From the NCBI GenBank assembly GCA_903903985.1, contig CAIVAT010000057.1, positions 62,001-126,000 on the forward strand: a stretch of DNA of 64,000 nucleotides, written 5' to 3'. Source of the stretch: an uncultured Bacteroidales bacterium. GTDB taxonomy: Bacteria > Bacteroidota > Bacteroidia > Bacteroidales > FEN-979. The notes below the pieces were generated by a model. That model did not search any database. It was not told the DNA's origin and saw only the letters and a program-made list of their open reading frames with translations. Shown in pieces: positions 1-64,000 of the stretch. The position numbers were made by a program, and so were the translations under genes. How positions within the stretch are numbered: the stretch's first letter is position 1; each line of letters opens with the position of its first letter.

Positions 1-2
1 AC

Positions 3-3000
3 CATTCACTCCTGGTTCTCGCAGTTATTTTTATGCTGGGCATCATTTCCACAGCCAGCTATTCGCAGAAAGCACAGCTTAATAAAAACCCAAAACCCTC
101 CAGCCCTTCTTCAACCCGTTTTACCATTTCCTGGATGCAGGCCGACTCCCTCGCCAATCTCGGCCAGCCCAAATCGGCCCTTGAGATCGTAAACAAAATA
201 TATGCGCAAGCCAAAAAAGAAAAAAATGATCCACAGGTGATCAAAGCAATCATTTACCGCATCCGGCTGAATTCCGATTTCCAGGATGACTTCCTGGAAA
301 AGACCATCGCTGACCTGCAAAAAGAGATTTCCGGCGCCTCGCCGCCTGCAAAACAGGTTTTAATTTCCATCATGGCCGAAGTCTACTGGAAATATTATCA
401 AAACAACCAGTATCGTTTTCGTGACCGGAGCCGGGTGAATGAGGTAAAGGTCGACAGCATCAACACCTGGGACCTGGCGACCATGTCCTATGCAATCAAC
501 AACTCCTATGTTTTCTCGCTTGGCGCCGACACCCTGAAACACATCCCTATCGCGACATACGATGCCATCGTGGACCTGGAGATTTTCGACTCCCCGAAAA
601 AGGATACCCTGCCAGCCGAAGCAGCCAGGCTGTTCCCGACTCTTTATGATTTCCTGGCAAGCCGCGCACTCGACTATTTCACCACTGCAGAGACCAGCTC
701 CATCCTGCCGGCACAGCACTTTGAGGTTGATCAGCCATGGTATTTTGCACAAACCTCCTATTTTACGAATGAAATGATGAAGGTCTCCGCCAAACCTGTC
801 ATGCCGTACCTCTTCGCACTGCGCATTTTCCGCGACCTGGCAGTGTTTCATTTGAACGATGAAGATCCCTGTGCGTTTATCAATACAGAGCTGAAGCGCT
901 TTGAATTTGTTTATGAAAAATATACGCTACCCGGCAAAGACAGCCTTTACCTTGATGCCCTCCGGCAGTTTGAGCAGGCAGAACGCAATTCCCCATGGAG
1001 TTCTTCCATTTCCTTTGCCCTGGCCTCTCATCTCAACATCCTGGGCCAGCAATATCTGCCCTTGATTTCGGACTTGCACAAATGGGACATCCGGTCGGCC
1101 GTTGAAGTTTGCGACAAGGCCGTACAACGGTTTCCCGTTGCGCAAGGATCGAAAAACTGCAGGTTTCTCGCACAATCGATCAGGGAGCCGTTTCTGCAGG
1201 TCACCACCGAAACTGCCGTCGCGGTTGGAAAACCATCACTGGCATTGGTCGGTTTGAAGAACCTGAAACAGCTTTATTTCCGGCTGGTCAAGGCAGATCC
1301 CGATACCTATGGGGAAAAAGCCGGAGTTTCAGACCGGCCGGCGTTTTTCAAATTTCTAACCGCCTTTCCTGCTGCCTTATCCTGGTCGCAGGTATTTCCT
1401 GACGACGGGGATTTTCAGAAACACCAGGCAGAAATCCGGGTTCCGGAAGTTCCTGCCGGGTATTGGGTGCTGCTGTGCGGGCCAACCAAAGATTTTGCCG
1501 ATCCCAAACTGGTATTTGCATTCACCCCTTTCTGGTCGACGCAGATCAGCTATATCAGTAAACGCAATGATGACGGGAGCTTTGCATATTTCCTGCTTGA
1601 CAGGGAAACTGGTTCTCCGCTGAAAAACGTAACTGCCGAAGCCTGGGAAAAAAATTATGACTACCGGGAACGGAAATATTCAAATGTAAAGCTTCAGACA
1701 TTCACGTCAGACGAACTGGGTTACCTCGAGATCCCTTCACAGGAAAACAACAGGCACAATGCAAACAGGTTCTTAAAACTCTTTTACAACAATGATTTTC
1801 TGGTCACCGATAACTTTTATCAATATCCTGTTTTCAAAGGCCAGGAACAGACTGCGCTGCAAACCATGTTTTACACCGACCGGGCTATATACCGGCCTGG
1901 ACAGATCATTTATTTCAAAGGGATTATTCTTGAGAAAACCGGCGACAAGTCGAAGATCAAACCAAACCATCCTGTAAAAGTGGTCTTTACCGACGTAAAC
2001 GGGCAAAAGATTGCTGAGCAAAGCCTTACCTCGAACAAATTCGGCTCATTCAATGGTTCGTTTGTCGCACCAACCGGTGTTTTGCCCGGTCAAATGACCA
2101 TTTCCGGCGAATCCGGTTCAACTTCTTTTTCCGTGGAGGAGTACAAACGCCCAACCTTTGATGTGTCGTGCGATCCGCTGGAAGGAAACTACAAGTTGGG
2201 TGAACTGCTCACCGTTACAGGGAAAGCCATCGCTTTTGCAGGAAATCCCATTGAAGGCTCTGTCTTAAAATACCGTGTTGTCCGTTCTGCCCGATTCCCT
2301 TTCCGGGATTGGGGTTGGCGGTGGCCCATGCCTGCATCCCCGCAGGCTGAAGTTGCCAATGGCACAACCACCACCGATTCCGGCGGAAAGTTCAGCTTTT
2401 CGTTCAGGGCAATCCCCGATCAGGGTGTTGATAAAGGAACCTGGCCTGTTTTTGATTTTTCCATTTACGCCGACGTGACCGACATCAACGGCGAAACACA
2501 ATCGGCTGAGCACAGTGTTTCGGTCGGTTATAAAGCCCTGCTGGTTGAAACCGATCTGCCCGAAATGGTCAACCTCGCAAAAGACACCATTGTAAAAATT
2601 ACCACCACCAACCTGAATGGCAGGCATACGCCAGCAGTGGTTACCATCACCCTCCAACGACTCCGTCAGCCAGGCCGGGCATTTATCCAGCGGTTATGGG
2701 ACCGGCCCGATTTAAGCATCATGACACGGGAGGATTTCCACGCCCAGTATCCGTATCATCCTTATGATGACGAAAACAACCCTGTGAACTGGGAGAAGGA
2801 AGACCTGGTTTTTGAAAAAACGATCAATACGGCCGGCGATTCACTGCTAAACATCCTGAACCCCGGGTCACTTCCGAACCAGGCGGCCGGTAGGGCGTAT
2901 CCGGGATCGTATCTGCTAACGCTGCGTGCCACCGATCCTTTCGGCATGGCCGTAGAAACAAAAAAGGTTCTTACCGCATTCGCTCCTGAATCAAAAGCAG

Positions 3001-6000
3001 TACCTGTAAATACACTCTGTTGGTTTGTTCCGTTAAAAACCTCCGGTGAACCGGGTGAAACGGCCAGGTTTCTCATCGGGTCAAAAGACGACAATGTCAG
3101 GGTGATTTATGAAATCAGGTTGCATGACAGCCTGGTTTCACGTGAAGTGATCAAGCTCAATAACCGCGCGATGCAACTTGAAATTCCGATCAAAGAGCTC
3201 TACCGGGGAAATTTTTCTGTCAATTTCGTCTTTGTCAAACACAACCGGGTATTCCAGCAAAGTCAGGTGATCAATGTGCCCTATACCAATAAAAGACTTG
3301 GCATTGCCTTTGAAACTTTCAGAAGCAAGCTGGATCCGGGAGCCAAAGAAACCTGGAAAATCCGGATTTCCTCCGCAAACGGGAAACCGGCCCATGCCGA
3401 ATTCCTGGCAGGAATGTATGATGCATCGCTCGACCTGTTCCGATCCAATGAATGGACCTTCAACCTATACCAGCGAACCTACGGAATAATTCCATGGGAT
3501 ATCAGCAATTCTTTCAGTATTTCATCGGGACAATGGGTTTCATCAAATGAAGCGAACGGCAACTATATCATGAATCCCGGGCTGAAACTGAACTGGTTCG
3601 GCACGAATTACTTTGGTGGTTCGATGCGCTATTCCGGGCGTTTGGGGGGAATTGGCGTCAAAGGAATGCGTGCGGAAATGATGGACAGCCAGGCACCTTC
3701 CGCCGTTATGTCAACCGGAATAACACCGCAACCCGAACAGAAACAGGAAAAAGCAAAGGATACCGTCATGCCTGCAGGGAACAGGCAACAACCCCCGAAG
3801 GCACGTCCGGAACCAGTCGCCCTGGTGCGGCGTGATTTCCGTGAAACAGCATTTTTCTATCCTTCCATGGAAACAGATTCAACCGGAAGCCTGGTCCTGC
3901 AATTCACGGCCCCTGAATCACTGACCAAATGGAAATTCCTTGGACTGGCCCATACGAAAAACCTCGATTACGGATTGGTCGAAAAAGAGCTGGTCACCAG
4001 CAAAGAGATGATGGTATTCCCAAATTACCCCCGGTTTGTCAGGCAAGGCGACACTGTGATCTTCAGTACAAAAATCGTCAACCGGGCCGACCACGAACTT
4101 TCCGGAGAAGTCAACCTCGCTTTGTCTGATGCCATCACTTTGCAGCCCCTCAACCTGATATCAGACACCCTTCATGATCCGGGCCACCTTCCCGACAGGT
4201 TGCCATTCACTGTGAAAACAGGGCAGAGTGCCGTTGTCTCCTGGCGGCTTTATATCCCTGTCAGTTCCGGCCTTTCAGTTATGCAGTGCCGTGTTACGGC
4301 GGTTTCAGGAAGCTTCAGCGACGGGGAGGAGAAAGCAATTCCCGTGCTCACAAACCGCATGCTGGTTACCGAATCGCTGCCATTGCCGGTCAGGGGGGCA
4401 GGCACTTCTGGATTTTCTTTTGATAAACTATTGAAATCCGGTCAGTCAAAGGGAAATGATGCAACCCTGAAAAACTATAAATTTACCCTTGAATTTGCTT
4501 CAAACCCCGCATGGTACGCCATCCAGGCGCTGCCCGTACTGAATGACAAACAGTATGACAACGCCAATGACATTTTTTCGGCATTCTGGTCAAACAGTGT
4601 AGCGGCATTCATCGCCAATTCAAACCCGAAGATCAAGGCGGTGTTTGAAACCTGGGAAAGCCTCACCCCCGATGCCCTGCAGTCGAACCTTTCAAAAAAC
4701 CAGTCGTTAAAATCAGCATTGTTGCAGGAAACACCCTGGGTGATGGAAGCAATCAGTGAAACCGGCCGCAAACAAAAGCTTGGCCTGTTTTTCGACCCCG
4801 GAAACCTCAGGGAGAACCTGCAGGAAAACTTCAAAAAGTTAAAGAAACTGCAGTTGCCGGATGGCGGCTGGACCTGGTTTGAGGGAATGCCTGAAAACCG
4901 GTATATCACGCAAAACATCCTTACCGGGCTGGGACAACTGCATCACCTGGGGATCACGAATATCCTCAGCGACCCTTCTTCGCGTGAGATGGTGTTGAAA
5001 GCCATCGGTTTCCTGGATGGAGAATTGCTGAAAGATTATGAAAACCTGAAAAAGTACCAGCCCGATCATCTTGACGGCAACCACTCCGGCAATGCCCAGG
5101 TTCAGTATTTGTATGCGCGTTCGTTCTTTATGAAGGAAGCCGGTTTCATCATCCCTGATCCGGATGCGGGAAGATCGAACTCCGGTTCATCCTTCGCTGA
5201 GGCCTTCGCCTATTATAAAAAGCAGGCTTCAAAATACTGGCTTCAAAACGACCGCTATCAGCAGGGAATGATTGCCCTGGCCCTGAACCGCCTTGATAAC
5301 GGGGAGGTTCCCCTGTTGATCATGAAGTCGCTGAAAGAAAAGGCGCTCCGTTCCGAAGAAACAGGTATGTATTGGGCCGGGGAGCCCGGATATTTCTGGT
5401 ACCAGGCCCCCATTGAAACCCAGGCGCTGATGATTGAAGCCTTTGATGAAATAACGCAGGATAAATCCACGGTGGAAGAGTTGAAAATCTGGTTGCTGAA
5501 ACAAAAACAGACCCAGGACTGGCGGTCACCACGTGCGACCCTCGAAGCGTGCTATGCGCTATTGCTTCGCGGAACGAATCTGCTCACGGAGGATCCCGGT
5601 GTAAAAATCACACTCGGCAAAGAAAAGATCAGTTCCGGTAAACTGATTGATGTGCAAAAGGAGCTTGGAACCGGTTATTTCCAGGTTTCCTGGTCGGGGG
5701 ATGAAATCAAGCCGGAAATGGGGAAAATCACGGTTTCAAAAACCGGCGAGGGTGTTGCCTGGGGCGCAGTTTACTGGCAGTATTTTGAAAACCTCGACCT
5801 GATTACAACCGCGGCAACCCCGTTGAAGCTGGAAAAGAATTTGTTTGTCGAAAAAAACACCCCTTCCGGGCCGGTACTGGAGCCACTGTCAAAATCAAAA
5901 ATCAAAAATCAAAAATCAAAAATAGCCGATAGCTCATCCGCTTACGAGGTTCCCTGCCCGCTTCATACCGGGGATAAAATAATGGTCCGCATTATTCTTT

Positions 6001-6329
6001 CCGTTGATCGCGATCTTGAATTCGTTCATATGAAAGACATGCGGGCAAGCGGGTTGGAACCCGGCAACCCCACCCCAAAACAGGAAGGGGGCCTGGCGGC
6101 TGGTTTGTCGGGGTACCGCTACCAGGACGGGCTTGGCTATTACCAAAGCACCACCGACCAGGCAACGAACTTCTTCTTCGACTATCTCCCTAAAGGCACC
6201 TATGTTTTCGAATACGGGTTAAAAGTGAATGCCGCAGGCGACTATTCCAATGGCATCACAACCATACAGTGCATGTATGCCCCTGAATTCACTGCTCATT
6301 CGGAGGGGATCAGGATTAACGTCAGATGA
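3..6329 (+). CDS. Alpha-2-macroglobulin family protein (5' end outside window)
   Basis: A very large secreted protein of the bacterial alpha-2-macroglobulin (A2M) superfamily, probably a cell-envelope protease trap or surface-defence protein. The first ATG is at 33, but the frame stays open to the window edge and the codons before it read as the hydrophobic part of a signal peptide (HSLLVLAVIF), so the true start lies to the left. Counting from Met at 33, about 2098 residues remain. A TPR-like N-terminus comes first, then an MG2-type segment near residue 615 (DRAIYRPGQ), the A2M domain near 1275 (FYPSMETDSTG), and the helical thioester-domain region near 1611 (DGGWTWFEGM). I find no CGEQ-type thioester motif, so covalent trapping is unlikely. 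Residues about 1952-1966 are encoded by an in-frame heptad repeat (SKIKNQKSKI) that looks like inserted DNA. No pbpC-type partner is visible here. Confidence 0.9.
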   Translation, partial: HSLLVLAVIFMLGIISTASYSQKAQLNKNPKPSSPSSTRFTISWMQADSLANLGQPKSALEIVNKIYAQAKKEKNDPQVIKAIIYRIRLNSDFQDDFLEKTIADLQKEISGASPPAKQVLISIMAEVYWKYYQNNQYRFRDRSRVNEVKVDSINTWDLATMSYAINNSYVFSLGADTLKHIPIATYDAIVDLEIFDSPKKDTLPAEAARLFPTLYDFLASRALDYFTTAETSSILPAQHFEVDQPWYFAQTSYFTNEMMKVSAKPVMPYLFALRIFRDLAVFHLNDEDPCAFINTELKRFEFVYEKYTLPGKDSLYLDALRQFEQAERNSPWSSSISFALASHLNILGQQYLPLISDLHKWDIRSAVEVCDKAVQRFPVAQGSKNCRFLAQSIREPFLQVTTETAVAVGKPSLALVGLKNLKQLYFRLVKADPDTYGEKAGVSDRPAFFKFLTAFPAALSWSQVFPDDGDFQKHQAEIRVPEVPAGYWVLLCGPTKDFADPKLVFAFTPFWSTQISYISKRNDDGSFAYFLLDRETGSPLKNVTAEAWEKNYDYRERKYSNVKLQTFTSDELGYLEIPSQENNRHNANRFLKLFYNNDFLVTDNFYQYPVFKGQEQTALQTMFYTDRAIYRPGQIIYFKGIILEKTGDKSKIKPNHPVKVVFTDVNGQKIAEQSLTSNKFGSFNGSFVAPTGVLPGQMTISGESGSTSFSVEEYKRPTFDVSCDPLEGNYKLGELLTVTGKAIAFAGNPIEGSVLKYRVVRSARFPFRDWGWRWPMPASPQAEVANGTTTTDSGGKFSFSFRAIPDQGVDKGTWPVFDFSIYADVTDINGETQSAEHSVSVGYKALLVETDLPEMVNLAKDTIVKITTTNLNGRHTPAVVTITLQRLRQPGRAFIQRLWDRPDLSIMTREDFHAQYPYHPYDDENNPVNWEKEDLVFEKTINTAGDSLLNILNPGSLPNQAAGRAYPGSYLLTLRATDPFGMAVETKKVLTAFAPESKAVPVNTLCWFVPLKTSGEPGETARFLIGSKDDNVRVIYEIRLHDSLVSREVIKLNNRAMQLEIPIKELYRGNFSVNFVFVKHNRVFQQSQVINVPYTNKRLGIAFETFRSKLDPGAKETWKIRISSANGKPAHAEFLAGMYDASLDLFRSNEWTFNLYQRTYGIIPWDISNSFSISSGQWVSSNEANGNYIMNPGLKLNWFGTNYFGGSMRYSGRLGGIGVKGMRAEMMDSQAPSAVMSTGITPQPEQKQEKAKDTVMPAGNRQQPPKARPEPVALVRRDFRETAFFYPSMETDSTGSLVLQFTAPESLTKWKFLGLAHTKNLDYGLVEKELVTSKEMMVFPNYPRFVRQGDTVIFSTKIVNRADHELSGEVNLALSDAITLQPLNLISDTLHDPGHLPDRLPFTVKTGQSAVVSWRLYIPVSSGLSVMQCRVTAVSGSFSDGEEKAIPVLTNRMLVTESLPLPVRGAGTSGFSFDKLLKSGQSKGNDATLKNYKFTLEFASNPAWYAIQALPVLNDKQYDNANDIFSAFWSNSVAAFIANSNPKIKAVFETWESLTPDALQSNLSKNQSLKSALLQETPWVMEAISETGRKQKLGLFFDPGNLRENLQENFKKLKKLQLPDGGWTWFEGMPENRYITQNILTGLGQLHHLGITNILSDPSSREMVLKAIGFLDGELLKDYENLKKYQPDHLDGNHSGNAQVQYLYARSFFMKEAGFIIPDPDAGRSNSGSSFAEAFAYYKKQASKYWLQNDRYQQGMIALALNRLDNGEVPLLIMKSLKEKALRSEETGMYWAGEPGYFWYQAPIETQALMIEAFDEITQDKSTVEELKIWLLKQKQTQDWRSPRATLEACYALLLRGTNLLTEDPGVKITLGKEKISSGKLIDVQKELGTGYFQVSWSGDEIKPEMGKITVSKTGEGVAWGAVYWQYFENLDLITTAATPLKLEKNLFVEKNTPSGPVLEPLSKSKIKNQKSKIADSSSAYEVPCPLHTGDKIMVRIILSVDRDLEFVHMKDMRASGLEPGNPTPKQEGGLAAGLSGYRYQDGLGYYQSTTDQATNFFFDYLPKGTYVFEYGLKVNAAGDYSNGITTIQCMYAPEFTAHSEGIRINVR
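5888..5930 (+). repeat. Heptad tandem repeat inside the A2M gene
   Basis: About five copies of a 7-bp unit related to tcaaaaa lie in frame within the A2M-like gene and encode a low-complexity K/I/N/Q/S string. The composition is unlike the flanking codons. The same style of repeat occurs between genes elsewhere in the window. Confidence 0.8.
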
Positions 6330-6339
6330 CCTGATCCCC
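6305..6339 (+). terminator. Hairpin over the stop codon of the A2M gene
   Basis: A perfect 10-bp inverted repeat (ggggatcagg at 6305-6314 with its complement at 6330-6339) encloses the TGA stop in a 15-nt loop. No T-run follows, so it is a weak candidate for a terminator or mRNA 3'-end structure. Confidence 0.4.
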
Positions 6340-6416
6340 CCCGAAAGGGTCCGGCTAATACGCAATTAGAACTGCCGTTTATTTTCTTTGTGCGTCTCAC
6401 GCCTTTTTTATGAACG

Positions 6417-6448
6417 TGGTGGTTCAATGATTTAAAAATTGACCACCA
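6417..6448. other. Intergenic hairpin upstream of the HTH gene
   Basis: An inverted repeat of 11-12 bp with one bulge (tggtggttcaat at 6417-6428 against attgaccacca at 6438-6448) lies in the 225-bp gap between the A2M-like gene and the HTH gene. It could be a terminator or an operator for the regulator at 6555. Nothing else is seen in this gap apart from a possible -7-like TATCTTTA near 6526. Confidence 0.35.
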
Positions 6449-6554
6449 GGGGTTCGATGTTTTTCACAATGGCCTCAATGCTTATTGAACCCAAAATATT
6501 TTTTATTTTAATGTTTATTATCATATCTTTACCTTTTCATAACCACACCGTGTC

Positions 6555-7562
6555 ATGAATCAGCAACCCGCAATCCAGGAAAATCTATTTCAGACGATCA
6601 AGAGCAAACTGGCTCCGAATATTTCATTTGTCCATGAGCTCTCAGAACTTTTAGGGATCAGTTATGACAGTGCCTATCGAAGAATCCGGGGGGAAAAGGA
6701 ATTATCCCTGGAAGAGTTGAAAACCATTTGCCTTCAATACAAAATCTCGGTCGACGCACTTTTCAATTTCCAGAGCAACCATGTTATTTTTAACTCAATG
6801 GCCATCGGAGAAAGCGGCCTTGACATTGAAAAATGGATGCAGTCGCTGCTGGCGGCAATAAAACTGATCCATGGAGCCAGGGAGAAGGAGATCATTTACG
6901 CCGCCAAGGACATTCCCGTATTTTATTATTTTGAATTCCCCGAAATTGCCGCTTTTAAGATTTATTTCTGGAATAAAGCATTGATCCCGGCGAGCGGTTA
7001 CGAAGACAAGCTGTTTACGCTCGATCCGCCTGAAACGCTTTTTGAAACCGGCCGGCAGCTGCTTTCACATTATATAAAAATACCAACCATCGAGATATGG
7101 AGTGAAGAGACCATTTCCAGTGTGCTCCGGCAAATTGAATATTGTTTTGTTTCAGGATTTTTCGTCCGGGTCGAAGATGTTTACAGGCTTTGTGATGCGC
7201 TGGAAGCCTGGCTTAACCATGTTCAAAGCCAGGCTGAACATGGATTCCAGTATATGCGCGGAACCCCTGCCGAAGGGATAGAAAATAGCTACCGGCTATA
7301 CCACAATGAGGTATTGGTTAGCGATAACACCATCCTGGTGAATATGGATGGCCAGAAAATTTCTTACAACACTTATAATGTCATCAATCAACTGATCACA
7401 ACGAACCCATTGTTTTGCAACCAGATTGAGAAATCGTTCCGGAACCTGATGGAGAAATCGACCATGATCAGCGGGACTTCCGCTAAAGAGCGTCACCGGT
7501 TTTTCAACATCCTGCTCGAGAAGGTGAGAAATCTCCGGAACCGGATCGAACGGTTGGGCTGA
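6555..7562 (+). CDS. Helix-turn-helix transcriptional regulator
   Basis: A 335-residue cytoplasmic protein with an XRE/BetR-like helix-turn-helix at residues about 18-65 (ELSELLGISYDSAYRRIRG, followed by a recognition-helix pattern typical of DNA-binding repressors). The remaining ~270 residues form a helical domain of unknown function, conserved in Bacteroidota proteins of this layout as far as I recall; it may bind a ligand or mediate dimerisation. The gene is monocistronic and converges with the FISUMP gene at 7565, with only 2 bp between the two stop codons. Target genes are unknown. The FISUMP gene next door is a plausible but unproven target. Confidence 0.7.
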   Translation: MNQQPAIQENLFQTIKSKLAPNISFVHELSELLGISYDSAYRRIRGEKELSLEELKTICLQYKISVDALFNFQSNHVIFNSMAIGESGLDIEKWMQSLLAAIKLIHGAREKEIIYAAKDIPVFYYFEFPEIAAFKIYFWNKALIPASGYEDKLFTLDPPETLFETGRQLLSHYIKIPTIEIWSEETISSVLRQIEYCFVSGFFVRVEDVYRLCDALEAWLNHVQSQAEHGFQYMRGTPAEGIENSYRLYHNEVLVSDNTILVNMDGQKISYNTYNVINQLITTNPLFCNQIEKSFRNLMEKSTMISGTSAKERHRFFNILLEKVRNLRNRIERLG

Positions 7563-7564
7563 TT

Positions 7565-8602
7565 TTAGTTATCCCGGATGCATCTTACGGATAAACCGGT
7601 CGTTTTGGCGATGGTGGCAACCATCACAACTACCGGTTTTTTATTCAGGTAAAAACTTTGAGCATGGTCGGCATCCGTTTCCGTTGATGACCACCATTGA
7701 CAATCCTTATCCCGGGCCGAAAATCCTTCTTTCAGCTTTTCCGCAGCGAGCTCTTCCCCTCCCAGGGAATTGAAAAGCGATGTCCACGCCCCACTGGTTG
7801 GAACATGCCAGCCAGCCGGGCAAAGGCTCCGGTTGTCACTGATCACATACCAGTTATAAGATTCTCCCTTCCCTGAAACATCCCCGGTCATTCCGAAAAT
7901 TTCAGAACCGTCGCGAAAGCGTGTTGTCTTCAGGTCCTCCGCCATCCATACCTGTCCGCCGAGTGCGAGGGTTCGATAGATGTTTCCATCGATGTCAGTT
8001 ACTGAATCGCGTAACTTTGAAAATGTCCGGTCGTTGATCGTTTTCAGGGATGAATTGGGTTTTAGTGCATATTCATTCAGTTTGATTACGTTCCTGTCAT
8101 AGAGTTCCCGGTTTCCCCTGACCGGGATTTCTGTTTTTGATGCGATGATCCCACCGGTTGCAAGACCAATGGCTGTCGAAATGAGAGCCGGTAAGATCCC
8201 CAGTAAACCGCCCCCCTTCAGATATTCTTCTGTCGTCATCGATTTTGTGAGGCTTTTCGAATATGCAGCAGATATAGCGCAGCCAACAACAATTCCCGAC
8301 ACCCCCCCGGCGAGGATTGCAAACCCCTTTCCCTTTCTTCTGACATTGATCTCATCGATGTTCCTGATATCAACCGTGGTCACATCAAAATTGTTATCGT
8401 AATAATCCTTTTTCCAGGGAGAATTTGAGACAATCACCGACGAGTCTTTTACCTCATACAACACCCCCGAAATTACTTTTTTGCCCTTGACCGGCATGAT
8501 CCAGGCCTTATAAAACTTATTCAGAACAATTGAATCTTTTTGCGCCTGTGAGGAACAGGTGACGAACAGGATAAAAACCAGAAATAACATCAGTGTTTTC
8601 AT
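7565..8602 (-). CDS. Secreted FISUMP-domain protein
   Basis: About 345 residues if translation starts at the Met at 8602. I chose that start because it is followed by a good signal peptide (KTLMLFLVFILFVTCSSQAQ); the longer open frame back to 8818 has no secretion signal. The mid-region holds two glycine-rich hydrophobic stretches (for example GGVSGIVVGCAISAA) that could be membrane-inserting. From about residue 200 to the end is a FISUMP domain (IDGNIYRTLALGGQVWMAEDL, CPAGWHVPTSGAW, CQWWSST, LSVRCIRD), a C-type-lectin-like extracellular module with no known catalytic function. Two further FISUMP proteins lie at 10833 and 15805, and the domain of the 15805 protein is the closer match. Confidence 0.8.
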   Translation of the reverse strand: MKTLMLFLVFILFVTCSSQAQKDSIVLNKFYKAWIMPVKGKKVISGVLYEVKDSSVIVSNSPWKKDYYDNNFDVTTVDIRNIDEINVRRKGKGFAILAGGVSGIVVGCAISAAYSKSLTKSMTTEEYLKGGGLLGILPALISTAIGLATGGIIASKTEIPVRGNRELYDRNVIKLNEYALKPNSSLKTINDRTFSKLRDSVTDIDGNIYRTLALGGQVWMAEDLKTTRFRDGSEIFGMTGDVSGKGESYNWYVISDNRSLCPAGWHVPTSGAWTSLFNSLGGEELAAEKLKEGFSARDKDCQWWSSTETDADHAQSFYLNKKPVVVMVATIAKTTGLSVRCIRDN

Positions 8603-8869
8603 ACTTTCAATTTTTAGCGGGTAAATTTCAAAACCCAATCCAAAAATAGGAGCCGATGGGTTCTTCCCAATACGGAATTCAAAATCATCTTTGAAGGTTC
8701 TTGCAATATTTGAGATCGGGACAAGCAGCAAGCCGGCTTTTTTATAACAAAAAGCCATTTTCAGCATCCATCCCCTTTTATTATTGATTTCTGCAAGATT
8801 AAATCCTGAGAATTGCAAATAATGCCAGAGAAAGGAGGTCCCCGGTTTTTTTCTTCCGGGAAACCCGGT

Positions 8870-8877
8870 TAACTTTG
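8870..8877 (+). promoter_or_regulatory. Candidate Bacteroidota -7 box
   Basis: TAACTTTG matches the TAnnTTTG -7 element and lies 19 bp before the ATG at 8897. A T-tract, but no clear TTTG, sits at the -33 position. It would serve the EEP lipoprotein gene. The rest of the divergent gap 8603-8896 shows only a short ccggg/cccgg hairpin at about 8856-8867. Confidence 0.4.
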
Positions 8878-8896
8878 ATCCATTATTCGTCAGGTT

Positions 8897-10030
8897 ATGA
8901 ATTACGGTTCATTTCGTCAAATAACATCATCCCGGGCGCTGATTTCAGCCATTGTCATTTCTCTTGTTTTTCTCCTTATCTCTTCCTGTGAACCCCTGGC
9001 AACCGGTTTTGATGATACCGAAGGGGCAAACTATTACACCGCAGGAACCATCACCCCGGTGCCCGACACATTCACCGTTGTAAGGGTCATGACCTGGAAT
9101 ATCCGTTTCGGGGCCGGGAGGCTCCCCTGGTTTGGCGATGCCTGCGGCAACCGGGTCATCCTTACCAACGATGAAGTTTATAGCTCCCTGCAGGCCATTG
9201 CGGACAGGATCAACCTGGTAAAACCGGATGTGCTGCTGCTGCAGGAGGTCGATCTCAACTCAAAGCGTTCCGGATATATAGACCAGCTGCGGTGGCTGCT
9301 CGATCATACGTATTTCAATTATGCCGCTTGCGGATCACAGTGGAAAGCCCAGTTCATCCCCAGCGACGGTCTTGGCCGGATGGATGAAGCGAATGCAATC
9401 CTTTCACGATGGAAGATCAGCGATGCGCAGCGGATACAGATGTCCCTGATCAACGACCAGGACAAACTTACCCGGTATTTTTATGAACGCTGCTGCATGG
9501 TGACGGGGCGCATCGAAATTCCGCATGTAAATAATTTCTATGCCGTCAATATCCATGCTTCTGCTTTTGCCACGGATGATACTAAGCAAAAGCACATTAA
9601 ACAGTTCAAGGACGAGCTGGACCGGATCAACAGCAATGGCGGGTGGTTTGTCGCGGGCGGCGACCTGAACACCCTTCCGCCAGGATCGGATACAACTGAC
9701 TATTGCATCCAGGACAAGTGTTCCTGGGAGGAATTTCATTGTACGGGAGATGACCCGATGCATAAAGAAGGAAGCAATTATACGCCCGAGATCCATTGGC
9801 TCGACACCCTGTATGCCGCCTATAAATGCGCAGTTCTTCCGGAACTTTACAAGGTCAACCAGCATCAGTATTTCTCCCACACAACCCGGGGAGATCATTT
9901 CTGGGACAGGACACTCGACTACCTTTTTACGAATTATCAATGGGCCGGTAACTCTGTCGTAACCCACCAGGAAGCAACAAAGGAATCGGACCATGCGCCG
10001 GTAAGCGTGCTTTTTGTTTTACCCAAATAA
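8897..10030 (+). CDS. Lipoprotein of the endonuclease/exonuclease/phosphatase family
   Basis: 377 residues with an N-terminal lipoprotein signal ending in LLISSC, so the mature protein is probably lipid-anchored in the envelope. The EEP (DNase I-like) metal-dependent fold is recognisable from its ordered motifs: MTWNIRFGAG, LLLQEVDLNSKRS, VNIHASAF, AGGDLNT, LDYLF and a terminal ESDHAPV. These provide the catalytic Asn, Glu, His, Asp/Asn and Asp-His set. The substrate cannot be read from sequence; family members cleave DNA, phosphoinositides or sphingomyelin. A second, membrane-anchored EEP protein lies at 46016. The gene probably forms a two-gene unit with the barrel-like protein that follows 10 bp later. 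Confidence 0.85.
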   Translation: MNYGSFRQITSSRALISAIVISLVFLLISSCEPLATGFDDTEGANYYTAGTITPVPDTFTVVRVMTWNIRFGAGRLPWFGDACGNRVILTNDEVYSSLQAIADRINLVKPDVLLLQEVDLNSKRSGYIDQLRWLLDHTYFNYAACGSQWKAQFIPSDGLGRMDEANAILSRWKISDAQRIQMSLINDQDKLTRYFYERCCMVTGRIEIPHVNNFYAVNIHASAFATDDTKQKHIKQFKDELDRINSNGGWFVAGGDLNTLPPGSDTTDYCIQDKCSWEEFHCTGDDPMHKEGSNYTPEIHWLDTLYAAYKCAVLPELYKVNQHQYFSHTTRGDHFWDRTLDYLFTNYQWAGNSVVTHQEATKESDHAPVSVLFVLPK

Positions 10031-10040
10031 CTGTGCAGGA

Positions 10041-10823
10041 ATGAAAAAAGTACTGCTGTGCCTGATCGGGATCTTTTTATTCAGCAACCTGTTTTCCCAG
10101 GATTCGCTGACCGGGAACTACTGGACCGACGGCACCGCATACAACATTCCGAAAAAAAGATGGGAATTGGGACTTTTCACCCTCTCCCGGTATGGAATTA
10201 GCGACAAGATTGAAATATCCGCCCATCCGTTGATGTTCTTCCTGATGCCCCAGGTGAAGGTCAAGTTGGGCTGGGGCGAGCACGCCGGCTTCCGGCTGGC
10301 AACCGAACATGAACTCTTTTACCCGACCCTGTTTATGAACCTGGTCGCCACCAAAGGCACCGGCGGACTGATCTCCTCCGAATTTACCATTCCGCAGATG
10401 TTCGCGGTGTACAACCGGTTCCTTGTATCCTTCAGGCCATTTGAGAAGGCAATCCTGACCGCCCATGCCGGAATTGCCTTCTCAGTGAAATTCGGCCCGC
10501 TGGATCCGCGAACCACCATCGATCTGCCCGTCATTTACCCCCGGCTTGCTGTGTTTTATACTCAACCGGAAATCGATGCAGGCATTGATTTCCGCGGGCA
10601 TTTTGTTCCCCGAATCGGATGGCTTTTCAATGTGGAGAATTTCTTTGTTTGCGGCACCCCACAGAATTACTTTCTTGAAAACAAAGGCGTCCTGGCCTAT
10701 ACTTCAAAAAAAGAGAGCCTCCGGATTGAAGCCGGTTATAAGTTGTGCTTCGGAAAGTATCCAGCCGGGCCACAATGGCATTTGCTGCCGGTGATCGATT
10801 TGATCCTGGGGATCGGCAGATAA
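10041..10823 (+). CDS. Secreted protein, probable outer-membrane beta-barrel
   Basis: 260 residues from the Met at 10041. I chose this start because a signal peptide (KKVLLCLIGIFLFSNLFSQ) begins there and a GCAGGA ribosome-binding-like site lies just upstream; the longer frame from 10014 would overlap the previous gene. The mature part alternates polar and hydrophobic residues and ends strand-like, suggesting an outer-membrane barrel or periplasmic beta-rich protein. No named family is recognised. It is probably co-transcribed with the EEP lipoprotein, so the two may act together at the outer membrane. Confidence 0.6.
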   Translation: MKKVLLCLIGIFLFSNLFSQDSLTGNYWTDGTAYNIPKKRWELGLFTLSRYGISDKIEISAHPLMFFLMPQVKVKLGWGEHAGFRLATEHELFYPTLFMNLVATKGTGGLISSEFTIPQMFAVYNRFLVSFRPFEKAILTAHAGIAFSVKFGPLDPRTTIDLPVIYPRLAVFYTQPEIDAGIDFRGHFVPRIGWLFNVENFFVCGTPQNYFLENKGVLAYTSKKESLRIEAGYKLCFGKYPAGPQWHLLPVIDLILGIGR

Positions 10824-10832
10824 CAGCCCAAC

Positions 10833-11837
10833 CTAATTTTTCACACACCGGACTGATTGTCCGTCTGTTATAACCACACTCCCCACATAGACTCCTGCCG
10901 TATCGAAATCCAGGGTGCGTGTTTCAATCATTCCATTGGTTTGAGTTACAGACCACCAGCTTCCGATGGCTTTCATTCCGGAAAAGCCAACACTAATACA
11001 TCCGCTGGAAACACTGAAAAGATTTCCACCGGGAAGCGCTAAAAAGCCACTCTCGTTTGTTGCGCCGGTATTCGGGGCGGTCCAGTGCACGATTCCAAAT
11101 TCCTTCATCTTGCCACCTGCAACAGAATAGCCACCGAGATAGTCAGTAAGATGGGTCCAATCGGTCGCAGTCGGAACATGCCAGCCAACAGGGCATAACC
11201 TGCCGCTTACCGCAGCATGCCCGTTGTATACAGCTCCATAGCTGTTTTTATATTCCTCTTCCTTGTTCTCATACCAGCCATAAGCGGGTCCGGCAGTATT
11301 TTCCCACTGCATGGGATCATCGAGCAATTGGATTGGGTCGCCATTGTTCAGTTTAGTGGTCCGGAGATTTTCACCAATCCATTCCTGTGCCCCAATGATT
11401 ACCGTTGGGTACACATTTCCATCGTTATCGCTGACCGTTCCCGACCTGGTATGAAACTGAACAACATTGCTTGTAACACTGCCCACGCTATTGGTGGCGT
11501 ATGCCCGGGCAAAGTAATTTGTGTTTGGTGACAACCCGGTCAATTCGGATATGTAAAAACCGGTACCCTCGCCATCCATGGTTTTGCTGTCGTTTATGTC
11601 GGGCGTTTCTCCAGTCCTCCAGCACACTCCTCTTTCGGTTACCGTAGCGCCACCATCGGAGTTTACTTCATAACTGCAGGAAGCCGAAATTTCTGTAACA
11701 TTGCTGATCCCCCTGGTGGTCACCCATGGCAAACTGGCCTCTTTTTTGCAGCTGCTTGGCAACAGGAAAATAACTGCAGTGATGCCGGCAGCCAATGGTA
11801 AAATGACCAGCAACCAGGTTTTGTTTTTCCTTATCAT
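10833..11837 (-). CDS. FISUMP lipoprotein with an Ig/FnIII-like domain
   Basis: 334 residues. A signal peptide ends at lipobox LPSSC (Cys30), predicting lipid anchoring. Residues about 35-130 form a fibronectin-III-like repeat of the Bacteroidota type (ATVTERGVCWRTG, LTGLSPNTNYFARAYATNSVG). Residues about 135-334 are a FISUMP domain (DNDGNVYPTVIIGAQEWIGE, CPVGWHVPTATDW, WWSVTQ, QSVRCVKN). The same FnIII-like domain occurs in the lipoprotein at 59663. It is the last gene of a probable three-gene unit with the YiiX-type hydrolase (34 bp upstream) and the Lgt-like protein. Its role is probably extracellular binding. Confidence 0.8.
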   Translation of the reverse strand: MIRKNKTWLLVILPLAAGITAVIFLLPSSCKKEASLPWVTTRGISNVTEISASCSYEVNSDGGATVTERGVCWRTGETPDINDSKTMDGEGTGFYISELTGLSPNTNYFARAYATNSVGSVTSNVVQFHTRSGTVSDNDGNVYPTVIIGAQEWIGENLRTTKLNNGDPIQLLDDPMQWENTAGPAYGWYENKEEEYKNSYGAVYNGHAAVSGRLCPVGWHVPTATDWTHLTDYLGGYSVAGGKMKEFGIVHWTAPNTGATNESGFLALPGGNLFSVSSGCISVGFSGMKAIGSWWSVTQTNGMIETRTLDFDTAGVYVGSVVITDGQSVRCVKN

Positions 11838-11871
11838 GACTTATTCTTTTTATGTGTTGATCACTGTTCGG

Positions 11872-12501
11872 TTATTGTAACGCATCATCCGTTTTTCTGT
11901 TAGTTTCTTTAAAGCTGGCGATAACCTGCCATGCATCCTGATGGGCAAAGAGGTCCATTGGCCGCACGATATTCCCTTCGAGAAAGTTTTGAAAAACAAA
12001 CGGGATGTCGGGTGGATGATCTCTTTTCGTCAGCGTTTGTGTGTAAACCCAGCAGATCAGCCCCGTACAATAAAACATTTCATCCGAATTACGGAAATCA
12101 AAACTGTATGGGAGTCCAACCAGGGTTGAAGCCTGCTTACCTGCGTTGTTCATGATATCCCGGCAGCAGAAACGGGGTTTTAAAACAACGAAATCATCAA
12201 CGGTAGAGAAAAAGGTTTCCAGGGTGTTCATACGCACCCCTTTCCCGGTCGCTTCAATGATATAACCCGGAGAGGTCACCAATGCCGAGTGGGTCCAGTA
12301 CCCCGGAATAAACAAGGTCGAAAATTCGTACCTCTTATGTGTCAGGATCACCATCCCGGGTTGTAAATGCCCTTTAACCGGATCTATTTGTTCATAGGAA
12401 CAGCGGAAAGGCCTGCCAAAACGCCAGTTGATGCGGTTGATCATTTTGGAGACCGGCAGGCAAAACAACAGGAATATGGACAACACCGAAGATCGCACCA
12501 T
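11872..12501 (-). CDS. YiiX/permuted NlpC-P60-type cysteine hydrolase
   Basis: 209 residues with an N-terminal hydrophobic anchor or signal (SVLSIFLLFCLPV). The pattern is that of the circularly permuted papain-like YiiX/YebB family: LQPGMVILTHKR, then GYWTHSALV (His71), IIEATGKGV (Glu83) and later MFYCTGLICWVY (Cys145), which supply the presumed His, polar residue and Cys nucleophile. Family members are thought to cleave amide or thioester bonds in peptidoglycan or lipidated substrates, but few have been tested. The gene lies 14 bp downstream of the Lgt-like gene and 34 bp upstream of the FISUMP lipoprotein, suggesting co-expression and a shared envelope role. Confidence 0.7.
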   Translation of the reverse strand: MVRSSVLSIFLLFCLPVSKMINRINWRFGRPFRCSYEQIDPVKGHLQPGMVILTHKRYEFSTLFIPGYWTHSALVTSPGYIIEATGKGVRMNTLETFFSTVDDFVVLKPRFCCRDIMNNAGKQASTLVGLPYSFDFRNSDEMFYCTGLICWVYTQTLTKRDHPPDIPFVFQNFLEGNIVRPMDLFAHQDAWQVIASFKETNRKTDDALQ

Positions 12502-12515
12502 GTGATGTAAGTTTT

Positions 12516-13556
12516 TTACGGTGATTCATCATCCCTCTGAAGACCGGGCAGTTTGAGCCTGATCCCGTCTTTGGTGACAATGACGGACATTCTCAGGATC
12601 GTAAAGACGAGCACCGGCAACAGGAACAACAGGATCAGTGACATTTCGACCGGGGTAAACCAGTTTCGTCCGGAATAGGCCACAACGGTAAAAAAAACCA
12701 CCATCACAACCTGCCGGGATGCCGGCATGCGCATTTGCTTGATTATCAACAAATCATGATCCTGTCTTTTCTCCCGTCCGATCAGGAAAATCAGTCCTGT
12801 GACCATCACGGCCATGATCACCCATTGGATGGTCTTTAATCCGGAATAATCCTGTGCCATGACGAAACTCGATTCGGGCGCACGCACAAATTCAACCAGG
12901 AACCGGAGCATCGCATAACACAATACTGAAAAAAGGAAAAGGCTGCCGCTGGCGCTCCACCTGTTGCGTGTTTTCCACACGAGAAATGCGATCAGGAGAC
13001 AACCCAGGATTTCATAGACCTGGACCGGGTGTATCAAAGCCGACGCGGTATCATGCGGGTGCAGCAGGCCATGCATCATGTGGACATGACAGGCAATGGA
13101 TGATGATCCGTAATGAATACCCCAGGGCACATTTGCAGGGGTGCCGAAGCAGCACCCTGCCATCAGGCACCCGATGCGTGAGATGGCCATGGCAACCGGC
13201 AGCGCGATCGCGAAATTATCAACGACAGGCCGGTAAAAACGAAACCATGTCTTTCCCAGGATCAACCCGGCAGACAGCCCGAGAATTCCTCCCAGGATCG
13301 TTTTTTTCCCGGTTCGCGGAAGTTGAAAATCGGTGAAAACCTGCATCCATTGACCCGGTGAATAGGTGGCTACCTTTTCACCGATGATGAAAAACATGCC
13401 TCCGGCCATCATCAGCAAAAGCCAGGGAAATTTCGGATAGCCCATTCTGACCCCGGCATAAAATCCCATTGCCGCAGCTATCAAAATCGCCGCCATGTAA
13501 GAAATTGAATAATAAATTTCCCCGTGGGTTGTGTCGATGATGAAAAGTGTTTCCAT
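12516..13556 (-). CDS. Lgt-like polytopic membrane protein, catalytic residues altered
   Basis: 346 residues. I placed the start at the Met at 13556 because it aligns with the start of the paralogue at 18135 (METLFIIDTTHGE versus MKTMMIIETTHGG). The protein has the multi-span layout of prolipoprotein diacylglyceryl transferase. Conserved are HPVQVYE and YAMLRFLVEFVR, matching the C-terminal Arg and Glu signature of Lgt. Two hallmark sites differ: the HGG loop reads LGG (His replaced by Leu88), and the R-x-x-N..NGE signature reads SRIGCLMAGCCFG (Arg127 kept, Asn replaced by Cys). It is therefore unlikely to be the housekeeping Lgt. It may transfer a different group, or bind lipids or lipoproteins. 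Confidence 0.75.
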   Translation of the reverse strand: METLFIIDTTHGEIYYSISYMAAILIAAAMGFYAGVRMGYPKFPWLLLMMAGGMFFIIGEKVATYSPGQWMQVFTDFQLPRTGKKTILGGILGLSAGLILGKTWFRFYRPVVDNFAIALPVAMAISRIGCLMAGCCFGTPANVPWGIHYGSSSIACHVHMMHGLLHPHDTASALIHPVQVYEILGCLLIAFLVWKTRNRWSASGSLFLFSVLCYAMLRFLVEFVRAPESSFVMAQDYSGLKTIQWVIMAVMVTGLIFLIGREKRQDHDLLIIKQMRMPASRQVVMVVFFTVVAYSGRNWFTPVEMSLILLFLLPVLVFTILRMSVIVTKDGIRLKLPGLQRDDESP

Positions 13557-13602
13557 ACACATCGGGCTTTCAGGAATGGAATTCTAATGATGAATATCCC
13601 AT

Positions 13603-15081
13603 TTAGTTTTTAATAAATTTCCCGACCCTTTCTTCTTTAACATTGCCCATCCTGATAAAATACATTCCCACCGGGAGGGAGCCGACATTGAAATCAATCC
13701 TGGAACCTTGCAGTTGCTGCCGGATCATTTCACGCCCATCCATACTATAAATAATAACGGTACTGGTTGTATTGCTTGATGGTTTGGGCAGTTCAACAGA
13801 TATATTCTCGCTGGCCGGATTTGGGAAAACAACAAGAGACCCTTTGCCGGGGAATAACCCTGCAATGCCGGTAATAAAAGAAGTGTATGTCGCTTCATAC
13901 CGGTAAATCTCCCATAAAGTGCCTGTAATTTGTTTTTGAGAATAAAGCTTTGGATACCCCATGCCGGGTTGCCAGGTTCCTGTTTGCCATTCTTCATATT
14001 TTCCGGTTGCAGAGTTCCCGTTCGAATCGTAGGTATAAGTGTATCTCTGGTTGTTTACCCATGCGCCGGATACCCATACTTCATTTAAATCAGCAAGCAT
14101 GTTCCCGGCCGCATCACATGAATAAGTATTTCTCGAAAAATTCACCCATGCGTTTGACTGCCATAGTTCAGATAAATAATTAATCAGGTTTCCGTTCGAA
14201 TCGTAAGCATAAGTATCTTTCTTGTAGTTTTCCCAGGTATTGTTTCCCCATAATTCCCCAGTTCCCGTCACCAGGTTTCCGAATGCATCGTAAATCCAAG
14301 TAGATTTGTAGGCGTTAATCCAGGCATTGGTTTGCCAGTCTTCTTCAATCAATAACAACATCTTTCCGCCCGCATCGTAGGTATAAGCAACCCGGTAATA
14401 GTTCGCCCAGGTATTGGCTTGCCCGGTTTCACCTAATTCGGTCAGCATATTCCCATTTGCATCATAGGTGTAATTATATCTCCGGTAATTCTGCCAGGCA
14501 TTTGATTGCCATCTTTCATAGATCTCGGTCAGCAGGTTTCCATTCGCATCATAGGTGTAAGTGTATCTTCTGTCATTCACCCAACCGGGGAAGCCCCACC
14601 ATTCATAGAGCTCAGTCAGCAGGTTTCCGTTTGAATCGTAGGTGCAGGAATTCCTGGAATTATTCACCCACTCGTAGCCATCCCAACTCTTCCCTAATCC
14701 AGTCAGCATATTTCCATTTGCATCGTAGGTATAAGTGGATTTATAGACGTTAACCCAGGCATTGGCCTGCCACTGGTCTGTCAACGCAGTTAAAACGTTG
14801 CCCCGGAAATCGAATGTCCGGGTGTTCCTTTCCGGGATCCCCAATGTATCATACGTGAACAGGGTATCCCAATTCCAGGTTTCCGCCCGGGGACTGATCA
14901 GGTGTGCCATTCCAGCAGGAACGGTCAGCCCCTCACCGCCGGAATAATGCGTTTGCATTGACCTGGCGGCATGTTCCCTGGTATTTACGGGACGGTGATT
15001 GTTTGTTGCTTGCTGCCATTGTGCGGATACAACAGCTACAAGGCACATAAAAGCGACCGAGAAACAGATAACTTTTTTCAT
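13603..15081 (-). CDS. YD-like repeat surface protein with T9SS sorting domain
   Basis: 492 residues. A signal peptide (KKVICFSVAFMCLVAVVSAQ) leads to ten tandem 29-residue repeats at residues 89-378 with consensus TYDxNGNxLTEL...W..NAWVN...YTY, related to RHS/YD repeats. A type A T9SS C-terminal domain follows (VVFPNPASENISVELP ... LPVGMYFIRM ... VGKFIKN), predicting export by T9SS and attachment to the cell surface. The repeats should build an extended beta structure, so adhesion is plausible; no enzymatic domain is seen. An unusually strong ribosome-binding site precedes it. It lies in the same minus-strand block as the two Lgt-like genes. Confidence 0.8.
   Translation of the reverse strand: MKKVICFSVAFMCLVAVVSAQWQQATNNHRPVNTREHAARSMQTHYSGGEGLTVPAGMAHLISPRAETWNWDTLFTYDTLGIPERNTRTFDFRGNVLTALTDQWQANAWVNVYKSTYTYDANGNMLTGLGKSWDGYEWVNNSRNSCTYDSNGNLLTELYEWWGFPGWVNDRRYTYTYDANGNLLTEIYERWQSNAWQNYRRYNYTYDANGNMLTELGETGQANTWANYYRVAYTYDAGGKMLLLIEEDWQTNAWINAYKSTWIYDAFGNLVTGTGELWGNNTWENYKKDTYAYDSNGNLINYLSELWQSNAWVNFSRNTYSCDAAGNMLADLNEVWVSGAWVNNQRYTYTYDSNGNSATGKYEEWQTGTWQPGMGYPKLYSQKQITGTLWEIYRYEATYTSFITGIAGLFPGKGSLVVFPNPASENISVELPKPSSNTTSTVIIYSMDGREMIRQQLQGSRIDFNVGSLPVGMYFIRMGNVKEERVGKFIKN
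13948..14817 (-). repeat. Ten tandem 87-bp coding repeats
   Basis: These encode the ten 29-residue YD-like units of the surface protein. The units are divergent at DNA level but share the codons for YD.NGN and W. The regular period makes the locus prone to expansion or contraction and to misassembly. Confidence 0.8.
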
Positions 15082-15085
15082 ATAG

Positions 15086-15093
15086 ACCTCCTT
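15086..15093 (-). promoter_or_regulatory. Strong Shine-Dalgarno site
   Basis: AAGGAGGT lies 4 nt upstream of the ATG at 15081. Such full anti-16S complementarity is unusual in Bacteroidota, where most genes in this window have no clear site. It confirms the start and suggests efficient translation of the repeat protein. Confidence 0.7.
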
Positions 15094-15144
15094 TAAAAAA
15101 TTACTTGATTTTGATCATTTCCAATAAAAGATGTTTCATCTCAT

Positions 15145-15774
15145 CTAATAGAAACTGTACCCAAAACTCATTCCCACCCATGGAATGAAAGAACTGGTTG
15201 TTTCGAGTTGCCGGTAACCCGTTCTGTTTTCAATAATATTCGTCAGTTCTATAAGAGGCGTAAACCCAAACCGGAACAGGAACCCTTTTTTCTTCTGAAA
15301 GCGAATCCCGGCAAAACAGGTGAGGAGCGGGTCAACAAAAAATCCGCTTTCATTGATGGTGTTGCGGGAAAAAGCCACTCCTTCACTGGTATAATCCTGC
15401 CAAAAAGTGAAGGTGGTGTTGACCCCGAAACCTATTTCAAGCAGAAATACATCAGATACCTGGTACAACCCGTTTACCAGGGCAAGTATGCCAATCGTAT
15501 TGATTGTCGGAGGTGTATAGCCTGCACCGATTCTCCCGGTTATATAAAAACGCTCTTTGTGAATAATCATTTTTTCATAATTTAATGAAATGACATTCAA
15601 ATGTCCGGCCAATTCAAGATAAAAGCTTTGCGTGGGAATTCTCCTGTATGAATTATTTGTTTTTGTGAATGCGATTGGCAAAGTCAAATCGATGGTGTCC
15701 TGGTATTGTCCGGAAGTTCCATTAATCATAAGGTTCAGGATGAAAAACAAGAGGACTCTTTTCATGATTTTCAA
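15145..15774 (-). CDS. Probable outer-membrane beta-barrel protein
   Basis: 209 residues, or 206 from the alternative Met at 15765. A signal peptide (KRVLLFFILNLMINGTSGQ) is followed by alternating amphipathic strands (FYITGRIGAGYTPP, VFLLEIGFGVNTTFTF, GFLFRFGFTPLIELT) and a C-terminus ending in aromatic residues (WVGMSFGYSFY), as in Bacteroidota outer-membrane barrels. No specific family is recognised. The gene lies 30 bp downstream of the Lgt/FISUMP fusion and 63 bp upstream of the repeat surface protein, so it is probably part of the same transcript. Confidence 0.6.
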   Translation of the reverse strand: MKIMKRVLLFFILNLMINGTSGQYQDTIDLTLPIAFTKTNNSYRRIPTQSFYLELAGHLNVISLNYEKMIIHKERFYITGRIGAGYTPPTINTIGILALVNGLYQVSDVFLLEIGFGVNTTFTFWQDYTSEGVAFSRNTINESGFFVDPLLTCFAGIRFQKKKGFLFRFGFTPLIELTNIIENRTGYRQLETTSSFIPWVGMSFGYSFY

Positions 15775-15804
15775 ATGAAGTCCATTGTTAAAACATACTT
15801 ATTG

Positions 15805-18135
15805 TTAATAATCCCTGAGACATCTCACCAATGAACCGGCATTTTTGTCAATACCGGTAAGCATGATAACATCAGTCATGTTGTCCAGGTAAAAGCATTT
15901 GGATGTTTTTGGATCCTCTTCCGTCGACGACCACCACTGGCAGGATTTTTCATTGTCGGAAAAGCTTTCCTTCAGTGCGTTTACAGCATGGGATACCCCT
16001 CCCAGGGAGTTGATCAGCGAGGTCCATTCGCCTGCAGAGGGAACATGCCAGCCGGAAGGACAAATTTTGCTGCTGTCGATCACGGCTTTCCAACGGTACA
16101 GGGTTCCAGATTCCGGGCCGGTGGTGGTCACCCCTGCAATTCTCGACCCGTTTTTATATCGCAACGTCCTGAGATCCTCCGCCATCCATACCTGGCCTCC
16201 AATGGCAAGGGTATGATACACATTGCCATCAATATCGGATAATACATTCTTAAGTTTCGTAAATGTTCCGGCAGGCAATCCCGGAATCATTTTTGTTGAA
16301 TAATCATTCGGTGTGGTTTTGATTTCCTCAAGAAACCGGAAATGAGCGCCGAATAAAAAAACTCTTTTCCCATCCTCCCCTGTTTGCAGATTATCCCCGT
16401 AAAACGCTTCCAGCACCACTATGTTTTTGATTGGAATGGCGCATTGTGCATAAATCCCTTCGTGGCAATATCCGGCGCCGAGTTTGGTCCCGTCAGTCTT
16501 TCCCAAGCCGGTTCCAATGCCTGCCTGAAAAAGCGGATACGGTGTTGCGGAAGGAAAAAGACCAGGAAACGTTGCTTCTGCATAAAGGATATCAATGGGT
16601 CCCGCCCTGACCGATACCGATGGGAGACAATAGACATTGATATAATCCGGCGATACGATGTCTCCGTCATTAAAATGATCATAGGAGGATGCCGGCCGTT
16701 GAGCAAGAAATTTTGACTGCCCCAGCAGAAGGCCGGTTTTGAATCCAAAATTCTGCCAGTCCATGCCAAGATACGGACTGACCCCGGCTGAGATTTGCGA
16801 GTGCGGATAGTCCGTTACTACTCCGCCGGATTCAAATCCCAGGAACGCCCTGGCGCCAATGGTATACTTGTAGTATTTCCCTTTCCAGACATTATGTGAA
16901 ATATCCAGCCCTGCCTGGTAAAAAGTTTTTTTCTGGGTTCCGACAGGCTCTAAATGCACATCCGTACCACAGGGATGGCTTGTTTTAACGGCCCTGGAAA
17001 TATCTTCATAATAGGTGCCGAACAGGCCTGTTATTCCTGCATCGGTAAAAATGGCTGTCTCTCCCTCCTTCAGCGAAGGAATACTTCTTTGTGCCATGAA
17101 ACCGGCACTGCATGCCAACATCACCGGAACAACCCATCTGAATCCCGGAACAGAGACCATTCGATTGGCATGAATGGCCATGTTCATCAGGACGGGCATC
17201 AGGAACAGGAATATTGTCAGGGTTTCGACCACGGTAAACCAATGCCTGCCCAAGAAAAGCAGAACAAGCAAAAAGATTGTCAGCATGACCTGGCGCAGCT
17301 GCGACACAGGATCAGGTTGTGTAACCATTGAGATTTTTTCTGCTTTTGATTCCCTGTAAATAAGGAGGAAGAGTACGGGCACCCATGCACAGATGATCAT
17401 CCATTGAATGATCTTCAATCCCAGGAAAAACAACCCGGTGTGGAAATTGGTTTCAGGTGCGCGGACAAATTCAACTACAAAACGCAAAGCCCCATAGCAC
17501 AATACCGAAAACAGGAACATGCTGCCTTCAGACCGCCAGTATTTCCTGCTTCTCCAAACGACGAACGCAATAACGACACATCCTACGACCTGGTAGAGCT
17601 GAGCCGGATGGACGGCCAGCGATAACGCGTCGTGGGAATGAACCAGTCCCCGCACTGATTGAACATGGTATGCCCATGAGGTTGAATCATATTGAACACC
17701 CCATGGTAAATTTGTCGGGGTGCCGAAACAGCATCCGGCAAACAGGCATCCGATGCGCGAGATCGCCATGGCCAGCGGCAACGCAACCGAAATGGTGTCG
17801 AAAACCGACCAGTTGAACCGCAGGCAGGCTTTAGCTAAAATCAGGCCGGCGACCAATCCTGCAATACCTCCCAAAACAGACTTTTTATCCGCAACCGGAA
17901 AACAGAACCGGGTAAACACCTGTCCCCATTGTTCCGGGGTATAGGTGAGCGCCTTGTTCCCGATGACAAAAAACATCACTCCAGTGGCAATGATCAACAG
18001 CCAGCTGCCCAGCGGATACCCTTTTTTCATCCCCTGAATAATCACGATGGCTCCGGCCACTAAAAAGGCAGCCATGTAGGTGAGCGAAAACAGCAGCCCG
18101 CCATGCGTTGTTTCAATTATCATCATTGTTTTCAT
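15805..18135 (-). CDS. Lgt-like / beta-rich / FISUMP three-part fusion
   Basis: 776 residues from the Met at 18135, a start chosen by alignment with the stand-alone paralogue at 13556. Residues about 1-325 are an Lgt-like polytopic domain with the same altered signatures (LGG instead of HGG; SRIGCLFAGCCFG; HPAQLYQ; YGALRFVVEFVR). At residue 326 an internal Met begins a segment that itself looks like a signal peptide (FRWVVPVMLACSAGFMAQ). Residues about 350-620 are beta-rich and barrel-like (YTIGARAFLGFESGG, GVSPYLGMDWQNFGFKTG, VFLFGAHFRF). Residues about 630-776 are a FISUMP domain (SDIDGNVYHTLAIGGQVWMAEDL, CPSGWHVPSAGEW, CQWWSST, LVRCLRD). The frame is unbroken. An inner-membrane domain joined to an outer-membrane-like one is topologically odd, so recent gene fusion or internal initiation at 17160 is possible. 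Confidence 0.75.
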   Translation of the reverse strand: MKTMMIIETTHGGLLFSLTYMAAFLVAGAIVIIQGMKKGYPLGSWLLIIATGVMFFVIGNKALTYTPEQWGQVFTRFCFPVADKKSVLGGIAGLVAGLILAKACLRFNWSVFDTISVALPLAMAISRIGCLFAGCCFGTPTNLPWGVQYDSTSWAYHVQSVRGLVHSHDALSLAVHPAQLYQVVGCVVIAFVVWRSRKYWRSEGSMFLFSVLCYGALRFVVEFVRAPETNFHTGLFFLGLKIIQWMIICAWVPVLFLLIYRESKAEKISMVTQPDPVSQLRQVMLTIFLLVLLFLGRHWFTVVETLTIFLFLMPVLMNMAIHANRMVSVPGFRWVVPVMLACSAGFMAQRSIPSLKEGETAIFTDAGITGLFGTYYEDISRAVKTSHPCGTDVHLEPVGTQKKTFYQAGLDISHNVWKGKYYKYTIGARAFLGFESGGVVTDYPHSQISAGVSPYLGMDWQNFGFKTGLLLGQSKFLAQRPASSYDHFNDGDIVSPDYINVYCLPSVSVRAGPIDILYAEATFPGLFPSATPYPLFQAGIGTGLGKTDGTKLGAGYCHEGIYAQCAIPIKNIVVLEAFYGDNLQTGEDGKRVFLFGAHFRFLEEIKTTPNDYSTKMIPGLPAGTFTKLKNVLSDIDGNVYHTLAIGGQVWMAEDLRTLRYKNGSRIAGVTTTGPESGTLYRWKAVIDSSKICPSGWHVPSAGEWTSLINSLGGVSHAVNALKESFSDNEKSCQWWSSTEEDPKTSKCFYLDNMTDVIMLTGIDKNAGSLVRCLRDY

Positions 18136-18159
18136 TGCCTGCATTTTTTATTGAAAATG

Positions 18160-19146
18160 TCACCCGTGGGCATACGTTTTTGCACTACTTTTCTTTCCGC
18201 CGCCGCGGAGGGAAACAGTCTTTGAAGCCATTCTGTGTTTAAAGGAGGTCACCGTGTTGCGGAACAGGATCGCCATCACGACCGTCATCAGTCCGCCCGG
18301 GATGGGGAGAATCGCGCCGGCGATGTTTGTAACGGAATTTACATTGACCCCACCCCTGATCACAGGAACCAGTTTTTCCGGGTCTGATTTCGACGGCACT
18401 TCCCTCACCAGGTTGGAATAGATGTCGATGATGCAAACACCCGGTTTCAGCCATTCCGGTTGAACATATTCCGGGGTCTTTGTCACTACCACCAGCACAT
18501 CGGCCCTTTTACAATGCTCCACCAGGTACATTGACTCCTTGTTAATAAAGGAAACGGCACAATCATCCGGTACAACCCGCGATGCTGCTGCCCTGACGAT
18601 CATTTTTGTCAGGGTATTCGATAAAAATCCATCGTCAAGCAGAAAAACCCATTCCTGGTCTTTCTGAGGATGAATCCCGGCCTCCCTGAACATTTCAAAC
18701 ATGGCTTCCGGCAAACACATCGGATATCGTGATGCCTGGATATCCGGGATCATCGTACCCATCATGTTCACGGGGTGGAAGCCTTCCACTTCTTTTTCAG
18801 GATCAATTTTATTGACGATCCGCACAGGATTCAGCTGGTCAGGCAGGGGCTGGAGCAGCACGATGGCATCAATGCTGTCGTTTTCATTCAATTTTTCGAT
18901 AACCGAAAACACCTCCTCTTCCGTCGAATCATTTGACAGGATTTGCGTAAATACCCGAAACCCCATGGCCTGAGCCATTTGAATATGCAGGGGAATGTTG
19001 TATTTTGCAAGCGGGACACATGAAAATCCAATGAATGCAATTCCTGGCGCCTCTTTGTAATTTGCCTGTAATTCAGCAACTTCCAACTTTACTTCGCTGA
19101 AAATCTTATCCTTGACTAAATCTCCCTTGATGATTTTTGTTTCCAT
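18160..19146 (-). CDS. FolD-like protein lacking the catalytic lysine
   Basis: 328 residues from the Met at 19146; the promoter at 19187-19217 supports this over the longer frame from 19176. It is related along its length to methylenetetrahydrofolate dehydrogenase/cyclohydrolase (METKIIKGD, KEVEGFHPVN, ILPIPGGL), a soluble one-carbon enzyme. A gap-free alignment from APG to GF with E. coli FolD, from memory, puts Asn at the active-site Tyr50 and His at the essential Lys54. The conserved Asp121 is Glu, PCTP reads MCLP, and the G-S-x-x-V-G nucleotide motif is absent. It is therefore a divergent or non-canonical member, possibly a pseudoenzyme. It heads the minus-strand block containing the Lgt-like fusion, 24 bp downstream. 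Confidence 0.7.
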   Translation of the reverse strand: METKIIKGDLVKDKIFSEVKLEVAELQANYKEAPGIAFIGFSCVPLAKYNIPLHIQMAQAMGFRVFTQILSNDSTEEEVFSVIEKLNENDSIDAIVLLQPLPDQLNPVRIVNKIDPEKEVEGFHPVNMMGTMIPDIQASRYPMCLPEAMFEMFREAGIHPQKDQEWVFLLDDGFLSNTLTKMIVRAAASRVVPDDCAVSFINKESMYLVEHCKRADVLVVVTKTPEYVQPEWLKPGVCIIDIYSNLVREVPSKSDPEKLVPVIRGGVNVNSVTNIAGAILPIPGGLMTVVMAILFRNTVTSFKHRMASKTVSLRGGGKKSSAKTYAHG

Positions 19147-19186
19147 GGTATCTGGTTTTATTGAAAGGTTTTGCACATTTTAAAAC

Positions 19187-19217
19187 CAAAATTACCCACG
19201 GTGGACACGCAGTCAAA
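19187..19217 (-). promoter_or_regulatory. Bacteroidota sigma-70 promoter for the FolD-led block
   Basis: On the minus strand, TTTG at 19217-19214 and TAATTTTG at 19194-19187 are separated by 19 nt, the canonical -33/-7 arrangement of Bacteroidota. Transcription would start near 19180, leaving a leader of about 35 nt before the ATG at 19146. Confidence 0.6.
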
Positions 19218-19387
19218 ATTGGTTCTCCCACAACAATGGAAAGGTTTTGCATTAAATCAGGAAAAGAAAGGAAAAGGGCCGCCATTTTGCAAAAAATCCA
19301 AACAGGTAATGACTTCAGTCCCTTTCTGACAGAAAACAAGAAAAAATTGGAACCGAAAATTGCTAATCGCAAATCGTAAATTCCTTC

Positions 19388-19395
19388 TACCTTTG
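19388..19395 (+). promoter_or_regulatory. Candidate -7 box for aspS
   Basis: TACCTTTG matches TAnnTTTG and lies 22 bp before the aspS ATG. No TTTG is seen at the expected -33 spacing. It sits beside a degenerate heptad stretch (gctaatcgcaaatcgtaa) at about 19362-19379. Confidence 0.45.
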
Positions 19396-19417
19396 CACTC
19401 CTTTAAACGCACAAACT

Positions 19418-21163
19418 ATGCTCCGAACACATACCTGCGGTGAACTGAACATGACCCATACAGGCATGGAAGTCACTTTATCCGGCTGGCTTCAGCGCTC
19501 ACGCGATATGGGCGGCCTTACCTTCATCGACCTGCGCGACCGCTACGGAATAACCCAACTGGTGTTTAACCTTGAAGCAAATACCGCTCTTTGTATGGAA
19601 GCACGCAAGCTGGGGCGGGAATTTGTGATTACAGCCAGGGGAAAAGTTGCCGAACGAAGCAATAAAAACCCGAAACTTTCCACGGGCGACGTCGAGATCA
19701 TTGTCGACAGTTTTACCGTGCTGAACGTCTCGAAAACGCCTCCTTTTACCATTGAAGACAACACCGATGGGGGTGAAGAGTTGCGCATGAAATACCGCTA
19801 TCTCGATCTGCGCCGGAGCGTGAACCGGAAAAACCTTGAACTGCGTCACCGGATGGGAATCGAAACCAGGAATTACCTGAATGGTCAGCATTTCCTTGAG
19901 ATTGAAACACCTTACATGATCAAGTCGACCCCCGAAGGTGCCCGCGATTTCGTAGTGCCCTCGCGGATGAATCCCGGTCAGTTTTACGCCCTGCCCCAGT
20001 CACCGCAAACATTCAAGCAACTGCTGATGGTCGCCGGATTTGACCGGTATTTCCAGATCGTCCGGTGTTTCCGGGATGAAGATCTGCGCGCCGACCGGCA
20101 GCCTGAATTCACCCAGATCGACTGCGAAATGGCTTTCGTCACCCAGGAAGATATTCTCAATACGTTCGAAGGCCTGGCCAAACACCTGTTTAAATCGGTA
20201 CTGAACGTCGAAATGGACGATTTTCCAAGGATGTCGTACGACCAGGCCATGAAGCTGTATGGCTCCGACAAACCGGACATCCGTTTTGGGATGATGTTCA
20301 CCGAGTTGAATGACCCGGCAAAGGGAAAGAACTTTAAACTGTTTGATGAGGCTGAACTGGTTGTAGGGATCAATGTCCCGGGGTGCAGCGAATATTCAAG
20401 AAAACAGCTTGATGAATTAACCGAATTCGTTAAAAAACCCCAGATTGGCGCCTCAGGATTGGTCTACATCCGTTACGCAATGGATGGATCACTGAAATCA
20501 TCTGTGGATAAATTCTATCCTGTTGAAGATTTGACCGCCATTGCCAGGAAATTCAATTCCAGCCCCGGCGACCTGATGCTGATCCTGGCAGGGAAAGCGG
20601 AAAAGACCCGTACCGCATTGGGTACGCTGCGCCTTGAAATGGGAAAACGCCTTGGCCTTTTCCGGCCCGGCGAGTTCAAACCTTTATGGGTCGTCGATTT
20701 CCCGCTTCTTGAATGGGATGAGGCCACCAACCGGTTTTATGCCAAACACCATCCGTTTACTTCACCGAAGCCGGAAGATATCCACCTGCTTGATACTGAT
20801 GCCAGCGCTGTTCGTGCAAATGCATACGACCTTGTCATCAATGGCACGGAAATCGGTGGCGGGTCTATCCGTATCCATAACAAGGATTTGCAAAAGAAAA
20901 TGTTCTCCGTACTGGGATTTTCAGATGAAGATGCGGCAGATCAGTTTGGTTTCCTGATGAATGCTTTCGAATATGGCGCTCCCCCTCACGGGGGGATCGC
21001 ATTCGGTTTCGACCGATGGTCGACCATCTTTGGCGGCGGAGAATCCATCCGCGATTATATCGCTTTCCCAAAGAACAACTCCGGCCGCGATGTGATGATC
21101 GATTCACCTTCTGCGATCAAAGAAGAACAATTGAAAGAACTGCAGATCAGGCTTGTGAAATAA
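19418..21163 (+). CDS. aspS: Aspartyl-tRNA synthetase
   Basis: 581 residues, the usual length for bacterial AspRS, which charges tRNA-Asp in the cytoplasm. An N-terminal OB-fold anticodon-binding domain spans about residues 1-105. The class II motifs follow: motif 1/2 region RYLDLRR and [18 protein letters not shown], and motif 3 GIAFGFDRW near the C-terminus. The bacterial GAD insertion lies between about residues 285 and 415, and the HHPFTSP segment is present. No unusual residues are seen. The gene is monocistronic, divergent from the FolD-like gene and convergent with the small lipoprotein gene 3 bp after its stop. Confidence 0.98.
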
Positions 21164-21166
21164 ATA

Positions 21167-21544
21167 CTATTTTGTGCCCTTTTCAAAAGCCTCCCGGTCC
21201 TCTTTTGAAAGGCCTTTGCAATCAAGCATCGATTCATTCAGGAATTTGCGGAACCTTTCGTTAAACTCCCTGTTATTGGTCTTGTCCCCATATTTTGTCT
21301 TGAATTGCTGATACAGGGCGGTCATTTCCGACTCGACTTTTTTATACTCCAGCTGCAATTTTTGTATGAGGAGAGAATCGTCCGGGTCGGCTGTCTGCAG
21401 GTTTTTCATGGCCTCCAGGCTTTTGCACATGACGCCGGCAATATTTTGTGCGTCTTTTTTCAACTCCTTGTTTTCATTACTGCACGCGGAAATACTGACG
21501 ATTCCGGCAATAATTATTAAATAGAAGAAGATCCTGGCTTTCAT
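21167..21544 (-). CDS. Small lipoprotein of unknown function
   Basis: 125 residues. A signal peptide with lipobox SISAC (Cys21) precedes a charged, helical region (KLQLEYKKVESEMTALYQQF) that may be coiled-coil. No family is recognised. The ATG overlaps the TGA of the upstream OmpA-family gene by 4 bp, so the two are almost certainly translationally coupled. A periplasmic partner role for the OmpA protein is an inference. Confidence 0.75.
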   Translation of the reverse strand: MKARIFFYLIIIAGIVSISACSNENKELKKDAQNIAGVMCKSLEAMKNLQTADPDDSLLIQKLQLEYKKVESEMTALYQQFKTKYGDKTNNREFNERFRKFLNESMLDCKGLSKEDREAFEKGTK

Positions 21545-22671
21545 AATTTGATAAATTCAACCCGGCGGTTATTGGCTTTGCCCTCGGGCGTTGTGTTGGG
21601 TGAAACAGGCTGCGATTCTCCCTTGCCATCCGTTTCCATGCGCGCGGCGTCGATGCCAAACTGTCCGGCCAATGCGGTTTTGACGGCAGCTGCCCGTTTT
21701 TTTGATAGTGCAAGGTTGGAAGATTCGTCTCCATCGCTGTCGGTGTGGCCGGTTATTTTAATCCTGATGGCAGGATTGTCCTTTAAAACTCCGGCTATCT
21801 CCTTCAGGGTTCCATATGATTCTGCTTTGATATTGTCGGAACCGGAGTCGAACGTGATGCCGCGTGTAACCAGTTTCCCTTCCGTCATCAACTTGTTGCG
21901 CATATCAGGAGCCCCGGCGGCAATGCGAAAGTTGCTTATAAAAGGCTGGTATCCTTCCATTTCACACGAGCCCAATGCAAAGCGTACGCGGTCAATCAAA
22001 ATGCCTTCGGGGAAAAACCGGGGTACATCATAAATCTTCACAGCGTCAACATACAGTCTCATTCGCTGCTTCTGTACAGAAACCGAGATACGTATTTTAT
22101 TGTTGTTGTGCTCGAAATAATAATTATTGTCCGTCGAATTCTCGATGCCGGCATAATTGCCTTCTTTCCAGTTGAAGATCGATATGGAATGTCCTTCAAG
22201 CCTGCAGGTTCCACCGCCCTCTCCCGGAACCAGGCCATCCATGGCCTCATCGGGGGTTGATTTGTACATGCCGATATCGATGCATCCGGGTTCCGTTTCA
22301 AAGCTGGCAACCAGGTCGAATTCAAAAGTGAAATTTTCAGGAAACCCTTTTCCGGTCTCCGGATAAAAGGTGCCTCCTGTCTTCATCTTAAGCCATTTAC
22401 CGGGCATTCCGCCCAATGTTACGACTTCTCCCGAACCATTTGTATTCCATCTGCCGGGAAAATCCCCGATATTTTCGCCGGAAAAATCATCAAAAAACAA
22501 CACCTTTTCACCCGGTACAAAATCAAACTTACTGAAAACCTGCAGGGAGGGCTCATTCTGCTGTTTACCCCCGGCATTGTCAGCGGTTTTTCCCGTTTCG
22601 TCTTCCTGGGCGGAGGCGACAGTTGAAATTGCAATCGAAAAAATGATGATCAAGGATTTTATCAAATTCAT
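21541..22671 (-). CDS. OmpA-family outer-membrane protein
   Basis: 376 residues. A signal peptide (SLIIIFSIAISTVASAQ) leads to a beta-sandwich region at residues about 45-255 that resembles a concanavalin/LamG-like carbohydrate-type fold (FFDDFSGENIGDFPGRWN). A C-terminal OmpA peptidoglycan-binding domain follows at about 265-376 (ITGHTDSDGDESSNLALSKKRA, NRRVEFIKL), with the conserved Asp and Arg residues that bind diaminopimelate. It probably anchors the outer membrane to the wall. It is the first gene of a two-gene operon with the small lipoprotein. Confidence 0.85.
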   Translation of the reverse strand: MNLIKSLIIIFSIAISTVASAQEDETGKTADNAGGKQQNEPSLQVFSKFDFVPGEKVLFFDDFSGENIGDFPGRWNTNGSGEVVTLGGMPGKWLKMKTGGTFYPETGKGFPENFTFEFDLVASFETEPGCIDIGMYKSTPDEAMDGLVPGEGGGTCRLEGHSISIFNWKEGNYAGIENSTDNNYYFEHNNNKIRISVSVQKQRMRLYVDAVKIYDVPRFFPEGILIDRVRFALGSCEMEGYQPFISNFRIAAGAPDMRNKLMTEGKLVTRGITFDSGSDNIKAESYGTLKEIAGVLKDNPAIRIKITGHTDSDGDESSNLALSKKRAAAVKTALAGQFGIDAARMETDGKGESQPVSPNTTPEGKANNRRVEFIKL

Positions 22672-22762
22672 GTGGATTTAACTTTAGGAGATTTTATTAA
22701 TTAGCTGATTTATTGATAAAAAGTTGATAAAAATACACAGAATTTCAAAGGAATGGGCAGGC

Positions 22763-23362
22763 TCATGCAATAATGTTTGAAATCCCGATCGTTTCTGTTT
22801 CTTCCGGGAACCGCATCGCGTTGATCAGCTGGCAACAGGTAAAGTTACAGAGGTCGTCCGTGTGGATATCCATTTCTTCAATGCTTCCTTCCGCCAGCAG
22901 CCGTTCGCGGCAGGTTCCTTTCAACAGTGGTTTCTCAGGGGTGAACCACGCCGTGCCATTATAAAAAATGATGTTCGACATGGAGGTATCGGTAATCAAT
23001 CCATTTTTAACAATTAAAATCTCATCACAGTCTCCCTTCATGGAAAGAAGGGTTTCCAGGAATGTACGGTCCATAAACTTGACATGATAATCGGCAAGGT
23101 CAGCATATACGATTTTCAGAGACCGGATGATCTTTCCTGAATAGGGGCTGAATGTAATGTCGTTAATCGCGGCTCCATACCTGATGTTACAATGCACGAT
23201 GCCTGTTGAAAATTCAGCCGGGACAACCAAAAGGTCATGCAATGCAATTGGATGGTTCCCAGGCCAGTACTCATTTCTGGCCATGTCCATTCGCCGTTGA
23301 TGCCATGAAAGATGAAGCGGTATTCCTTCTGCAATCCTGACAGTTTCAAACAAGGGGCACAT
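22763..23362 (-). CDS. pabC: Aminotransferase class IV, 4-amino-4-deoxychorismate lyase-like
   Basis: 199 residues of the fold-type IV PLP enzyme family, short but typical of the Bacteroidota PabC group. It is expected to convert aminodeoxychorismate to p-aminobenzoate and pyruvate in folate synthesis. Visible are FETVRIAEG at the N-terminus, a probable PLP Lys95 in YHVKFMDRT, and the DEILIVKNGLITDTSMSNI segment typical of the family. The start overlaps the end of pabB by 17 bp, indicating coupled translation. Because the upstream pabB frame is broken, coupling may be impaired. The assignment rests on family motifs plus the neighbour. Confidence 0.75.
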   Translation of the reverse strand: MCPLFETVRIAEGIPLHLSWHQRRMDMARNEYWPGNHPIALHDLLVVPAEFSTGIVHCNIRYGAAINDITFSPYSGKIIRSLKIVYADLADYHVKFMDRTFLETLLSMKGDCDEILIVKNGLITDTSMSNIIFYNGTAWFTPEKPLLKGTCRERLLAEGSIEEMDIHTDDLCNFTCCQLINAMRFPEETETIGISNIIA

Positions 23363-24337
23363 ATATTTTTTTTATCATTTCCCGGTATTCACTTTTTGCA
23401 TCGCTCAACGTCGTGATTCCACCGCCACTCTTATAGATAAGACCATCCGGTGTTTGTTCAATGAAACGGATAGAAACAGCCGTTGAAAGAAAATTCCCAT
23501 CGAAAAAACCAAATACCCCTGTATAAAAACCGCGATGGTACGACTCTGAATCCAGGATGATCTCAACAGTCCTTTTTTTCGGAGCACCGGTAACCGAACC
23601 CGCCGGCAGCAAGGCAAACAGGATTTCTCCAAGCCGTTCCCGGTAGTTAGCCGGCAGATCTCCGGTTATTTCTGAACTCATCTGCAGAAGGCCTCCCCGG
23701 TTGGTATGAATATAATCAATGTAACGAAACCTTGTAACGGTGACGTTGCAGGAAACCATTGACAAATCGTTACGGATCAGATCGACAATGGTGTTGTGTT
23801 CAAAAAGCTCCTTTTTATCATCCAATAATTTCTGTTCGGCACCCTGAATACCCGCATCGATGGTGCCTTTCATCGGGCAACCGGATATCTTGCCATTTCC
23901 GATACGTACGAATGGCTCCGGTGAAAATACCACAAAATGACCCGGTACAAACAGTTTATAAGGGGCAGCGCTGATGCTGAATATTTCTGACAATGACAAG
24001 GTTGAAGACAGCGGGGTTGGAAAAGTAAGGTTGAGCAGATATGTGTCACTTCTTTTAAGATGAGAGATGACCTTTTCAAATGCTTTTTTAAGGTTTGAAA
24101 ATCAACCGGAATAAAATTGAATTGTAACGGCTTATTTATCCAATTTCCAATTGTGTTTTTCCTTCCTTCTATATCATATTTTATTCCAATGATATCAGCC
24201 TCTTCAGGAGATAATACAAATCCTTTTTCACCATCGAAATTGATGGCAAATAAAAAAGATTGATTTCGTCCTGCAAACCAGTTCATTTTCCGGATGATTT
24301 CAGGACGGGATATGAACATCGTGCTTGGGTTGGTCAT
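23346..24337 (-). CDS. pabB: Aminodeoxychorismate synthase component I, frame-disrupted
   Basis: Two overlapping frames together encode one chorismate-binding enzyme of about 330 residues. Frame 0 runs from 24337 through residue 85. Shifting by -1 at 24083 gives the continuation AFEKVISHLKRSDTYLLNLT, then the PabB motifs GCPMKGTIDAG, GSVTGAPKK, TGVFGFFDG and GGGITTLSDAKSEYRE, to the stop at 23346. Without the shift the product ends at 23870 with unrelated residues. The break falls in A_AAA_AAG, so programmed -1 frameshifting, a one-base loss in an A-run, or a sequencing error could each explain it. PabB normally aminates chorismate with ammonia from PabA; the adjacent pabA is truncated. Confidence 0.8.
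24083..24089 (-). other. A_AAA_AAG slippery heptamer at the pabB frame break
   Basis: In frame 0 the minus strand reads TTA AAA AAG CAT. A -1 slip on this heptamer gives GCA TTT GAA, which restores the PabB frame exactly. I see no convincing upstream Shine-Dalgarno-like stimulator and no stable downstream stem, only a weak GTCA/TGAC pairing. Confidence 0.6.
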
Positions 24338-24345
24338 TGCATTTC

Positions 24346-24377
24346 AGTTGGTAAGTTGGTAAGTTAGTAAGTTGGCA
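24346..24377 (+). repeat. 8-bp tandem repeat between pabB and the pabA remnant
   Basis: Four head-to-tail 8-bp units (agttggta, agttggta, agttagta, agttggca). The last unit overlaps the first codons of the pabA remnant, and a TAA inside the array closes its frame upstream. Confidence 0.85.
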
Positions 24378-24638
24378 AGAGGACAAACCGACATCACCGA
24401 ATTTTATTATCTTTTTTTTAAAGAAATCCCTGATGACTCCATCGTGGGCCTCTATCATTCATGGGCTGTCGATCCCGCCAAACTTCCCGGATGCCTGGAA
24501 ACGCTTGCAATCACCCATGATGGAACCATCATGTCCCTGGCTCATCAAACCCTTCCCATCTGCGGCGTTCAATTCCATCCCGAATCGATTATAACAACAA
24601 CCGGAAAAAAATTGATCGAAAACTGGCTCGGTATTTAA
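24372..24638 (+). pseudogene. Truncated glutamine amidotransferase (pabA/trpG C-terminal part)
   Basis: 88 residues that match only the last part of a type 1 glutamine amidotransferase of the PabA/TrpG group: VGLYHSWAVD, GTIMSLAHQ, ICGVQFHPESI, then NWLGI at the end. His and Glu of the catalytic triad (HPE) are present, but the N-terminal half with the nucleophilic Cys is missing. The homology stops at the 8-bp tandem array at 24346-24377, where a TAA closes the frame, and the only start is a TTG. It is very probably non-functional, and would have supplied ammonia to the divergent pabB product. Confidence 0.8.
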
Positions 24639-24702
24639 CCCGCCTGTCCTCCCGTCCGCTCGTCCCCCCGTCTGCATGTTCCCCCGTTTACCAGACAATT
24701 CG

Positions 24703-24710
24703 TACCTTTG
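24703..24710 (+). promoter_or_regulatory. Candidate -7 box giving a near-leaderless mRNA
   Basis: TACCTTTG matches TAnnTTTG and ends only 4 bp before the ATG at 24715. Transcription would begin at about the start codon. This argues against the upstream ATG at 24676 as the translation start. Confidence 0.4.
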
Positions 24711-24714
24711 CAAT

Positions 24715-25950
24715 ATGCAAAAAATCGAAATCACTGCTCCGGTAGGTTCGTGGGAATCACTGACTGCGGCCATCCAGGCCGGGGCCGATTCGGTGTATTT
24801 CGGAGTCGGAGCGCTCAATATGCGCGCCAGGTCATCGGTTAATTTTACGTTGACCGACCTGAAAAAAATAACACGGATCTGCCGGAAACAAAACCTGAAA
24901 ACGTACCTCACCCTCAATACGGTCATTTATGACCGTGAATTAAAGGAGATGAAACGGATCATTGATTCTGCAAAAAAAAACGGTGTTACCGCAATCATTG
25001 CCTCCGATCATGCCGTAATCCAATATGCACGTTCCGTTGAAATGCCGGTTCATATGTCGACACAGACCAACATCACGAATCTCGAAGCAGTGAAATACTG
25101 GTCGCAGGTTGCCGATGTAATGGTCATAGCCAGGGAACTAAGCCTGGAGCAGGTTGCTAAAATTACCCGGGCCATCAGGAGGCAAAAAATCACGGGTCCT
25201 TCGGGAAATCTTGTACAGGTGGAAATTTTTGCTCACGGGGCTTTATGCATGGCGGTTTCCGGAAAATGTTACCTGAGCCTTGATCATTACAATGCCTCGG
25301 CAAACCGGGGTGCCTGCTATCAGCTCTGCCGGAGGCCATACCATGTTAGGGATACAGACACCGGTATTGAACTGGAAATTGACAATGAGTATATCATGTC
25401 ACCGAAAGACCTGTGCACCATAGGCTTCCTGGATGAAATTGTCAAAGCCGGCGTGTCTGTGCTGAAGATCGAGGGCCGTGGCCGCAGCCCCGAATATGTG
25501 CATACGGTGATGTCATGCTACCGCGAAGCGGCCGATGCGGTAATGGCGGGAAAATTTACCCGGGAATTGGCGGGGCATTTGACAGAACGCCTGAAAACTG
25601 TTTATAACCGCGGTTTCTGGGATGGTTATTACCTCGGAAGAAAAATGGGCGAGTGGGCGCAGGGACACGGCTCGGTGGCAACGCAATCAAAGGTATATGT
25701 CGGCAAGGTCACCAACTACTTTACAAAACTGAAGGTCGCCGAGATCAGGATGGAGTCGGGGCAGTTGAAACCCGGTGATCGTGTATTCATACAGGGGCCA
25801 AATACCGGGTCGATCGAACTGACCGTCCCTGAAATCCAGGTAGACCTTCAACCGGCTGAAAAAACCGTTAAAGGTGAACACTGCAGCATTTTCGTAAGTA
25901 CTTTTCTCCGCCGTGCCGACAAAGTTTATAAAATAATCCCCGGCAAATAA
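24715..25950 (+). CDS. Peptidase U32 family protein (tRNA/rRNA-hydroxylation type)
   Basis: 411 residues from the ATG at 24715, chosen because EITAPVGSWESLTAAIQAGADSVYFG is the normal family N-terminus. U32 proteins are TIM-barrel proteins; characterised bacterial members (RlhA, TrhP, UbiU/V) are involved in RNA or ubiquinone hydroxylation rather than proteolysis. The signature region EIFAHGALCMAVSGKCYLS is intact, and the Cys residues there and in GACYQLCRRP fit Fe-S cluster binding. A C-terminal beta-barrel-like domain starts near residue 320 (SKVYVGKVTNYF). The substrate cannot be assigned; the TrhP-like branch seems most likely from the C-terminal domain. It is a single gene beside the degraded pab locus. 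Confidence 0.88.
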   Translation: MQKIEITAPVGSWESLTAAIQAGADSVYFGVGALNMRARSSVNFTLTDLKKITRICRKQNLKTYLTLNTVIYDRELKEMKRIIDSAKKNGVTAIIASDHAVIQYARSVEMPVHMSTQTNITNLEAVKYWSQVADVMVIARELSLEQVAKITRAIRRQKITGPSGNLVQVEIFAHGALCMAVSGKCYLSLDHYNASANRGACYQLCRRPYHVRDTDTGIELEIDNEYIMSPKDLCTIGFLDEIVKAGVSVLKIEGRGRSPEYVHTVMSCYREAADAVMAGKFTRELAGHLTERLKTVYNRGFWDGYYLGRKMGEWAQGHGSVATQSKVYVGKVTNYFTKLKVAEIRMESGQLKPGDRVFIQGPNTGSIELTVPEIQVDLQPAEKTVKGEHCSIFVSTFLRRADKVYKIIPGK

Positions 25951-25969
25951 TACTACTTCAAACTTCGTT

Positions 25970-26004
25970 ATTCAATATTCAATATTCAATATTCGTTATT
26001 CAAT
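25970..26004 (+). repeat. Heptad repeat (attcaat)n
   Basis: Five 7-bp units (attcaat three times, attcgtt, attcaat) fill the 53-bp space between the U32 and PHP genes and run into the TTG start codon of the latter. Confidence 0.85.
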
Positions 26005-26900
26005 TGCTCCAAAACCTCCACACCCACACCCATTTCAGCGACGGTTCCGATGAACCGGTGAAATACATGGAGAAGGCCATGGAACTGGGGCTTTCGTCCA
26101 TCGGGTTTTCTGACCACTCGCCTTTACCTTTTGAAAACTCATTTGCACTGAGGGAGAACCAGGTCGGTAACTATTGCGATGCAATCCTGTCGCTCTGCAA
26201 TCGGACTGTATCTCCAACAAGTTGCGATCATCTGCCACAACCCGAAAATCAAAAACCGAAAATCGAAGTTTTCCTTGGCATGGAAGCCGATTTCATCCCG
26301 GGAATCGGACATTCTTTTTCACATTTCCTTGAGAATTATCCGCTCGATTACCTGATCGGATCGGTACACCTCGTAAGGAATGAAACTTCCGGTGAACTTT
26401 GGTTCATCGACGGGCCGGATCCCGCCACTTACGACGACGGACTGGACGCCCTGTTTGGTGGGGATATCCGCAAAGGGGTTTCGGCATATTACCGGCAAAT
26501 CAATGAGATGCTGGCGGCAGGCAAAATGGATATGATCGGCCATTTAGACAAAATAAAAATGCACAACCGCGGCAGGTACTTCTCTGAAACGGAACCCTGG
26601 TACATCGCATTGGTCAATGAGACCCTTGATCTGGTGAGACAATGCGGTGTTATCATTGAAGTGAACACACGCGGAATCTATAAAAAGCGATCTGATTCAC
26701 TTTTCCCCGGACCGGCCATTCTGAAAAGAATTCATGACCTCAACATCCCGGTCATCATCAGTTCCGATGCCCACAAGCCCCTTGAAGTTGCCATGTTGTT
26801 TGGTGAAACAGCCACCTTATTGTTTGAAATCGGCTTCAGGGAGCAGATGAACCTGACACCATCGGGGTGGGAAAAAATATCTTTGAAATATCATGAATGA
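26004..26900 (+). CDS. PHP-domain histidinol-phosphatase-type hydrolase
   Basis: 298 residues of the PHP superfamily (HisK/HisJ type), metal-dependent phosphoesterases that in many Firmicutes and Bacteroidota dephosphorylate histidinol phosphate. The N-terminus NLHTHTHFSDGSDEP carries the first metal-binding His pair, followed by GFSDHSPLP, LGMEADFIP, IGSVHLV, GHLDKIK and ISSDAHKP, giving the complete trinuclear-site set. The start is a TTG directly after a heptad repeat; no ATG fits, yet the motif begins five residues later, so the start is essentially fixed. An in-frame insertion near residue 80 (PENQKPKIE) is another short-repeat insert. No other histidine genes are nearby, so the substrate is uncertain. 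Confidence 0.82.
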   Translation: MLQNLHTHTHFSDGSDEPVKYMEKAMELGLSSIGFSDHSPLPFENSFALRENQVGNYCDAILSLCNRTVSPTSCDHLPQPENQKPKIEVFLGMEADFIPGIGHSFSHFLENYPLDYLIGSVHLVRNETSGELWFIDGPDPATYDDGLDALFGGDIRKGVSAYYRQINEMLAAGKMDMIGHLDKIKMHNRGRYFSETEPWYIALVNETLDLVRQCGVIIEVNTRGIYKKRSDSLFPGPAILKRIHDLNIPVIISSDAHKPLEVAMLFGETATLLFEIGFREQMNLTPSGWEKISLKYHE

Positions 26901-26910
26901 TTATAAATTT

Positions 26911-28287
26911 ATGAAAAAGACTCTCCTCCTGGCCATCATTCCCCTGGTCATCCTCTCCTGCAAAAAGGAATCACAGAACATACCTCCCGTCATTCCACCT
27001 GCCACTGATTCAATTCCTGTTCAATATGGCACACCATTCGGTAACGTTGCCGACAGGGAGGATGCCATCATTTACCAGGTGAACATGCGGGCTTTCAGCC
27101 AGCAGGCGAATTTCAAGGGGGTTATTGCTAGACTTGATTCCATCAAAGCGCTGGGAATCAATGTTATTTACCTGATGCCTGTCTTTCCGGTCGGGAAAGT
27201 GAAATCTGTCAACTCCCCTTATTGTGTAAGAGATTACAAGGCCGTGAACAGCGAGTTCGGAACCTTGTCTGATTTACGTGCCTTGGTAGACGGGGCGCAC
27301 GGCAGAAACATGAGCATTATTTTAGACTGGGTCGCAAACCATACCTCCTGGGACAACGCATGGACGGGCAGCCATAAAGACTGGTACCTGCAGGATCAAT
27401 CAGGCAATATCGTCAGTCCGCCCGGAAAGGGATGGAACGATGTGGCGCAACTGAATTTTAACAACGCGGCCATGCGGCTGGAAATGATTAAAGACATGAA
27501 ATACTGGGTCTACAAGGCAAATGTGGATGGTTTCCGGTGCGACTATGCCGACGGGCCCCCGGTTGATTTCTGGAAACAGGCGATCGATACGCTCAGAAAT
27601 ATTTCAACGCACAAACTGCTGATCATGGCCGAGGGAAGCAGAAGTGCCAATTATACTGCAGGATTCGATTATAATTTCGGCTTCGGTTTTTACGGGCAGC
27701 TGAAAAATATTTACAGTAACCATGGTTCTGTCGCTACGATTGACAACTTAAACACCACGGAGTATCTCAGTGCAAGCAATGGCCAGCAGGTCGTGCGATA
27801 TATTACCAACCACGATGTCAACGGTTCAGATGGTACTCCTTTGGAATTATTCGGTGGCCGGGATGGTTCAATGGCAGCGTTTGTCGTGGCGGCATATATG
27901 AAAGCCATTCCCATGATATACAACGGGCAGGAAGTTGGAACCCCGTTCAGGATAACCTTTCCGTTTACCGGGGCAAAAATTGACTGGACGCTTAATCCCG
28001 GTGTCACCGCCGGATATAAAAAGATTCTTGCTTTCAGAAAAAGCAGTGCCGCGATCAGGCGGGGTCAGTTAACATATTACAGCGATGCCGACATCTGCGC
28101 TTTTACAAAAGAGTTGGCCGGAGAAAAAGTGCTGGTTGTAGCAAATCTCAGAAACAGCACGGTTGTTTTTGCATTGCCTCCTGCATTAATTAATACTTCG
28201 TGGACGGATGCCATGAGCGGCAGCAGTTTGTCGATAACCACGCAACTTACGTTACAGCCTTACGGATATATTATAGCAAAGCAATAA
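26911..28287 (+). CDS. GH13 alpha-amylase-family lipoprotein
   Basis: 458 residues from the ATG at 26911, chosen because KKTLLLAIIPLVILSC is a lipoprotein signal with the lipid Cys at residue 18. The catalytic (beta/alpha)8 barrel of glycoside hydrolase family 13 is complete: DWVANHTSWDN (region I), GFRCDYA with nucleophile Asp near residue 210, IMAEG with general acid Glu near 240, and ITNHDVNG with the stabilising Asp near 302. A short C-terminal beta domain follows. It probably degrades alpha-glucans at the cell surface or in the periplasm. There is no SusC/SusD pair nearby, so it is not part of a polysaccharide utilisation locus here. Confidence 0.9.
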   Translation: MKKTLLLAIIPLVILSCKKESQNIPPVIPPATDSIPVQYGTPFGNVADREDAIIYQVNMRAFSQQANFKGVIARLDSIKALGINVIYLMPVFPVGKVKSVNSPYCVRDYKAVNSEFGTLSDLRALVDGAHGRNMSIILDWVANHTSWDNAWTGSHKDWYLQDQSGNIVSPPGKGWNDVAQLNFNNAAMRLEMIKDMKYWVYKANVDGFRCDYADGPPVDFWKQAIDTLRNISTHKLLIMAEGSRSANYTAGFDYNFGFGFYGQLKNIYSNHGSVATIDNLNTTEYLSASNGQQVVRYITNHDVNGSDGTPLELFGGRDGSMAAFVVAAYMKAIPMIYNGQEVGTPFRITFPFTGAKIDWTLNPGVTAGYKKILAFRKSSAAIRRGQLTYYSDADICAFTKELAGEKVLVVANLRNSTVVFALPPALINTSWTDAMSGSSLSITTQLTLQPYGYIIAKQ

Positions 28288-28298
28288 CAAGGTGGCTT

Positions 28299-28727
28299 AT
28301 GTTCAAAGTTGAAAAATTTGCATTTAGCAACAAAGAGTTTGCAAACCAGGCATTGGCCATCCGGGAAGCGGTTTTTGTCGAAGAACAGGGTGTTGATGCC
28401 GGGCTGGAGTACGACCATGAGGAAGAATCCTGCCACTACCTGCTGTTCCTTGGAGAAAAACCCATTGCCACCGCCCGGTGGCGCGAAACCGGGTCGGGGA
28501 TCAAACTTGAGCGCTTTGCCGTACTGCTGCATTACCGCAACCGTGGCATCGGAGAGATCATCCTGAAAGCGGTACTCAAGGATGTAATCTCATCGGGGAA
28601 ACAGATTTATCTTCATTCGCAGGTTAACGCAGTATCATTTTATGAACGGAACGGCTTTATCAAGGAAGGGCAAATGTTTACCGAAGCGGGCATCCGGCAT
28701 TTTCGCATGATTTATCTACCCGAATAA
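28299..28727 (+). CDS. GNAT-family N-acetyltransferase
   Basis: 142 residues from the ATG at 28299; upstream residues of the open frame overlap the GH13 gene and lack family similarity. A small cytoplasmic acetyltransferase resembling the ElaA/YjcF group: IREAVFVEEQG at the N-terminus, then the acetyl-CoA-binding motif A as RNRGIGEIILKAVL (R/Q-x-x-G-x-G/A), and a terminal FYERNGFIKEG strand-helix. The substrate is unknown. Its last 12 bp overlap the end of the SNF2-type gene on the other strand. Confidence 0.85.
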   Translation: MFKVEKFAFSNKEFANQALAIREAVFVEEQGVDAGLEYDHEEESCHYLLFLGEKPIATARWRETGSGIKLERFAVLLHYRNRGIGEIILKAVLKDVISSGKQIYLHSQVNAVSFYERNGFIKEGQMFTEAGIRHFRMIYLPE

Positions 28728-31595
28728 TTCTGAAATTTCCTCCCTTGATAAATCTTGCAACGGATTCCCGGTAGGAAGGAATGTGTCAGAAAGAACCTGC
28801 TTCCGCTGTTGCAGGATAAGCATCTTTTCTTCGATGGTTCCGGATGTGATGAATTTATACGCAATCACTTTTTTTTCCTGACCGATGCGATGGGCCCGGT
28901 TGATTGCCTGCATCTCTGCAGCAGGATTCCACCATGGATCGAGCAGCATCACATAGTCGGCTTCAATGAGGTTGAGCCCGGTCCCGCCGGCTTTCAGGGA
29001 GATCAGGAAAAACTGATGCGTTGGATCCTCCTGGAATTTTTTAACGACCATTTCACGGTTGATCGTTCCCCCGGTAAGCATTGAAAATGGAATTCCCCGG
29101 AGATTGAAATGGGCGGCAAGCAACTGCAAATGCTTGACAAAAGAGGAAAAAACCAGGGTCTTGTGTCCCTCTTCCTTCAGGGTCGATGCCATACGGACGA
29201 TCTCTTCGAATTTTCCGCTGCCATGGGTATATTCCGGATCAGCCAACAATGGGTGATTGGCCATTTGCCTTAACCTGATCAAGGCTTTCAGCACCACCAG
29301 GGATGTTTCCGACGACCGTCCTGATTCGAATTGTTGCATTACTTCGTTTCTCACGGCCGATTTTTCCATTTCATATCGTGATCGCTGATCGTCTGTCATA
29401 TCACAATACCACTCTTCAATGGTCAGCACGGGCAGATCGGGTTCCACCTCCCGCTTGGTACGGCGTAAAATAAATGGCGATATCAGCTGCTTCAACCGGC
29501 TGGAAGCCTTTTCGGTCGCTTCCTGGTCCCTGGAATCTGTCCCTTTTGATGTGTATCGTTTCTGAAACTTTGCGAGGGAGCCAAGAAGCCCCGGATTCAG
29601 GAATTCAAACTGCGACCAAAGGTCGGCCAAAGAATTTTCGATCGGGGTGCCGGTAAGGACCAGCCGATGATCGCATTTCAACTGGCAAACTGCCCGGCTA
29701 ACCTGGGCGGCAGGGTTTTTAATTACCTGGCTTTCATCCAGGATAACGTAATGAAAATGATATTGCATGAAGAGTGCAAGATCGTTGCGAAGGGTGCCAT
29801 AGGTTGTAAGCATTACCTCGGCTGAACCGAAAAAGCTTGTTGTGGTGGTCCGCTGCATACCCGAATGCTCGAAAATCATGAGGGAGGGAGCAAACCGTCT
29901 GATCTCGTTCCGCCAATTGTGGATCAGCGATGCCGGCATGATGACAAGAGAGGCGGGATGAGGTGATGAATAGCAGGAGAGCAGCATGGCCAGTGTCTGA
30001 ATCGTTTTTCCAAGGCCCATGTCATCAGCAAGGCATCCTCCAAACCTGTTATCATACAAAAACCGGAGCCATTGCAGTCCTTCTGCCTGGTAGGGTCGCA
30101 AGGTGGCCTGCAACATCTCCGGAATGCCCACTGAAACTGCCTGGCCGGGATCCAGTTGCCTTAACCGTTCGGAAAGAACTTCATTTTGAAGTAAATCCAT
30201 ATCCCTGACTATCTGAACATGATGCAGGGGAAGTCGCAAATGATTTTCAACAACCATCGAAAAATAGGTTAAATCGCCGTACCGGGTGAACCACTCCAGC
30301 GGCAGCACCGCAATTTCTCCCCCTGGCAGCGGGAATTCGCGGATTCCTTCAAGAATATATTGCCGGAGCTGGACGAACGGAACCTTCATGGCACCAAAAA
30401 AAACCGTGGCTTTCACATCAAACCAGTCTTCCCCTGGCTCCACCTGGATTTCGGCAGAAACGGGCCCGGTGAAAAAATGAACCGGAGCCCGGTCGGTACA
30501 GATGAAGACACCCTGCTCCCTGAAGAATTCCGAATTATTATTCAGCCACTCAACCAGCTGGTACATATCCTGAGCCGCAGACCCTTTGAAGCCAGGCAGG
30601 AACATGGAGTTTTCGTTGAGCATGGAAAGTCCGGAGGAGAGGCAACGCGAAGTCATCTCTGTTTCCCACAAGGAATCCCGCTCGGTCTTGTAAAAAACGA
30701 CCTCATTTTCATCCATTTTCAGGTCGATAAACAATTTCTGCGACTTTCCTGCCATAATCCGTTTCTCTCCATACCGGAAATAAATCACAAGGATCGGCTT
30801 CCCCTGCCAGTCTGTTTCTGCTGATAACTCCATCCTGGGCAGGGGATTCAGTACCTGAACTTTGAACCCAATGGCTCTGACCTGCCCGGTTTTCAAAGTG
30901 TTCAGGATGAACGTCTCAAAATATTTTTTTTCTGCGGAAGCGGGAATGAGGATGGCCTCCTTCGACAGGAACGGTTCTATTTTCTTCCCGTCGAATCCCT
31001 CCGGAAAGTGAAGCAACCGGTTCTCCGCCCTGAACCAGCAAGGGTTTCGGCAGATGATTTTATTTCCGGCCCGCTTCAGGATGATCTTCTGATCCTGCTG
31101 AGATAGTTCCAGCACATAATTTGATCCTTCGGAAGTTTTGGTAAAACAAAACCAGGGTTCAGCCGGCTCCGGGCTGGTCTTCAGGCGGTTTTTATAATAA
31201 ACACGTTTAGAGCCGTCATGTTCAAAAAGTGAAATACCATGAAGAACAGAAATTCGGAATATTTTATCCATTTGCCGGTCGATAAACGGACGGATCTGGG
31301 AAACCAGCTGCTCTTCAGAAAGGCTATTCAGGAAATCCTTTAATGAAACTCCTTTCCGGGCAAACTGCCGGTGTATTTCCGAATCAGTGAATGATTGTGA
31401 TATAGAAATGACATCCTGATATACCTGGAACTGATCCGGCATCTGCGTGTCAGACATTGTTAAAATCAACCGGTTTTCAAGGATAAACCAGCCTTTCGCA
31501 TCCAGGGAAACCTCCCATGGAGCCACCACGGGCCCGAACTGGCGGTGATTGGTGATCAGCAGGATCGGAGAATCCGCTGTTTTCAAGACATCCAT
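28716..31595 (-). CDS. SNF2-family helicase-like ATPase
   Basis: 959 residues. The first ~490 residues are a beta-rich region of the kind that precedes bacterial SNF2 proteins and show no Zn-binding SWIM cysteine cluster. The two RecA-like lobes follow: LRPYQAEGLQWL (Q motif), DDMGLGKT (Walker A, near residue 525), DESQVIKN (Walker B, near 617), LTGTPIENS, and in lobe two SLKAGGTGLNL and QAINRAHRIGQ (arginine finger, near 901). It is expected to translocate on double-stranded DNA or remodel protein-DNA complexes; the cellular role of this group is poorly known. Its start overlaps the DUF2177 gene end by 13 bp. No restriction or anti-phage partner is adjacent. Confidence 0.92.
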   Translation of the reverse strand: MDVLKTADSPILLITNHRQFGPVVAPWEVSLDAKGWFILENRLILTMSDTQMPDQFQVYQDVISISQSFTDSEIHRQFARKGVSLKDFLNSLSEEQLVSQIRPFIDRQMDKIFRISVLHGISLFEHDGSKRVYYKNRLKTSPEPAEPWFCFTKTSEGSNYVLELSQQDQKIILKRAGNKIICRNPCWFRAENRLLHFPEGFDGKKIEPFLSKEAILIPASAEKKYFETFILNTLKTGQVRAIGFKVQVLNPLPRMELSAETDWQGKPILVIYFRYGEKRIMAGKSQKLFIDLKMDENEVVFYKTERDSLWETEMTSRCLSSGLSMLNENSMFLPGFKGSAAQDMYQLVEWLNNNSEFFREQGVFICTDRAPVHFFTGPVSAEIQVEPGEDWFDVKATVFFGAMKVPFVQLRQYILEGIREFPLPGGEIAVLPLEWFTRYGDLTYFSMVVENHLRLPLHHVQIVRDMDLLQNEVLSERLRQLDPGQAVSVGIPEMLQATLRPYQAEGLQWLRFLYDNRFGGCLADDMGLGKTIQTLAMLLSCYSSPHPASLVIMPASLIHNWRNEIRRFAPSLMIFEHSGMQRTTTTSFFGSAEVMLTTYGTLRNDLALFMQYHFHYVILDESQVIKNPAAQVSRAVCQLKCDHRLVLTGTPIENSLADLWSQFEFLNPGLLGSLAKFQKRYTSKGTDSRDQEATEKASSRLKQLISPFILRRTKREVEPDLPVLTIEEWYCDMTDDQRSRYEMEKSAVRNEVMQQFESGRSSETSLVVLKALIRLRQMANHPLLADPEYTHGSGKFEEIVRMASTLKEEGHKTLVFSSFVKHLQLLAAHFNLRGIPFSMLTGGTINREMVVKKFQEDPTHQFFLISLKAGGTGLNLIEADYVMLLDPWWNPAAEMQAINRAHRIGQEKKVIAYKFITSGTIEEKMLILQQRKQVLSDTFLPTGNPLQDLSREEISELFG

Positions 31596-31984
31596 CGTCC
31601 GAAAAGAAATCCCGCCAGGCTGACAATGGTTGTTAAGACCATTCCCCAGATGAGATCAACAATGGTGATGACCAGAGGCCAGTCTTTAACGGTAGCCAGG
31701 TTGGTAAGATCATAGGTGGCATAAGTGATCAATCCGAAGAGGGCGGCTTTGACCAGCATTACAGGCAAGTCATTTTCTTTTAACCCGGGAAGTACAACAA
31801 ACACAAGAATCCCCAGGATAAACAGGAAATAGAATATCAGGGCGGCATACCAGTTTACCTCGGGGGCCATGAGAAAACCAAGCTGTTTTTTATAAAATGT
31901 GCGGGAGATCACTCCAAGCCAGAGCATGTCAACCGCGAAAAACACTAAAAATGTGGCAAAATAGAGTTTGATATAATACGTCAT
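31583..31984 (-). CDS. DUF2177 family inner-membrane protein
   Basis: 133 residues with four predicted transmembrane helices. It has the DUF2177 pattern: FAVDMLWLGVI near the N-terminus, ALFGLITYATYDLTNLAT in the middle and VDLIWGMVLT towards the end. No function is established for the family. It overlaps the downstream SNF2 gene by 13 bp, so translation is probably coupled, and is separated from the PepSY gene upstream by about 70 bp. Confidence 0.85.
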   Translation of the reverse strand: MTYYIKLYFATFLVFFAVDMLWLGVISRTFYKKQLGFLMAPEVNWYAALIFYFLFILGILVFVVLPGLKENDLPVMLVKAALFGLITYATYDLTNLATVKDWPLVITIVDLIWGMVLTTIVSLAGFLFGRWMS

Positions 31985-32053
31985 GGGATTTTGAATTAGT
32001 GTAATTCCGAAAACCGGTGAAGTTCCTTACCGATCAAAGATAACACATTTACT

Positions 32054-33601
32054 TCAATTAAAATTGCACACCCTGTTACCGGATTTTGCGGTTTTTCCGC
32101 GTCGCTTTGCCAGCCACCATGCAAAAAATCCGGTGATGAGGATAATAAGGGTGGCTAAACCAACAAGCGGAACCACGAGGATGTAGAAAGGTCCCAGCAT
32201 CGGTTCGAAAATACGCCCCGTGTGAATTTCCAGTGCGGCATTCCAGAGGGAAATGGGGCTTGCTGCGATGATGGATGCCGGGATCTTTGGAAACGGGTTT
32301 TTCCCATCGAGCGGGAAAGCCCCGTGGGCATAATCGAAAATGATTCCGGAAGATTCGTTGTTACGGATGAAACCAGCAACGCTCACTTTGCCGAAAGGGG
32401 ACCCTCCTTCACCCGGATCGGTATATTCAGTTCGGGTAATACAATCGACTGTATGACCGGTAGCCGGTTCCCATTCAAAGATCCCGCTGAATGAGCCTAT
32501 TAGAAAACGGCCAGGGCCGGACTTTTCAAAAACATTGATCCCCATCACGCTAACCGGTGGCTGGATGGAAAAAATCTTCAGCTCGTTGCGAAAACAATCA
32601 TCAGAATAATAGATGCCTTCGCTGGTAGCCACCAGGTAGCGACCCGATTTTTCATCATACAGGAGATCGCGGAAACGGTCGAACCAGGGATTGGGGCTGT
32701 CGAGTTCAGTGTACTTCATCTTCGCAACCCGCTCCCCGGCGATGGGGATCAGCAGCGGAGGGCGGAGAAACATTCCTGTAGTCGTGTTGAGGAGCAGGAT
32801 CAGGATGGCCCAGGACCCGATTGTGTTGTGCCACTTCAGGGAGGATTTATTAAATCGTTTCAGTTTTGAACGCTTTTGGCCCTCTATCAGTTTCTTTAAC
32901 CGGTATGGAGCAAGGAAATAAATCAAACCGGTGATGCTTAGGATGATGAAGATGGCTCCTGCGGCATCAACGATCAGTTTCCCCGCCAATCCGTAAATCT
33001 CCCCGCTGTGTATCACCCATAGGGTTTTAAACAAGCCCACCTTGCCATCGTTGTCCTCGCCCTTTGGAATATGGATTTCACTAAAAATCCTGTAACCCGA
33101 GGACCTGGTAGCCATAAAAAGGTTCGAGCGGGTCAACACAAGCAAACTGTCGCCCTGCTGCAATACTTTTACAACACGGGGATGCTCAACAGGCAATGGA
33201 ACCCGCTCCCAAGCCACGCCGCGATGCCTGAAAAGCCCGAACAGGGTGCCCGCATAAAGCCCGGCCTTAGCCGACCATGACATTGAGTTGATTTTTCGGT
33301 TGTCAATCCCGGCCGGGAACCCTTCATTTAGATCGTAAAACGATTTAAACGATTTGCCGGTCATCCACACCCCGATATTTCCATAAACCAGGATGGTGTC
33401 GCCACCGGCGTTGACCGACCCCTTGATCGCGGCAAGATTCCAGTTATTGTAACGGTAAATCGCAGGCAACAGCCTTCTGTTAATATCAATCCCCGAAAGC
33501 AACTCCCGGTGATTGAGTACGATTCCGGAAAGTGCGGATAAAAGAATGAAAAAGGTAGCGATCAGGCTGAACCACTTGTGGTATTTACGAAAAAATTTCA
33601 A
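32054..33601 (-). CDS. PepSY-associated transmembrane protein
   Basis: 515 residues. The N-terminal helix with KYHKWFSLIATFFILLSALSG and the later RWHNT-like segment LKWHNTIGSWAILILLLNTTTGM are the two signatures of PepSY-associated TM proteins (PiuB-like), linked to iron uptake or flavin/heme reduction in other bacteria. Three to four transmembrane helices flank two large periplasmic beta-rich regions with repeated GIYYSDDCF and GLFRHRGVAW type motifs resembling propeller blades. Before the IS982 insertion its start was about 20 bp behind the DUF2249 stop codon, so it probably belonged to the nitric-oxide cluster. It ends with a basic tail, WLAKRRGKTA. Confidence 0.8.
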   Translation of the reverse strand: MKFFRKYHKWFSLIATFFILLSALSGIVLNHRELLSGIDINRRLLPAIYRYNNWNLAAIKGSVNAGGDTILVYGNIGVWMTGKSFKSFYDLNEGFPAGIDNRKINSMSWSAKAGLYAGTLFGLFRHRGVAWERVPLPVEHPRVVKVLQQGDSLLVLTRSNLFMATRSSGYRIFSEIHIPKGEDNDGKVGLFKTLWVIHSGEIYGLAGKLIVDAAGAIFIILSITGLIYFLAPYRLKKLIEGQKRSKLKRFNKSSLKWHNTIGSWAILILLLNTTTGMFLRPPLLIPIAGERVAKMKYTELDSPNPWFDRFRDLLYDEKSGRYLVATSEGIYYSDDCFRNELKIFSIQPPVSVMGINVFEKSGPGRFLIGSFSGIFEWEPATGHTVDCITRTEYTDPGEGGSPFGKVSVAGFIRNNESSGIIFDYAHGAFPLDGKNPFPKIPASIIAASPISLWNAALEIHTGRIFEPMLGPFYILVVPLVGLATLIILITGFFAWWLAKRRGKTAKSGNRVCNFN

Positions 33602-33617
33602 TGTTCTGCCATTTCAT

Positions 33618-33624
33618 TATTTTA
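33618..33624. repeat. Target-site duplication, left copy
   Basis: TATTTTA directly abuts the left end of the IS982-family element and is repeated at the right end. Confidence 0.85.
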
Positions 33625-34683
33625 ACGTGAGTTCGATGTAAGATTAATAGAATAATGCCAATTGATCTGATTTGACAACTTCAAACTGGATAGAAGGTTT
33701 CTTAGGGAGGAAAGAATAGGCGATCAGTCCTGAGATCAGGTTGACAATGAAGTTCTTAAAGCTGCGATGCCTGGAGTGTTCGATTTGACAAATATTTTTA
33801 AGCTCATCGATAACCGATTCCACGATGGCTCTTTTCCTGAGAAGGATTTTATCCGAAAGAGACATCAACGAGTTTTTCATATTAGTTCTGATTTTCGTGA
33901 TTAAATGAATACCATCGACAAACAAGGATTCAAAGAGCTTTTGAGACAAATACCCCCTGTCTCCGAAGAGTTTTCCCCAGACGTTTTTCAATATGTTTGT
34001 GGCAAGCAGAGGGGTCCTGTCGTCAACATTTCCCTGCGTAATGACAAAGCCAATGATTTCACCTTTATCATTGATCACATTATGAAGTTTGAATCCAAAG
34101 AACCAACCAATGCTACAATGTCCTCGTTCAGCGATTCCAGAAAACACTTTGTTGCTATGGATGCGTCTGTTATGACAGACCCGAATCGGAGTGGAGTCAA
34201 TGAAAGAAATTCCAGTACAATTGGACATTCTACATGTTTTCAGATACAATACCATCGGCAATAAAGCTCTTTGCATTAACTCAACGAAACGATTATAAGA
34301 CACTGTTTGTGGAAAATCATTTTTTAAATGTTTGCAGATATAACCAAGGTAAAAATGCTTGAAATTCCTACACCCACTGAGATGGAACATAACCGTGATC
34401 GTGATTACCTCGCTTTCGCTCAAGGTAAAAATCCTATTACGTTTACGTTTCCCATCGGTGAGTTGATGTTTTTTAAGTTCTGTTTCAAATGCGGTACAAA
34501 AATCATCTACCGAACAAAAAATTTCTATAATTTTATCCTGTGGTACCATAAGATTCTTCCTTTTTTAGTGTGTTTGCTACTACTAATTTAGGAAGAATCT
34601 TTATTTTATATAATTGACATTCAAATATTTATAAACATTTTTCTGTTAATAACGAACCACATTTTATTACATCGAACTCACGT
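33625..34683 (-). mobile_element. IS982-family insertion sequence, complete
   Basis: A 1059-bp element bounded by perfect 17-bp terminal inverted repeats that start ACGTGAGTTCG (33625-33641 and 34667-34683) and flanked by a 7-bp target duplication TATTTTA. Element size and the AC terminus agree with the IS982 family. The single transposase gene is intact, so the copy may still be mobile and its insertion recent. It sits exactly between the DUF2249 stop codon and the PepSY gene, in the same orientation, so readthrough into PepSY is possible. Confidence 0.92.
33644..34549 (-). CDS. IS982-family DDE transposase
   Basis: 301 residues, full length for the family. It catalyses cut-and-paste movement of its element. 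The acidic triad is visible as SFIDSTPIRV (first Asp), KLFGDRGYLS (second Asp) and IVESVIDELK (Glu), with the basic residues around it usual for IS982 (RRIHSNKVFSG, GWFFGFKLH). The N-terminus carries a helical domain (FTLSESEVITITVMFHLSG). There is no frameshift or stop. The ATG at 34549 is about 135 bp inside the right terminal repeat. Confidence 0.95.
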   Translation of the reverse strand: MVPQDKIIEIFCSVDDFCTAFETELKKHQLTDGKRKRNRIFTLSESEVITITVMFHLSGCRNFKHFYLGYICKHLKNDFPQTVSYNRFVELMQRALLPMVLYLKTCRMSNCTGISFIDSTPIRVCHNRRIHSNKVFSGIAERGHCSIGWFFGFKLHNVINDKGEIIGFVITQGNVDDRTPLLATNILKNVWGKLFGDRGYLSQKLFESLFVDGIHLITKIRTNMKNSLMSLSDKILLRKRAIVESVIDELKNICQIEHSRHRSFKNFIVNLISGLIAYSFLPKKPSIQFEVVKSDQLALFY

Positions 34684-34690
34684 TATTTTA
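34684..34690. repeat. Target-site duplication, right copy
   Basis: TATTTTA; its last three bases are the stop codon of the DUF2249 gene read on the minus strand. Confidence 0.85.
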
Positions 34691-34948
34691 CGATTCCGCT
34701 ATTGTAAAACAGGTGTGGAACGCCCCGTCACCAAATACTTCGGTGTAGGTATCGTATCCTGCTGCGGCCATTTTTTCAATCATGGGTGCCGGTGGAAACG
34801 GAGTGATGATTTCAAAGATTTCTCCCGGTTGCAATGCTGCACATTCCTGCTGAACCCGCTCCAGCGGATGGATTCCCTGGGCCAGCAATGGCCGTGCATC
34901 GAGGGAGGTTTTAATATTTTCTTTTTTTAACCAGTCTGGCGTTTTCAT
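34688..34948 (-). CDS. DUF2249 domain protein (TusA-like fold)
   Basis: 86 residues covering a single DUF2249 domain: SLDARPLLAQGIHPLERVQQ, then LQPGEIFEIITPFPPAPMI and a GDGAFHTCFT ending. The fold resembles TusA/SirA. DUF2249 proteins are commonly found with hemerythrin and DUF438 proteins and with nitric-oxide reductase in denitrifiers and anaerobes, where a role in redox or metal handling is suspected but not proven. The stop codon overlaps the target duplication of the IS982 element, so the coding sequence is unchanged by the insertion. It lies downstream of the DUF438 gene in the same direction. Confidence 0.88.
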   Translation of the reverse strand: MKTPDWLKKENIKTSLDARPLLAQGIHPLERVQQECAALQPGEIFEIITPFPPAPMIEKMAAAGYDTYTEVFGDGAFHTCFTIAES

Positions 34949-34989
34949 TTTATATGTTTTAGTTGTTTGGCATACTCCATGAGCTGCCC

Positions 34990-36219
34990 TTACTTGTAGC
35001 TGATGAGTCGCTGGTCTCCGCTGATTTTTCTCTTTTCAGTCAGATCCTGCGACATTTCAAGAGTTCCCAGGTACTCTCCTTGCTCATTCCGGAGTGCAAA
35101 GTACTCAATGTGAATAAACTTTCCGCCCATCTGGATCCAGAACGGGGCCCTGTCGGCGATACCGCTTTTAAAATCTCCGATGATCTGGTCTACAACATGA
35201 ACGCTTGACGGGGGATGGCACATCCTTACGTCGCGGCCCAGGATGGCCCGGTTCCGGTCGAAAATCCGCTCTTTCCCCTGGGAAAAATATTTGACCTTGT
35301 CGTTGCGGTCAACAAAAGTGATATCAACCGGCAACATGTTCAGGATTGCAAGAAGTTCTTCTGATGTAAATTTCCCGCTGGGCAGGCTGATGGTCCCCTC
35401 TTTGGCCGAGGACACTTCTGCGATTTCCACACCCTGTGGCTTCCAGGTGTCGGTTGGATCATAGAGACAAAACCCGATTTCATTGGTTTGCCTGTAAATT
35501 TCGTACCAGTCGGTCTCCGACAATTTATCGAGTGTCATGGGTAAAAGGATCTCCTCTTCCTTCATGATCATGTCGGTGATGGCCCTGGTTGCCGGGTCCA
35601 GGTATAAATCCACCTTCATCCGGATCATCTCCGGGGTATAATCACCGGGCATGTTCAGTGCATCGATGGCGTTTTTCAGCAGATCGCGGGTTTCATCATG
35701 TTTGCCCCACATTACCTTGGGCGGGCCCGTTATCCCATAACTTTCGAGGAAAGGGAACAACAGGTTTTCCTTGCGGCGGTAATGTTTATCCACATCCATC
35801 AGCTTGTTGAAAAGGCTTTTTAACGCATTGACGTGGCTTTCCTTCCCCGGTCCTGAAAGTTCACTTTCCGGCCGGGCGAACAGTCCCTGAAGTTCCCCGA
35901 CAACGCGCTCCAACTCGCGATTTTCCCTTTTAAAGGTATCAACGGGATGGCCTGGTGCGACAATTTTCATCCCCGAAAGGTCAATGCGGCCCTCCAGCGC
36001 CTGGCTGTGAATGTCGCAAAGCCGTAGGACTTCCGACTCCGGCAGCCCTTCGCTGATGAGCTCCTGTTCGACCTCCACAACCTCCCCGTAAGGAATTTTT
36101 GTCAGGAGTTCAATCATGCGGGCGCGCACCGCTTCCGGCGCAACACCTTCGGGCAGCTGAAGGATCATGTGTTTTAGCAGATCCTTCCTGCTTTTGGAGT
36201 TATTGATTAGTTCGCTCAT
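34990..36219 (-). CDS. DUF438-hemerythrin-PAS protein
   Basis: 409 residues from the Met at 36219. The open frame continues 17 residues upstream, but those are encoded by a duplicated hairpin repeat (INPMLQRGE) and are unlikely to be native. Domains in order: DUF438 (residues about 1-75), a hemerythrin-like HHE helical bundle (about 95-215, with DKHYRRKENLLFPFLE, WGKHDETRD and MIMKEEEILLP supplying iron ligands), and a PAS domain (about 285-395, DITFVDRNDKVKYFSQGKERIF, GRDVRMCHPP). It is likely a cytoplasmic sensor or scavenger of nitric oxide or oxygen using a di-iron centre. It sits in the cluster between the cupin and DUF2249 genes. Confidence 0.88.
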   Translation of the reverse strand: MSELINNSKSRKDLLKHMILQLPEGVAPEAVRARMIELLTKIPYGEVVEVEQELISEGLPESEVLRLCDIHSQALEGRIDLSGMKIVAPGHPVDTFKRENRELERVVGELQGLFARPESELSGPGKESHVNALKSLFNKLMDVDKHYRRKENLLFPFLESYGITGPPKVMWGKHDETRDLLKNAIDALNMPGDYTPEMIRMKVDLYLDPATRAITDMIMKEEEILLPMTLDKLSETDWYEIYRQTNEIGFCLYDPTDTWKPQGVEIAEVSSAKEGTISLPSGKFTSEELLAILNMLPVDITFVDRNDKVKYFSQGKERIFDRNRAILGRDVRMCHPPSSVHVVDQIIGDFKSGIADRAPFWIQMGGKFIHIEYFALRNEQGEYLGTLEMSQDLTEKRKISGDQRLISYK

Positions 36220-36229
36220 TTTTGTTGGT

Positions 36230-36291
36230 TTTTCCCCACGCTGAAGCATGGGGTTTATCCTTTTCCCCACGCTGAAGCATGGGGTTTATCC
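36230..36291. repeat. 31-bp tandem duplication carrying a hairpin
   Basis: Two exact head-to-tail copies (36230-36260 and 36261-36291). Each contains an inverted repeat, ccccacgc/gcatgggg, with an 8-bp stem and a 4-nt loop. The second copy covers the last codons of the cupin gene; the pair adds a pseudo-extension in frame with the DUF438 gene. It resembles dispersed REP-like hairpins. Confidence 0.85.
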
Positions 36292-36618
36292 TTTGATCAT
36301 GGTTAACACCATCTTGAACTTTTCCAACGCGTTGACCGCGTGTGGAATTCCGGCAGGCATGATGATGGCTTCGCCGCTGGTTAAAATAAACTGCACTTCG
36401 TTGATAATTACTTCCGCTTTCCCTTCAATGACCTGCAGCATGGCGTCGTAAGGTGCTGAGTGTGTGCTCAGGCGCTGCCCCTTGTCGAAAGAGAATAACG
36501 TAACCGTTCCAACAGGGCGGTCAATCACCCGTTTACTGATGATCCCCTCGGATGAATAGTCTACTTTTTCCGGGAACCGGAACACGTTTGAGTGTTCAAA
36601 AATGCTTTTTTCCATCAT
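36286..36618 (-). CDS. Cupin domain protein
   Basis: 110 residues, a single small cupin barrel: HSAPYDAMLQVIEGKAEVII (first cupin motif with the metal-binding His) and GEAIIMPAGIPHAVNA (second motif with PxGxxH). Small cupins of this type accompany nitric-oxide reductase and DUF438 genes in several Bacteroidota and are thought to bind metal, but have no assigned reaction. The last codons lie inside a duplicated 31-bp hairpin repeat. It lies about 85 bp after the NO reductase gene, where inverted heptad repeats fill the gap. Confidence 0.88.
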   Translation of the reverse strand: MMEKSIFEHSNVFRFPEKVDYSSEGIISKRVIDRPVGTVTLFSFDKGQRLSTHSAPYDAMLQVIEGKAEVIINEVQFILTSGEAIIMPAGIPHAVNALEKFKMVLTMIKG

Positions 36619-36641
36619 AGTTAGATTTACATTAAAGTATC

Positions 36642-36697
36642 AAAGTGTAAAGTGAAAAATCCTGAAATCCTTTAGTATTTCCGCACTTTGCACTTTC
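36642..36697. repeat. Inverted heptad repeats upstream of the qNOR gene end
   Basis: aaagtgtaaagtga at 36642-36655 faces gcactttgcactttc at 36683-36697, forming a long imperfect hairpin in the cupin/qNOR intergenic space. It could attenuate transcription between the genes. Confidence 0.5.
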
Positions 36698-36702
36698 AAT
36701 TT

Positions 36703-38949
36703 TTATTTTTTAACGACAGACCATCCGCCTTTTAATCCAAAAATAAACCATGCCAGGGCAAGAGACCCTGCTGCAAAAACGGTATCGCCGATCACCCTGA
36801 GCCAGCGGAAAAATAAAATGGTAGGATCCTGCAAGAATTCGGCTGATCGCGCATACCACATCCCGGTTCGCACACTTACCCAGGTTTGTACCAGTCCAAC
36901 AGGCAAAACACTGATGAAAACCATCAGCGCAAGCCCTATGTTGATTGCCCAGAAAGCAAATTTGACCCACTTTTCATTCCAACTTTTCTCTGGCTCCATG
37001 CTCTTTAAAACAAAAAGCATCAGTCCGATCCCAAGCATTCCATAAACACCAAACAACGCAGTATGGCCATGGACCGGGGTCGTGTTCAACCCCTGCATGT
37101 AATACAAGGCGATCGGCGGGTTGATCAGGAATCCGAAAATTCCGGCGCCTACCAAATTCCAGAAAGCAACCGAAAGGAAAAAATAGATTGGCCATTTATA
37201 TCCAGAGATCCAATTCCTCTTTTGCGATATCTTAAAATTCCCATAGCCTTCAAATCCCATCAGGACGAGCGGAACCACCTCCAGGGCACTGAAGGTTGCC
37301 CCAAGAGCCAAGACGGCCGTTGGGGTTCCAGTAAAATACAGGTGATGAAATGTTCCCAGGATTCCACCTGAAAGAAATACGATGGTAGAAATAAGCACGC
37401 TTGCGGTGGCAGTCGCTATCCGGACCAGGCCAAGGCGCACAAACAGGAAGGCAATGGCCACGGTGGCAAAGACTTCGAAAAACCCTTCCACCCAGAGATG
37501 TACGACCCACCATCGCCAGTATTCCGCGATTGCAAGATTTGTCTGCCGGCCCCACATCAAACCGGCGCCATAAAATGCTGCAATGGCTATAGTTGAAATT
37601 AAAAACATGGTCAGTAATGATTTATTCTCCGATTTCGCCTTCAAAGCTGGCATCAGTCCCCGTGCCATTAAGACCAGCCAGATGATTAGACCAACAAACA
37701 GAAACAGTTGCCAGAACCTGCCCAGATCAACATATTCATACCCCTGGTGACCGAACCAGAAATTGGTAACCAATCCCAGGCGCTGCATTACACCAAACCA
37801 TTGGCCAATGAGCGAACCTGCCACAATTACCAGCAGGGCGACAAACAAGAAGTTCACTCCAAGAGCCTGGAATTTCGGTTCTTTTCCCGAAACAGCAGGG
37901 GCAAGATACAACCCTGTTGCCAGCCATGACGTTGCAATCCAGAAAATAGCCAGCTGGATATGCCATGTCCGCGAAATGGAATAGGGAAGCAGTCCCGAAA
38001 GCGGTAATCCGTAAAATGCCTGTCCTTCGACACCATAATGCGCGGTGATCACCCCCATCAGGATCTGAACAAGAATCAGGGCTGTTACAACCCAGAAATA
38101 CTTTAAGGTAGCTTTCATCGAAGGCGTAAAAATGCCTCCCAGCAATGGATCTATTGCTGGAATTTCACTTTCTGCGAGTTGGTCCTCTTTCCGTGAAGCA
38201 TAATACCAACCCATGAGGCCGATCCCGGCAATAAGCATGATCACACTGAAACCCGTCCAAAGGATCAGTGAACTAGTCGGCTTATTATCTACCAGTTCCT
38301 CGGAAGGCCAGTTGTTGGTATATGATATCTCGCTGTCGGGCCGGTTTGTAACACAGGCCCATGAGATCCAGAAAAAGAAGGCATTCATCTTGCTCATACG
38401 CCCCGGGTCTTTAATGGAATTGGGGGGTATTGCATATGCATCGCGCAGTTTATCCAATTTCGGATCGGCCATAAATAACCCGGCGTAATGTTCACCAACA
38501 GCCTTGATGGCTTGCGCCCGAAGCGGGGAAACAACAATTTTCCCGGAGGTGACATCATAGGTGTTGATTCGCAGTTCATGCTGTAACCGGATTTTCAACA
38601 TTGCTTTTTGTTCGGCTGTGACATCTGCAAAAGCTTTGTGGTAAGAAGTATCGGCAAGGTAGTTCAGGATATACTCCGATTCGCGGTGCAACCAATCAGC
38701 CGACCAGTCGGGAGCTACATAGGAACCATGTCCCCATACTGTTCCAACTTCTTGCCCGCCAATCGATTGCCAGATGTTTTGACCATCTTTAACGTCTTGC
38801 CCTGAAAAAAGCACGACACCCTCCGTGGTCACTACCTCTGATGGAATCGGCGGTGCCTGTTTGTAAATCTCCCGTCCATAATAGATCAGGACGGAGAAAG
38901 AAATCGTCATCACGGCGATAAAGCTGAACCATAGTTTTCTTGTTTGCAT
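36703..38949 (-). CDS. norZ: Quinol-dependent nitric oxide reductase (single subunit)
   Basis: 748 residues, the length of qNOR (NorZ/NorB-type) enzymes that reduce two NO to N2O in the cytoplasmic membrane using quinol. The N-terminal helix and a periplasmic cytochrome-c-like domain without heme motif (LFSGQDVKDGQNIWQSIGGQEVG) replace NorC. The rest is a heme-copper-oxidase-like bundle of 12-13 helices with the expected His ligands in RTWHIQLAIFW, WWVVHLWVEGFFEVFA, GTFHHLYFTG and PVHGHTALFG. The conserved Glu in VEGFFE near the Fe-B site is present. Upstream lie the Rrf2 regulator and ferredoxin, supporting NO-responsive control. Confidence 0.95.
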   Translation of the reverse strand: MQTRKLWFSFIAVMTISFSVLIYYGREIYKQAPPIPSEVVTTEGVVLFSGQDVKDGQNIWQSIGGQEVGTVWGHGSYVAPDWSADWLHRESEYILNYLADTSYHKAFADVTAEQKAMLKIRLQHELRINTYDVTSGKIVVSPLRAQAIKAVGEHYAGLFMADPKLDKLRDAYAIPPNSIKDPGRMSKMNAFFFWISWACVTNRPDSEISYTNNWPSEELVDNKPTSSLILWTGFSVIMLIAGIGLMGWYYASRKEDQLAESEIPAIDPLLGGIFTPSMKATLKYFWVVTALILVQILMGVITAHYGVEGQAFYGLPLSGLLPYSISRTWHIQLAIFWIATSWLATGLYLAPAVSGKEPKFQALGVNFLFVALLVIVAGSLIGQWFGVMQRLGLVTNFWFGHQGYEYVDLGRFWQLFLFVGLIIWLVLMARGLMPALKAKSENKSLLTMFLISTIAIAAFYGAGLMWGRQTNLAIAEYWRWWVVHLWVEGFFEVFATVAIAFLFVRLGLVRIATATASVLISTIVFLSGGILGTFHHLYFTGTPTAVLALGATFSALEVVPLVLMGFEGYGNFKISQKRNWISGYKWPIYFFLSVAFWNLVGAGIFGFLINPPIALYYMQGLNTTPVHGHTALFGVYGMLGIGLMLFVLKSMEPEKSWNEKWVKFAFWAINIGLALMVFISVLPVGLVQTWVSVRTGMWYARSAEFLQDPTILFFRWLRVIGDTVFAAGSLALAWFIFGLKGGWSVVKK

Positions 38950-38968
38950 ATGTTTAGAATTTAAATTT

Positions 38969-39841
38969 TTATGTCCACTCCTCTTCCATCACCTCTCCCT
39001 GGATGCTGACAATCGCCTGCTTGATCGGAATGTTCCGGCCGGCATTTGCACGTGCCGTTTGAGCCATGTGAAGTAACCCGCCACAGCATGGTACTTCCAT
39101 CATCACCACCGTGAGCGAGTTGATCTTTGTATCGACGATCATGGAAGTAAGCTTCTGAATATAAGATTCTTTGTTGCTATCGAGCTTCGGACATGCGATG
39201 GCAAGGGATTTTCCTTTGAGGAACCGTTCGTGAAAATTCCCCATGGCAAAGGCCGCACAGTCGGCGGCCAGCACTACATCGGCATTCTTGAAATAGGAGG
39301 CCTGCGGATTGAGCAAATGCAATTGAACGGGCCATTGTTTCAATGCTGATGCCACTTTTTGTGGAGACGCATCGCGCTGTGTCTCTTCCGCCTGTTCTTC
39401 CTTGAAATCCCTGGCCATGGAGCCGGGACAACCACATTCACCCGGGTGGTGAGACGCATTGCCATGTGTCTCTTCCACATTTGATTTTTCGGGATTCATC
39501 ATGATGTTTTTCTCTTTTAAATAATCGGTTGCCTGTTGTAAAAATTCTGTTTCGTTGTGGTCGCGCAAATGCTCCAGGTGAGCCAGTATCGTGTTCCTTC
39601 CCTTCGGAACCATCGCTTCCATCACTTTGCGTTCATTATAGGGTGCCGCTTCTCTTTCAATGATCTCGATCGCACCCTCGGGACAATGGCCGATGCATGC
39701 CCCAAGACCGTCGCAGAATAAATCGCTGATCAGCCTTGCTTTTCCATCGATGAGCCGCATGGCACCTTCATGGCAGGTAGGAATACAAATGCCACAGCCG
39801 TTGCATTTTTCCTCATCGATCTGTATAATTTTCCTTTTCAA
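38969..39841 (-). CDS. Ferredoxin-type 4Fe-4S protein of the NO cluster
   Basis: 290 residues. The N-terminus carries two 4Fe-4S motifs, CNGCGICIPTC at residues 14-24 and CDGLGACIGHC at 43-53, the second with an altered spacing. The C-terminal part (ADVVLAADCAAFAMGNFHERF, CPKLDSNKESY, VPCCGGLLHMA) has further cysteines and matches proteins often found beside hydroxylamine reductase or NO reductase in Bacteroidota. Residues about 120-160 are a low-complexity insert made largely of two palindromic repeats read in frame (EETHGNASHH and EETQRDASPQ). It probably passes electrons or handles redox stress. It begins 50 bp downstream of the Rrf2 gene. Confidence 0.85.
   Translation of the reverse strand: MKRKIIQIDEEKCNGCGICIPTCHEGAMRLIDGKARLISDLFCDGLGACIGHCPEGAIEIIEREAAPYNERKVMEAMVPKGRNTILAHLEHLRDHNETEFLQQATDYLKEKNIMMNPEKSNVEETHGNASHHPGECGCPGSMARDFKEEQAEETQRDASPQKVASALKQWPVQLHLLNPQASYFKNADVVLAADCAAFAMGNFHERFLKGKSLAIACPKLDSNKESYIQKLTSMIVDTKINSLTVVMMEVPCCGGLLHMAQTARANAGRNIPIKQAIVSIQGEVMEEEWT
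39364..39385. repeat. Palindromic REP-like element, copy A
   Basis: gagacgca...tgtgtctc, an 8-bp stem (one G-T pair) with a 6-nt loop, inside the ferredoxin gene. It is in frame with copy B, 87 bp away. Confidence 0.75.
39451..39472. repeat. Palindromic REP-like element, copy B
   Basis: gagacgcat...atgtgtctc, a 9-bp stem (one G-T pair) with a tgcc loop, inside the ferredoxin gene. Followed by cttcc as in copy A. Confidence 0.75.
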
Positions 39842-39891
39842 TGATTATAGGTGTAATTGGGTATTTAATTGCCTCTTTAGAAACAAAAAAA

Positions 39892-40290
39892 TTAGAGGTA
39901 TGTTTGTAACGTCTGTTCGTTCAGGAATTTTTTAAATTCCGTGGTCAGTTTGTTTACGACAGTTCCCATCAGGCAACGGTCAAATCCGCAAAGTTCATAT
40001 GATAAAGGGCACTCGGTAACATCAAGCTGGCCCTCGATGGACTGATAAATATCAAGCAAACTGACATTCTTGGGATCCATTTTCATTGAAAATCCGCCTG
40101 AAGGGCCCCGCACCGATTTAAGCATGTCGTTCTTGACAAGCCGCTGTAAAACTTTTGCAATGTGGTTCTTTGAAAATCCTGTAATTTCTGCGATCTTTAC
40201 CGCATTGATCCCGTTTTCGGAACGGGCGATCAAAACCATGCTGTGAATTGCAATCGAAGAGGCTTCTGATAAGGCAAAAATCTTTGACAT
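39892..40290 (-). CDS. Rrf2-family regulator, NsrR/IscR-like
   Basis: 132 residues. An N-terminal winged helix (VKIAEITGFSKNHIAKVLQRLVKNDMLKSVRG) is followed by three cysteines in VTECPLSYELCGFDRCLMG (C-x6-C-x4-C), the arrangement that holds an Fe-S cluster in NsrR and IscR. NsrR de-represses NO-detoxification genes when NO destroys its cluster. The position upstream of ferredoxin and NO reductase genes, in the same orientation, makes an NO sensor much more likely than an iron-sulfur biogenesis regulator. It may autoregulate from the promoter at about 40.3 kb. Its stop lies in an imperfect hairpin at about 39872-39899. Confidence 0.85.
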   Translation of the reverse strand: MSKIFALSEASSIAIHSMVLIARSENGINAVKIAEITGFSKNHIAKVLQRLVKNDMLKSVRGPSGGFSMKMDPKNVSLLDIYQSIEGQLDVTECPLSYELCGFDRCLMGTVVNKLTTEFKKFLNEQTLQTYL

Positions 40291-40314
40291 GGTTTATTCA
40301 GGTATTTGGATACG

Positions 40315-40348
40315 CAAATGTATTTACTTTTTTTCAAACTTCGACAAA
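40315..40348 (-). promoter_or_regulatory. Candidate promoter of the Rrf2/NO cluster
   Basis: Minus-strand TTTG at 40348-40345 and TACATTTG at 40322-40315, spaced 22 nt, near the Bacteroidota -33/-7 pattern. The AT-rich stretch just upstream (ttttcatttttattttaaat and its surroundings, 40349-40400) would be a place for an Rrf2 operator, but I could not identify a clean palindrome. Confidence 0.4.
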
Positions 40349-40476
40349 AAATTTAAAAAATTTTCATTTTTATTTTAAATTACTGTAAATCAATTCATAT
40401 AATATTCGACCCGGTTGATTTTTAGGAAATATTTAAGTGCGGCCAGCCGGCGACTTGTTTATTTAATAACGCTATT

Positions 40477-41277
40477 ATGGTCAAAATCATCACAAGTTTA
40501 CAGAATCCATTGATAAAAAATGTTCTGTTGCTCGGTGAAAAACCCCGTGCCCGCAAGGAGCAAAACAGGATCGTCATTGAAGGGCTGCGTGAGATCAGGC
40601 TGGCTATATCAAGCGGCTTCAGGGTTACCGATATTTTTTACACCCCTGAATTGGTTTCAGCAGCTGAAATAAAGTTACTGGAACCCCGGGAAAACCAGGT
40701 GGAAATGATTGAAGTTACGCCTGGTGTCTTTAACCGCATGGCCTACCGTAAAGATAACGGAGGGCTTATTGCCCTCGCAGAACCCAGAAGACTTGTGTTT
40801 ACAGATATTCAATTAACCAGCCAACCCCTGTTACTGGTTCTTGAAACCGTTGAAAAACCAGGCAACCTGGGGGCGCTCCTCCGCACTGCTGATGCTGCCA
40901 ACCTTGATGCGGTGATCATTTGCGATCCTCAAACAGATATATACAATCCCAATGCCATCCGTTCAAGCATCGGCTGTATTTTCACCATGCCCGTAGTTAC
41001 TGCTTCCTCCGAAGAGGCCATTGCATGGATGCGGGTTTCCGGGATTAAAATGTTTGGAACAGCCCTGACAGCCTTACATCATTATCATCAAACCAATTTC
41101 AACCAGCCTTCTGCCATTATCATGGGATCGGAGGCAACCGGATTGAGCAACACCTGGCTTGAAAAGGCCGACGATCTTATAAAAATTCCCATGATGGGAA
41201 AAATTGACTCCATGAATGTTTCAACATCCGCTGCCATTGTTATATTTGAAGCTTTGCGGCAACGGGGTTTCCGGTAG
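40477..41277 (+). CDS. TrmH/SpoU-family RNA 2'-O-methyltransferase
   Basis: 266 residues. An N-terminal substrate-binding domain (residues about 1-95; LLGEKPRARKEQNRIVIEGLRE) precedes the SPOUT knot domain with the three family motifs: VEKPGNLGALLRTADAA (motif 1), IIMGSEATGLSN (motif 2) and IPMMGKIDSMNVSTSAAIVIFEALRQR (motif 3). It transfers a methyl group from S-adenosylmethionine to ribose 2'-OH of rRNA or tRNA; the exact nucleotide cannot be predicted. The gene ends 5 bp before a strong bidirectional hairpin terminator shared with the convergent RluA gene. Confidence 0.93.
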   Translation: MVKIITSLQNPLIKNVLLLGEKPRARKEQNRIVIEGLREIRLAISSGFRVTDIFYTPELVSAAEIKLLEPRENQVEMIEVTPGVFNRMAYRKDNGGLIALAEPRRLVFTDIQLTSQPLLLVLETVEKPGNLGALLRTADAANLDAVIICDPQTDIYNPNAIRSSIGCIFTMPVVTASSEEAIAWMRVSGIKMFGTALTALHHYHQTNFNQPSAIIMGSEATGLSNTWLEKADDLIKIPMMGKIDSMNVSTSAAIVIFEALRQRGFR

Positions 41278-41282
41278 GCCCT

Positions 41283-41321
41283 TAACACCCCGTCAGGGTG
41301 ATAGACCCTGACGGGGTGTTA
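41283..41321. terminator. Bidirectional hairpin between convergent genes
   Basis: A perfect 17-bp stem (41283-41299 with 41305-41321, beginning taacaccccg) with a 5-nt loop, filling the gap between two convergent stop codons. A T-rich tract follows on the plus side. The sequence also resembles dispersed ccctgacggggt elements of Bacteroidota. Confidence 0.8.
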
Positions 41322-41324
41322 GAA

Positions 41325-42200
41325 TCATTTATATTTCTCATCACCTGGCTTCAACTCCAGGAATCCCTTGGGCATCTTGCTTTTAAAATCGATGAGGTTG
41401 CCCGTTACCGGATGGCGGATGGAAAGATAAAATGCATGCAGGCGGATCCGTCGTTCGAAATGCGCATCAGCGCCATAACGCCGATCGCCCACTACTGGGC
41501 AGCCCATCTCCGACAAATGAACACGGATCTGGTTCTTACGGCCCGTTTCCAGCTCAACCTCCAGCAGGGCAAAATCGGGTGTGCGGTCCATCACACGGTA
41601 ATGTGTGATCCCGAGCTTGGCTCCTTCCTGAACACCGACTGAATAAACCCGCTGATCGTGCCCTTCCATCAGCCAGCTGCGGATGGTTCCCTTGTCTTCC
41701 TTTGGTTGCCCCTCCACCAGCGCATAATACAACTTTTTTGTATCCATCCAGTGATTCTTGATCTCCTCCTGCAGCTTTTCGCTTTTGGCAAAAAGCAGGA
41801 TCCCCGAAACTTCTCGGTCGAGCCGGTGTACAACGAACAAACGTTCCTTTCCCTTTGAATTTTCCTTGACATATGCCTGCATCTGCTGGTAAAACGAGGT
41901 GCCGCCGAGGCCACGGTCTCCAATGGTCAGCAATCCGGCCGGTTTTACTGCAACCAGGATGGCGTCATCCTCAAAAAGAACCTGGTAAGGCGGTTTAATT
42001 TTGTTGATCTTCACCACTTGTTTTACATAATCAACTGAATCTCCAACTTTAAGGATGACAGAAGGGTTTGTTACCATCTTCCCGTTCACGCGCACATTGC
42101 CATGAACGATCTTTTGTTTCGCTGTTGTTTTTGAAGCGGTTTGAAGTTCCGCGAGCATGTGCTCCAGCAGGGAAGTTTCTTTGGTTATTTTTACTTTCAT
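41325..42200 (-). CDS. RluA-family pseudouridine synthase
   Basis: 291 residues. An S4 RNA-binding domain (residues about 5-70; SKTTAKQKIVHGNVRVNGKMV) is followed by the catalytic domain with the HRLDREVSG motif (catalytic Asp near residue 127), DDAILVAVKPAGLLT and RKNQIRVHLSEMGCPVVGD. It isomerises uridines in rRNA or tRNA. The arrangement is typical of the RluC/D-like branch. It is 23 bp downstream of the class V aminotransferase gene, in the same direction, and ends just before the shared terminator hairpin. Confidence 0.93.
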   Translation of the reverse strand: MKVKITKETSLLEHMLAELQTASKTTAKQKIVHGNVRVNGKMVTNPSVILKVGDSVDYVKQVVKINKIKPPYQVLFEDDAILVAVKPAGLLTIGDRGLGGTSFYQQMQAYVKENSKGKERLFVVHRLDREVSGILLFAKSEKLQEEIKNHWMDTKKLYYALVEGQPKEDKGTIRSWLMEGHDQRVYSVGVQEGAKLGITHYRVMDRTPDFALLEVELETGRKNQIRVHLSEMGCPVVGDRRYGADAHFERRIRLHAFYLSIRHPVTGNLIDFKSKMPKGFLELKPGDEKYK

Positions 42201-42223
42201 AATTTATAGCCACCTGGCTTTTA

Positions 42224-44167
42224 TCAATTGGAATATACTTTCTGTGCCGAAGCACGCACAAATTTGTTTATCTGCCGTTGGGCTTCCACCCCGGATAAAT
42301 CGGGTGTTGCGGAGGCAGCTTTGGCCGCAGTTGATGCCTGCGCTGGTCCGGCAATCCTGCCCAGAACATGAATCAATGTGTCGACATCCTTTTCGCTGTT
42401 TGCGAGGCCGAGGCTCACCCTTACGAGGCCGGGAAATTTTACCTTCGGAAACAGTGTCTGAATGAGTCGCTGGAACCGCTCAAGAAAAGGATTGACATGG
42501 AGAATATGCTTGATGATGATATGAGCGCAATGACACCCGCTGCGTACTCCGATTCCGCCCTGCAGGGCCAGTTGATTGGCCACGTGGGCTGGCATCTTAT
42601 TCTTCAGTCCGAATACGATGACGCCGATCTTATGCGAAAATCCGGGCGATTCCGGGTTGTTTATCCCGTACATTCTTAGGCCGGGAATTTTCGCCAGGCC
42701 GCGCATAACCCGTCCTGTCAGTACTTCCTCTTCCTCCCGGATCACTTCCATTCCGATCCGCTGTAAAAGAACAAGCGCCTTGCCTAATGCAGCGATGCCC
42801 CCTGCATTTTCCTCACCGGATGACCGGACCATGTCCAGTTCTTCAGCGCTGAAATGAAGCAGTCCCTTCCGGGCAATGAGCACACCACAACCGAATGGCG
42901 CATATACTTTATGGGCAGAGAAGGCAAGAAAGTCAATTCCGCACCGTTCCATGTCCACCTTCCGGTGAGCGACAAGCTGCGCCGCATCCACGAGCAAACG
43001 GGCCCCATACTGGTGAACGATCCGGCTTATCTCCTCTAAATTGTTGCATACCCCCAGCACATTCGAAGCACCGGTCACGGCAACAAGCCTGATTCGTTTC
43101 TTTCCGAACTGCTTTTTCTGATTATATGAAATCAAGAGAGATTCCATCTCGTTCAAATCCACAAAGCCATCCCCATCTACCGACAGCCGGATGATCGAAC
43201 AGGCGGGAATTCTGCGCCACGGCAAATCGTTCGAGGAGTGTTCGAGAAGCGTATTGAGCACTACAGGCTCGCTCCCGTCCACGGATTCACGGCCCAGGCT
43301 TTCGGCTGCCAGGTTGATGGATTCGGTGGTGTTGGAAGTGAAAATGACATTATACAGCGCCCCGGGCGCACCCAGTGCTTCTGCGCAAATGGACTTCACC
43401 TCCTGGATGATCGCCTTCTTCACGTGTTCAGACTGGCGCCAGGCCTGCCTGAACGCATTCCAAACCGGAGTGAAGGTCGGTGTGCTGGCACTGTTATCGA
43501 GATTGACAAAGGGCTTTGATCCCTCCGTTGTCGGAACACGAATACTGCGACCAACCAGGGTTTTTCTAAGTTCCCCCAGCAGTTCCCGCCCGGAAAATTT
43601 ATCCAGTTCGTCATGATACAATATTTCGGTAGCGCTGTGCTTTTCAGCTGCCGAACCCATGAAAATTTCTTTCCCAAATTGCCGCATCATGCGCAGTGCT
43701 TTGGCAAATGCAATGATGTTCACGATGGCGGGTGTGCCGGCCTCGAACCTGTCGGGGGCATCGGCCCAGATAACCCAATCCCTGGAAACGAGTTTGGTCG
43801 TCCCTCCTCCGGTCTCGAAAGGAGTACCTCCCGGTAATGATTTCCTTTTAACAGCCAGGGCTCTGATACCCAAAGAAAGTCCGATGTCAGGGCTTGATGC
43901 AATTTTATAACTTCCCGGGTCAAGTTGCTTCACGAGGGTCGCTGCCCTCCGGGGTGTGCAAAAGACGACCACGTATCTGCCTTTTTTCAAACCCAGGTAT
44001 TCCAAAACAACATCCCTGGCCTGTTCAAATAAATGCGTGGATACCATCGAATTGTGCCCGCTGCCCCGGTGAACGTTGGAATAGGTCTCCAGCGCTGCAT
44101 GTATGCCGCGTTCCAGTTCTGCAAAGGCTTCGGTTGTTTCCATGTTCCCGGGTGTGTGATTTTTCAT
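42224..44167 (-). CDS. Class V aminotransferase-like protein with an N-terminal half-domain
   Basis: 647 residues, much longer than SufS or NifS (about 400). The C-terminal part (residues about 215-610) is a complete fold-type I PLP domain of the cysteine desulfurase group: NLDNSASTP, TSNTTESINLAAESL, SNVLGVCNNLEEI, DAAQLVAHRKVD, FSAHKVYAPFGCGVL (PLP Lys near 418) and RSGCHCAH (loop Cys near 544). The first ~205 residues repeat features of the same family out of order (YSNVHRGSGHNSMVSTHLFEQAR; ETGGGTTKLVS; APDRFEAGTPAIVNIIAFA), as if a partial class V domain were placed in front. Function is uncertain: desulfurase or a related lyase. There are no Suf or Isc genes nearby. Confidence 0.8.
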   Translation of the reverse strand: MKNHTPGNMETTEAFAELERGIHAALETYSNVHRGSGHNSMVSTHLFEQARDVVLEYLGLKKGRYVVVFCTPRRAATLVKQLDPGSYKIASSPDIGLSLGIRALAVKRKSLPGGTPFETGGGTTKLVSRDWVIWADAPDRFEAGTPAIVNIIAFAKALRMMRQFGKEIFMGSAAEKHSATEILYHDELDKFSGRELLGELRKTLVGRSIRVPTTEGSKPFVNLDNSASTPTFTPVWNAFRQAWRQSEHVKKAIIQEVKSICAEALGAPGALYNVIFTSNTTESINLAAESLGRESVDGSEPVVLNTLLEHSSNDLPWRRIPACSIIRLSVDGDGFVDLNEMESLLISYNQKKQFGKKRIRLVAVTGASNVLGVCNNLEEISRIVHQYGARLLVDAAQLVAHRKVDMERCGIDFLAFSAHKVYAPFGCGVLIARKGLLHFSAEELDMVRSSGEENAGGIAALGKALVLLQRIGMEVIREEEEVLTGRVMRGLAKIPGLRMYGINNPESPGFSHKIGVIVFGLKNKMPAHVANQLALQGGIGVRSGCHCAHIIIKHILHVNPFLERFQRLIQTLFPKVKFPGLVRVSLGLANSEKDVDTLIHVLGRIAGPAQASTAAKAASATPDLSGVEAQRQINKFVRASAQKVYSN

Positions 44168-44205
44168 TACGCTCTGATAGTAAACTGAAATATAATCGTT
44201 TACAT

Positions 44206-44873
44206 TTAGTTGTTTTGCTTCTCAGCACATTCTTCATCTTTCATTTTCATTATCATCTTATCTCCGTTGAAAAACTTATAATTCAGAAAAATAAAACCTT
44301 TTCTGTCGCATAATATAAACTCGCAACTATTGGTTTTTCCGTCAAGTTCAGAATGCGCTGATATCGTCCAACAAGTATCTCCATGTTCTATCCTGACATT
44401 CTCAACAAGATAATTTGATTTACTTTTCTTGCCCGTCCACTCGCCAAAACCTGATCCCATGTATAAAATTGCATTGTATGTTTCTCCTGTTTTTAATTTT
44501 TCCTAAAATCCGGGAATGGCGCTATCTCTGTTAATGTATATTGATTATGCCTGGGCGGATGAATCCAAATCTTCTTTTCATTCTCAATTATTCCTGTCGT
44601 GTCTGTTGAAAACCAACCAATAGAAAATTGATCTTGAAATTTACTTCGGGTTTTTGGTTTTGTTTTGTAAATCCAAATAGCCTCTACTTGATTTTCATCA
44701 TTTTTCCACTTTTTACCTGTTATTGCCAGGCGTATCGTTTCTTTAGTCTTAAGGAGGTTTTTACTTTGAATGTATTCAATGCCATAAATAAATTCTTTTT
44801 TATCTGCATAGATTTGTCCAAAACAAGCTTTTGAAGATAGGATCAGTGCTGTTAAGAATAACAAACCTTTCAT
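44206..44873 (-). pseudogene. Frame-broken secreted protein of unknown function
   Basis: Two open frames (44873-44493 and 44460-44206) read as one secreted protein of about 222 residues if a single A is restored in the A-run at 44501-44497. The first half has a signal peptide (KGLLFLTALILSSKACFGQ) and ends IWIHPPRHNQYTLTEIAPFPDFRK; the second continues KLKTGETYNAILYMGSGFGEWTGKK and GDTCWTISAHSE, a pattern I recall from uncharacterised Bacteroidota proteins. As written, the upper frame stops at 44493. It is either a decaying gene or a homopolymer error. The local base composition is clearly AT-richer than the surroundings. Confidence 0.6.
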
Positions 44874-44921
44874 TAGATTACGAAAAACGTCTTGCTTTGA
44901 CTGTGAATTTTTCTCTTCCTC

Positions 44922-44977
44922 GATTTACCCATTGTATTAACCCCACACTGATTTACCCATTGTATTAACCCCACACT
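44922..44977. repeat. 28-bp tandem duplication
   Basis: Two exact copies of a unit starting gatttacccattgtattaa, directly behind the stop region of the 44981 gene. Confidence 0.85.
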
Positions 44978-44980
44978 ATT

Positions 44981-45412
44981 TCAATAATTTACGAACCAAA
45001 CAGAATAGTCAATCAGTAAAGTGAAATTTTTTGATTTTTTATCTGTCGGAACTAATTCCGCTAATGGAATTTTAAATTTTCTTTGGTCGGTTTTCCGCAT
45101 GACATTTGCAATAATCCCCTTCCACTCTTCAATTTTATTCTGTAAAGATATTAGTTCAAATTTATCTGTATATGACGGATTTGTTTTTTTTAGCCGTTTA
45201 TAATCATCGTCACTCCCTGGACCAAGGATATAAAATTCTTCCCAATCAAAATCTTCAATTCCAGTTAATTCACATGGATAATTGATACTTTTAGCTAAAT
45301 ATTCTTCATAAAAATGAATTGTCTCAATAGATTTATATGGTTCTAAAGAAACCGACCTGAAAATCTCTTCAATTCTCAGGTTAATGCATTTAAAATCTTT
45401 TTGATTCCCCAT
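44981..45412 (-). CDS. Uncharacterised protein, calcium-binding-like pattern
   Basis: 143 residues without signal peptide or membrane helix. The line LTGIEDFDWEEFYILGPGSDDDYKRLKKTNPSYTDKFELISL and the ending LLIDYSVWFVNY recall a small family annotated as hypothetical or calcium-binding proteins in several bacterial phyla, but I cannot name a function. It is AT-rich like its neighbours and lies in a patch with two frame-broken genes and a tandem duplication, suggesting accessory DNA. The ATG at 45412 is the only reasonable start. The 219-bp gap upstream to 45631 shows no gene. Confidence 0.55.
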   Translation of the reverse strand: MGNQKDFKCINLRIEEIFRSVSLEPYKSIETIHFYEEYLAKSINYPCELTGIEDFDWEEFYILGPGSDDDYKRLKKTNPSYTDKFELISLQNKIEEWKGIIANVMRKTDQRKFKIPLAELVPTDKKSKNFTLLIDYSVWFVNY

Positions 45413-45631
45413 GTATAGCTTTTCAATTTATAGTGCATAATGTTACTGCTAAGCCAAGCATAAAAAGACTATTAAAAAAAGAACAACACGTTTCATCGGG
45501 CGAAATTTGACCACCTTGTTAAATGTACACTAACGATCTGCTGTTAATACAAGGTCACGAATACATAGGGTCACGGATGCGATCCCGGTTTGGCAGCATT
45601 GGTGTTAGCATATCAATTGGCTCAATTGGAA

Positions 45632-45972
45632 TTAATCAATATTAATTTCCTGTCCGTATTTTAATATTTCATAAACCAACGGATCTTGTATTGAAAATTC
45701 ACTTTCATTAAAGGGTGGGGTTCAATTCTCAAATCGAATTTTCGACGAAGTTTCAATAATTCGACTTGTACTAAAAAAGGATCAGATAGATTTCTAATCA
45801 CCAAAGCAAGATCAATATCACTTTCCTCATGCTGGTTGTTCCTGGCATAAGAACCAAATAAATATGCTTTAGATAAATCGAATTTATCTTTAGGAATTGC
45901 TTTTAAAGAATCAGTTAAGATATTTATAGTTGAGATTTTATCTATGTTCTCTTTGTCAATCCTTTCGTTCAT
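45632..45972 (-). pseudogene. MNT-type nucleotidyltransferase, 3' end frameshifted
   Basis: A small minimal nucleotidyltransferase (about 113 residues if repaired), the antitoxin half of HEPN-MNT pairs or a free MNT protein. The active-site motif GSYAR...ESDIDLALV is intact, and a third acidic residue is in KFDLRIEPHP. After EPHP the written frame gives an atypical tail and stops at 45661. Restoring one base at the TTT on the minus strand (45713-45711) gives FNESEFSIQDPLVYEILKYG and a stop at 45632, the usual family ending. No HEPN gene lies beside it. It is either slightly decayed or a sequencing error; the catalytic part is complete. Confidence 0.65.
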
Positions 45973-46015
45973 ATTCGTTCTGCATCAGAGCAAAGATAGT
46001 AAATATATTTCATTT

Positions 46016-47083
46016 TTACTTCAACCTCACCCGCATCACCACCGGCTCATGATCAGAGCAGGCGAACCCCATCGGGATGGTGGCAACCTGTTTAACTTCA
46101 ACATTGGGTGAAACGACGAAAAAATCGATGATCGTTGTCTTTGTAACCCCCTTCTGATAGGGCATATCCACATTGCGGTTGCTTGGATGGCCCGGGTCAT
46201 ATGCGAATTCCCAGCGCGGCAGAAAGCCTGGATCCACCGGAGGCTGAACATCGGTTACCCGATCGCCGGAGATGACAGAAGAAGCATTGAAACCACGGGG
46301 ATTGCTGTTCCAGTCGCCTCCGCCAATCACATAATTTCCCTTTTCGTATTCTGAGGTCATTACCGAATCAAGTATTTCAAGTTCTCTTTTGCGCAGCGCA
46401 CCCGTTGAATCAAAGGCTGAATTGTGGGTATTCACCACCACCAGTTCCTTGCCGTTATCGAGGCCAAACCGAAGCATTATCAAGCATCTTTTTAGCAAAA
46501 CAAGACGTTTGGGCCAGGGGAAAAACGCGTCATAATATTGAACTTTTGCCTTAACCGGCTTGAATTGCGACCAGGTCGCAATGCCGGAAACCACCCTGCC
46601 CATTGGCTCGCGAAGCGGCATCGGGACAAAGCGGCAATCGTAATTTGTCGCAAATACCGTGGAAAACGCTGGCAGCATTCCGGCTAGGCCGGCAAGTTCA
46701 TCCTTGTACCACGATCGCTTCGCATGAAGATCGATCTCCTGGATGAAGATAAAATCAGCGGTATCGCTGGCTTTCACCTGGCTTTTAATTCCCTCAAAAT
46801 ACCTGTTGCAATCAATACGGTCCGGGATGGCCGTTTTCCCGCCATCATAGAAAAAATCCATTTCCCGCCCCAGGCCGGCATAGCCGATATTCCAGGAAAA
46901 AAAGGTGAATTCACGTTTCGACGGGTCAAATGGTTTGCCATTTCCTCCGACTTCGGGGGTGGAACTTGCCGATGGTGAGAATTCCGTGAGCATCAGAAAT
47001 CCAAGGAAGCCCGACACAAGCAAAATAAAAACGGCCGTTGCAATTCCCAACGTCCATAAAATTTTCCAAAATATAACTGGCAT
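46016..47083 (-). CDS. Membrane-anchored endonuclease/exonuclease/phosphatase-family protein
   Basis: 355 residues. A single N-terminal transmembrane helix (TLGIATAVFILLVSGFLGFLML) probably anchors an extracytoplasmic catalytic domain. EEP motifs are complete and ordered: TFFSWNIGYAGLG, FIFIQEIDLHAKRS, VVVNTHNSAFD, IGGGDWNSNP, IDFFVVSPN and CSDHEPVVM. The reaction is metal-dependent phosphodiester hydrolysis; the substrate is unknown. It shares the LHAKRSWYKDEL-type block with the lipoprotein at 8897 (LNSKRSGYIDQL), so the two are distant paralogues. It stands alone, 44 bp from the MNT gene, and diverges from the GH3 gene. Confidence 0.85.
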   Translation of the reverse strand: MPVIFWKILWTLGIATAVFILLVSGFLGFLMLTEFSPSASSTPEVGGNGKPFDPSKREFTFFSWNIGYAGLGREMDFFYDGGKTAIPDRIDCNRYFEGIKSQVKASDTADFIFIQEIDLHAKRSWYKDELAGLAGMLPAFSTVFATNYDCRFVPMPLREPMGRVVSGIATWSQFKPVKAKVQYYDAFFPWPKRLVLLKRCLIMLRFGLDNGKELVVVNTHNSAFDSTGALRKRELEILDSVMTSEYEKGNYVIGGGDWNSNPRGFNASSVISGDRVTDVQPPVDPGFLPRWEFAYDPGHPSNRNVDMPYQKGVTKTTIIDFFVVSPNVEVKQVATIPMGFACSDHEPVVMRVRLK

Positions 47084-47166
47084 ATGACCCTTCAGCCGGA
47101 TAAAAATCGAAAGTACACAAATCTTAGTAACTTTACCTTTTTAATTTTAATCTTTAAAAACCGCAA

Positions 47167-48711
47167 ATGCCCCTCCTTGGATCAATCATCAGGAAAGCTT
47201 ACGAATTGCGACAGTTTCCAATTGATATTCATCCCATTGATCCGGTCAGGGAGCAGGAGAAAGTGCTTAAAAAATTATTGATCAAGGCACAGGACACCTC
47301 TTTTGGTGAACATTATGATTTCGGCATCATGACCGACCATCCTGATTTTGTGAACCTTTTCAGATCGCGGGTTCCTGTTCATGATTACAATTCAATGTTT
47401 AAAAACTGGTGGTACCGGAGTCTCAACGGCGAGCCTTATGTTGCCTGGCCCGGGAAGGTGAAATATTTCGCGCTGACTTCCGGAACATCCGAGGCTTCCT
47501 CCAAGCACATCCCGGTAACTCCCGACATGTTGCGCGCAATTCAGCGGGCCAGTGTGCGGCAGTTGGTTTCCACCACCAAATACGGCTTCCCTGATGAGTT
47601 TTATGAGAAAGGGATCCTGATGATCGGCGGAAGCACCCACCTTCAATACAACGGGACCTATTACCAGGGGGATCTTTCTGGGATCACCGCCAAGAATATC
47701 CCTTTCTGGTTTCAACACTTCTACAAACCCGGCAGGCTCATCTCCCGTGAACATGAGTGGACGATAAAACTGAATGAAATCGTTCGGAATGCACGAAACT
47801 GGGATATCGGGATCATTGTCGGCGTTCCTGCCTGGATCCAGATCATCATGGGGAAAATCATCGAATATCATGGGGTTCAGACCATACACGATATCTGGCC
47901 TAACCTGTTGGCCTATGTTCACAGCGGGGTATCCTTTGAACCATACATGCGCAGTTTTGAGAAATTGTTCCGGCATCCGATCCTTTATAACGAATCTTAT
48001 CTTGCCTCCGAAGGTTACATTGCATACCAGCAGCCCGGCAACCGGAACAGCATGGAGATGATCCTCAATAATGGCATTTTTTATGAATTCATCCCTTACA
48101 ATGACACCAACTTCGACAGCGAAGGCGACCTGAAGCAGAACCCCGAAACAGTCACCATCGCACAGGTAGAACAGGGCAGGGAATATGCATTGCTTCTTTC
48201 AACATGTGCCGGGGCATGGAGGTACCTGATCGGGGATACCATTAAATTTGTCTCCCTGGAAAGGAGTGAGATCATCCTTACCGGCCGCACCAAGCAATTT
48301 ATCAGTCTGTGCGGGGAACATGTATCGCAGGACAATATCAACCGTGCGATCAGGATGCTGCAGGACGAACTCAATGTGAAGATCAGCGAATTTACCATCA
48401 CCGGGATCCGTTACGGAAACCTCTTTGCACACCAGTGGTACCTTGGAACGGACGATCTGCTCGATCCGCTGGTCGCCGCCTGCAAACTCGATGAATTCCT
48501 GAAAGTGCTCAATGACGATTACCGTGTTGAACGCATTGAGGCCATTAAACACGTTTCGGCAGAAGTATTACCTTTGCATGTGTTTCACGACTGGATGAAG
48601 GTACTTGGGAAAGAGGGCGGTGCACATAAATTCCCGAGGGTGCTTAAAAACGGCCAGCGTGAAAAATGGGAAGAATACGTTAACCATTTTAAAACCCGGA
48701 CAACCCCTTGA
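47167..48711 (+). CDS. GH3-family acyl-adenylating protein
   Basis: 514 residues of the GH3 family, ANL-type enzymes that adenylate carboxylic acids and, in plants, conjugate them to amino acids. Motifs are LTSGTSEASSKHIPVT (ATP-binding loop), YLASEGYIAYQQPG and TTCAGAWRYLIGDTIKF, with a C-terminal mobile subdomain containing RTKQFISLCGEHVSQDNI. GH3 proteins occur in many Bacteroidota without known substrate. A -7-like TAACTTTA at 47128-47135 may be the promoter. The gene overlaps the LysE transporter gene by 4 bp (TTGA), which suggests that the acid or conjugate it makes is exported by the neighbour, an inference only. Confidence 0.88.
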   Translation: MPLLGSIIRKAYELRQFPIDIHPIDPVREQEKVLKKLLIKAQDTSFGEHYDFGIMTDHPDFVNLFRSRVPVHDYNSMFKNWWYRSLNGEPYVAWPGKVKYFALTSGTSEASSKHIPVTPDMLRAIQRASVRQLVSTTKYGFPDEFYEKGILMIGGSTHLQYNGTYYQGDLSGITAKNIPFWFQHFYKPGRLISREHEWTIKLNEIVRNARNWDIGIIVGVPAWIQIIMGKIIEYHGVQTIHDIWPNLLAYVHSGVSFEPYMRSFEKLFRHPILYNESYLASEGYIAYQQPGNRNSMEMILNNGIFYEFIPYNDTNFDSEGDLKQNPETVTIAQVEQGREYALLLSTCAGAWRYLIGDTIKFVSLERSEIILTGRTKQFISLCGEHVSQDNINRAIRMLQDELNVKISEFTITGIRYGNLFAHQWYLGTDDLLDPLVAACKLDEFLKVLNDDYRVERIEAIKHVSAEVLPLHVFHDWMKVLGKEGGAHKFPRVLKNGQREKWEEYVNHFKTRTTP

Positions 48712-49379
48712 GCTCCATTTTACACCCCCTGTTCGAAGGCATCATCCTTGGGCTGACCGTCGCGATTTCGCTGGGCCCTGCTTTGTTTGCTTTGCTGCAA
48801 ACCAGTATCAAACACGGGATAAAAGTCGGAATATTTCTTGCTGCCGGCATCTTTGTCAGTGACCTGACCCTGGTGGTCGGATTCTATTTTGGTGCTGCCA
48901 GCATCGTGACCGATCCAAGGTACCACCTCGTCCTGGGAATCATCGGCGGCATTGTGATGGGCGTTTTCGGCCTCTATACTTTTTTCAAGAAAGTTCCTCA
49001 AACCGAACAGGTTGAGGCTATCAATGAGATCAAGGTAAAGAAAAAAGGGCCAGTACCCTATTTTTTCAAAGGATTCATCCTTAACCTGGCCAATCCTTTT
49101 CTCTGGGTTTTCTGGATTACTTCGATGCTGGCCATCAACGCCACGTATGGCGGTAACCAGAAATCGGTCGCCCTCTTCTTTGCCGGCAGTTTGTCGGTGA
49201 TCCTGATGACCGATATTTTAAAGGTTGTGCTTGCCAACAAGATAAAAATTGCAGGCAACCCGCAAGTGAAGCTGTGGATGAACCGCATTGTCGGCCTGTT
49301 GTTTATGATCATCGGGGCGTTTGTCATTTCAGGTTCCCTCCTGGAGTATTTCAAGGGAATTTCGCTGCAGGTGCCTTAA
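48708..49379 (+). CDS. LysE-family exporter
   Basis: 223 residues with six predicted transmembrane helices in the LysE/RhtB arrangement. The conserved N-terminal GLTVAISLGPALFALLQTSIKHG and the later FILNLANPFLWVFWI are present. Family members export amino acids or related small molecules. It starts at a TTG that overlaps the stop of the GH3 gene, indicating tight translational coupling; the N-terminal residues after it (SSILHPLFEGIILG) fit the family, and there is no better ATG. A heptad repeat and hairpin follow the stop. Confidence 0.85.
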   Translation: MSSILHPLFEGIILGLTVAISLGPALFALLQTSIKHGIKVGIFLAAGIFVSDLTLVVGFYFGAASIVTDPRYHLVLGIIGGIVMGVFGLYTFFKKVPQTEQVEAINEIKVKKKGPVPYFFKGFILNLANPFLWVFWITSMLAINATYGGNQKSVALFFAGSLSVILMTDILKVVLANKIKIAGNPQVKLWMNRIVGLLFMIIGAFVISGSLLEYFKGISLQVP

Positions 49380-49386
49380 AATAATT

Positions 49387-49438
49387 GCAAAATGCAAAAT
49401 GCAAAATGCAAAATCAAAATTTGCACTTTGCATTTTGC
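49387..49438. repeat. Heptad repeat (gcaaaat)4 with inverted arm
   Basis: Four units of gcaaaat (49387-49414), then ttgcactttgcattttgc as the inverted arm. They can form a hairpin between the convergent LysE and LytTR genes and may act as a terminator. Confidence 0.75.
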
Positions 49439-49447
49439 CCTTTGATC

Positions 49448-50164
49448 TTAAATAGATTTAATCAACTTCTCAAAATCCGTCTTGAAATTCGTTCCGATCG
49501 GGATCAGCCGGTCTTTTATTTTCACGTGATTCCCTTCGATCATGTCGATCCGCGACAAAGCAATGATGAATGATTTATGAATCCTGGGGAAGGAGTTCGG
49601 TTGCAGCAGGGTCTCAATGTTTTTAAGAGACTGGTAGCTGACGATCATTTTATCGGTTGTATAGATTTTAACATAATCTCCCAGCGCTTCGATATACAAT
49701 ATTTCAGCGAGGTTGACCTTGTATGTTTTTTTGCTTGATTTGATAAAAATAAAGGTATCCTCCTGCTTTTCAACGCTTTTGCTTTCGCTATGCCGATGCT
49801 CTCCGCCCCTCATCAGCTCCTCGGCCTTTTGAATGGCTTTGTAAAAACGATCAAACGCAAATGGTTTCATCAGGTAATCAACCACATCAAGTTCATAACC
49901 CTGGATGGCAAATTCGGCATAGGCGGTGGTAACAATGACCAATGGCGGATGTTTCAGTGTCTTAAGAAAATCAATCCCGCTGAGCCTTGGCATGTTGATG
50001 TCAAGGAATAAAAGATCCACCTCCCTGTTGTGCAAAACGTCGATCGCTTCGACTGCATTGTTGCATTTCTGAATGATTTCGAGAAAAGGGACATTCTCTG
50101 CGTACCGCTCTATGACACGTTGCGCCAGCGGTTCATCATCGATGATCAAGCACCGGATATTCAT
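49448..50164 (-). CDS. LytTR-family response regulator
   Basis: 238 residues. An N-terminal receiver domain has acidic pocket residues in IIDDEPLAQ and the phosphoacceptor Asp near residue 55 in LLFLDINMP, with TTAYAEFAIQGYELDVVDYLMKPF following. A C-terminal LytTR DNA-binding domain (residues about 135-238; IKSSKKTYKVNLAEILYIEALGDYVKI, RIHKSFIIALSRID) follows. The ATG overlaps the TGA of the sensor gene by 4 bp, so the pair is one operon. Target genes are unknown. A second LytS/LytTR pair lies at 56311-58061. Confidence 0.93.
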   Translation of the reverse strand: MNIRCLIIDDEPLAQRVIERYAENVPFLEIIQKCNNAVEAIDVLHNREVDLLFLDINMPRLSGIDFLKTLKHPPLVIVTTAYAEFAIQGYELDVVDYLMKPFAFDRFYKAIQKAEELMRGGEHRHSESKSVEKQEDTFIFIKSSKKTYKVNLAEILYIEALGDYVKIYTTDKMIVSYQSLKNIETLLQPNSFPRIHKSFIIALSRIDMIEGNHVKIKDRLIPIGTNFKTDFEKLIKSI

Positions 50165-51225
50165 TCCACGAATATAATTAAATCCACCCGATAAATGGAT
50201 ACCGACTCACTGATTGTCAGTTCATGTTTCCCGGGATATAGCAATTCTAGCCGCTTTTTAACGTTCGATAGCCCGAATCCTCCGTCGGGATGCTTTTGCC
50301 GGAATGGATCGGTACGGTTTTCAATGGTAAAAATCACCCGGTCTTCCTGCTCAAGATCGAAAACAATATGAATGTACGGGCTATCGCTTATCGTTCTTGC
50401 TCCGTGCTTAAATGCGTTTTCGATAAATGCGAGATAGAGCAGCGGGGCAACTTTGACATCATACTGCTCTCCTTTTACCTCAAACTGAACGTCGAGGCTT
50501 TCATCGGACCGCAACCGTTCGAGGTATACATAACTTTTAAGGAATTCCAGCTGTTTCCTGATCGGCACAAGATCATCTATCGATTCATAAATGACATAAC
50601 GCATCAGGTCCGAAAGTTTCAGGATCAGTTCGGGAGCCTTATCTGACTTGTCGAGGCTCAATGCATAAAGGCTGTTCAGGATATTAAAGAAAAAATGAGG
50701 ATTTACCTGTGCTTTGAGCGCCCTCAGTTCCGCTTCTATTTTTTGTTTTTCCACCTCCTTTATCCGTAGTTCAACATCCTGCAAGGCAATTGAATCGCGC
50801 ATGAACTTCAGCAGTGTTGATACCAGCAAAAACAACAGTACCAGGATGAGTTCGGCAACGATCTCTGAAAATAAATTTTTGGGTTGTTTACCTCCCTCAA
50901 AAAAGTAGGAAAAATAATAATTCAAAAAAATGAAAAGAAAGATGTTCGCGATTTCCAGGATCGTAAATACCAGGAATTTGCGTTTATTAAAGTATGCGGG
51001 GATCAGCCAGAGCAGATTGATATACACCGAAATGGCCAGCAGCAGGACAGTGATTAAAATGTTCACCGCCATGTGCAAATCGATACTGTAAAAATTAAAA
51101 TCGCCCCTGGTATAAATGAGCACCACCGTAAAGAGAATGATGCTGAATAACCAGAAAAGTCCCTGCTCAAAAATAAACCCTTTTTTGAACTTTCTGTAGA
51201 ATCTGATTAATGCCATGACGTTCAT
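50161..51225 (-). CDS. LytS-type sensor histidine kinase
   Basis: 354 residues from the Met at 51225; the open frame extends further but without family similarity. Four transmembrane helices (for example GLFWLFSIILFTVVLIY, INILITVLLLAISVYI) make an integral-membrane sensor. The His-kinase domain follows with QVNPHFFFNILNSLY (phosphoacceptor His) and an ATPase region (PLLYLAFIENAFKHG, GFGLSNVKKRLELLY). It phosphorylates the LytTR regulator encoded by the overlapping downstream gene. The signal is unknown. The 350-bp region upstream to 51576 holds only a dispersed hairpin repeat at 51309-51378. Confidence 0.92.
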   Translation of the reverse strand: MNVMALIRFYRKFKKGFIFEQGLFWLFSIILFTVVLIYTRGDFNFYSIDLHMAVNILITVLLLAISVYINLLWLIPAYFNKRKFLVFTILEIANIFLFIFLNYYFSYFFEGGKQPKNLFSEIVAELILVLLFLLVSTLLKFMRDSIALQDVELRIKEVEKQKIEAELRALKAQVNPHFFFNILNSLYALSLDKSDKAPELILKLSDLMRYVIYESIDDLVPIRKQLEFLKSYVYLERLRSDESLDVQFEVKGEQYDVKVAPLLYLAFIENAFKHGARTISDSPYIHIVFDLEQEDRVIFTIENRTDPFRQKHPDGGFGLSNVKKRLELLYPGKHELTISESVSIYRVDLIIFVE

Positions 51226-51308
51226 TTTTATACAAAAATGAACATTGATTTCGGGAATGTCAATTTTTTTTGATGTTCCCCCCGAAAAACAAGATGAAAC
51301 GCTTTGTT

Positions 51309-51378
51309 TCATCCAGCATCACCTCACCCTCTTCTGTTGGAGAGGGAATTCCCCTTCTCCTTTGAGGGGAAGGTGCCA
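51309..51378. repeat. Dispersed hairpin-rich intergenic repeat
   Basis: A stretch of overlapping short inverted repeats (ctgttggagaggga; ccccttctcctttgagggg) of the type seen between Bacteroidota genes. A 60-residue frame across it (51319-51501) looks spurious. Most of the 351-bp gap between the kinase and S46 genes is otherwise empty. Confidence 0.5.
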
Positions 51379-51576
51379 CGGGATGAGGTAGATTACGAAT
51401 CCGGAAAGCACAGGCCATTTAACCGTTAAAAGCAACGGATCGTCGAGAAATTCAACGGTTCGTCTAAAAAACCTTCCTGTTGCTAAAATTGTCCTTATCA
51501 TTGCAAACTGTTTTTAACCTCCTGCAAATGAAGAATAAAAGCAAAATATCAACTTAATTTTTAACTACTCCTTCTT

Positions 51577-53772
51577 ATGAAAACTGGTTTAAGAAATTTG
51601 AAATTCGGAATGATCGTTGTGTTTCTTTTTAGTGTATGCGGGTCATTGGTCAAGGCAGGGAATCCGCCTGATGAAGGAATGTGGCTTCCAATACTGCTTG
51701 AACGGTTGAATTATGTCGACATGCAAAAGATGGGTCTTCACCTTACTGCGGATGAACTTTACAGCATCAATCACAACAGCCTGAAAGACGCCATCGTGGG
51801 GCTTTCCAACGGAGGCGGTGGAGGTGGTTTCTTCTGTACTGCCGAGGTGGTTTCCGACCAGGGGCTGCTATTCACCAACCACCACTGCGGTTTCGCGGCG
51901 GTTCAGCAGCAAAGTTCCACGGAACATGATTACCTGACCAACGGGTTCTGGGCAAAATCATTTGCAGAAGAGTTGCCAAACGAAGGCATGTGCGCCTCCT
52001 TTTTGCAGCGGATCGAGAATGTTACCGACTCCATCATTCCGCTGCTCTCCGACACCATGAAGGAGGCAGGCAGAAACAAACTGGTGCAGAAAATTTCATC
52101 CAGAATAAGGAAAAGAGTCGAGGAAGACGGCAAATACGACGCTTCTGTCAAAGCTTTTTACGGGGGCAATGAATATTATCTTTTTGTTTTTAAAACATAC
52201 AAAGATGTCAGGCTGGCAGGAGCACCTCCTTCCTCCATCGGGAATTTCGGAGGCGATACCGACAACTGGATGTGGCCGCGGCATACCGGTGATTTTACCG
52301 TGTTTCGTGTTTATTCCGATGCCAGCGGAAATCCGGCTAAGTACTCTGAAAAAAATATCCCGTTGAAACCCGCCTACCATCTGCCGATCAGCCTCAGGGG
52401 AATCAAGAAAAATGATTTTGCCATGATCTGGGGATACCCGGGAACAACAACCCGCTACCTTACATCATACGGCATTGATTATAATGTAAATATCTATTAT
52501 CCAACCCTGATCAAGCTGTATGGGAAAGACCTTGAAATCATGAAGGAAAGGATGGACCAGGACCACGCGGTAAAAATAGCCTATGCCGCAAAATTCCAGC
52601 GCCTGGCAAATCCCTGGAAAAATTATCAGGGCCAAACAAAGATGCTTGCCCGGAATAAAGTGGCAGACAAGAAAATAGTCATTGAACAGGATTTCAGGAC
52701 CTGGTATGGCAAAGATCCCGTTTTACAGAAAAAATACGGAAAAGTGCTCGACAATTTTCAGCAAAACTATGCCGACTTGAAAACAACGGCTGTGCCATAC
52801 CTTTATTCCCGGATTGCAGGATCGGGTCTTGATGTTGTTAAAATGTCGAAACTGTTTATCAGCCTGCAAACGGCTCTTGAGAAGAAGAACAAGGCCGCGG
52901 TAGTGCTGTCTCAAAATGAGTTACGGGACAATGTTGCCAAACATTTTAAAGACATCGACCTGGCCATTGAAAAGAAAAAACTTGCGGAAATGCTCCGCTT
53001 GTATTCAACCGATGCGAACATGATTGCATTGCCTTCCGTTTTTACTACAATAGCCAGGGATTATAACAACGATTTTAATGCTTATGCCGATGCCGTTTAT
53101 AAATCCTCTGTTTTAGCCACTCCTGAGAACGCCTATAAATTCACTGATAAGCCGAGTCTGAAAACGCTTAACAAGGACCTGGGATGGCAACTTTCAAAAT
53201 CGATGGGAGAGGCGATGGACAAAAACGAAGCTGCCTACCGGCCGGCTGTCGGAAGAATCAGCGAGTCAAGCCGCCTGTTTGTAGGCGGCTTGCGGGAGAT
53301 GAACCCGGACCTTGTGAAATATCCCGATGCAAATTCCTCGATGCGCATGACCTACGGCAGTGTTCTTGATTACTATCCCGCTGATGCCATTCACTACGAT
53401 TATATTACCAAACTGGATGGCGTGATGCAAAAGGAAGACTCCACCAACAATGAATTTATCGTAGATAAAAAGCTGAAAGCGCTTTACAAAGCAAAAGACT
53501 ATGGCCGGTACGGAGAGAACGGAGAAATGGTGGTATGTTTCCTGACCACGAACGACATCACCGGAGGCAACTCGGGAAGCCCGGTCATCAATGGCGATGG
53601 CCAGCTGATCGGCCTTGCTTTCGACGGCAACTGGGAAGCCATGAGCAGCGACATCATGTTCGAACCCGATGTACAGCGCAGCATCAACGTTGATATCCGT
53701 TATGTGCTCTTCATCATTGATAAATTTGCCGGCGCCACCAACCTGATCAACGAAATGACCGTGCTGAAATAA
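51577..53772 (+). CDS. S46-family dipeptidyl-peptidase, DPP7-type
   Basis: 731 residues. A signal peptide (LKFGMIVVFLFSVCGSLVKA) directs export; the enzyme should act in the periplasm or at the cell surface, removing dipeptides from oligopeptides. The chymotrypsin-like catalytic set is visible: FTNHHCG (His102/103), GGDTDNWMWPRHTGDF (Asp) and GGNSGSPV (Ser666). The residue that decides specificity, 18 after the Ser, is Gly684 (AFDGNWE), as in DPP7, which prefers hydrophobic P1 residues, rather than Arg as in DPP11. The helical insert domain lies at residues about 300-560. The gene stands alone between two LytS/LytTR systems and converges with the gene at 53787. Confidence 0.93.
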   Translation: MKTGLRNLKFGMIVVFLFSVCGSLVKAGNPPDEGMWLPILLERLNYVDMQKMGLHLTADELYSINHNSLKDAIVGLSNGGGGGGFFCTAEVVSDQGLLFTNHHCGFAAVQQQSSTEHDYLTNGFWAKSFAEELPNEGMCASFLQRIENVTDSIIPLLSDTMKEAGRNKLVQKISSRIRKRVEEDGKYDASVKAFYGGNEYYLFVFKTYKDVRLAGAPPSSIGNFGGDTDNWMWPRHTGDFTVFRVYSDASGNPAKYSEKNIPLKPAYHLPISLRGIKKNDFAMIWGYPGTTTRYLTSYGIDYNVNIYYPTLIKLYGKDLEIMKERMDQDHAVKIAYAAKFQRLANPWKNYQGQTKMLARNKVADKKIVIEQDFRTWYGKDPVLQKKYGKVLDNFQQNYADLKTTAVPYLYSRIAGSGLDVVKMSKLFISLQTALEKKNKAAVVLSQNELRDNVAKHFKDIDLAIEKKKLAEMLRLYSTDANMIALPSVFTTIARDYNNDFNAYADAVYKSSVLATPENAYKFTDKPSLKTLNKDLGWQLSKSMGEAMDKNEAAYRPAVGRISESSRLFVGGLREMNPDLVKYPDANSSMRMTYGSVLDYYPADAIHYDYITKLDGVMQKEDSTNNEFIVDKKLKALYKAKDYGRYGENGEMVVCFLTTNDITGGNSGSPVINGDGQLIGLAFDGNWEAMSSDIMFEPDVQRSINVDIRYVLFIIDKFAGATNLINEMTVLK

Positions 53773-53786
53773 CGGCTGTATTGTCT

Positions 53787-54470
53787 TTATTTAATCGGGT
53801 CCTGCTTTGCCTTTTCTGAAACCACCATGTAAATCGCGGCAAAGGCAAGGCTGATCCAGATGGAGGCAGGGAAAATGCCGACGAAGAAGCATATGAATCC
53901 TCCAATGGCAACGAAAATGCTTGTAATGCCCATCAGGAAAATGGTTCCGGCATGGCCATTGGTCATATTCCAGCTTTTTTTTACGGCATCGACGGCTTCC
54001 ATTTTTTCATCCATGACCAGGTAGGGCACAAAGGAAAGTTTGCATGCAAAAATTATCCCCGGGATGATCAGCATGATGAAACCGGCCCCGACAATTAAAA
54101 AAACAAGGAGATTGGCCAACAGGATATTCCCAAAGGATTGATAGGCGAAGAATATGTCCTGCACACGAAATGATTCTCCCCTGACTGCCTTCAGAAATAC
54201 CCAGGAAGTGCCATAACCGACCGGCATCAAAACCAGGACGCCATAGATAAAATTAAAAAATCCCGTGGTATAAGTACTGGCGTAATGCATGTTGAAAAAC
54301 ACGCTTGTAAATCCCATGGGTATTGAGAGCAGTATCTGGACAAACAATACCAGTAAAAGCTCAGGGAAGTGTTTTTTAAGAATTTCCCAGCTGTGGCCGA
54401 ACACGCCGGAGACGGTGGCTTCCGGAAGCTGATTTTGATCGGACATTGATTCTTTTTGAATGGTTTCCAT
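53787..54470 (-). CDS. Polytopic membrane protein of unknown function
   Basis: 227 residues from the Met at 54470; the longer frame begins inside a dispersed repeat. Five to six transmembrane helices (LLLVLFVQILLSIPMGF, FNFIYGVLVLMPVGYGT, LLVFLIVGAGFIMLIIPGI, GTIFLMGITSIFVAIGGF). The block IIPGIIFACKLSFVPYLVMDE followed by AVDAVKKSWNMTNG recalls DUF975/glycerophosphoryl-type membrane families with a conserved WxxS motif, but no function can be named. It ends in the cytoplasm with basic residues and converges with the S46 peptidase gene, 14 bp apart. Confidence 0.7.
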   Translation of the reverse strand: METIQKESMSDQNQLPEATVSGVFGHSWEILKKHFPELLLVLFVQILLSIPMGFTSVFFNMHYASTYTTGFFNFIYGVLVLMPVGYGTSWVFLKAVRGESFRVQDIFFAYQSFGNILLANLLVFLIVGAGFIMLIIPGIIFACKLSFVPYLVMDEKMEAVDAVKKSWNMTNGHAGTIFLMGITSIFVAIGGFICFFVGIFPASIWISLAFAAIYMVVSEKAKQDPIK

Positions 54471-54493
54471 GTTTTTTTTGATTTTAAAGTTAA

Positions 54494-54596
54494 ACTGTTT
54501 CACGCAGATACTCGCGGATTTATTCGCAGATTCTCGCAGATCATTGATTTGCAAATGAATTCATCCGCGAAAATCTGCATTTTATTAGCGCAAACC
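54494..54596. repeat. Dispersed intergenic repeat (cgcagat/ctgcg type)
   Basis: Repeated cgcagat, ctcgcag and gcgaaaatctgc words in direct and inverted order fill the space upstream of the membrane protein gene. They look like a degenerate dispersed repeat, not a gene. Confidence 0.45.
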
Positions 54597-54646
54597 TGCC
54601 TGAACTTTTTCCGGCCCGGCTTTCCCCGGTGGCGGGAAGTATATTA

Positions 54647-55963
54647 TTAAAACTTCTGCCTGAACAACATCTTATTATCCGGATCGCCTGCCACATCATA
54701 CAGATAATACACCCAACTGTTGTAAATCCTAATTTTCTGCGGATACAAATGAAACAATGATGCTTTTTTTTTCAATATCCCGCTGTCAATATTAATTTCA
54801 TAAACATGGTAGATCCCGTTTTGTATAAACCCGGTATAAACCTTGCCCGTAACTTCATCATTGATAACATCATTGGTCCACCTGCCTTCGTTGACTTGAT
54901 CTGTTTTCAGTGCAAGTTTATAGGAAAAATTACCCGCGATGTCATAAAACTCCATCAGTTTCTCCGGGGTGTTAAAAATGCAGGTATAGTCTCCAATAAT
55001 GTATAAGGATGTCTTGATAGGCCGGTAGAGGATTTTATGAACATAATTCCAGGTGACAAATTCTTCCCTGGAATCAGGGATACGGCTACCAAGCAATTGT
55101 GCATCCTCCCCGTTTCGCCTGAGCATTTTCATCTTTTTCTCATCCACGATCATTGTAATGGAATTTTTAAGCAGGGTTTTCCTGTTCACGCCAAAATATT
55201 CAACGCCCAGCCCGTGATTCATGATGTTTTGAAAAAATAAAACATCCGTCGAGGCAGCCACGCAGTTTTTCAGCACATCATCGAATTTTTTCAGGTTGAC
55301 CGGATGAATCAGGTGCAGCTGCCTGCCCTGAAGAAACACCTGGAATCCGGAATCATGGCTCAGCACGTGCATGGTGCCGAGACAATCTTTAAACAAACCG
55401 GTTGGCCTGAAATAGAAGGGTATGGAGGTTGCCACCGTGTCTCCCCCGGGATTTTTACAAATCAGTGATGCTTTTGACAGGTACTGCCTGTAAATCAGCA
55501 GGTAAACCAGGTTGCTGTCAATTTCATAATCAAGAACCGCATAATGTTCATCTTTAAAAAAAGCTTCATTTACACTGGCTTTGATCTCGACCTCCTCCAG
55601 CTCGGTTGCTTTTTTGTTCAGATACAAGGTGAGTGAAAAAGAGGTGCCGTCAAGCAGAATGGTCTTTGTTTCATAGCCAATATAACTCACGGTCAGGGTG
55701 ACGGGCAGGCTGTCGGTGAAAAATGAAAATGCTCCTGTTTTGTCGGAAACAGTTCCTGTTCGTGATCCAACAACAGAGAGGTTTACATTGGGAATGCCGG
55801 TTTTGGTTCCCTGCACAAACACCTTCCCGTAAAAATAATTGTATTGCTTCTGGGCCATGGAGGTACCGGCCGGATAAAATACCGGGAAAAGTAATATCAA
55901 GAACCACAGGCGCAGCGGCAAATTCAGGATTTTCACTCCCTTTATCCCTTCAATTATTATCAT
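54647..55963 (-). CDS. Exported protein with carboxypeptidase-regulatory-like domain
   Basis: 438 residues from the Met at 55963. A signal peptide region (LRLWFLILLFPVFYPAGTSMAQ) leads into a CarboxypepD_reg-like beta-sandwich at residues about 35-115 (FYGKVFVQGTKTGIPNVNLSV, FTDSLPVTLTVSYIGYET), a domain that usually starts TonB-dependent receptors but here is followed by about 320 residues of other beta-rich sequence without a plug or barrel. The remainder contains repeated aromatic strands (FHLYPQKIRIYNSWVYYLY) that could be propeller blades. Function is unknown; probably periplasmic or outer-membrane associated. It is monocistronic. Confidence 0.75.
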   Translation of the reverse strand: MIIIEGIKGVKILNLPLRLWFLILLFPVFYPAGTSMAQKQYNYFYGKVFVQGTKTGIPNVNLSVVGSRTGTVSDKTGAFSFFTDSLPVTLTVSYIGYETKTILLDGTSFSLTLYLNKKATELEEVEIKASVNEAFFKDEHYAVLDYEIDSNLVYLLIYRQYLSKASLICKNPGGDTVATSIPFYFRPTGLFKDCLGTMHVLSHDSGFQVFLQGRQLHLIHPVNLKKFDDVLKNCVAASTDVLFFQNIMNHGLGVEYFGVNRKTLLKNSITMIVDEKKMKMLRRNGEDAQLLGSRIPDSREEFVTWNYVHKILYRPIKTSLYIIGDYTCIFNTPEKLMEFYDIAGNFSYKLALKTDQVNEGRWTNDVINDEVTGKVYTGFIQNGIYHVYEINIDSGILKKKASLFHLYPQKIRIYNSWVYYLYDVAGDPDNKMLFRQKF

Positions 55964-56310
55964 TTCCTTTTCCAAATTTACAAAAAAGTCGGACCATGTC
56001 AACAACGTTTTCCTTCAGCAATTGTATTAATCAACCACAACAGGCACAATCGGTCACATTAGAAAGGCCCAGTGGGTCGATTTTGGAAATCTGGGTTAGG
56101 ATAATATCATTCGTGATTTTTACTGTTTTTCTTAAGGTGATCTCTGGTGTCGATTGTATTGAAAAAGGCAAGGACACGTAATCTCCCAACGTTATCGGCA
56201 GAAAGATGCGCATGACCGGACAAACAACCTGCATGGTCGATTAGTCGTCAATTCATTTGGTTTTGAACAACATCTGTTGTTATTTTGTATTTGAATTTCA
56301 ACGGCGTGAG
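55964..56310. other. Intergenic region with no convincing gene
   Basis: 347 bp between the divergent CarboxypepD_reg-like gene and the LytS-type gene. A 67-codon minus-strand frame (56234-56031) is present but matches nothing I recognise and has no start signal. I see no clear hairpin, promoter or repeat; a promoter for the kinase must lie here. Confidence 0.4.
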
Positions 56311-57336
56311 ATGAAAAAATCGTATAAAATCCTGATCCACATCGCCTTTTGGATTTACATGTTCAACCAGATTCTGCTTGCCATTGCCACGATGTCGGGA
56401 AAAGGTTACGATCCTTTTGAAGAAGTGACCATTTATCCGGTTACCAGTTTAATCACTTTTTATAGTTTCTATTTCACATACGGGTTGTTCTTCACAAAGA
56501 AAAACAAACTTTTCCCGATCCTGATGCTGGTTGCGGCCATTGCCATCCTCATTCCATTGCGTGTGGGCCTTGAATACCTTTTCTGGAAATATATCGGGTA
56601 CACCCATATTAAATCGCGCGAGCCACTGGAAATAGGAAGCAGCTGGTGGTTTAATTCCATACGGCTCGTGACCATCTATGGTATTTATGCCCTGCTCATC
56701 CAGTTGGCCATTGGTTGGTTTGACACGCAGAAACTGAGGACTGAGCTGATGCTTGAAAAACAATCAGGGGAGCTGGCGTTGCTCCGCTCGCAGATCAATC
56801 CGCATTTTCTGTTTAACACCCTGAACAATATCTATTCCCTGGTTTATAAAAAGTCGGAAGATGCTCCCGAGGCGGTGATGAAAATGTCGTCGATCATGCG
56901 TTACATGCTTTATGATGCAACCACGGATCATGTTTTGCTCGAAAAGGAAATTGAATACCTTAAAAGTTTCATCGAACTTGAAAAACTCCGTATCCGGCAT
57001 AAGGATTTTGTGGAACTGAATATTTCAGGCAATGTGGAGGGGAGAACCATTGCACCCATGTTGCTCATTCCTTTTGTCGAAAACGCATTCAAACACGGAA
57101 GCAGAAATGTGACAAGCCCGGGAATACGTGTCGACTTATCGATCGGCTCACAGGAAATCCGGTTTGAGGTCAGCAATCATCTGCGCAAAAATCCAACCGC
57201 TGCCAAAGACCAATTGGGCGGGATCGGGCTGAACAACATCCGTCGGCGTCTCAACCTGCTTTATCCCGGCAAACATCAGCTTGAAATCAACACAAACGAA
57301 GACCTGTATAACGTTCAATTAATTCTTTGGATATGA
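56311..57336 (+). CDS. LytS-type sensor histidine kinase (second pair)
   Basis: 341 residues from the ATG at 56311, chosen for the preceding GTGAG and for the helix that begins five residues later. Four predicted transmembrane helices (ILIHIAFWIYMFNQILLAI, FPILMLVAAIAILIPL, IRLVTIYGIYALLIQLAI) give an integral-membrane sensor. The kinase core has INPHFLFNTLNNIYSLVY (phosphoacceptor His) and an ATPase lobe (MLLIPFVENAFKHGS, GGIGLNNIRRRLNLLYPG). Its stop overlaps the ATG of the partner regulator by 4 bp. It is related to, but clearly distinct from, the kinase at 50161. The signal is unknown. Confidence 0.92.
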   Translation: MKKSYKILIHIAFWIYMFNQILLAIATMSGKGYDPFEEVTIYPVTSLITFYSFYFTYGLFFTKKNKLFPILMLVAAIAILIPLRVGLEYLFWKYIGYTHIKSREPLEIGSSWWFNSIRLVTIYGIYALLIQLAIGWFDTQKLRTELMLEKQSGELALLRSQINPHFLFNTLNNIYSLVYKKSEDAPEAVMKMSSIMRYMLYDATTDHVLLEKEIEYLKSFIELEKLRIRHKDFVELNISGNVEGRTIAPMLLIPFVENAFKHGSRNVTSPGIRVDLSIGSQEIRFEVSNHLRKNPTAAKDQLGGIGLNNIRRRLNLLYPGKHQLEINTNEDLYNVQLILWI

Positions 57337-58061
57337 ATATCAACTGCATTGCAATTGATGATGAGCCCCTGGCGCTCGACATCATAAAAGATTACTGTTC
57401 AAAGGTGGCTTTCCTGAACCTCCAGAAAACATTTGACAATGCCATTGAATCCATCGAGTACATCCGGTCAAATAAAGTCGATTTGATCTTCCTGGATATT
57501 CAGATGGAGGAGCTTACCGGCATCCAGTTGCTCAATGCGCTGAAAAACAAGCCTTATGTGATTTTCACCACCGCCTATGAGCGATATGCTATCCAGGGCT
57601 TTGAACTCGACGTAGTGGATTATATGCTCAAGCCGATCTCCTTCGAACGGTTTATCAAAGGGGTGAACAAGGTATGCGAACGCATGCAGCTTGATTTTGG
57701 CGGTGCCAAACCGGAAAATGACAAAGCCAAGCCGGCGGAGGCCTCCTTTTTCTTTGTGAAAACCGAAACCCGGATGGAACGCATTGAGAACCACGATGTG
57801 CTTTATGTGGAGGGCATGGGAGATTACTGGAGGATCGTTACAAAAACACGGAGGATCATGACCCTCATGAACGCCCGGAAACTGGAAGAGGTCCTGCATG
57901 AACCCCAGTTCTGCCGGGTCCATAAATCATTTTTTATCGCCCTGGATAAAATCGAATCCATCGAGCGAAACCGGATCAAAATCGGTGATCAGTATATCCC
58001 TGTCAGTGAAACGTATCACAAAGCTTTTTTTGACCTGGTGGAGCGGAAAAAGCTGGCGTGA
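57333..58061 (+). CDS. LytTR-family response regulator (second pair)
   Basis: 242 residues from the ATG at 57333, which overlaps the kinase TGA (ATGA). A receiver domain (IAIDDEPLALDII; phosphoacceptor Asp in LIFLDIQMEEL; TTAYERYAIQGFELDVVDYMLKP) is followed by a LytTR DNA-binding domain from about residue 145 (FVKTETRMERIENHDVLYVEGMG, RVHKSFFIALDKIE). It should bind promoters of unknown targets when phosphorylated by the kinase upstream. The stop lies in a hairpin shared with the convergent thioredoxin-like gene. Confidence 0.93.
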   Translation: MNINCIAIDDEPLALDIIKDYCSKVAFLNLQKTFDNAIESIEYIRSNKVDLIFLDIQMEELTGIQLLNALKNKPYVIFTTAYERYAIQGFELDVVDYMLKPISFERFIKGVNKVCERMQLDFGGAKPENDKAKPAEASFFFVKTETRMERIENHDVLYVEGMGDYWRIVTKTRRIMTLMNARKLEEVLHEPQFCRVHKSFFIALDKIESIERNRIKIGDQYIPVSETYHKAFFDLVERKKLA

Positions 58062-58080
58062 AAACGTGATGCGTTTCACG
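58057..58080. terminator. Hairpin between convergent genes
   Basis: cgtgaaaacg (58057-58066) pairs with cgtttcacg (58072-58080) with a single bulge and a 5-nt loop, overlapping the TGA of the LytTR gene in a 28-bp convergent gap. A candidate bidirectional terminator. Confidence 0.5.
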
Positions 58081-58089
58081 TTCTATAGT

Positions 58090-59562
58090 TTATTGCGTGG
58101 CTTTCATCAACTCTTTTACTGTATTGGGCAAGGCAACTATTTCCTTTGTTTTTGCATCAACCAAGACCATGACCGGGGTGGCCAGAACGAAATAATCACC
58201 TGCGACTTTGCTGCGAACGCCCTCCTCGGCCCGCATATGCCGCCATCCTGCCAGCCCTTTGATTTTCTTATCCCAGGCTTGTATTTCCGTTTCGGTTTCA
58301 TCCAGGCTGATGGCAACAACGGAGATCTTCTTTTGTATTTCGGGTCCTTGCTGCCAGGGATACAAATTATCTACCGTTTCTACACAATGACTGCAACCTG
58401 CCGACCAGAAAAGCAGAAGAATGTACTGGCAAGGCGTTTCGAATTTGGTCAATTCAAACAGGCTGCCTGCCGGTTCTTTCAATGAAATATCCGGCGCTTT
58501 GCTTCCGGCTACAAGGGTTTCCATCCCTTTCAGCCTGCGTTCAATCTCCTGTCTTTTGGAAGTAGGGCAGTTCGGGTCATTCGTATAGGGTTCCAGGATG
58601 GTCATCCCGGCGGTAATGCCGTTCGACTCGTAGCCACGGTAGAAATAATCCACCATCCATCCATAAACCAGCGGATGGCCTTTTTTAGCCTTCTCAATAG
58701 CTGTTAATCCCGCCAGCGGGAATAACGAATCGCGCAATGCGGTGGTGGTTGAAAGCTGTCCATAAAGGTTGACATAATTATCCATCCATTTGTTCAGTTC
58801 AGCCGTTTTTATCAACAGCGGATCCTTGAAATCCATGCCATCAAAATAGTGGTTGATCAGGCTGTGAATCCGGTCTGTCTCCGTTCCCTTCAGCGATATT
58901 TCCGGCACATACTGGAAATGATACAGGTTGCTCACGAAGAGCGCTTTATCCTGCCGGGCGCGGGCTTCCAGCCATTGATTGTAGGATTGCCGCCGCTGCT
59001 CGTATTCCCTGATCCCCTGCTGGTAAAATTTTGATTCCGTATCATCATAATTCATTAAAAAATTCTGCAACAGGCCTAGTTTTTCCTTTTGCTTGCCATT
59101 TTCCTTTGAAAACTGCACAAAAGTTGCATTTTCCAGTTCCCCCGGCTGGAAACGGGTGCTGTCGCCATTGTTGCAATAGGTGGGGCTTACCCAGAGTTCC
59201 AGGTCCTGTTCATAGGCGAAGATGTTCTTTTCAGATGGATAAGGTGTGCTCGACTCCTTTTCCTTGTAATCAAACCGCAGGACAAACTCACCGGGAAGTT
59301 TGTCTTTGGGAACAGAAATTTTGGTTGTTTCGCCATTCCTGATGCCTGTCACCTCCACAATGGGCTTGAATGTTTTAGAAACCGACAGCGCCAGAAGGCT
59401 TATTTTGCTTTCGTAAACGCCACGGAGATGGATAGTGATGGCAACATCCCTCGCTTGTGCAGCGCTGTGCAACGTGAAGGCCAGCATTTGAAACACAAAG
59501 ATGGCAATGATCCCGGCGATGGTCCGTACAACTGTTCTGCTTTTTCGGTGAAGGGTGGCCAT
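58090..59562 (-). CDS. Thioredoxin-like (redoxin) exported protein with DUF4369/5106-type front
   Basis: 490 residues from the ATG at 59562, fixed by an AAAGGAGA ribosome-binding site. A signal peptide (RTIAGIIAIFVFQMLAFTLHSAAQ) leads to a beta-sandwich (residues about 30-120), a long helical linker (about 130-350) and a TlpA-like thioredoxin domain (about 355-490) with the active-site CxxC in SAGCSHCVETV (Cys near 389 and 392) and the cis-Pro in LATPVMVLVD. Such Bacteroidota proteins act in the periplasm as disulfide reductases or in cytochrome maturation; the exact partner is unknown. A TATATTTG -7 box lies upstream. Confidence 0.88.
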   Translation of the reverse strand: MATLHRKSRTVVRTIAGIIAIFVFQMLAFTLHSAAQARDVAITIHLRGVYESKISLLALSVSKTFKPIVEVTGIRNGETTKISVPKDKLPGEFVLRFDYKEKESSTPYPSEKNIFAYEQDLELWVSPTYCNNGDSTRFQPGELENATFVQFSKENGKQKEKLGLLQNFLMNYDDTESKFYQQGIREYEQRRQSYNQWLEARARQDKALFVSNLYHFQYVPEISLKGTETDRIHSLINHYFDGMDFKDPLLIKTAELNKWMDNYVNLYGQLSTTTALRDSLFPLAGLTAIEKAKKGHPLVYGWMVDYFYRGYESNGITAGMTILEPYTNDPNCPTSKRQEIERRLKGMETLVAGSKAPDISLKEPAGSLFELTKFETPCQYILLLFWSAGCSHCVETVDNLYPWQQGPEIQKKISVVAISLDETETEIQAWDKKIKGLAGWRHMRAEEGVRSKVAGDYFVLATPVMVLVDAKTKEIVALPNTVKELMKATQ

Positions 59563-59579
59563 GGTCTCCTTTTTTTTTA

Positions 59580-59587
59580 CAAATATA
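59580..59587 (-). promoter_or_regulatory. Candidate -7 box for the thioredoxin-like gene
   Basis: TATATTTG on the minus strand, 17 bp before the ATG at 59562. A TTTG at 59607-59604 is spaced 16 nt, shorter than usual for the -33 element. Confidence 0.45.
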
Positions 59588-59662
59588 CAATCAGAAACCA
59601 ATCCAAAAACTATTTTACCGGCAACATCTGTCTACCGGAAAAATATTGCTCCGGTTGGAGGG

Positions 59663-60643
59663 TCATTGCCTGCGTTTCAGCCTGAATTCTACCGAAAATG
59701 GCATTGTTATAGAATTCTGGCAGTTAAAGACCCCTTTGGTGTTTTCGTAAACCGTACCCTGAATGGTTCCTTCTATCAATTGCCCTGGATTGCCCCACCT
59801 GGAAATAACCAGGGTGTTGACAGCACTGGTTCTTTCTGATTCCTCACAATTGTCGTTTACCTTATGACGCGTATAGTTGCCGGAATTTTCGTACGAGTTG
59901 TAGCCGGGGGTGGACCATGCCAGTGCAGCTCCCGTACCGGTTCTTATAGCGATGACGATGGCTTTGTTCTCTGCCGGAAATTTTCCAAAACTGTAGGTAC
60001 CGGTACTGGTCACATCGGGATTGATATAGGAAAAACTGTAGCCAAATGATTTTGCAGGATCTAAAAGAAAAGAAGATTGAGAAGCAACAGAGAACACCTG
60101 GTTGCTTGTATCCCAGGTTGCAACGGCAAACCGTGTGTCGCCTTCGGGGAAAACTTTGCTGGCAAGCGCAGGATTTAACAAATCGTAACTGAAGTACGTT
60201 ACACCTCCCACGATCAGTTTAAAGAAAGCAGTATCGCTGCCTCCACCGCCGCCACCGGTGGTGAATTGTTTCTCATTGCCATAGTTTACCCCTTTGCAGT
60301 TAATTGCAAAGGCTCTCACATAATACGTTGTGCTGGGAGTTAGCGAACCGACCGGCACGGTGAAAACCTGGGTTTCCGTGAACGGGTCTTCAGGGTAGAA
60401 AGTTCCGCTGATTGAGGGGTTGTGGGCGGTACCGATGGCCACACCACGTACACTTACCGGGCAGGAACCGCCATCCGTGACGGTGCCGCCCAATTGTGCT
60501 GATACACTGGTTACCAAAGTCGGATCAGCCGTAGTAAGTGAGGCGGTACCGGCAACGGGTTTGTCCACGGGGGTGGTATCCTTCTTGCAACTGGCAACGA
60601 TAAACATCGTGGATAGAAAAAGAAATATGGTGATTTTTTTCAT
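59663..60643 (-). CDS. Lipoprotein with an FnIII-like domain
   Basis: 326 residues. The signal peptide ends at lipobox FIVASCKKD (Cys19). Residues about 30-130 form the same Ig/FnIII-like repeat as in the FISUMP lipoprotein at 10833 (SVRGVAIGTAHNPSI, GSLTPSTTYYVRAFAINCKGVNYGNE). A glycine run links it to a C-terminal ~190-residue beta-rich domain of unknown family (FFKLIVGGVTYFSYD ... PFSVEFRLKRRQ). Probably a surface lipoprotein with a binding role. It follows the tail-fibre-like gene at 60716 in the same direction, with 72 bp between them that include a GC-rich hairpin (aggccccctccaaggggag region). Confidence 0.75.
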   Translation of the reverse strand: MKKITIFLFLSTMFIVASCKKDTTPVDKPVAGTASLTTADPTLVTSVSAQLGGTVTDGGSCPVSVRGVAIGTAHNPSISGTFYPEDPFTETQVFTVPVGSLTPSTTYYVRAFAINCKGVNYGNEKQFTTGGGGGGSDTAFFKLIVGGVTYFSYDLLNPALASKVFPEGDTRFAVATWDTSNQVFSVASQSSFLLDPAKSFGYSFSYINPDVTSTGTYSFGKFPAENKAIVIAIRTGTGAALAWSTPGYNSYENSGNYTRHKVNDNCEESERTSAVNTLVISRWGNPGQLIEGTIQGTVYENTKGVFNCQNSITMPFSVEFRLKRRQ

Positions 60644-60715
60644 TGGCTTATTTTTAAGATTTGTTGTTAAAATGAAATGGCAGGGAGGCCCCCTCCAAGG
60701 GGAGGGTTCATTGTT

Positions 60716-62998
60716 TTATTTTTTACTCTCTAATTTTTCAATCCGGGCCAGTAATTGCTCAACCGTTTTGTTCAGCGCCTCATTTGATTGTTTCAAAGTT
60801 TCAATCATCTGCTGCTGCTCCTGCATTCCCTTTACCAGAGGCACTACAAACTCGGCATACCGCAGCCCGTAATAATCCTTATCATTTTTAGGTGCATCCA
60901 CCCCGTCGAAATTAAAGCCGATCTTTTGAGCAGCCGCTTCCACCTCCTGCGCAATAAAACCGGTGCTGACCTGGCTGTATTTTTCACCGGTGGAAAATTT
61001 CATGGAAGGATCCTTCTCTTTGAGCTTTGCATGACTTTTGGTCACCCCTGTAAAATCATTGACTTTTTCACGGTTCAACTGGTAGGTTACCGGCCGCAAC
61101 TGGTTGATAAAGCTTAATCCTGGTACGTCTTCCTTCACATTCTCCTTGAACCTGCCATCAGAAATATGGGTCCAGTCAGCATATCCGCCGATGGAGTTTA
61201 CATAAATATTGCCCAATCTTACCTGGTCGGTGGCGGTAGGTGTTGCATCGGTGCCCAGGCAGGTCGTGTTATCATATGAAGTTGCAGCATTTCCTGAATT
61301 TTCCCCGACAGCTGTATTATATGAACCTGAAATATTTCCCCACAGCGAACCGGAACCAACCGCCGTATTCTGGAATCCTTCTTTATTCCTCGTGAGTGCA
61401 TTGTATCCATAAGCCGCATTGTTGCTGCCCAAAGTATTTTGCGAAAGTGACTGTGATCCATTGGCAGTATTGTAATTTCCTTCTGAATTTTCCCAAAGTG
61501 CATACCAACCCGTACCGGTATTCTCGCTTCCTATGGTGTTATATAATAAACAAGATTCTCCTATTGCGGTATTATCATTCCCTGTTGAATTTATGCCCAA
61601 TGCATTACTGCCTAATGCTGTGTTGGCGATTCCCTCGGTGTTGGCGTACAAAGCTTCAAAACCAACTGCTGTATTCCAATATCCAATGTTGTTTTTATAT
61701 AATGTCTCGAAACCAATGGCAGTGTTTTCTGTGCCGGTTGTGTTCGAGTATAATGATTTTGAACCAATGGCCGTGTTGTGCATGCCGTTTGTGTTCGAGT
61801 ATAATGATTTTGAGCCGATGGCAGTGTTACCAATAGCTGGCCAGGGATAATCACCGCCAATTCCATTGTTAAACAAAGCGGAATCACCAATGGCGACTAG
61901 GTTGGAGAGCGTGGTATTTAATTTTAACGCATTAATTCCGATTGCTACATTTGAATATCCTGAAATATTGGCATGAAGCGCCTGGAATCCGACTGCGGTG
62001 TTGTTTTTTCCTGTGGTATTGGAAAAAAGTGCGAAGACCCCGCTGGCAGTATTTCTGGATCCGGCATTATTTGCATAAAGAGACTGGAACCCGAATGCCG
62101 TATTATAGAGTCCTGAACTGTTGGATTTCAGGGATTGGTAACCCAGGGATGTAATGCCCTTTAACTCTTCAATTCTGCCCGACACCTGGTTATTTACCCT
62201 GAAAGAAAGCGGGACATTATCGGTGGTCCCGATAAAATTCAAACCGTCAGAAGTGCCGTTGTTCCCTGCCAGGTTCCAGGTGCTGCTGCTGCCATTTGTC
62301 CAGGAAGCCTTTCCGGCGGCATCCGATGTGAGTACCTTGCCGGCACCCTGGGTGCCATCCACCACGCTGAAAGTTCCATGTATGTCTAAACTCGCCGCCG
62401 GATTATCCGTTCCAATACCCACCGCCTGGTTGCTTCCATTGATAAATAAAAGATTATGGCCCTGGGCGCCCAATGAAAGTACATTGTAACCCCCTGGTTG
62501 TCCTGTTTGCATAATGCCAACTGCGCCAGCACCACTACCTGCCAGGGCCACGCCCATTTTAAGCCTGTACTGGCTGTTTCCAAGCCGGAAATCTCCGTCT
62601 CCATTGATTACATCCCAATTATTCCCGCCGGTAATATCAAATACTGTTGCGGGAGCGGAAGTGCCAATGCCGACATTGCCCCCGCTGAAATATAAACCGG
62701 ATCCGCTGGATAACCACTGGCTGCTCATCATTACCCAATTCGGGGCGCCAGGCGTTCCATGGTTGGAATAATACTGGTTGTTGTCCGTGCAGAAAATCAA
62801 TAACCCGGTCGCCGGGCGGACGATTGCATCACGCCCCGTTGCATTCATCCGGGGAACAAGCATCCCTTTTGAAGATGATTTCACGTCAAGCATGGCCGAA
62901 CTGTCGGGAGCGGTGCCGTCGGTGTTTACGGCTACCTGCGAAAACAACACCCTGCTGCTGAACAGGAATATAACGATGATATAAATTGCTTTTTTCAT
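60716..62998 (-). CDS. Tail-fibre-like surface protein with hep/hag repeats and S74 chaperone domain
   Basis: 760 residues. A signal peptide (KKAIYIIVIFLFSSRVLFSQ) and a beta-rich stem (residues about 20-290) lead to about fifteen 17-residue hep/hag-type repeats (residues about 297-576; NTAIGSKSLYSNTTG pattern), as in YadA-like trimeric adhesin heads. An intramolecular chaperone domain of the peptidase S74/endosialidase type follows at about 612-715 (SDGRFKENVKEDVPG, RPVTYQL, GFIAQEVEAAAQK), and a C-terminal coiled coil closes the chain (ALNKTVEQLLARIEKLE). Such proteins trimerise and self-cleave; here a host surface adhesin rather than phage fibre is likely, since no phage genes are near. 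Confidence 0.88.
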   Translation of the reverse strand: MKKAIYIIVIFLFSSRVLFSQVAVNTDGTAPDSSAMLDVKSSSKGMLVPRMNATGRDAIVRPATGLLIFCTDNNQYYSNHGTPGAPNWVMMSSQWLSSGSGLYFSGGNVGIGTSAPATVFDITGGNNWDVINGDGDFRLGNSQYRLKMGVALAGSGAGAVGIMQTGQPGGYNVLSLGAQGHNLLFINGSNQAVGIGTDNPAASLDIHGTFSVVDGTQGAGKVLTSDAAGKASWTNGSSSTWNLAGNNGTSDGLNFIGTTDNVPLSFRVNNQVSGRIEELKGITSLGYQSLKSNSSGLYNTAFGFQSLYANNAGSRNTASGVFALFSNTTGKNNTAVGFQALHANISGYSNVAIGINALKLNTTLSNLVAIGDSALFNNGIGGDYPWPAIGNTAIGSKSLYSNTNGMHNTAIGSKSLYSNTTGTENTAIGFETLYKNNIGYWNTAVGFEALYANTEGIANTALGSNALGINSTGNDNTAIGESCLLYNTIGSENTGTGWYALWENSEGNYNTANGSQSLSQNTLGSNNAAYGYNALTRNKEGFQNTAVGSGSLWGNISGSYNTAVGENSGNAATSYDNTTCLGTDATPTATDQVRLGNIYVNSIGGYADWTHISDGRFKENVKEDVPGLSFINQLRPVTYQLNREKVNDFTGVTKSHAKLKEKDPSMKFSTGEKYSQVSTGFIAQEVEAAAQKIGFNFDGVDAPKNDKDYYGLRYAEFVVPLVKGMQEQQQMIETLKQSNEALNKTVEQLLARIEKLESKK
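61270..62105 (-). repeat. Hep/hag coding repeats of 51 bp
   Basis: About fifteen in-frame 51-bp units. Two adjacent units near 61740-61820 are almost identical (NTAIGSKSLYSNT twice), suggesting recent duplication. Confidence 0.75.
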
Positions 62999-63040
62999 AA
63001 CTTATTTGTTTTGATTGGATTATTACTATTCAATGTTTGC

Positions 63041-64000
63041 TCAGTTTTTAATGATCTTTACGACCTCCGACCGTTCTCCCGACTGCACATGAACCAGGTA
63101 CATGCCGGCTGGCCTGCCTGAAAGTGAGAACTGCATTTTGGATTCGCCGTCCGATGTTTTTTTCAGGAGCTGGCTTCCCTGCATGCTGTAAACGGTTACA
63201 CTGGCACCCGCGTTTGCATCAGGTCCCAACAACTCAACATTGACGATATCCGTGGTGGGGTTCGGGTACACTTTAATAAACTGGTTCTTACCCGTTGTTT
63301 CGATCCCAACGGCATCCTCCTTTTGAATGCTGCCGGCAACCAATGAATTGAAGGAGGCGCCACAGTAGGTTCCGTTGGTGGTGATGTATCCGTGAAGATA
63401 ACCGCCGTTGTTGACCTTTGACCCGGCAAGCATCCGTATTTCACTGCCGGCCACGAGGGTTGCATTTCCTCCATTTTCAACCACGAACGTGGTTCCGTTT
63501 CCGGCCACGGTAAGTATTTGCGTGGCATCATAACAGGTCGACACCCCGTTTGGAAGGATGATGTTCGCCAGTTCCTGGTTTGCAGGCGGCGTGGTGCTTT
63601 TCACCCCGGTAAACGAGCTGAACGAACCAATTCCCTGTGCCGTTAACTGGTGGGTTGCCGTATTGGCCAGGGCGTAGGTGGTCCATGGCAACGGGTTTAC
63701 CCTGGTGCATGACAGTATGTTTTCATTCCCGGCCACATCCGCGGCAACATACTGAAATGCTGCATTGCAGGCGAAGCTGGTGATCCCCGACTGGGTGATC
63801 GTCCAGTAGCGGTTCAGGTAATTGCCGGTGATGTTCGGATCGGGATACGGGGTGTTTTTCAGGCTCACTCCGGCATAATTGCCCGATCCGAAGGTGCCGC
63901 CGGTAAAGGCCAGGGTAACCGGCGAATATTCAGGGGTGCCCGTATCATCTCCAACAGGATAGCTGAAAGTTCCCGTGAATCCTGACGGAAATTCTTTTCG
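63041..64000 (-). CDS. T9SS-secreted surface protein (N-terminus outside window)
   Basis: The C-terminal 319 residues of a larger protein; the frame is open through the window edge (FPSGFTGTFSYPVGDDTG... leading into VSLKNTPYPDPN), and a GTG at 63868 is only an internal codon. The visible part is beta-rich and repetitive, as in extracellular adhesin-like proteins (LSCTRVNPLPWTTYALANTATHQL, TFVVENGGNATLVAGSEIRM). It ends with a type A T9SS sorting domain (KVYPNPTTDIVNVELLG, SGRPAGMYLVHVQSG, SEVVKIIKN), predicting export and surface anchoring. No catalytic motif is visible in the portion present. It is upstream of, and in the same direction as, the tail-fibre-like gene. Confidence 0.85.
   Translation of the reverse strand, partial: RKEFPSGFTGTFSYPVGDDTGTPEYSPVTLAFTGGTFGSGNYAGVSLKNTPYPDPNITGNYLNRYWTITQSGITSFACNAAFQYVAADVAGNENILSCTRVNPLPWTTYALANTATHQLTAQGIGSFSSFTGVKSTTPPANQELANIILPNGVSTCYDATQILTVAGNGTTFVVENGGNATLVAGSEIRMLAGSKVNNGGYLHGYITTNGTYCGASFNSLVAGSIQKEDAVGIETTGKNQFIKVYPNPTTDIVNVELLGPDANAGASVTVYSMQGSQLLKKTSDGESKMQFSLSGRPAGMYLVHVQSGERSEVVKIIKN

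Follow-up and report, generated by a model that had tools for sequence, protein, structure and literature searches.

An Lgt-like domain, a predicted beta-barrel and a FISUMP module share one open reading frame

The window analyzed here is a 64,000-nucleotide stretch of one contig from an uncultured Bacteroidales bacterium, whose genome is represented by a 5.2-Mb assembly of 195 contigs that is 87% complete. On its minus strand, an Lgt-like domain, a signal-peptide-like hydrophobic segment, a domain resembling outer-membrane barrels and a FISUMP module follow one another in a single frame; this arrangement had been proposed in a sequence-only reading of the window, and open reading frame calling, Pfam and structure prediction agree on it. 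The Lgt-like part and the barrel were found in one frame in 24 proteins, the window protein included, from Bacteroidota of at least two orders. This set, on which all counts out of 24 are based, comprises the 16 proteins of alignment A4 together with L179, L090, L190 and L193-L197. Excluded before counting were the unfused paralog, the stand-alone L056, the broken or truncated sequences from G026 (L028), G311, G358, G041 and G024, and L041, a 156-aa Lgt-like fragment of G002. The features of the locus are as follows.

15805-18144, minus strand: whole open reading frame, 779 aa from the first ATG, stop codon included
18133-18135, minus strand: Met4, the likely start codon, given that homologs begin at the Met at 18135
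17356-18090, minus strand: Lgt-like domain, residues 19-263 (Pfam LGT and Foldseek; seven long helices in the model)
17155-17301, minus strand: two additional helices, residues 282-298 and 305-330 (AlphaFold2 model and positive-inside charge pattern)
17158-17160, minus strand: Met329, the internal Met of the sequence-only reading, not conserved
17092-17148, minus strand: last hydrophobic segment, residues 333-351 (helix 338-351), the proposed internal signal peptide
17089-17091, minus strand: Gln352, proposed first residue after cleavage by signal peptidase I (column Gln in 23/24)
16309-17091, minus strand: predicted beta-barrel domain, residues 352-612, 12 predicted strands (AlphaFold2 and VIA-align)
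16969-16971, minus strand: Cys392, in the predicted turn between strands 1 and 2, kept in 24/24
15808-16263, minus strand: FISUMP module, residues 628-779 (Pfam and TIGR02145)
12516-13562, minus strand: unfused paralog, 348 aa, with the Lgt-like domain and the two extra helices, without the barrel and the Gln site
11872-12501, minus strand: Peptidase_C92 (YaeF/YiiX) gene, 14 bases downstream of the paralog

Two further genes on the minus strand lie between the two Lgt-like genes. One (15145-15774) encodes a small protein with barrel-like sequence and an apparent signal peptide that ends in Gly-Gln, for which neither Pfam nor NCBIfam returned a family; the other (13603-15081) encodes a protein with RHS/YD-like repeats that carries a C-terminal type IX secretion signal.

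Family searches returned matches for both ends of the window protein. Pfam LGT (PF01790) covered residues 19-263 (E 2e-24; 86.7 bits against a gathering cut-off of 24.9) and Pfam Fib_succ_major (FISUMP, PF09603) covered residues 647-721 (E 2.3e-20; 74.1 bits against 33.9), the latter joined by TIGR02145 with a score of 92.3 against a cut-off of 41.65. The middle matched no family in Pfam or NCBIfam and was predicted to be a barrel. The AlphaFold2 model of the whole chain (28 rows; mean pLDDT 82, pTM 0.57) contains nine long helices (16-41, 45-65, 90-108, 115-136, 181-202, 208-228, 245-267, 282-298 and 305-330) followed by a short helix at 338-351, strands between residues 363 and 606 and, last, the FISUMP module. 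When this model was submitted to Foldseek, the top solved match was E. coli Lgt (5azb, E 1.5e-5), and four FadL chains and one Legionella porin made up the remaining matches with E values of 0.001 or lower. Lys and Arg accounted for 0.16-0.31 per residue in the presumed cytoplasmic loops and 0.01-0.12 in the presumed periplasmic ones, a pattern that puts the barrel on the periplasmic side.

The Lgt-like part is of a cysteine-bearing type

Despite the clear Pfam match, scores for the NCBIfam Lgt equivalogs fell below their cut-offs (TIGR00544, 61.5 against 118.9; NF000778, 63.2 against 334). We mapped residues to E. coli Lgt through a phmmer alignment that starts after helix 1, took the residue roles from the available text of PMC13251419 and PMC4728403, and counted over 25 proteins, namely the 24 fused proteins and the unfused paralog. 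Three cysteines of the signature motif are invariant.

17746-17748, minus strand: Cys133, at the place of Asn146 of E. coli Lgt; Cys in 25/25
17728-17733, minus strand: Cys138-Cys139, at the place of Glu151-Leu152 of E. coli Lgt; 25/25

The equivalents of Gly154 and Arg239 are each kept in 25/25 and that of Arg143 is Arg in 16/25, the window protein among them. The His103 equivalent, on the other hand, is never His (Leu in 20, Ile in 2, Ser in 1, Met in 1 and a gap in 1). According to the available text of PMC13251419, Tyr, Trp or Phe is found at the His103 place in some Lgt, and Cys at Asn146 with Cys or Asp at Glu151 is recorded for distant Lgt proteins, the examples of the Cys type being Leptospira Lgt and M. 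smegmatis MSMEG_5408 (both N146C). The same text states that the Leptospira protein with Cys at 146 partly replaces E. coli Lgt and restores E. coli morphology, and it describes the activity of Cys-type Lgt-like proteins as unsettled. Cys at this place thus need not abolish Lgt activity, which speaks against a changed activity of the part studied here. We found such proteins in records of many phyla. Given the residue replacements, and since the same genome has two genes with canonical-type Lgt motifs at other places, a canonical Lgt activity of this part appears disfavored; we infer that it acts on a lipid or a thiol.

A conserved Gln follows the last hydrophobic segment

The sequence-only reading had proposed a signal peptide starting at 17160, that is, Met329 and the hydrophobic stretch 333-351. 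The stretch is indeed conserved among the fused proteins, whereas the Met is present in 1/24 only. The N-terminus that signal peptidase I creates in Bacteroidetes is usually Gln, a preference known as the Q-rule (available text of PMC5837995). The Gln352 column holds Gln in 23/24 proteins, the exception being L090 with Thr, and the combination expected from the Q-rule, a small residue (Ala, Ser or Gly) and Gln after a hydrophobic core, was found in 22/24, as L194 has Asn before the Gln. A small-Gln site is also carried by L028, the broken or cut copy in G026 that was left out of the count. L090 (5893-7758 of a distant Bacteroidia record) is without the cut-site Gln, yet keeps Cys392 and the GCC motif.

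We also compared how often Ala, Ser or Gly followed by Gln occurs in 464 kb of the same genome: of 76 exported candidates, chosen by simple rules, 43 have the pair after the N-terminal hydrophobic core, as opposed to 12/234 polytopic helix ends and 126/1480 random stretches. A weight matrix trained on the 43 N-terminal sites gave mixed support for cleavage, which we counted mainly against it. The site of the window protein scored 1.5 (third among 594 positions) and so fell short of the 10th percentile of real signal peptides (7.7; median 12.9). It also has Phe at position -3, a residue found there in 8/24 fused proteins, among them the window protein and its four nearest relatives, but in none of the 43 N-terminal sites (0/43); in both respects it is unlike the N-terminal signal peptides of this genome. 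The best positions in 32 polytopic controls had a median of 6.0, a 90th percentile of 10.6 and a maximum of 13.9, and the proposed site was top-scoring in 8/24 fused proteins, or in 4/24 with the Gln column ignored, so most sites of the family do not stand out. For six orthologs the score fell within the range that real signal peptides span (L025, 12.7; L197, 13.8; L047, 14.4; L179, 15.4; L054, 15.7; L052, 20.2), the last four of them above the control maximum.

Phe at -3 and the weak matrix score in this clade argue against efficient cutting. They also favor the alternative that the chain stays whole, with the last helix serving as an ordinary anchor and the barrel-like domain remaining tethered in the periplasm or at membrane contact sites, and so does the prediction of 338-351 as a normal helix. 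We consider this alternative unlikely, though worth keeping in view. In favor of cutting, the last helix has only 14 residues and model confidence falls below 50 at 352-356. The periplasm is usually 20 nm or more in width, and the linker from the last helix to the first strand has 11 residues (352-362), or about 4 nm when fully stretched; for a barrel located in the outer membrane, this linker is too short and the chain must be cut. An intact chain that bridges the envelope, as suggested in the sequence-only reading, is unlikely for the same reason. Further arguments against a whole chain are that the domain is structurally most similar to membrane barrels and that the small residue and Gln are kept in 22/24 proteins despite a mean barrel identity of 22%. 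On balance, we regard cutting at Gln352 as more probable than not for the family and are less sure of it for the clade of the window protein.

The middle domain probably folds as a barrel of the outer-membrane type

Searches with 16 isolated barrels gave four Pfam families, each in one member, and no NCBIfam family. The best of the four was PagL (PF09411, E 0.0027); Pfam did not find it in the window barrel, and with one weak match among 16 barrels we did not adopt a PagL-type assignment. Modeled alone with AlphaFold2 (16 rows; pLDDT 83, pTM 0.76), the barrel has 12 strands. The best VIA-align match was the NalP translocator (Z 13.7, rmsd 4.3, 191 residues aligned), followed mostly by autotransporter barrels and porins, and the prediction thus carries both marks of an outer-membrane barrel, an even strand number (12) and a match to solved barrels. 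PagL, PagP and LpxR were not named among the best 50 VIA-align matches listed, which excludes none of them, and Foldseek TM-scores were low (0.42 or less by query length among the matches listed). These matches are a resemblance of fold at approximately 10% identity and do not bear on function. In the region that extends from the last helix through the whole barrel, the columns kept in at least 21/24 proteins are Gln352 (23), Cys392 (24) and six glycines (21-23), Cys392 being the only residue kept in all 24. The model puts this cysteine at the predicted tip of the hairpin of strands 1 and 2, a turn that would form the first surface loop.

A second alternative, which we hold to be improbable and place behind a whole chain, is that the middle domain is a soluble or lipid-binding periplasmic beta-barrel that provides the Lgt-like part with a lid or a lipid carrier. 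Two soluble barrel proteins do rank further down among the VIA-align matches (4tq2, Z 9.1; 3bdr, Z 8.7), and the C-terminal beta-signal expected in the last 45 residues is not universal, the strict pattern being found in 10/24 proteins and the loose one in 18/24. Against this stand the twelve strands, two of them 29 residues long, and ranks 1-17 of the VIA-align list, all of which are outer-membrane barrels (Z 11.6-13.7). From the models, a barrel of the outer-membrane type is the likely identity of the middle domain, and we infer its location in the outer membrane.

The fused frame is old and an internal start is disfavored

The sequence-only reading had also raised the possibility of a second product from an internal Met, by which translation starting at Met329 (17160) would give the secreted part its own N-terminal signal peptide. 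Met329 does precede the hydrophobic stretch, and a Met stands one residue beyond this position in L050 and two beyond it in L194, but the position is Met in 1/24 fused proteins and Arg or Asn in the four nearest relatives. As judged by the presence of Met, a second start is therefore not the shared mechanism, and we think it very unlikely.

The distribution of the fused frame was assessed at several taxonomic levels. A search of 120 relatives with the whole protein matched both parts in G013, G036, G030, G002 and G111, the two reported stops of G002 falling beyond the end of its 617-aa fused frame; G079 and G117 also carry the barrel on closer reading, G117 being interrupted by a contig end. 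Across the order, a barrel-only model found matches in 13/393 genomes, own genome included. Of 13 matches outside the own genome, 11 belonged to frames 527-630 aa long; the remaining two sat in short frames, one in G311 (218 aa; a scripted scan of this locus found no frame with an Lgt motif) and one in G358 (132 aa, where a contig starts). At E 1e-35 or better, the model for the Lgt-like part gave 14 matches in 11/393 genomes of the order; 13 of these, all but the paralog in the window, belonged to frames 527-780 aa long. A class-wide search (345 genomes) added G596, in whose order 5/148 genomes hold 6 loci, all in one genus of which at least one genome (G502) is without the fusion. Relatives of genus g225 have assemblies of few contigs and may therefore be cultured. 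At the phylum level, the barrel alone matched in 2/395 genomes, namely the own genome and G578 with the weak stand-alone relative L056 (E 4.7e-5; profile comparison probability 90 over 111 columns). Three near relatives, L057-L059, carry the name Bacteroidales bacterium in their records.

The Lgt-like and barrel parts (mean identity 33% and 22%, respectively) have correlated pairwise distances (Mantel r 0.79, 0/5000 permutations as high, shared descent uncorrected), and such correlated divergence fits joint inheritance of the halves. Together with the 23 other fused proteins it speaks against the recent fusion of two genes that had been offered as an explanation. The presence of the frame in 23 other proteins also means that it is not a chance reading, and from architecture and conservation we are nearly certain that the Lgt-barrel joint is old and conserved. 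A false or recent joining of two or three separate genes, whether by an assembly error or by an indel, was raised from the sequence alone. Though compatible with a fragmented assembly and with broken copies elsewhere (for example, in G311 and G026), it has practically no chance of being correct, since the same fusion was sought in other genomes and found in 23 further proteins, with G013 carrying the three-part frame over residues 3-778 (55% identity), and hence the FISUMP joint, and 22 others sharing the two-part frame.

Two different fused copies are present in each of G377, G392 and G1156, in the last case in tandem (C16:34549-36300 and 36542-38368). Broken or truncated copies were seen in relatives (L049 in G311, L028 in G026 and L041 in G002), which suggests that the fused gene is sometimes lost.

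The FISUMP module is attached in 2/24 fused proteins, those of the window and of G013, and is a late addition to the Lgt-barrel frame. In G036, a separate FISUMP gene begins 73 bases past the stop of the fused gene. Searching the own genome with the full protein gave 34 matches, 30 of which were FISUMP matches other than the protein itself, several of them of a compact variant (e.g. window 7568-8818).

The unfused paralog is 49% identical to residues 3-340 of the window protein. In the tree it is the sister of a group formed by the window protein and L021-L024 (support 1.0), and the group containing it sits among other fused proteins, with deeper supports of 0.57-0.95; loss of the barrel would be the simplest account. 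Among 17 neighborhoods, several of them cut by contig ends, a Peptidase_C92 gene was found near an Lgt-like gene in three: next to the paralog here, and close to the fused gene in G381 (adjacent) and in G013 (downstream). This recurrence suggests a functional pair.

A working model and its relation to known systems

Taking these results together, we propose a conserved two-product precursor, cut before Gln352 into an inner-membrane Lgt-like part and an outer-membrane barrel, a reading that we find marginally probable as a whole. Its basis is computational and consists of the frame, its conservation, the predicted barrel fold, the correlated halves and the small-Gln site. According to this model, the Lgt-like part would insert in the inner membrane through the seven Lgt helices and two more, with the N-terminus outside as in Lgt, and the last short helix would enter the translocon as an internal signal peptide. 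Signal peptidase I would then cut before Gln352, and the freed C-terminal part would cross the periplasm and fold in the outer membrane as a 12-strand barrel. The FISUMP module of the window species and G013, placed at the C-terminus of the barrel, would be periplasmic because the strand number is even. One gene for both parts would fix their ratio, as may be expected if a lipid-handling enzyme of the inner membrane works with a partner in the outer membrane. For the function, our unproven working model pairs an inner-membrane enzyme that handles lipids or thiols with an outer-membrane barrel. To our knowledge, an inner-membrane enzyme and an outer-membrane barrel made from one chain are rare in bacteria. 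If the internal site is cut, the locus would provide a natural two-membrane polyprotein with a cut site directly testable from comparative data, as well as a partner for Cys-type Lgt-like proteins and a hint at their chemistry.

A more specific version, which we regard as a long shot, is that the precursor unites an enzyme with its own substrate. The Lgt-like part, with its three invariant signature-motif cysteines, would transfer a lipid or other group to Cys392 at a stage when the barrel remains tethered to the inner membrane, and signal peptidase would then free the modified barrel to the outer membrane. If true, this would be a surface beta-barrel covalently modified by a fused, self-dedicated enzyme.

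We found no report of an Lgt-barrel fusion among open-license papers judged by titles and abstract starts, and the precursor proposed here resembles known systems in part. It shares with Lgt (PF01790; 5azb) the top Foldseek match, the domain score and the Arg239 and Gly154 equivalents in 25/25 proteins, but differs in being without His103, in the cysteines at the Asn146 and Glu151 places, in the extra helices and in the C-terminal barrel. The distant Cys-type Lgt of Leptospira and MSMEG_5408 share the Cys at the Asn146 place, whereas no barrel is mentioned for them in the available text of PMC13251419. In the Lipocone superfamily, YfiM-Griddle and YfiM-DUF2279 similarly combine a lipid-enzyme-like domain with an outer-membrane beta-barrel, by fusion or by linkage in an operon; YfiM, however, belongs to another superfamily, its enzyme is placed in the outer membrane, and the available text of PMC12419801 mentions no internal cleavage site. 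The C-terminal module scores above both cut-offs of FISUMP proteins (PF09603, TIGR02145), but differs from other FISUMP proteins in being a compact variant on a barrel, 53% identical to the module of window 7568-8818. Finally, the Bradyrhizobium FbcH cytochrome b/c1 precursor likewise joins a polytopic inner-membrane protein, an internal signal peptide and an exported protein in one chain that is cut in two. The exported half of FbcH stays at the inner membrane, whereas the exported half described here is predicted for the outer membrane.
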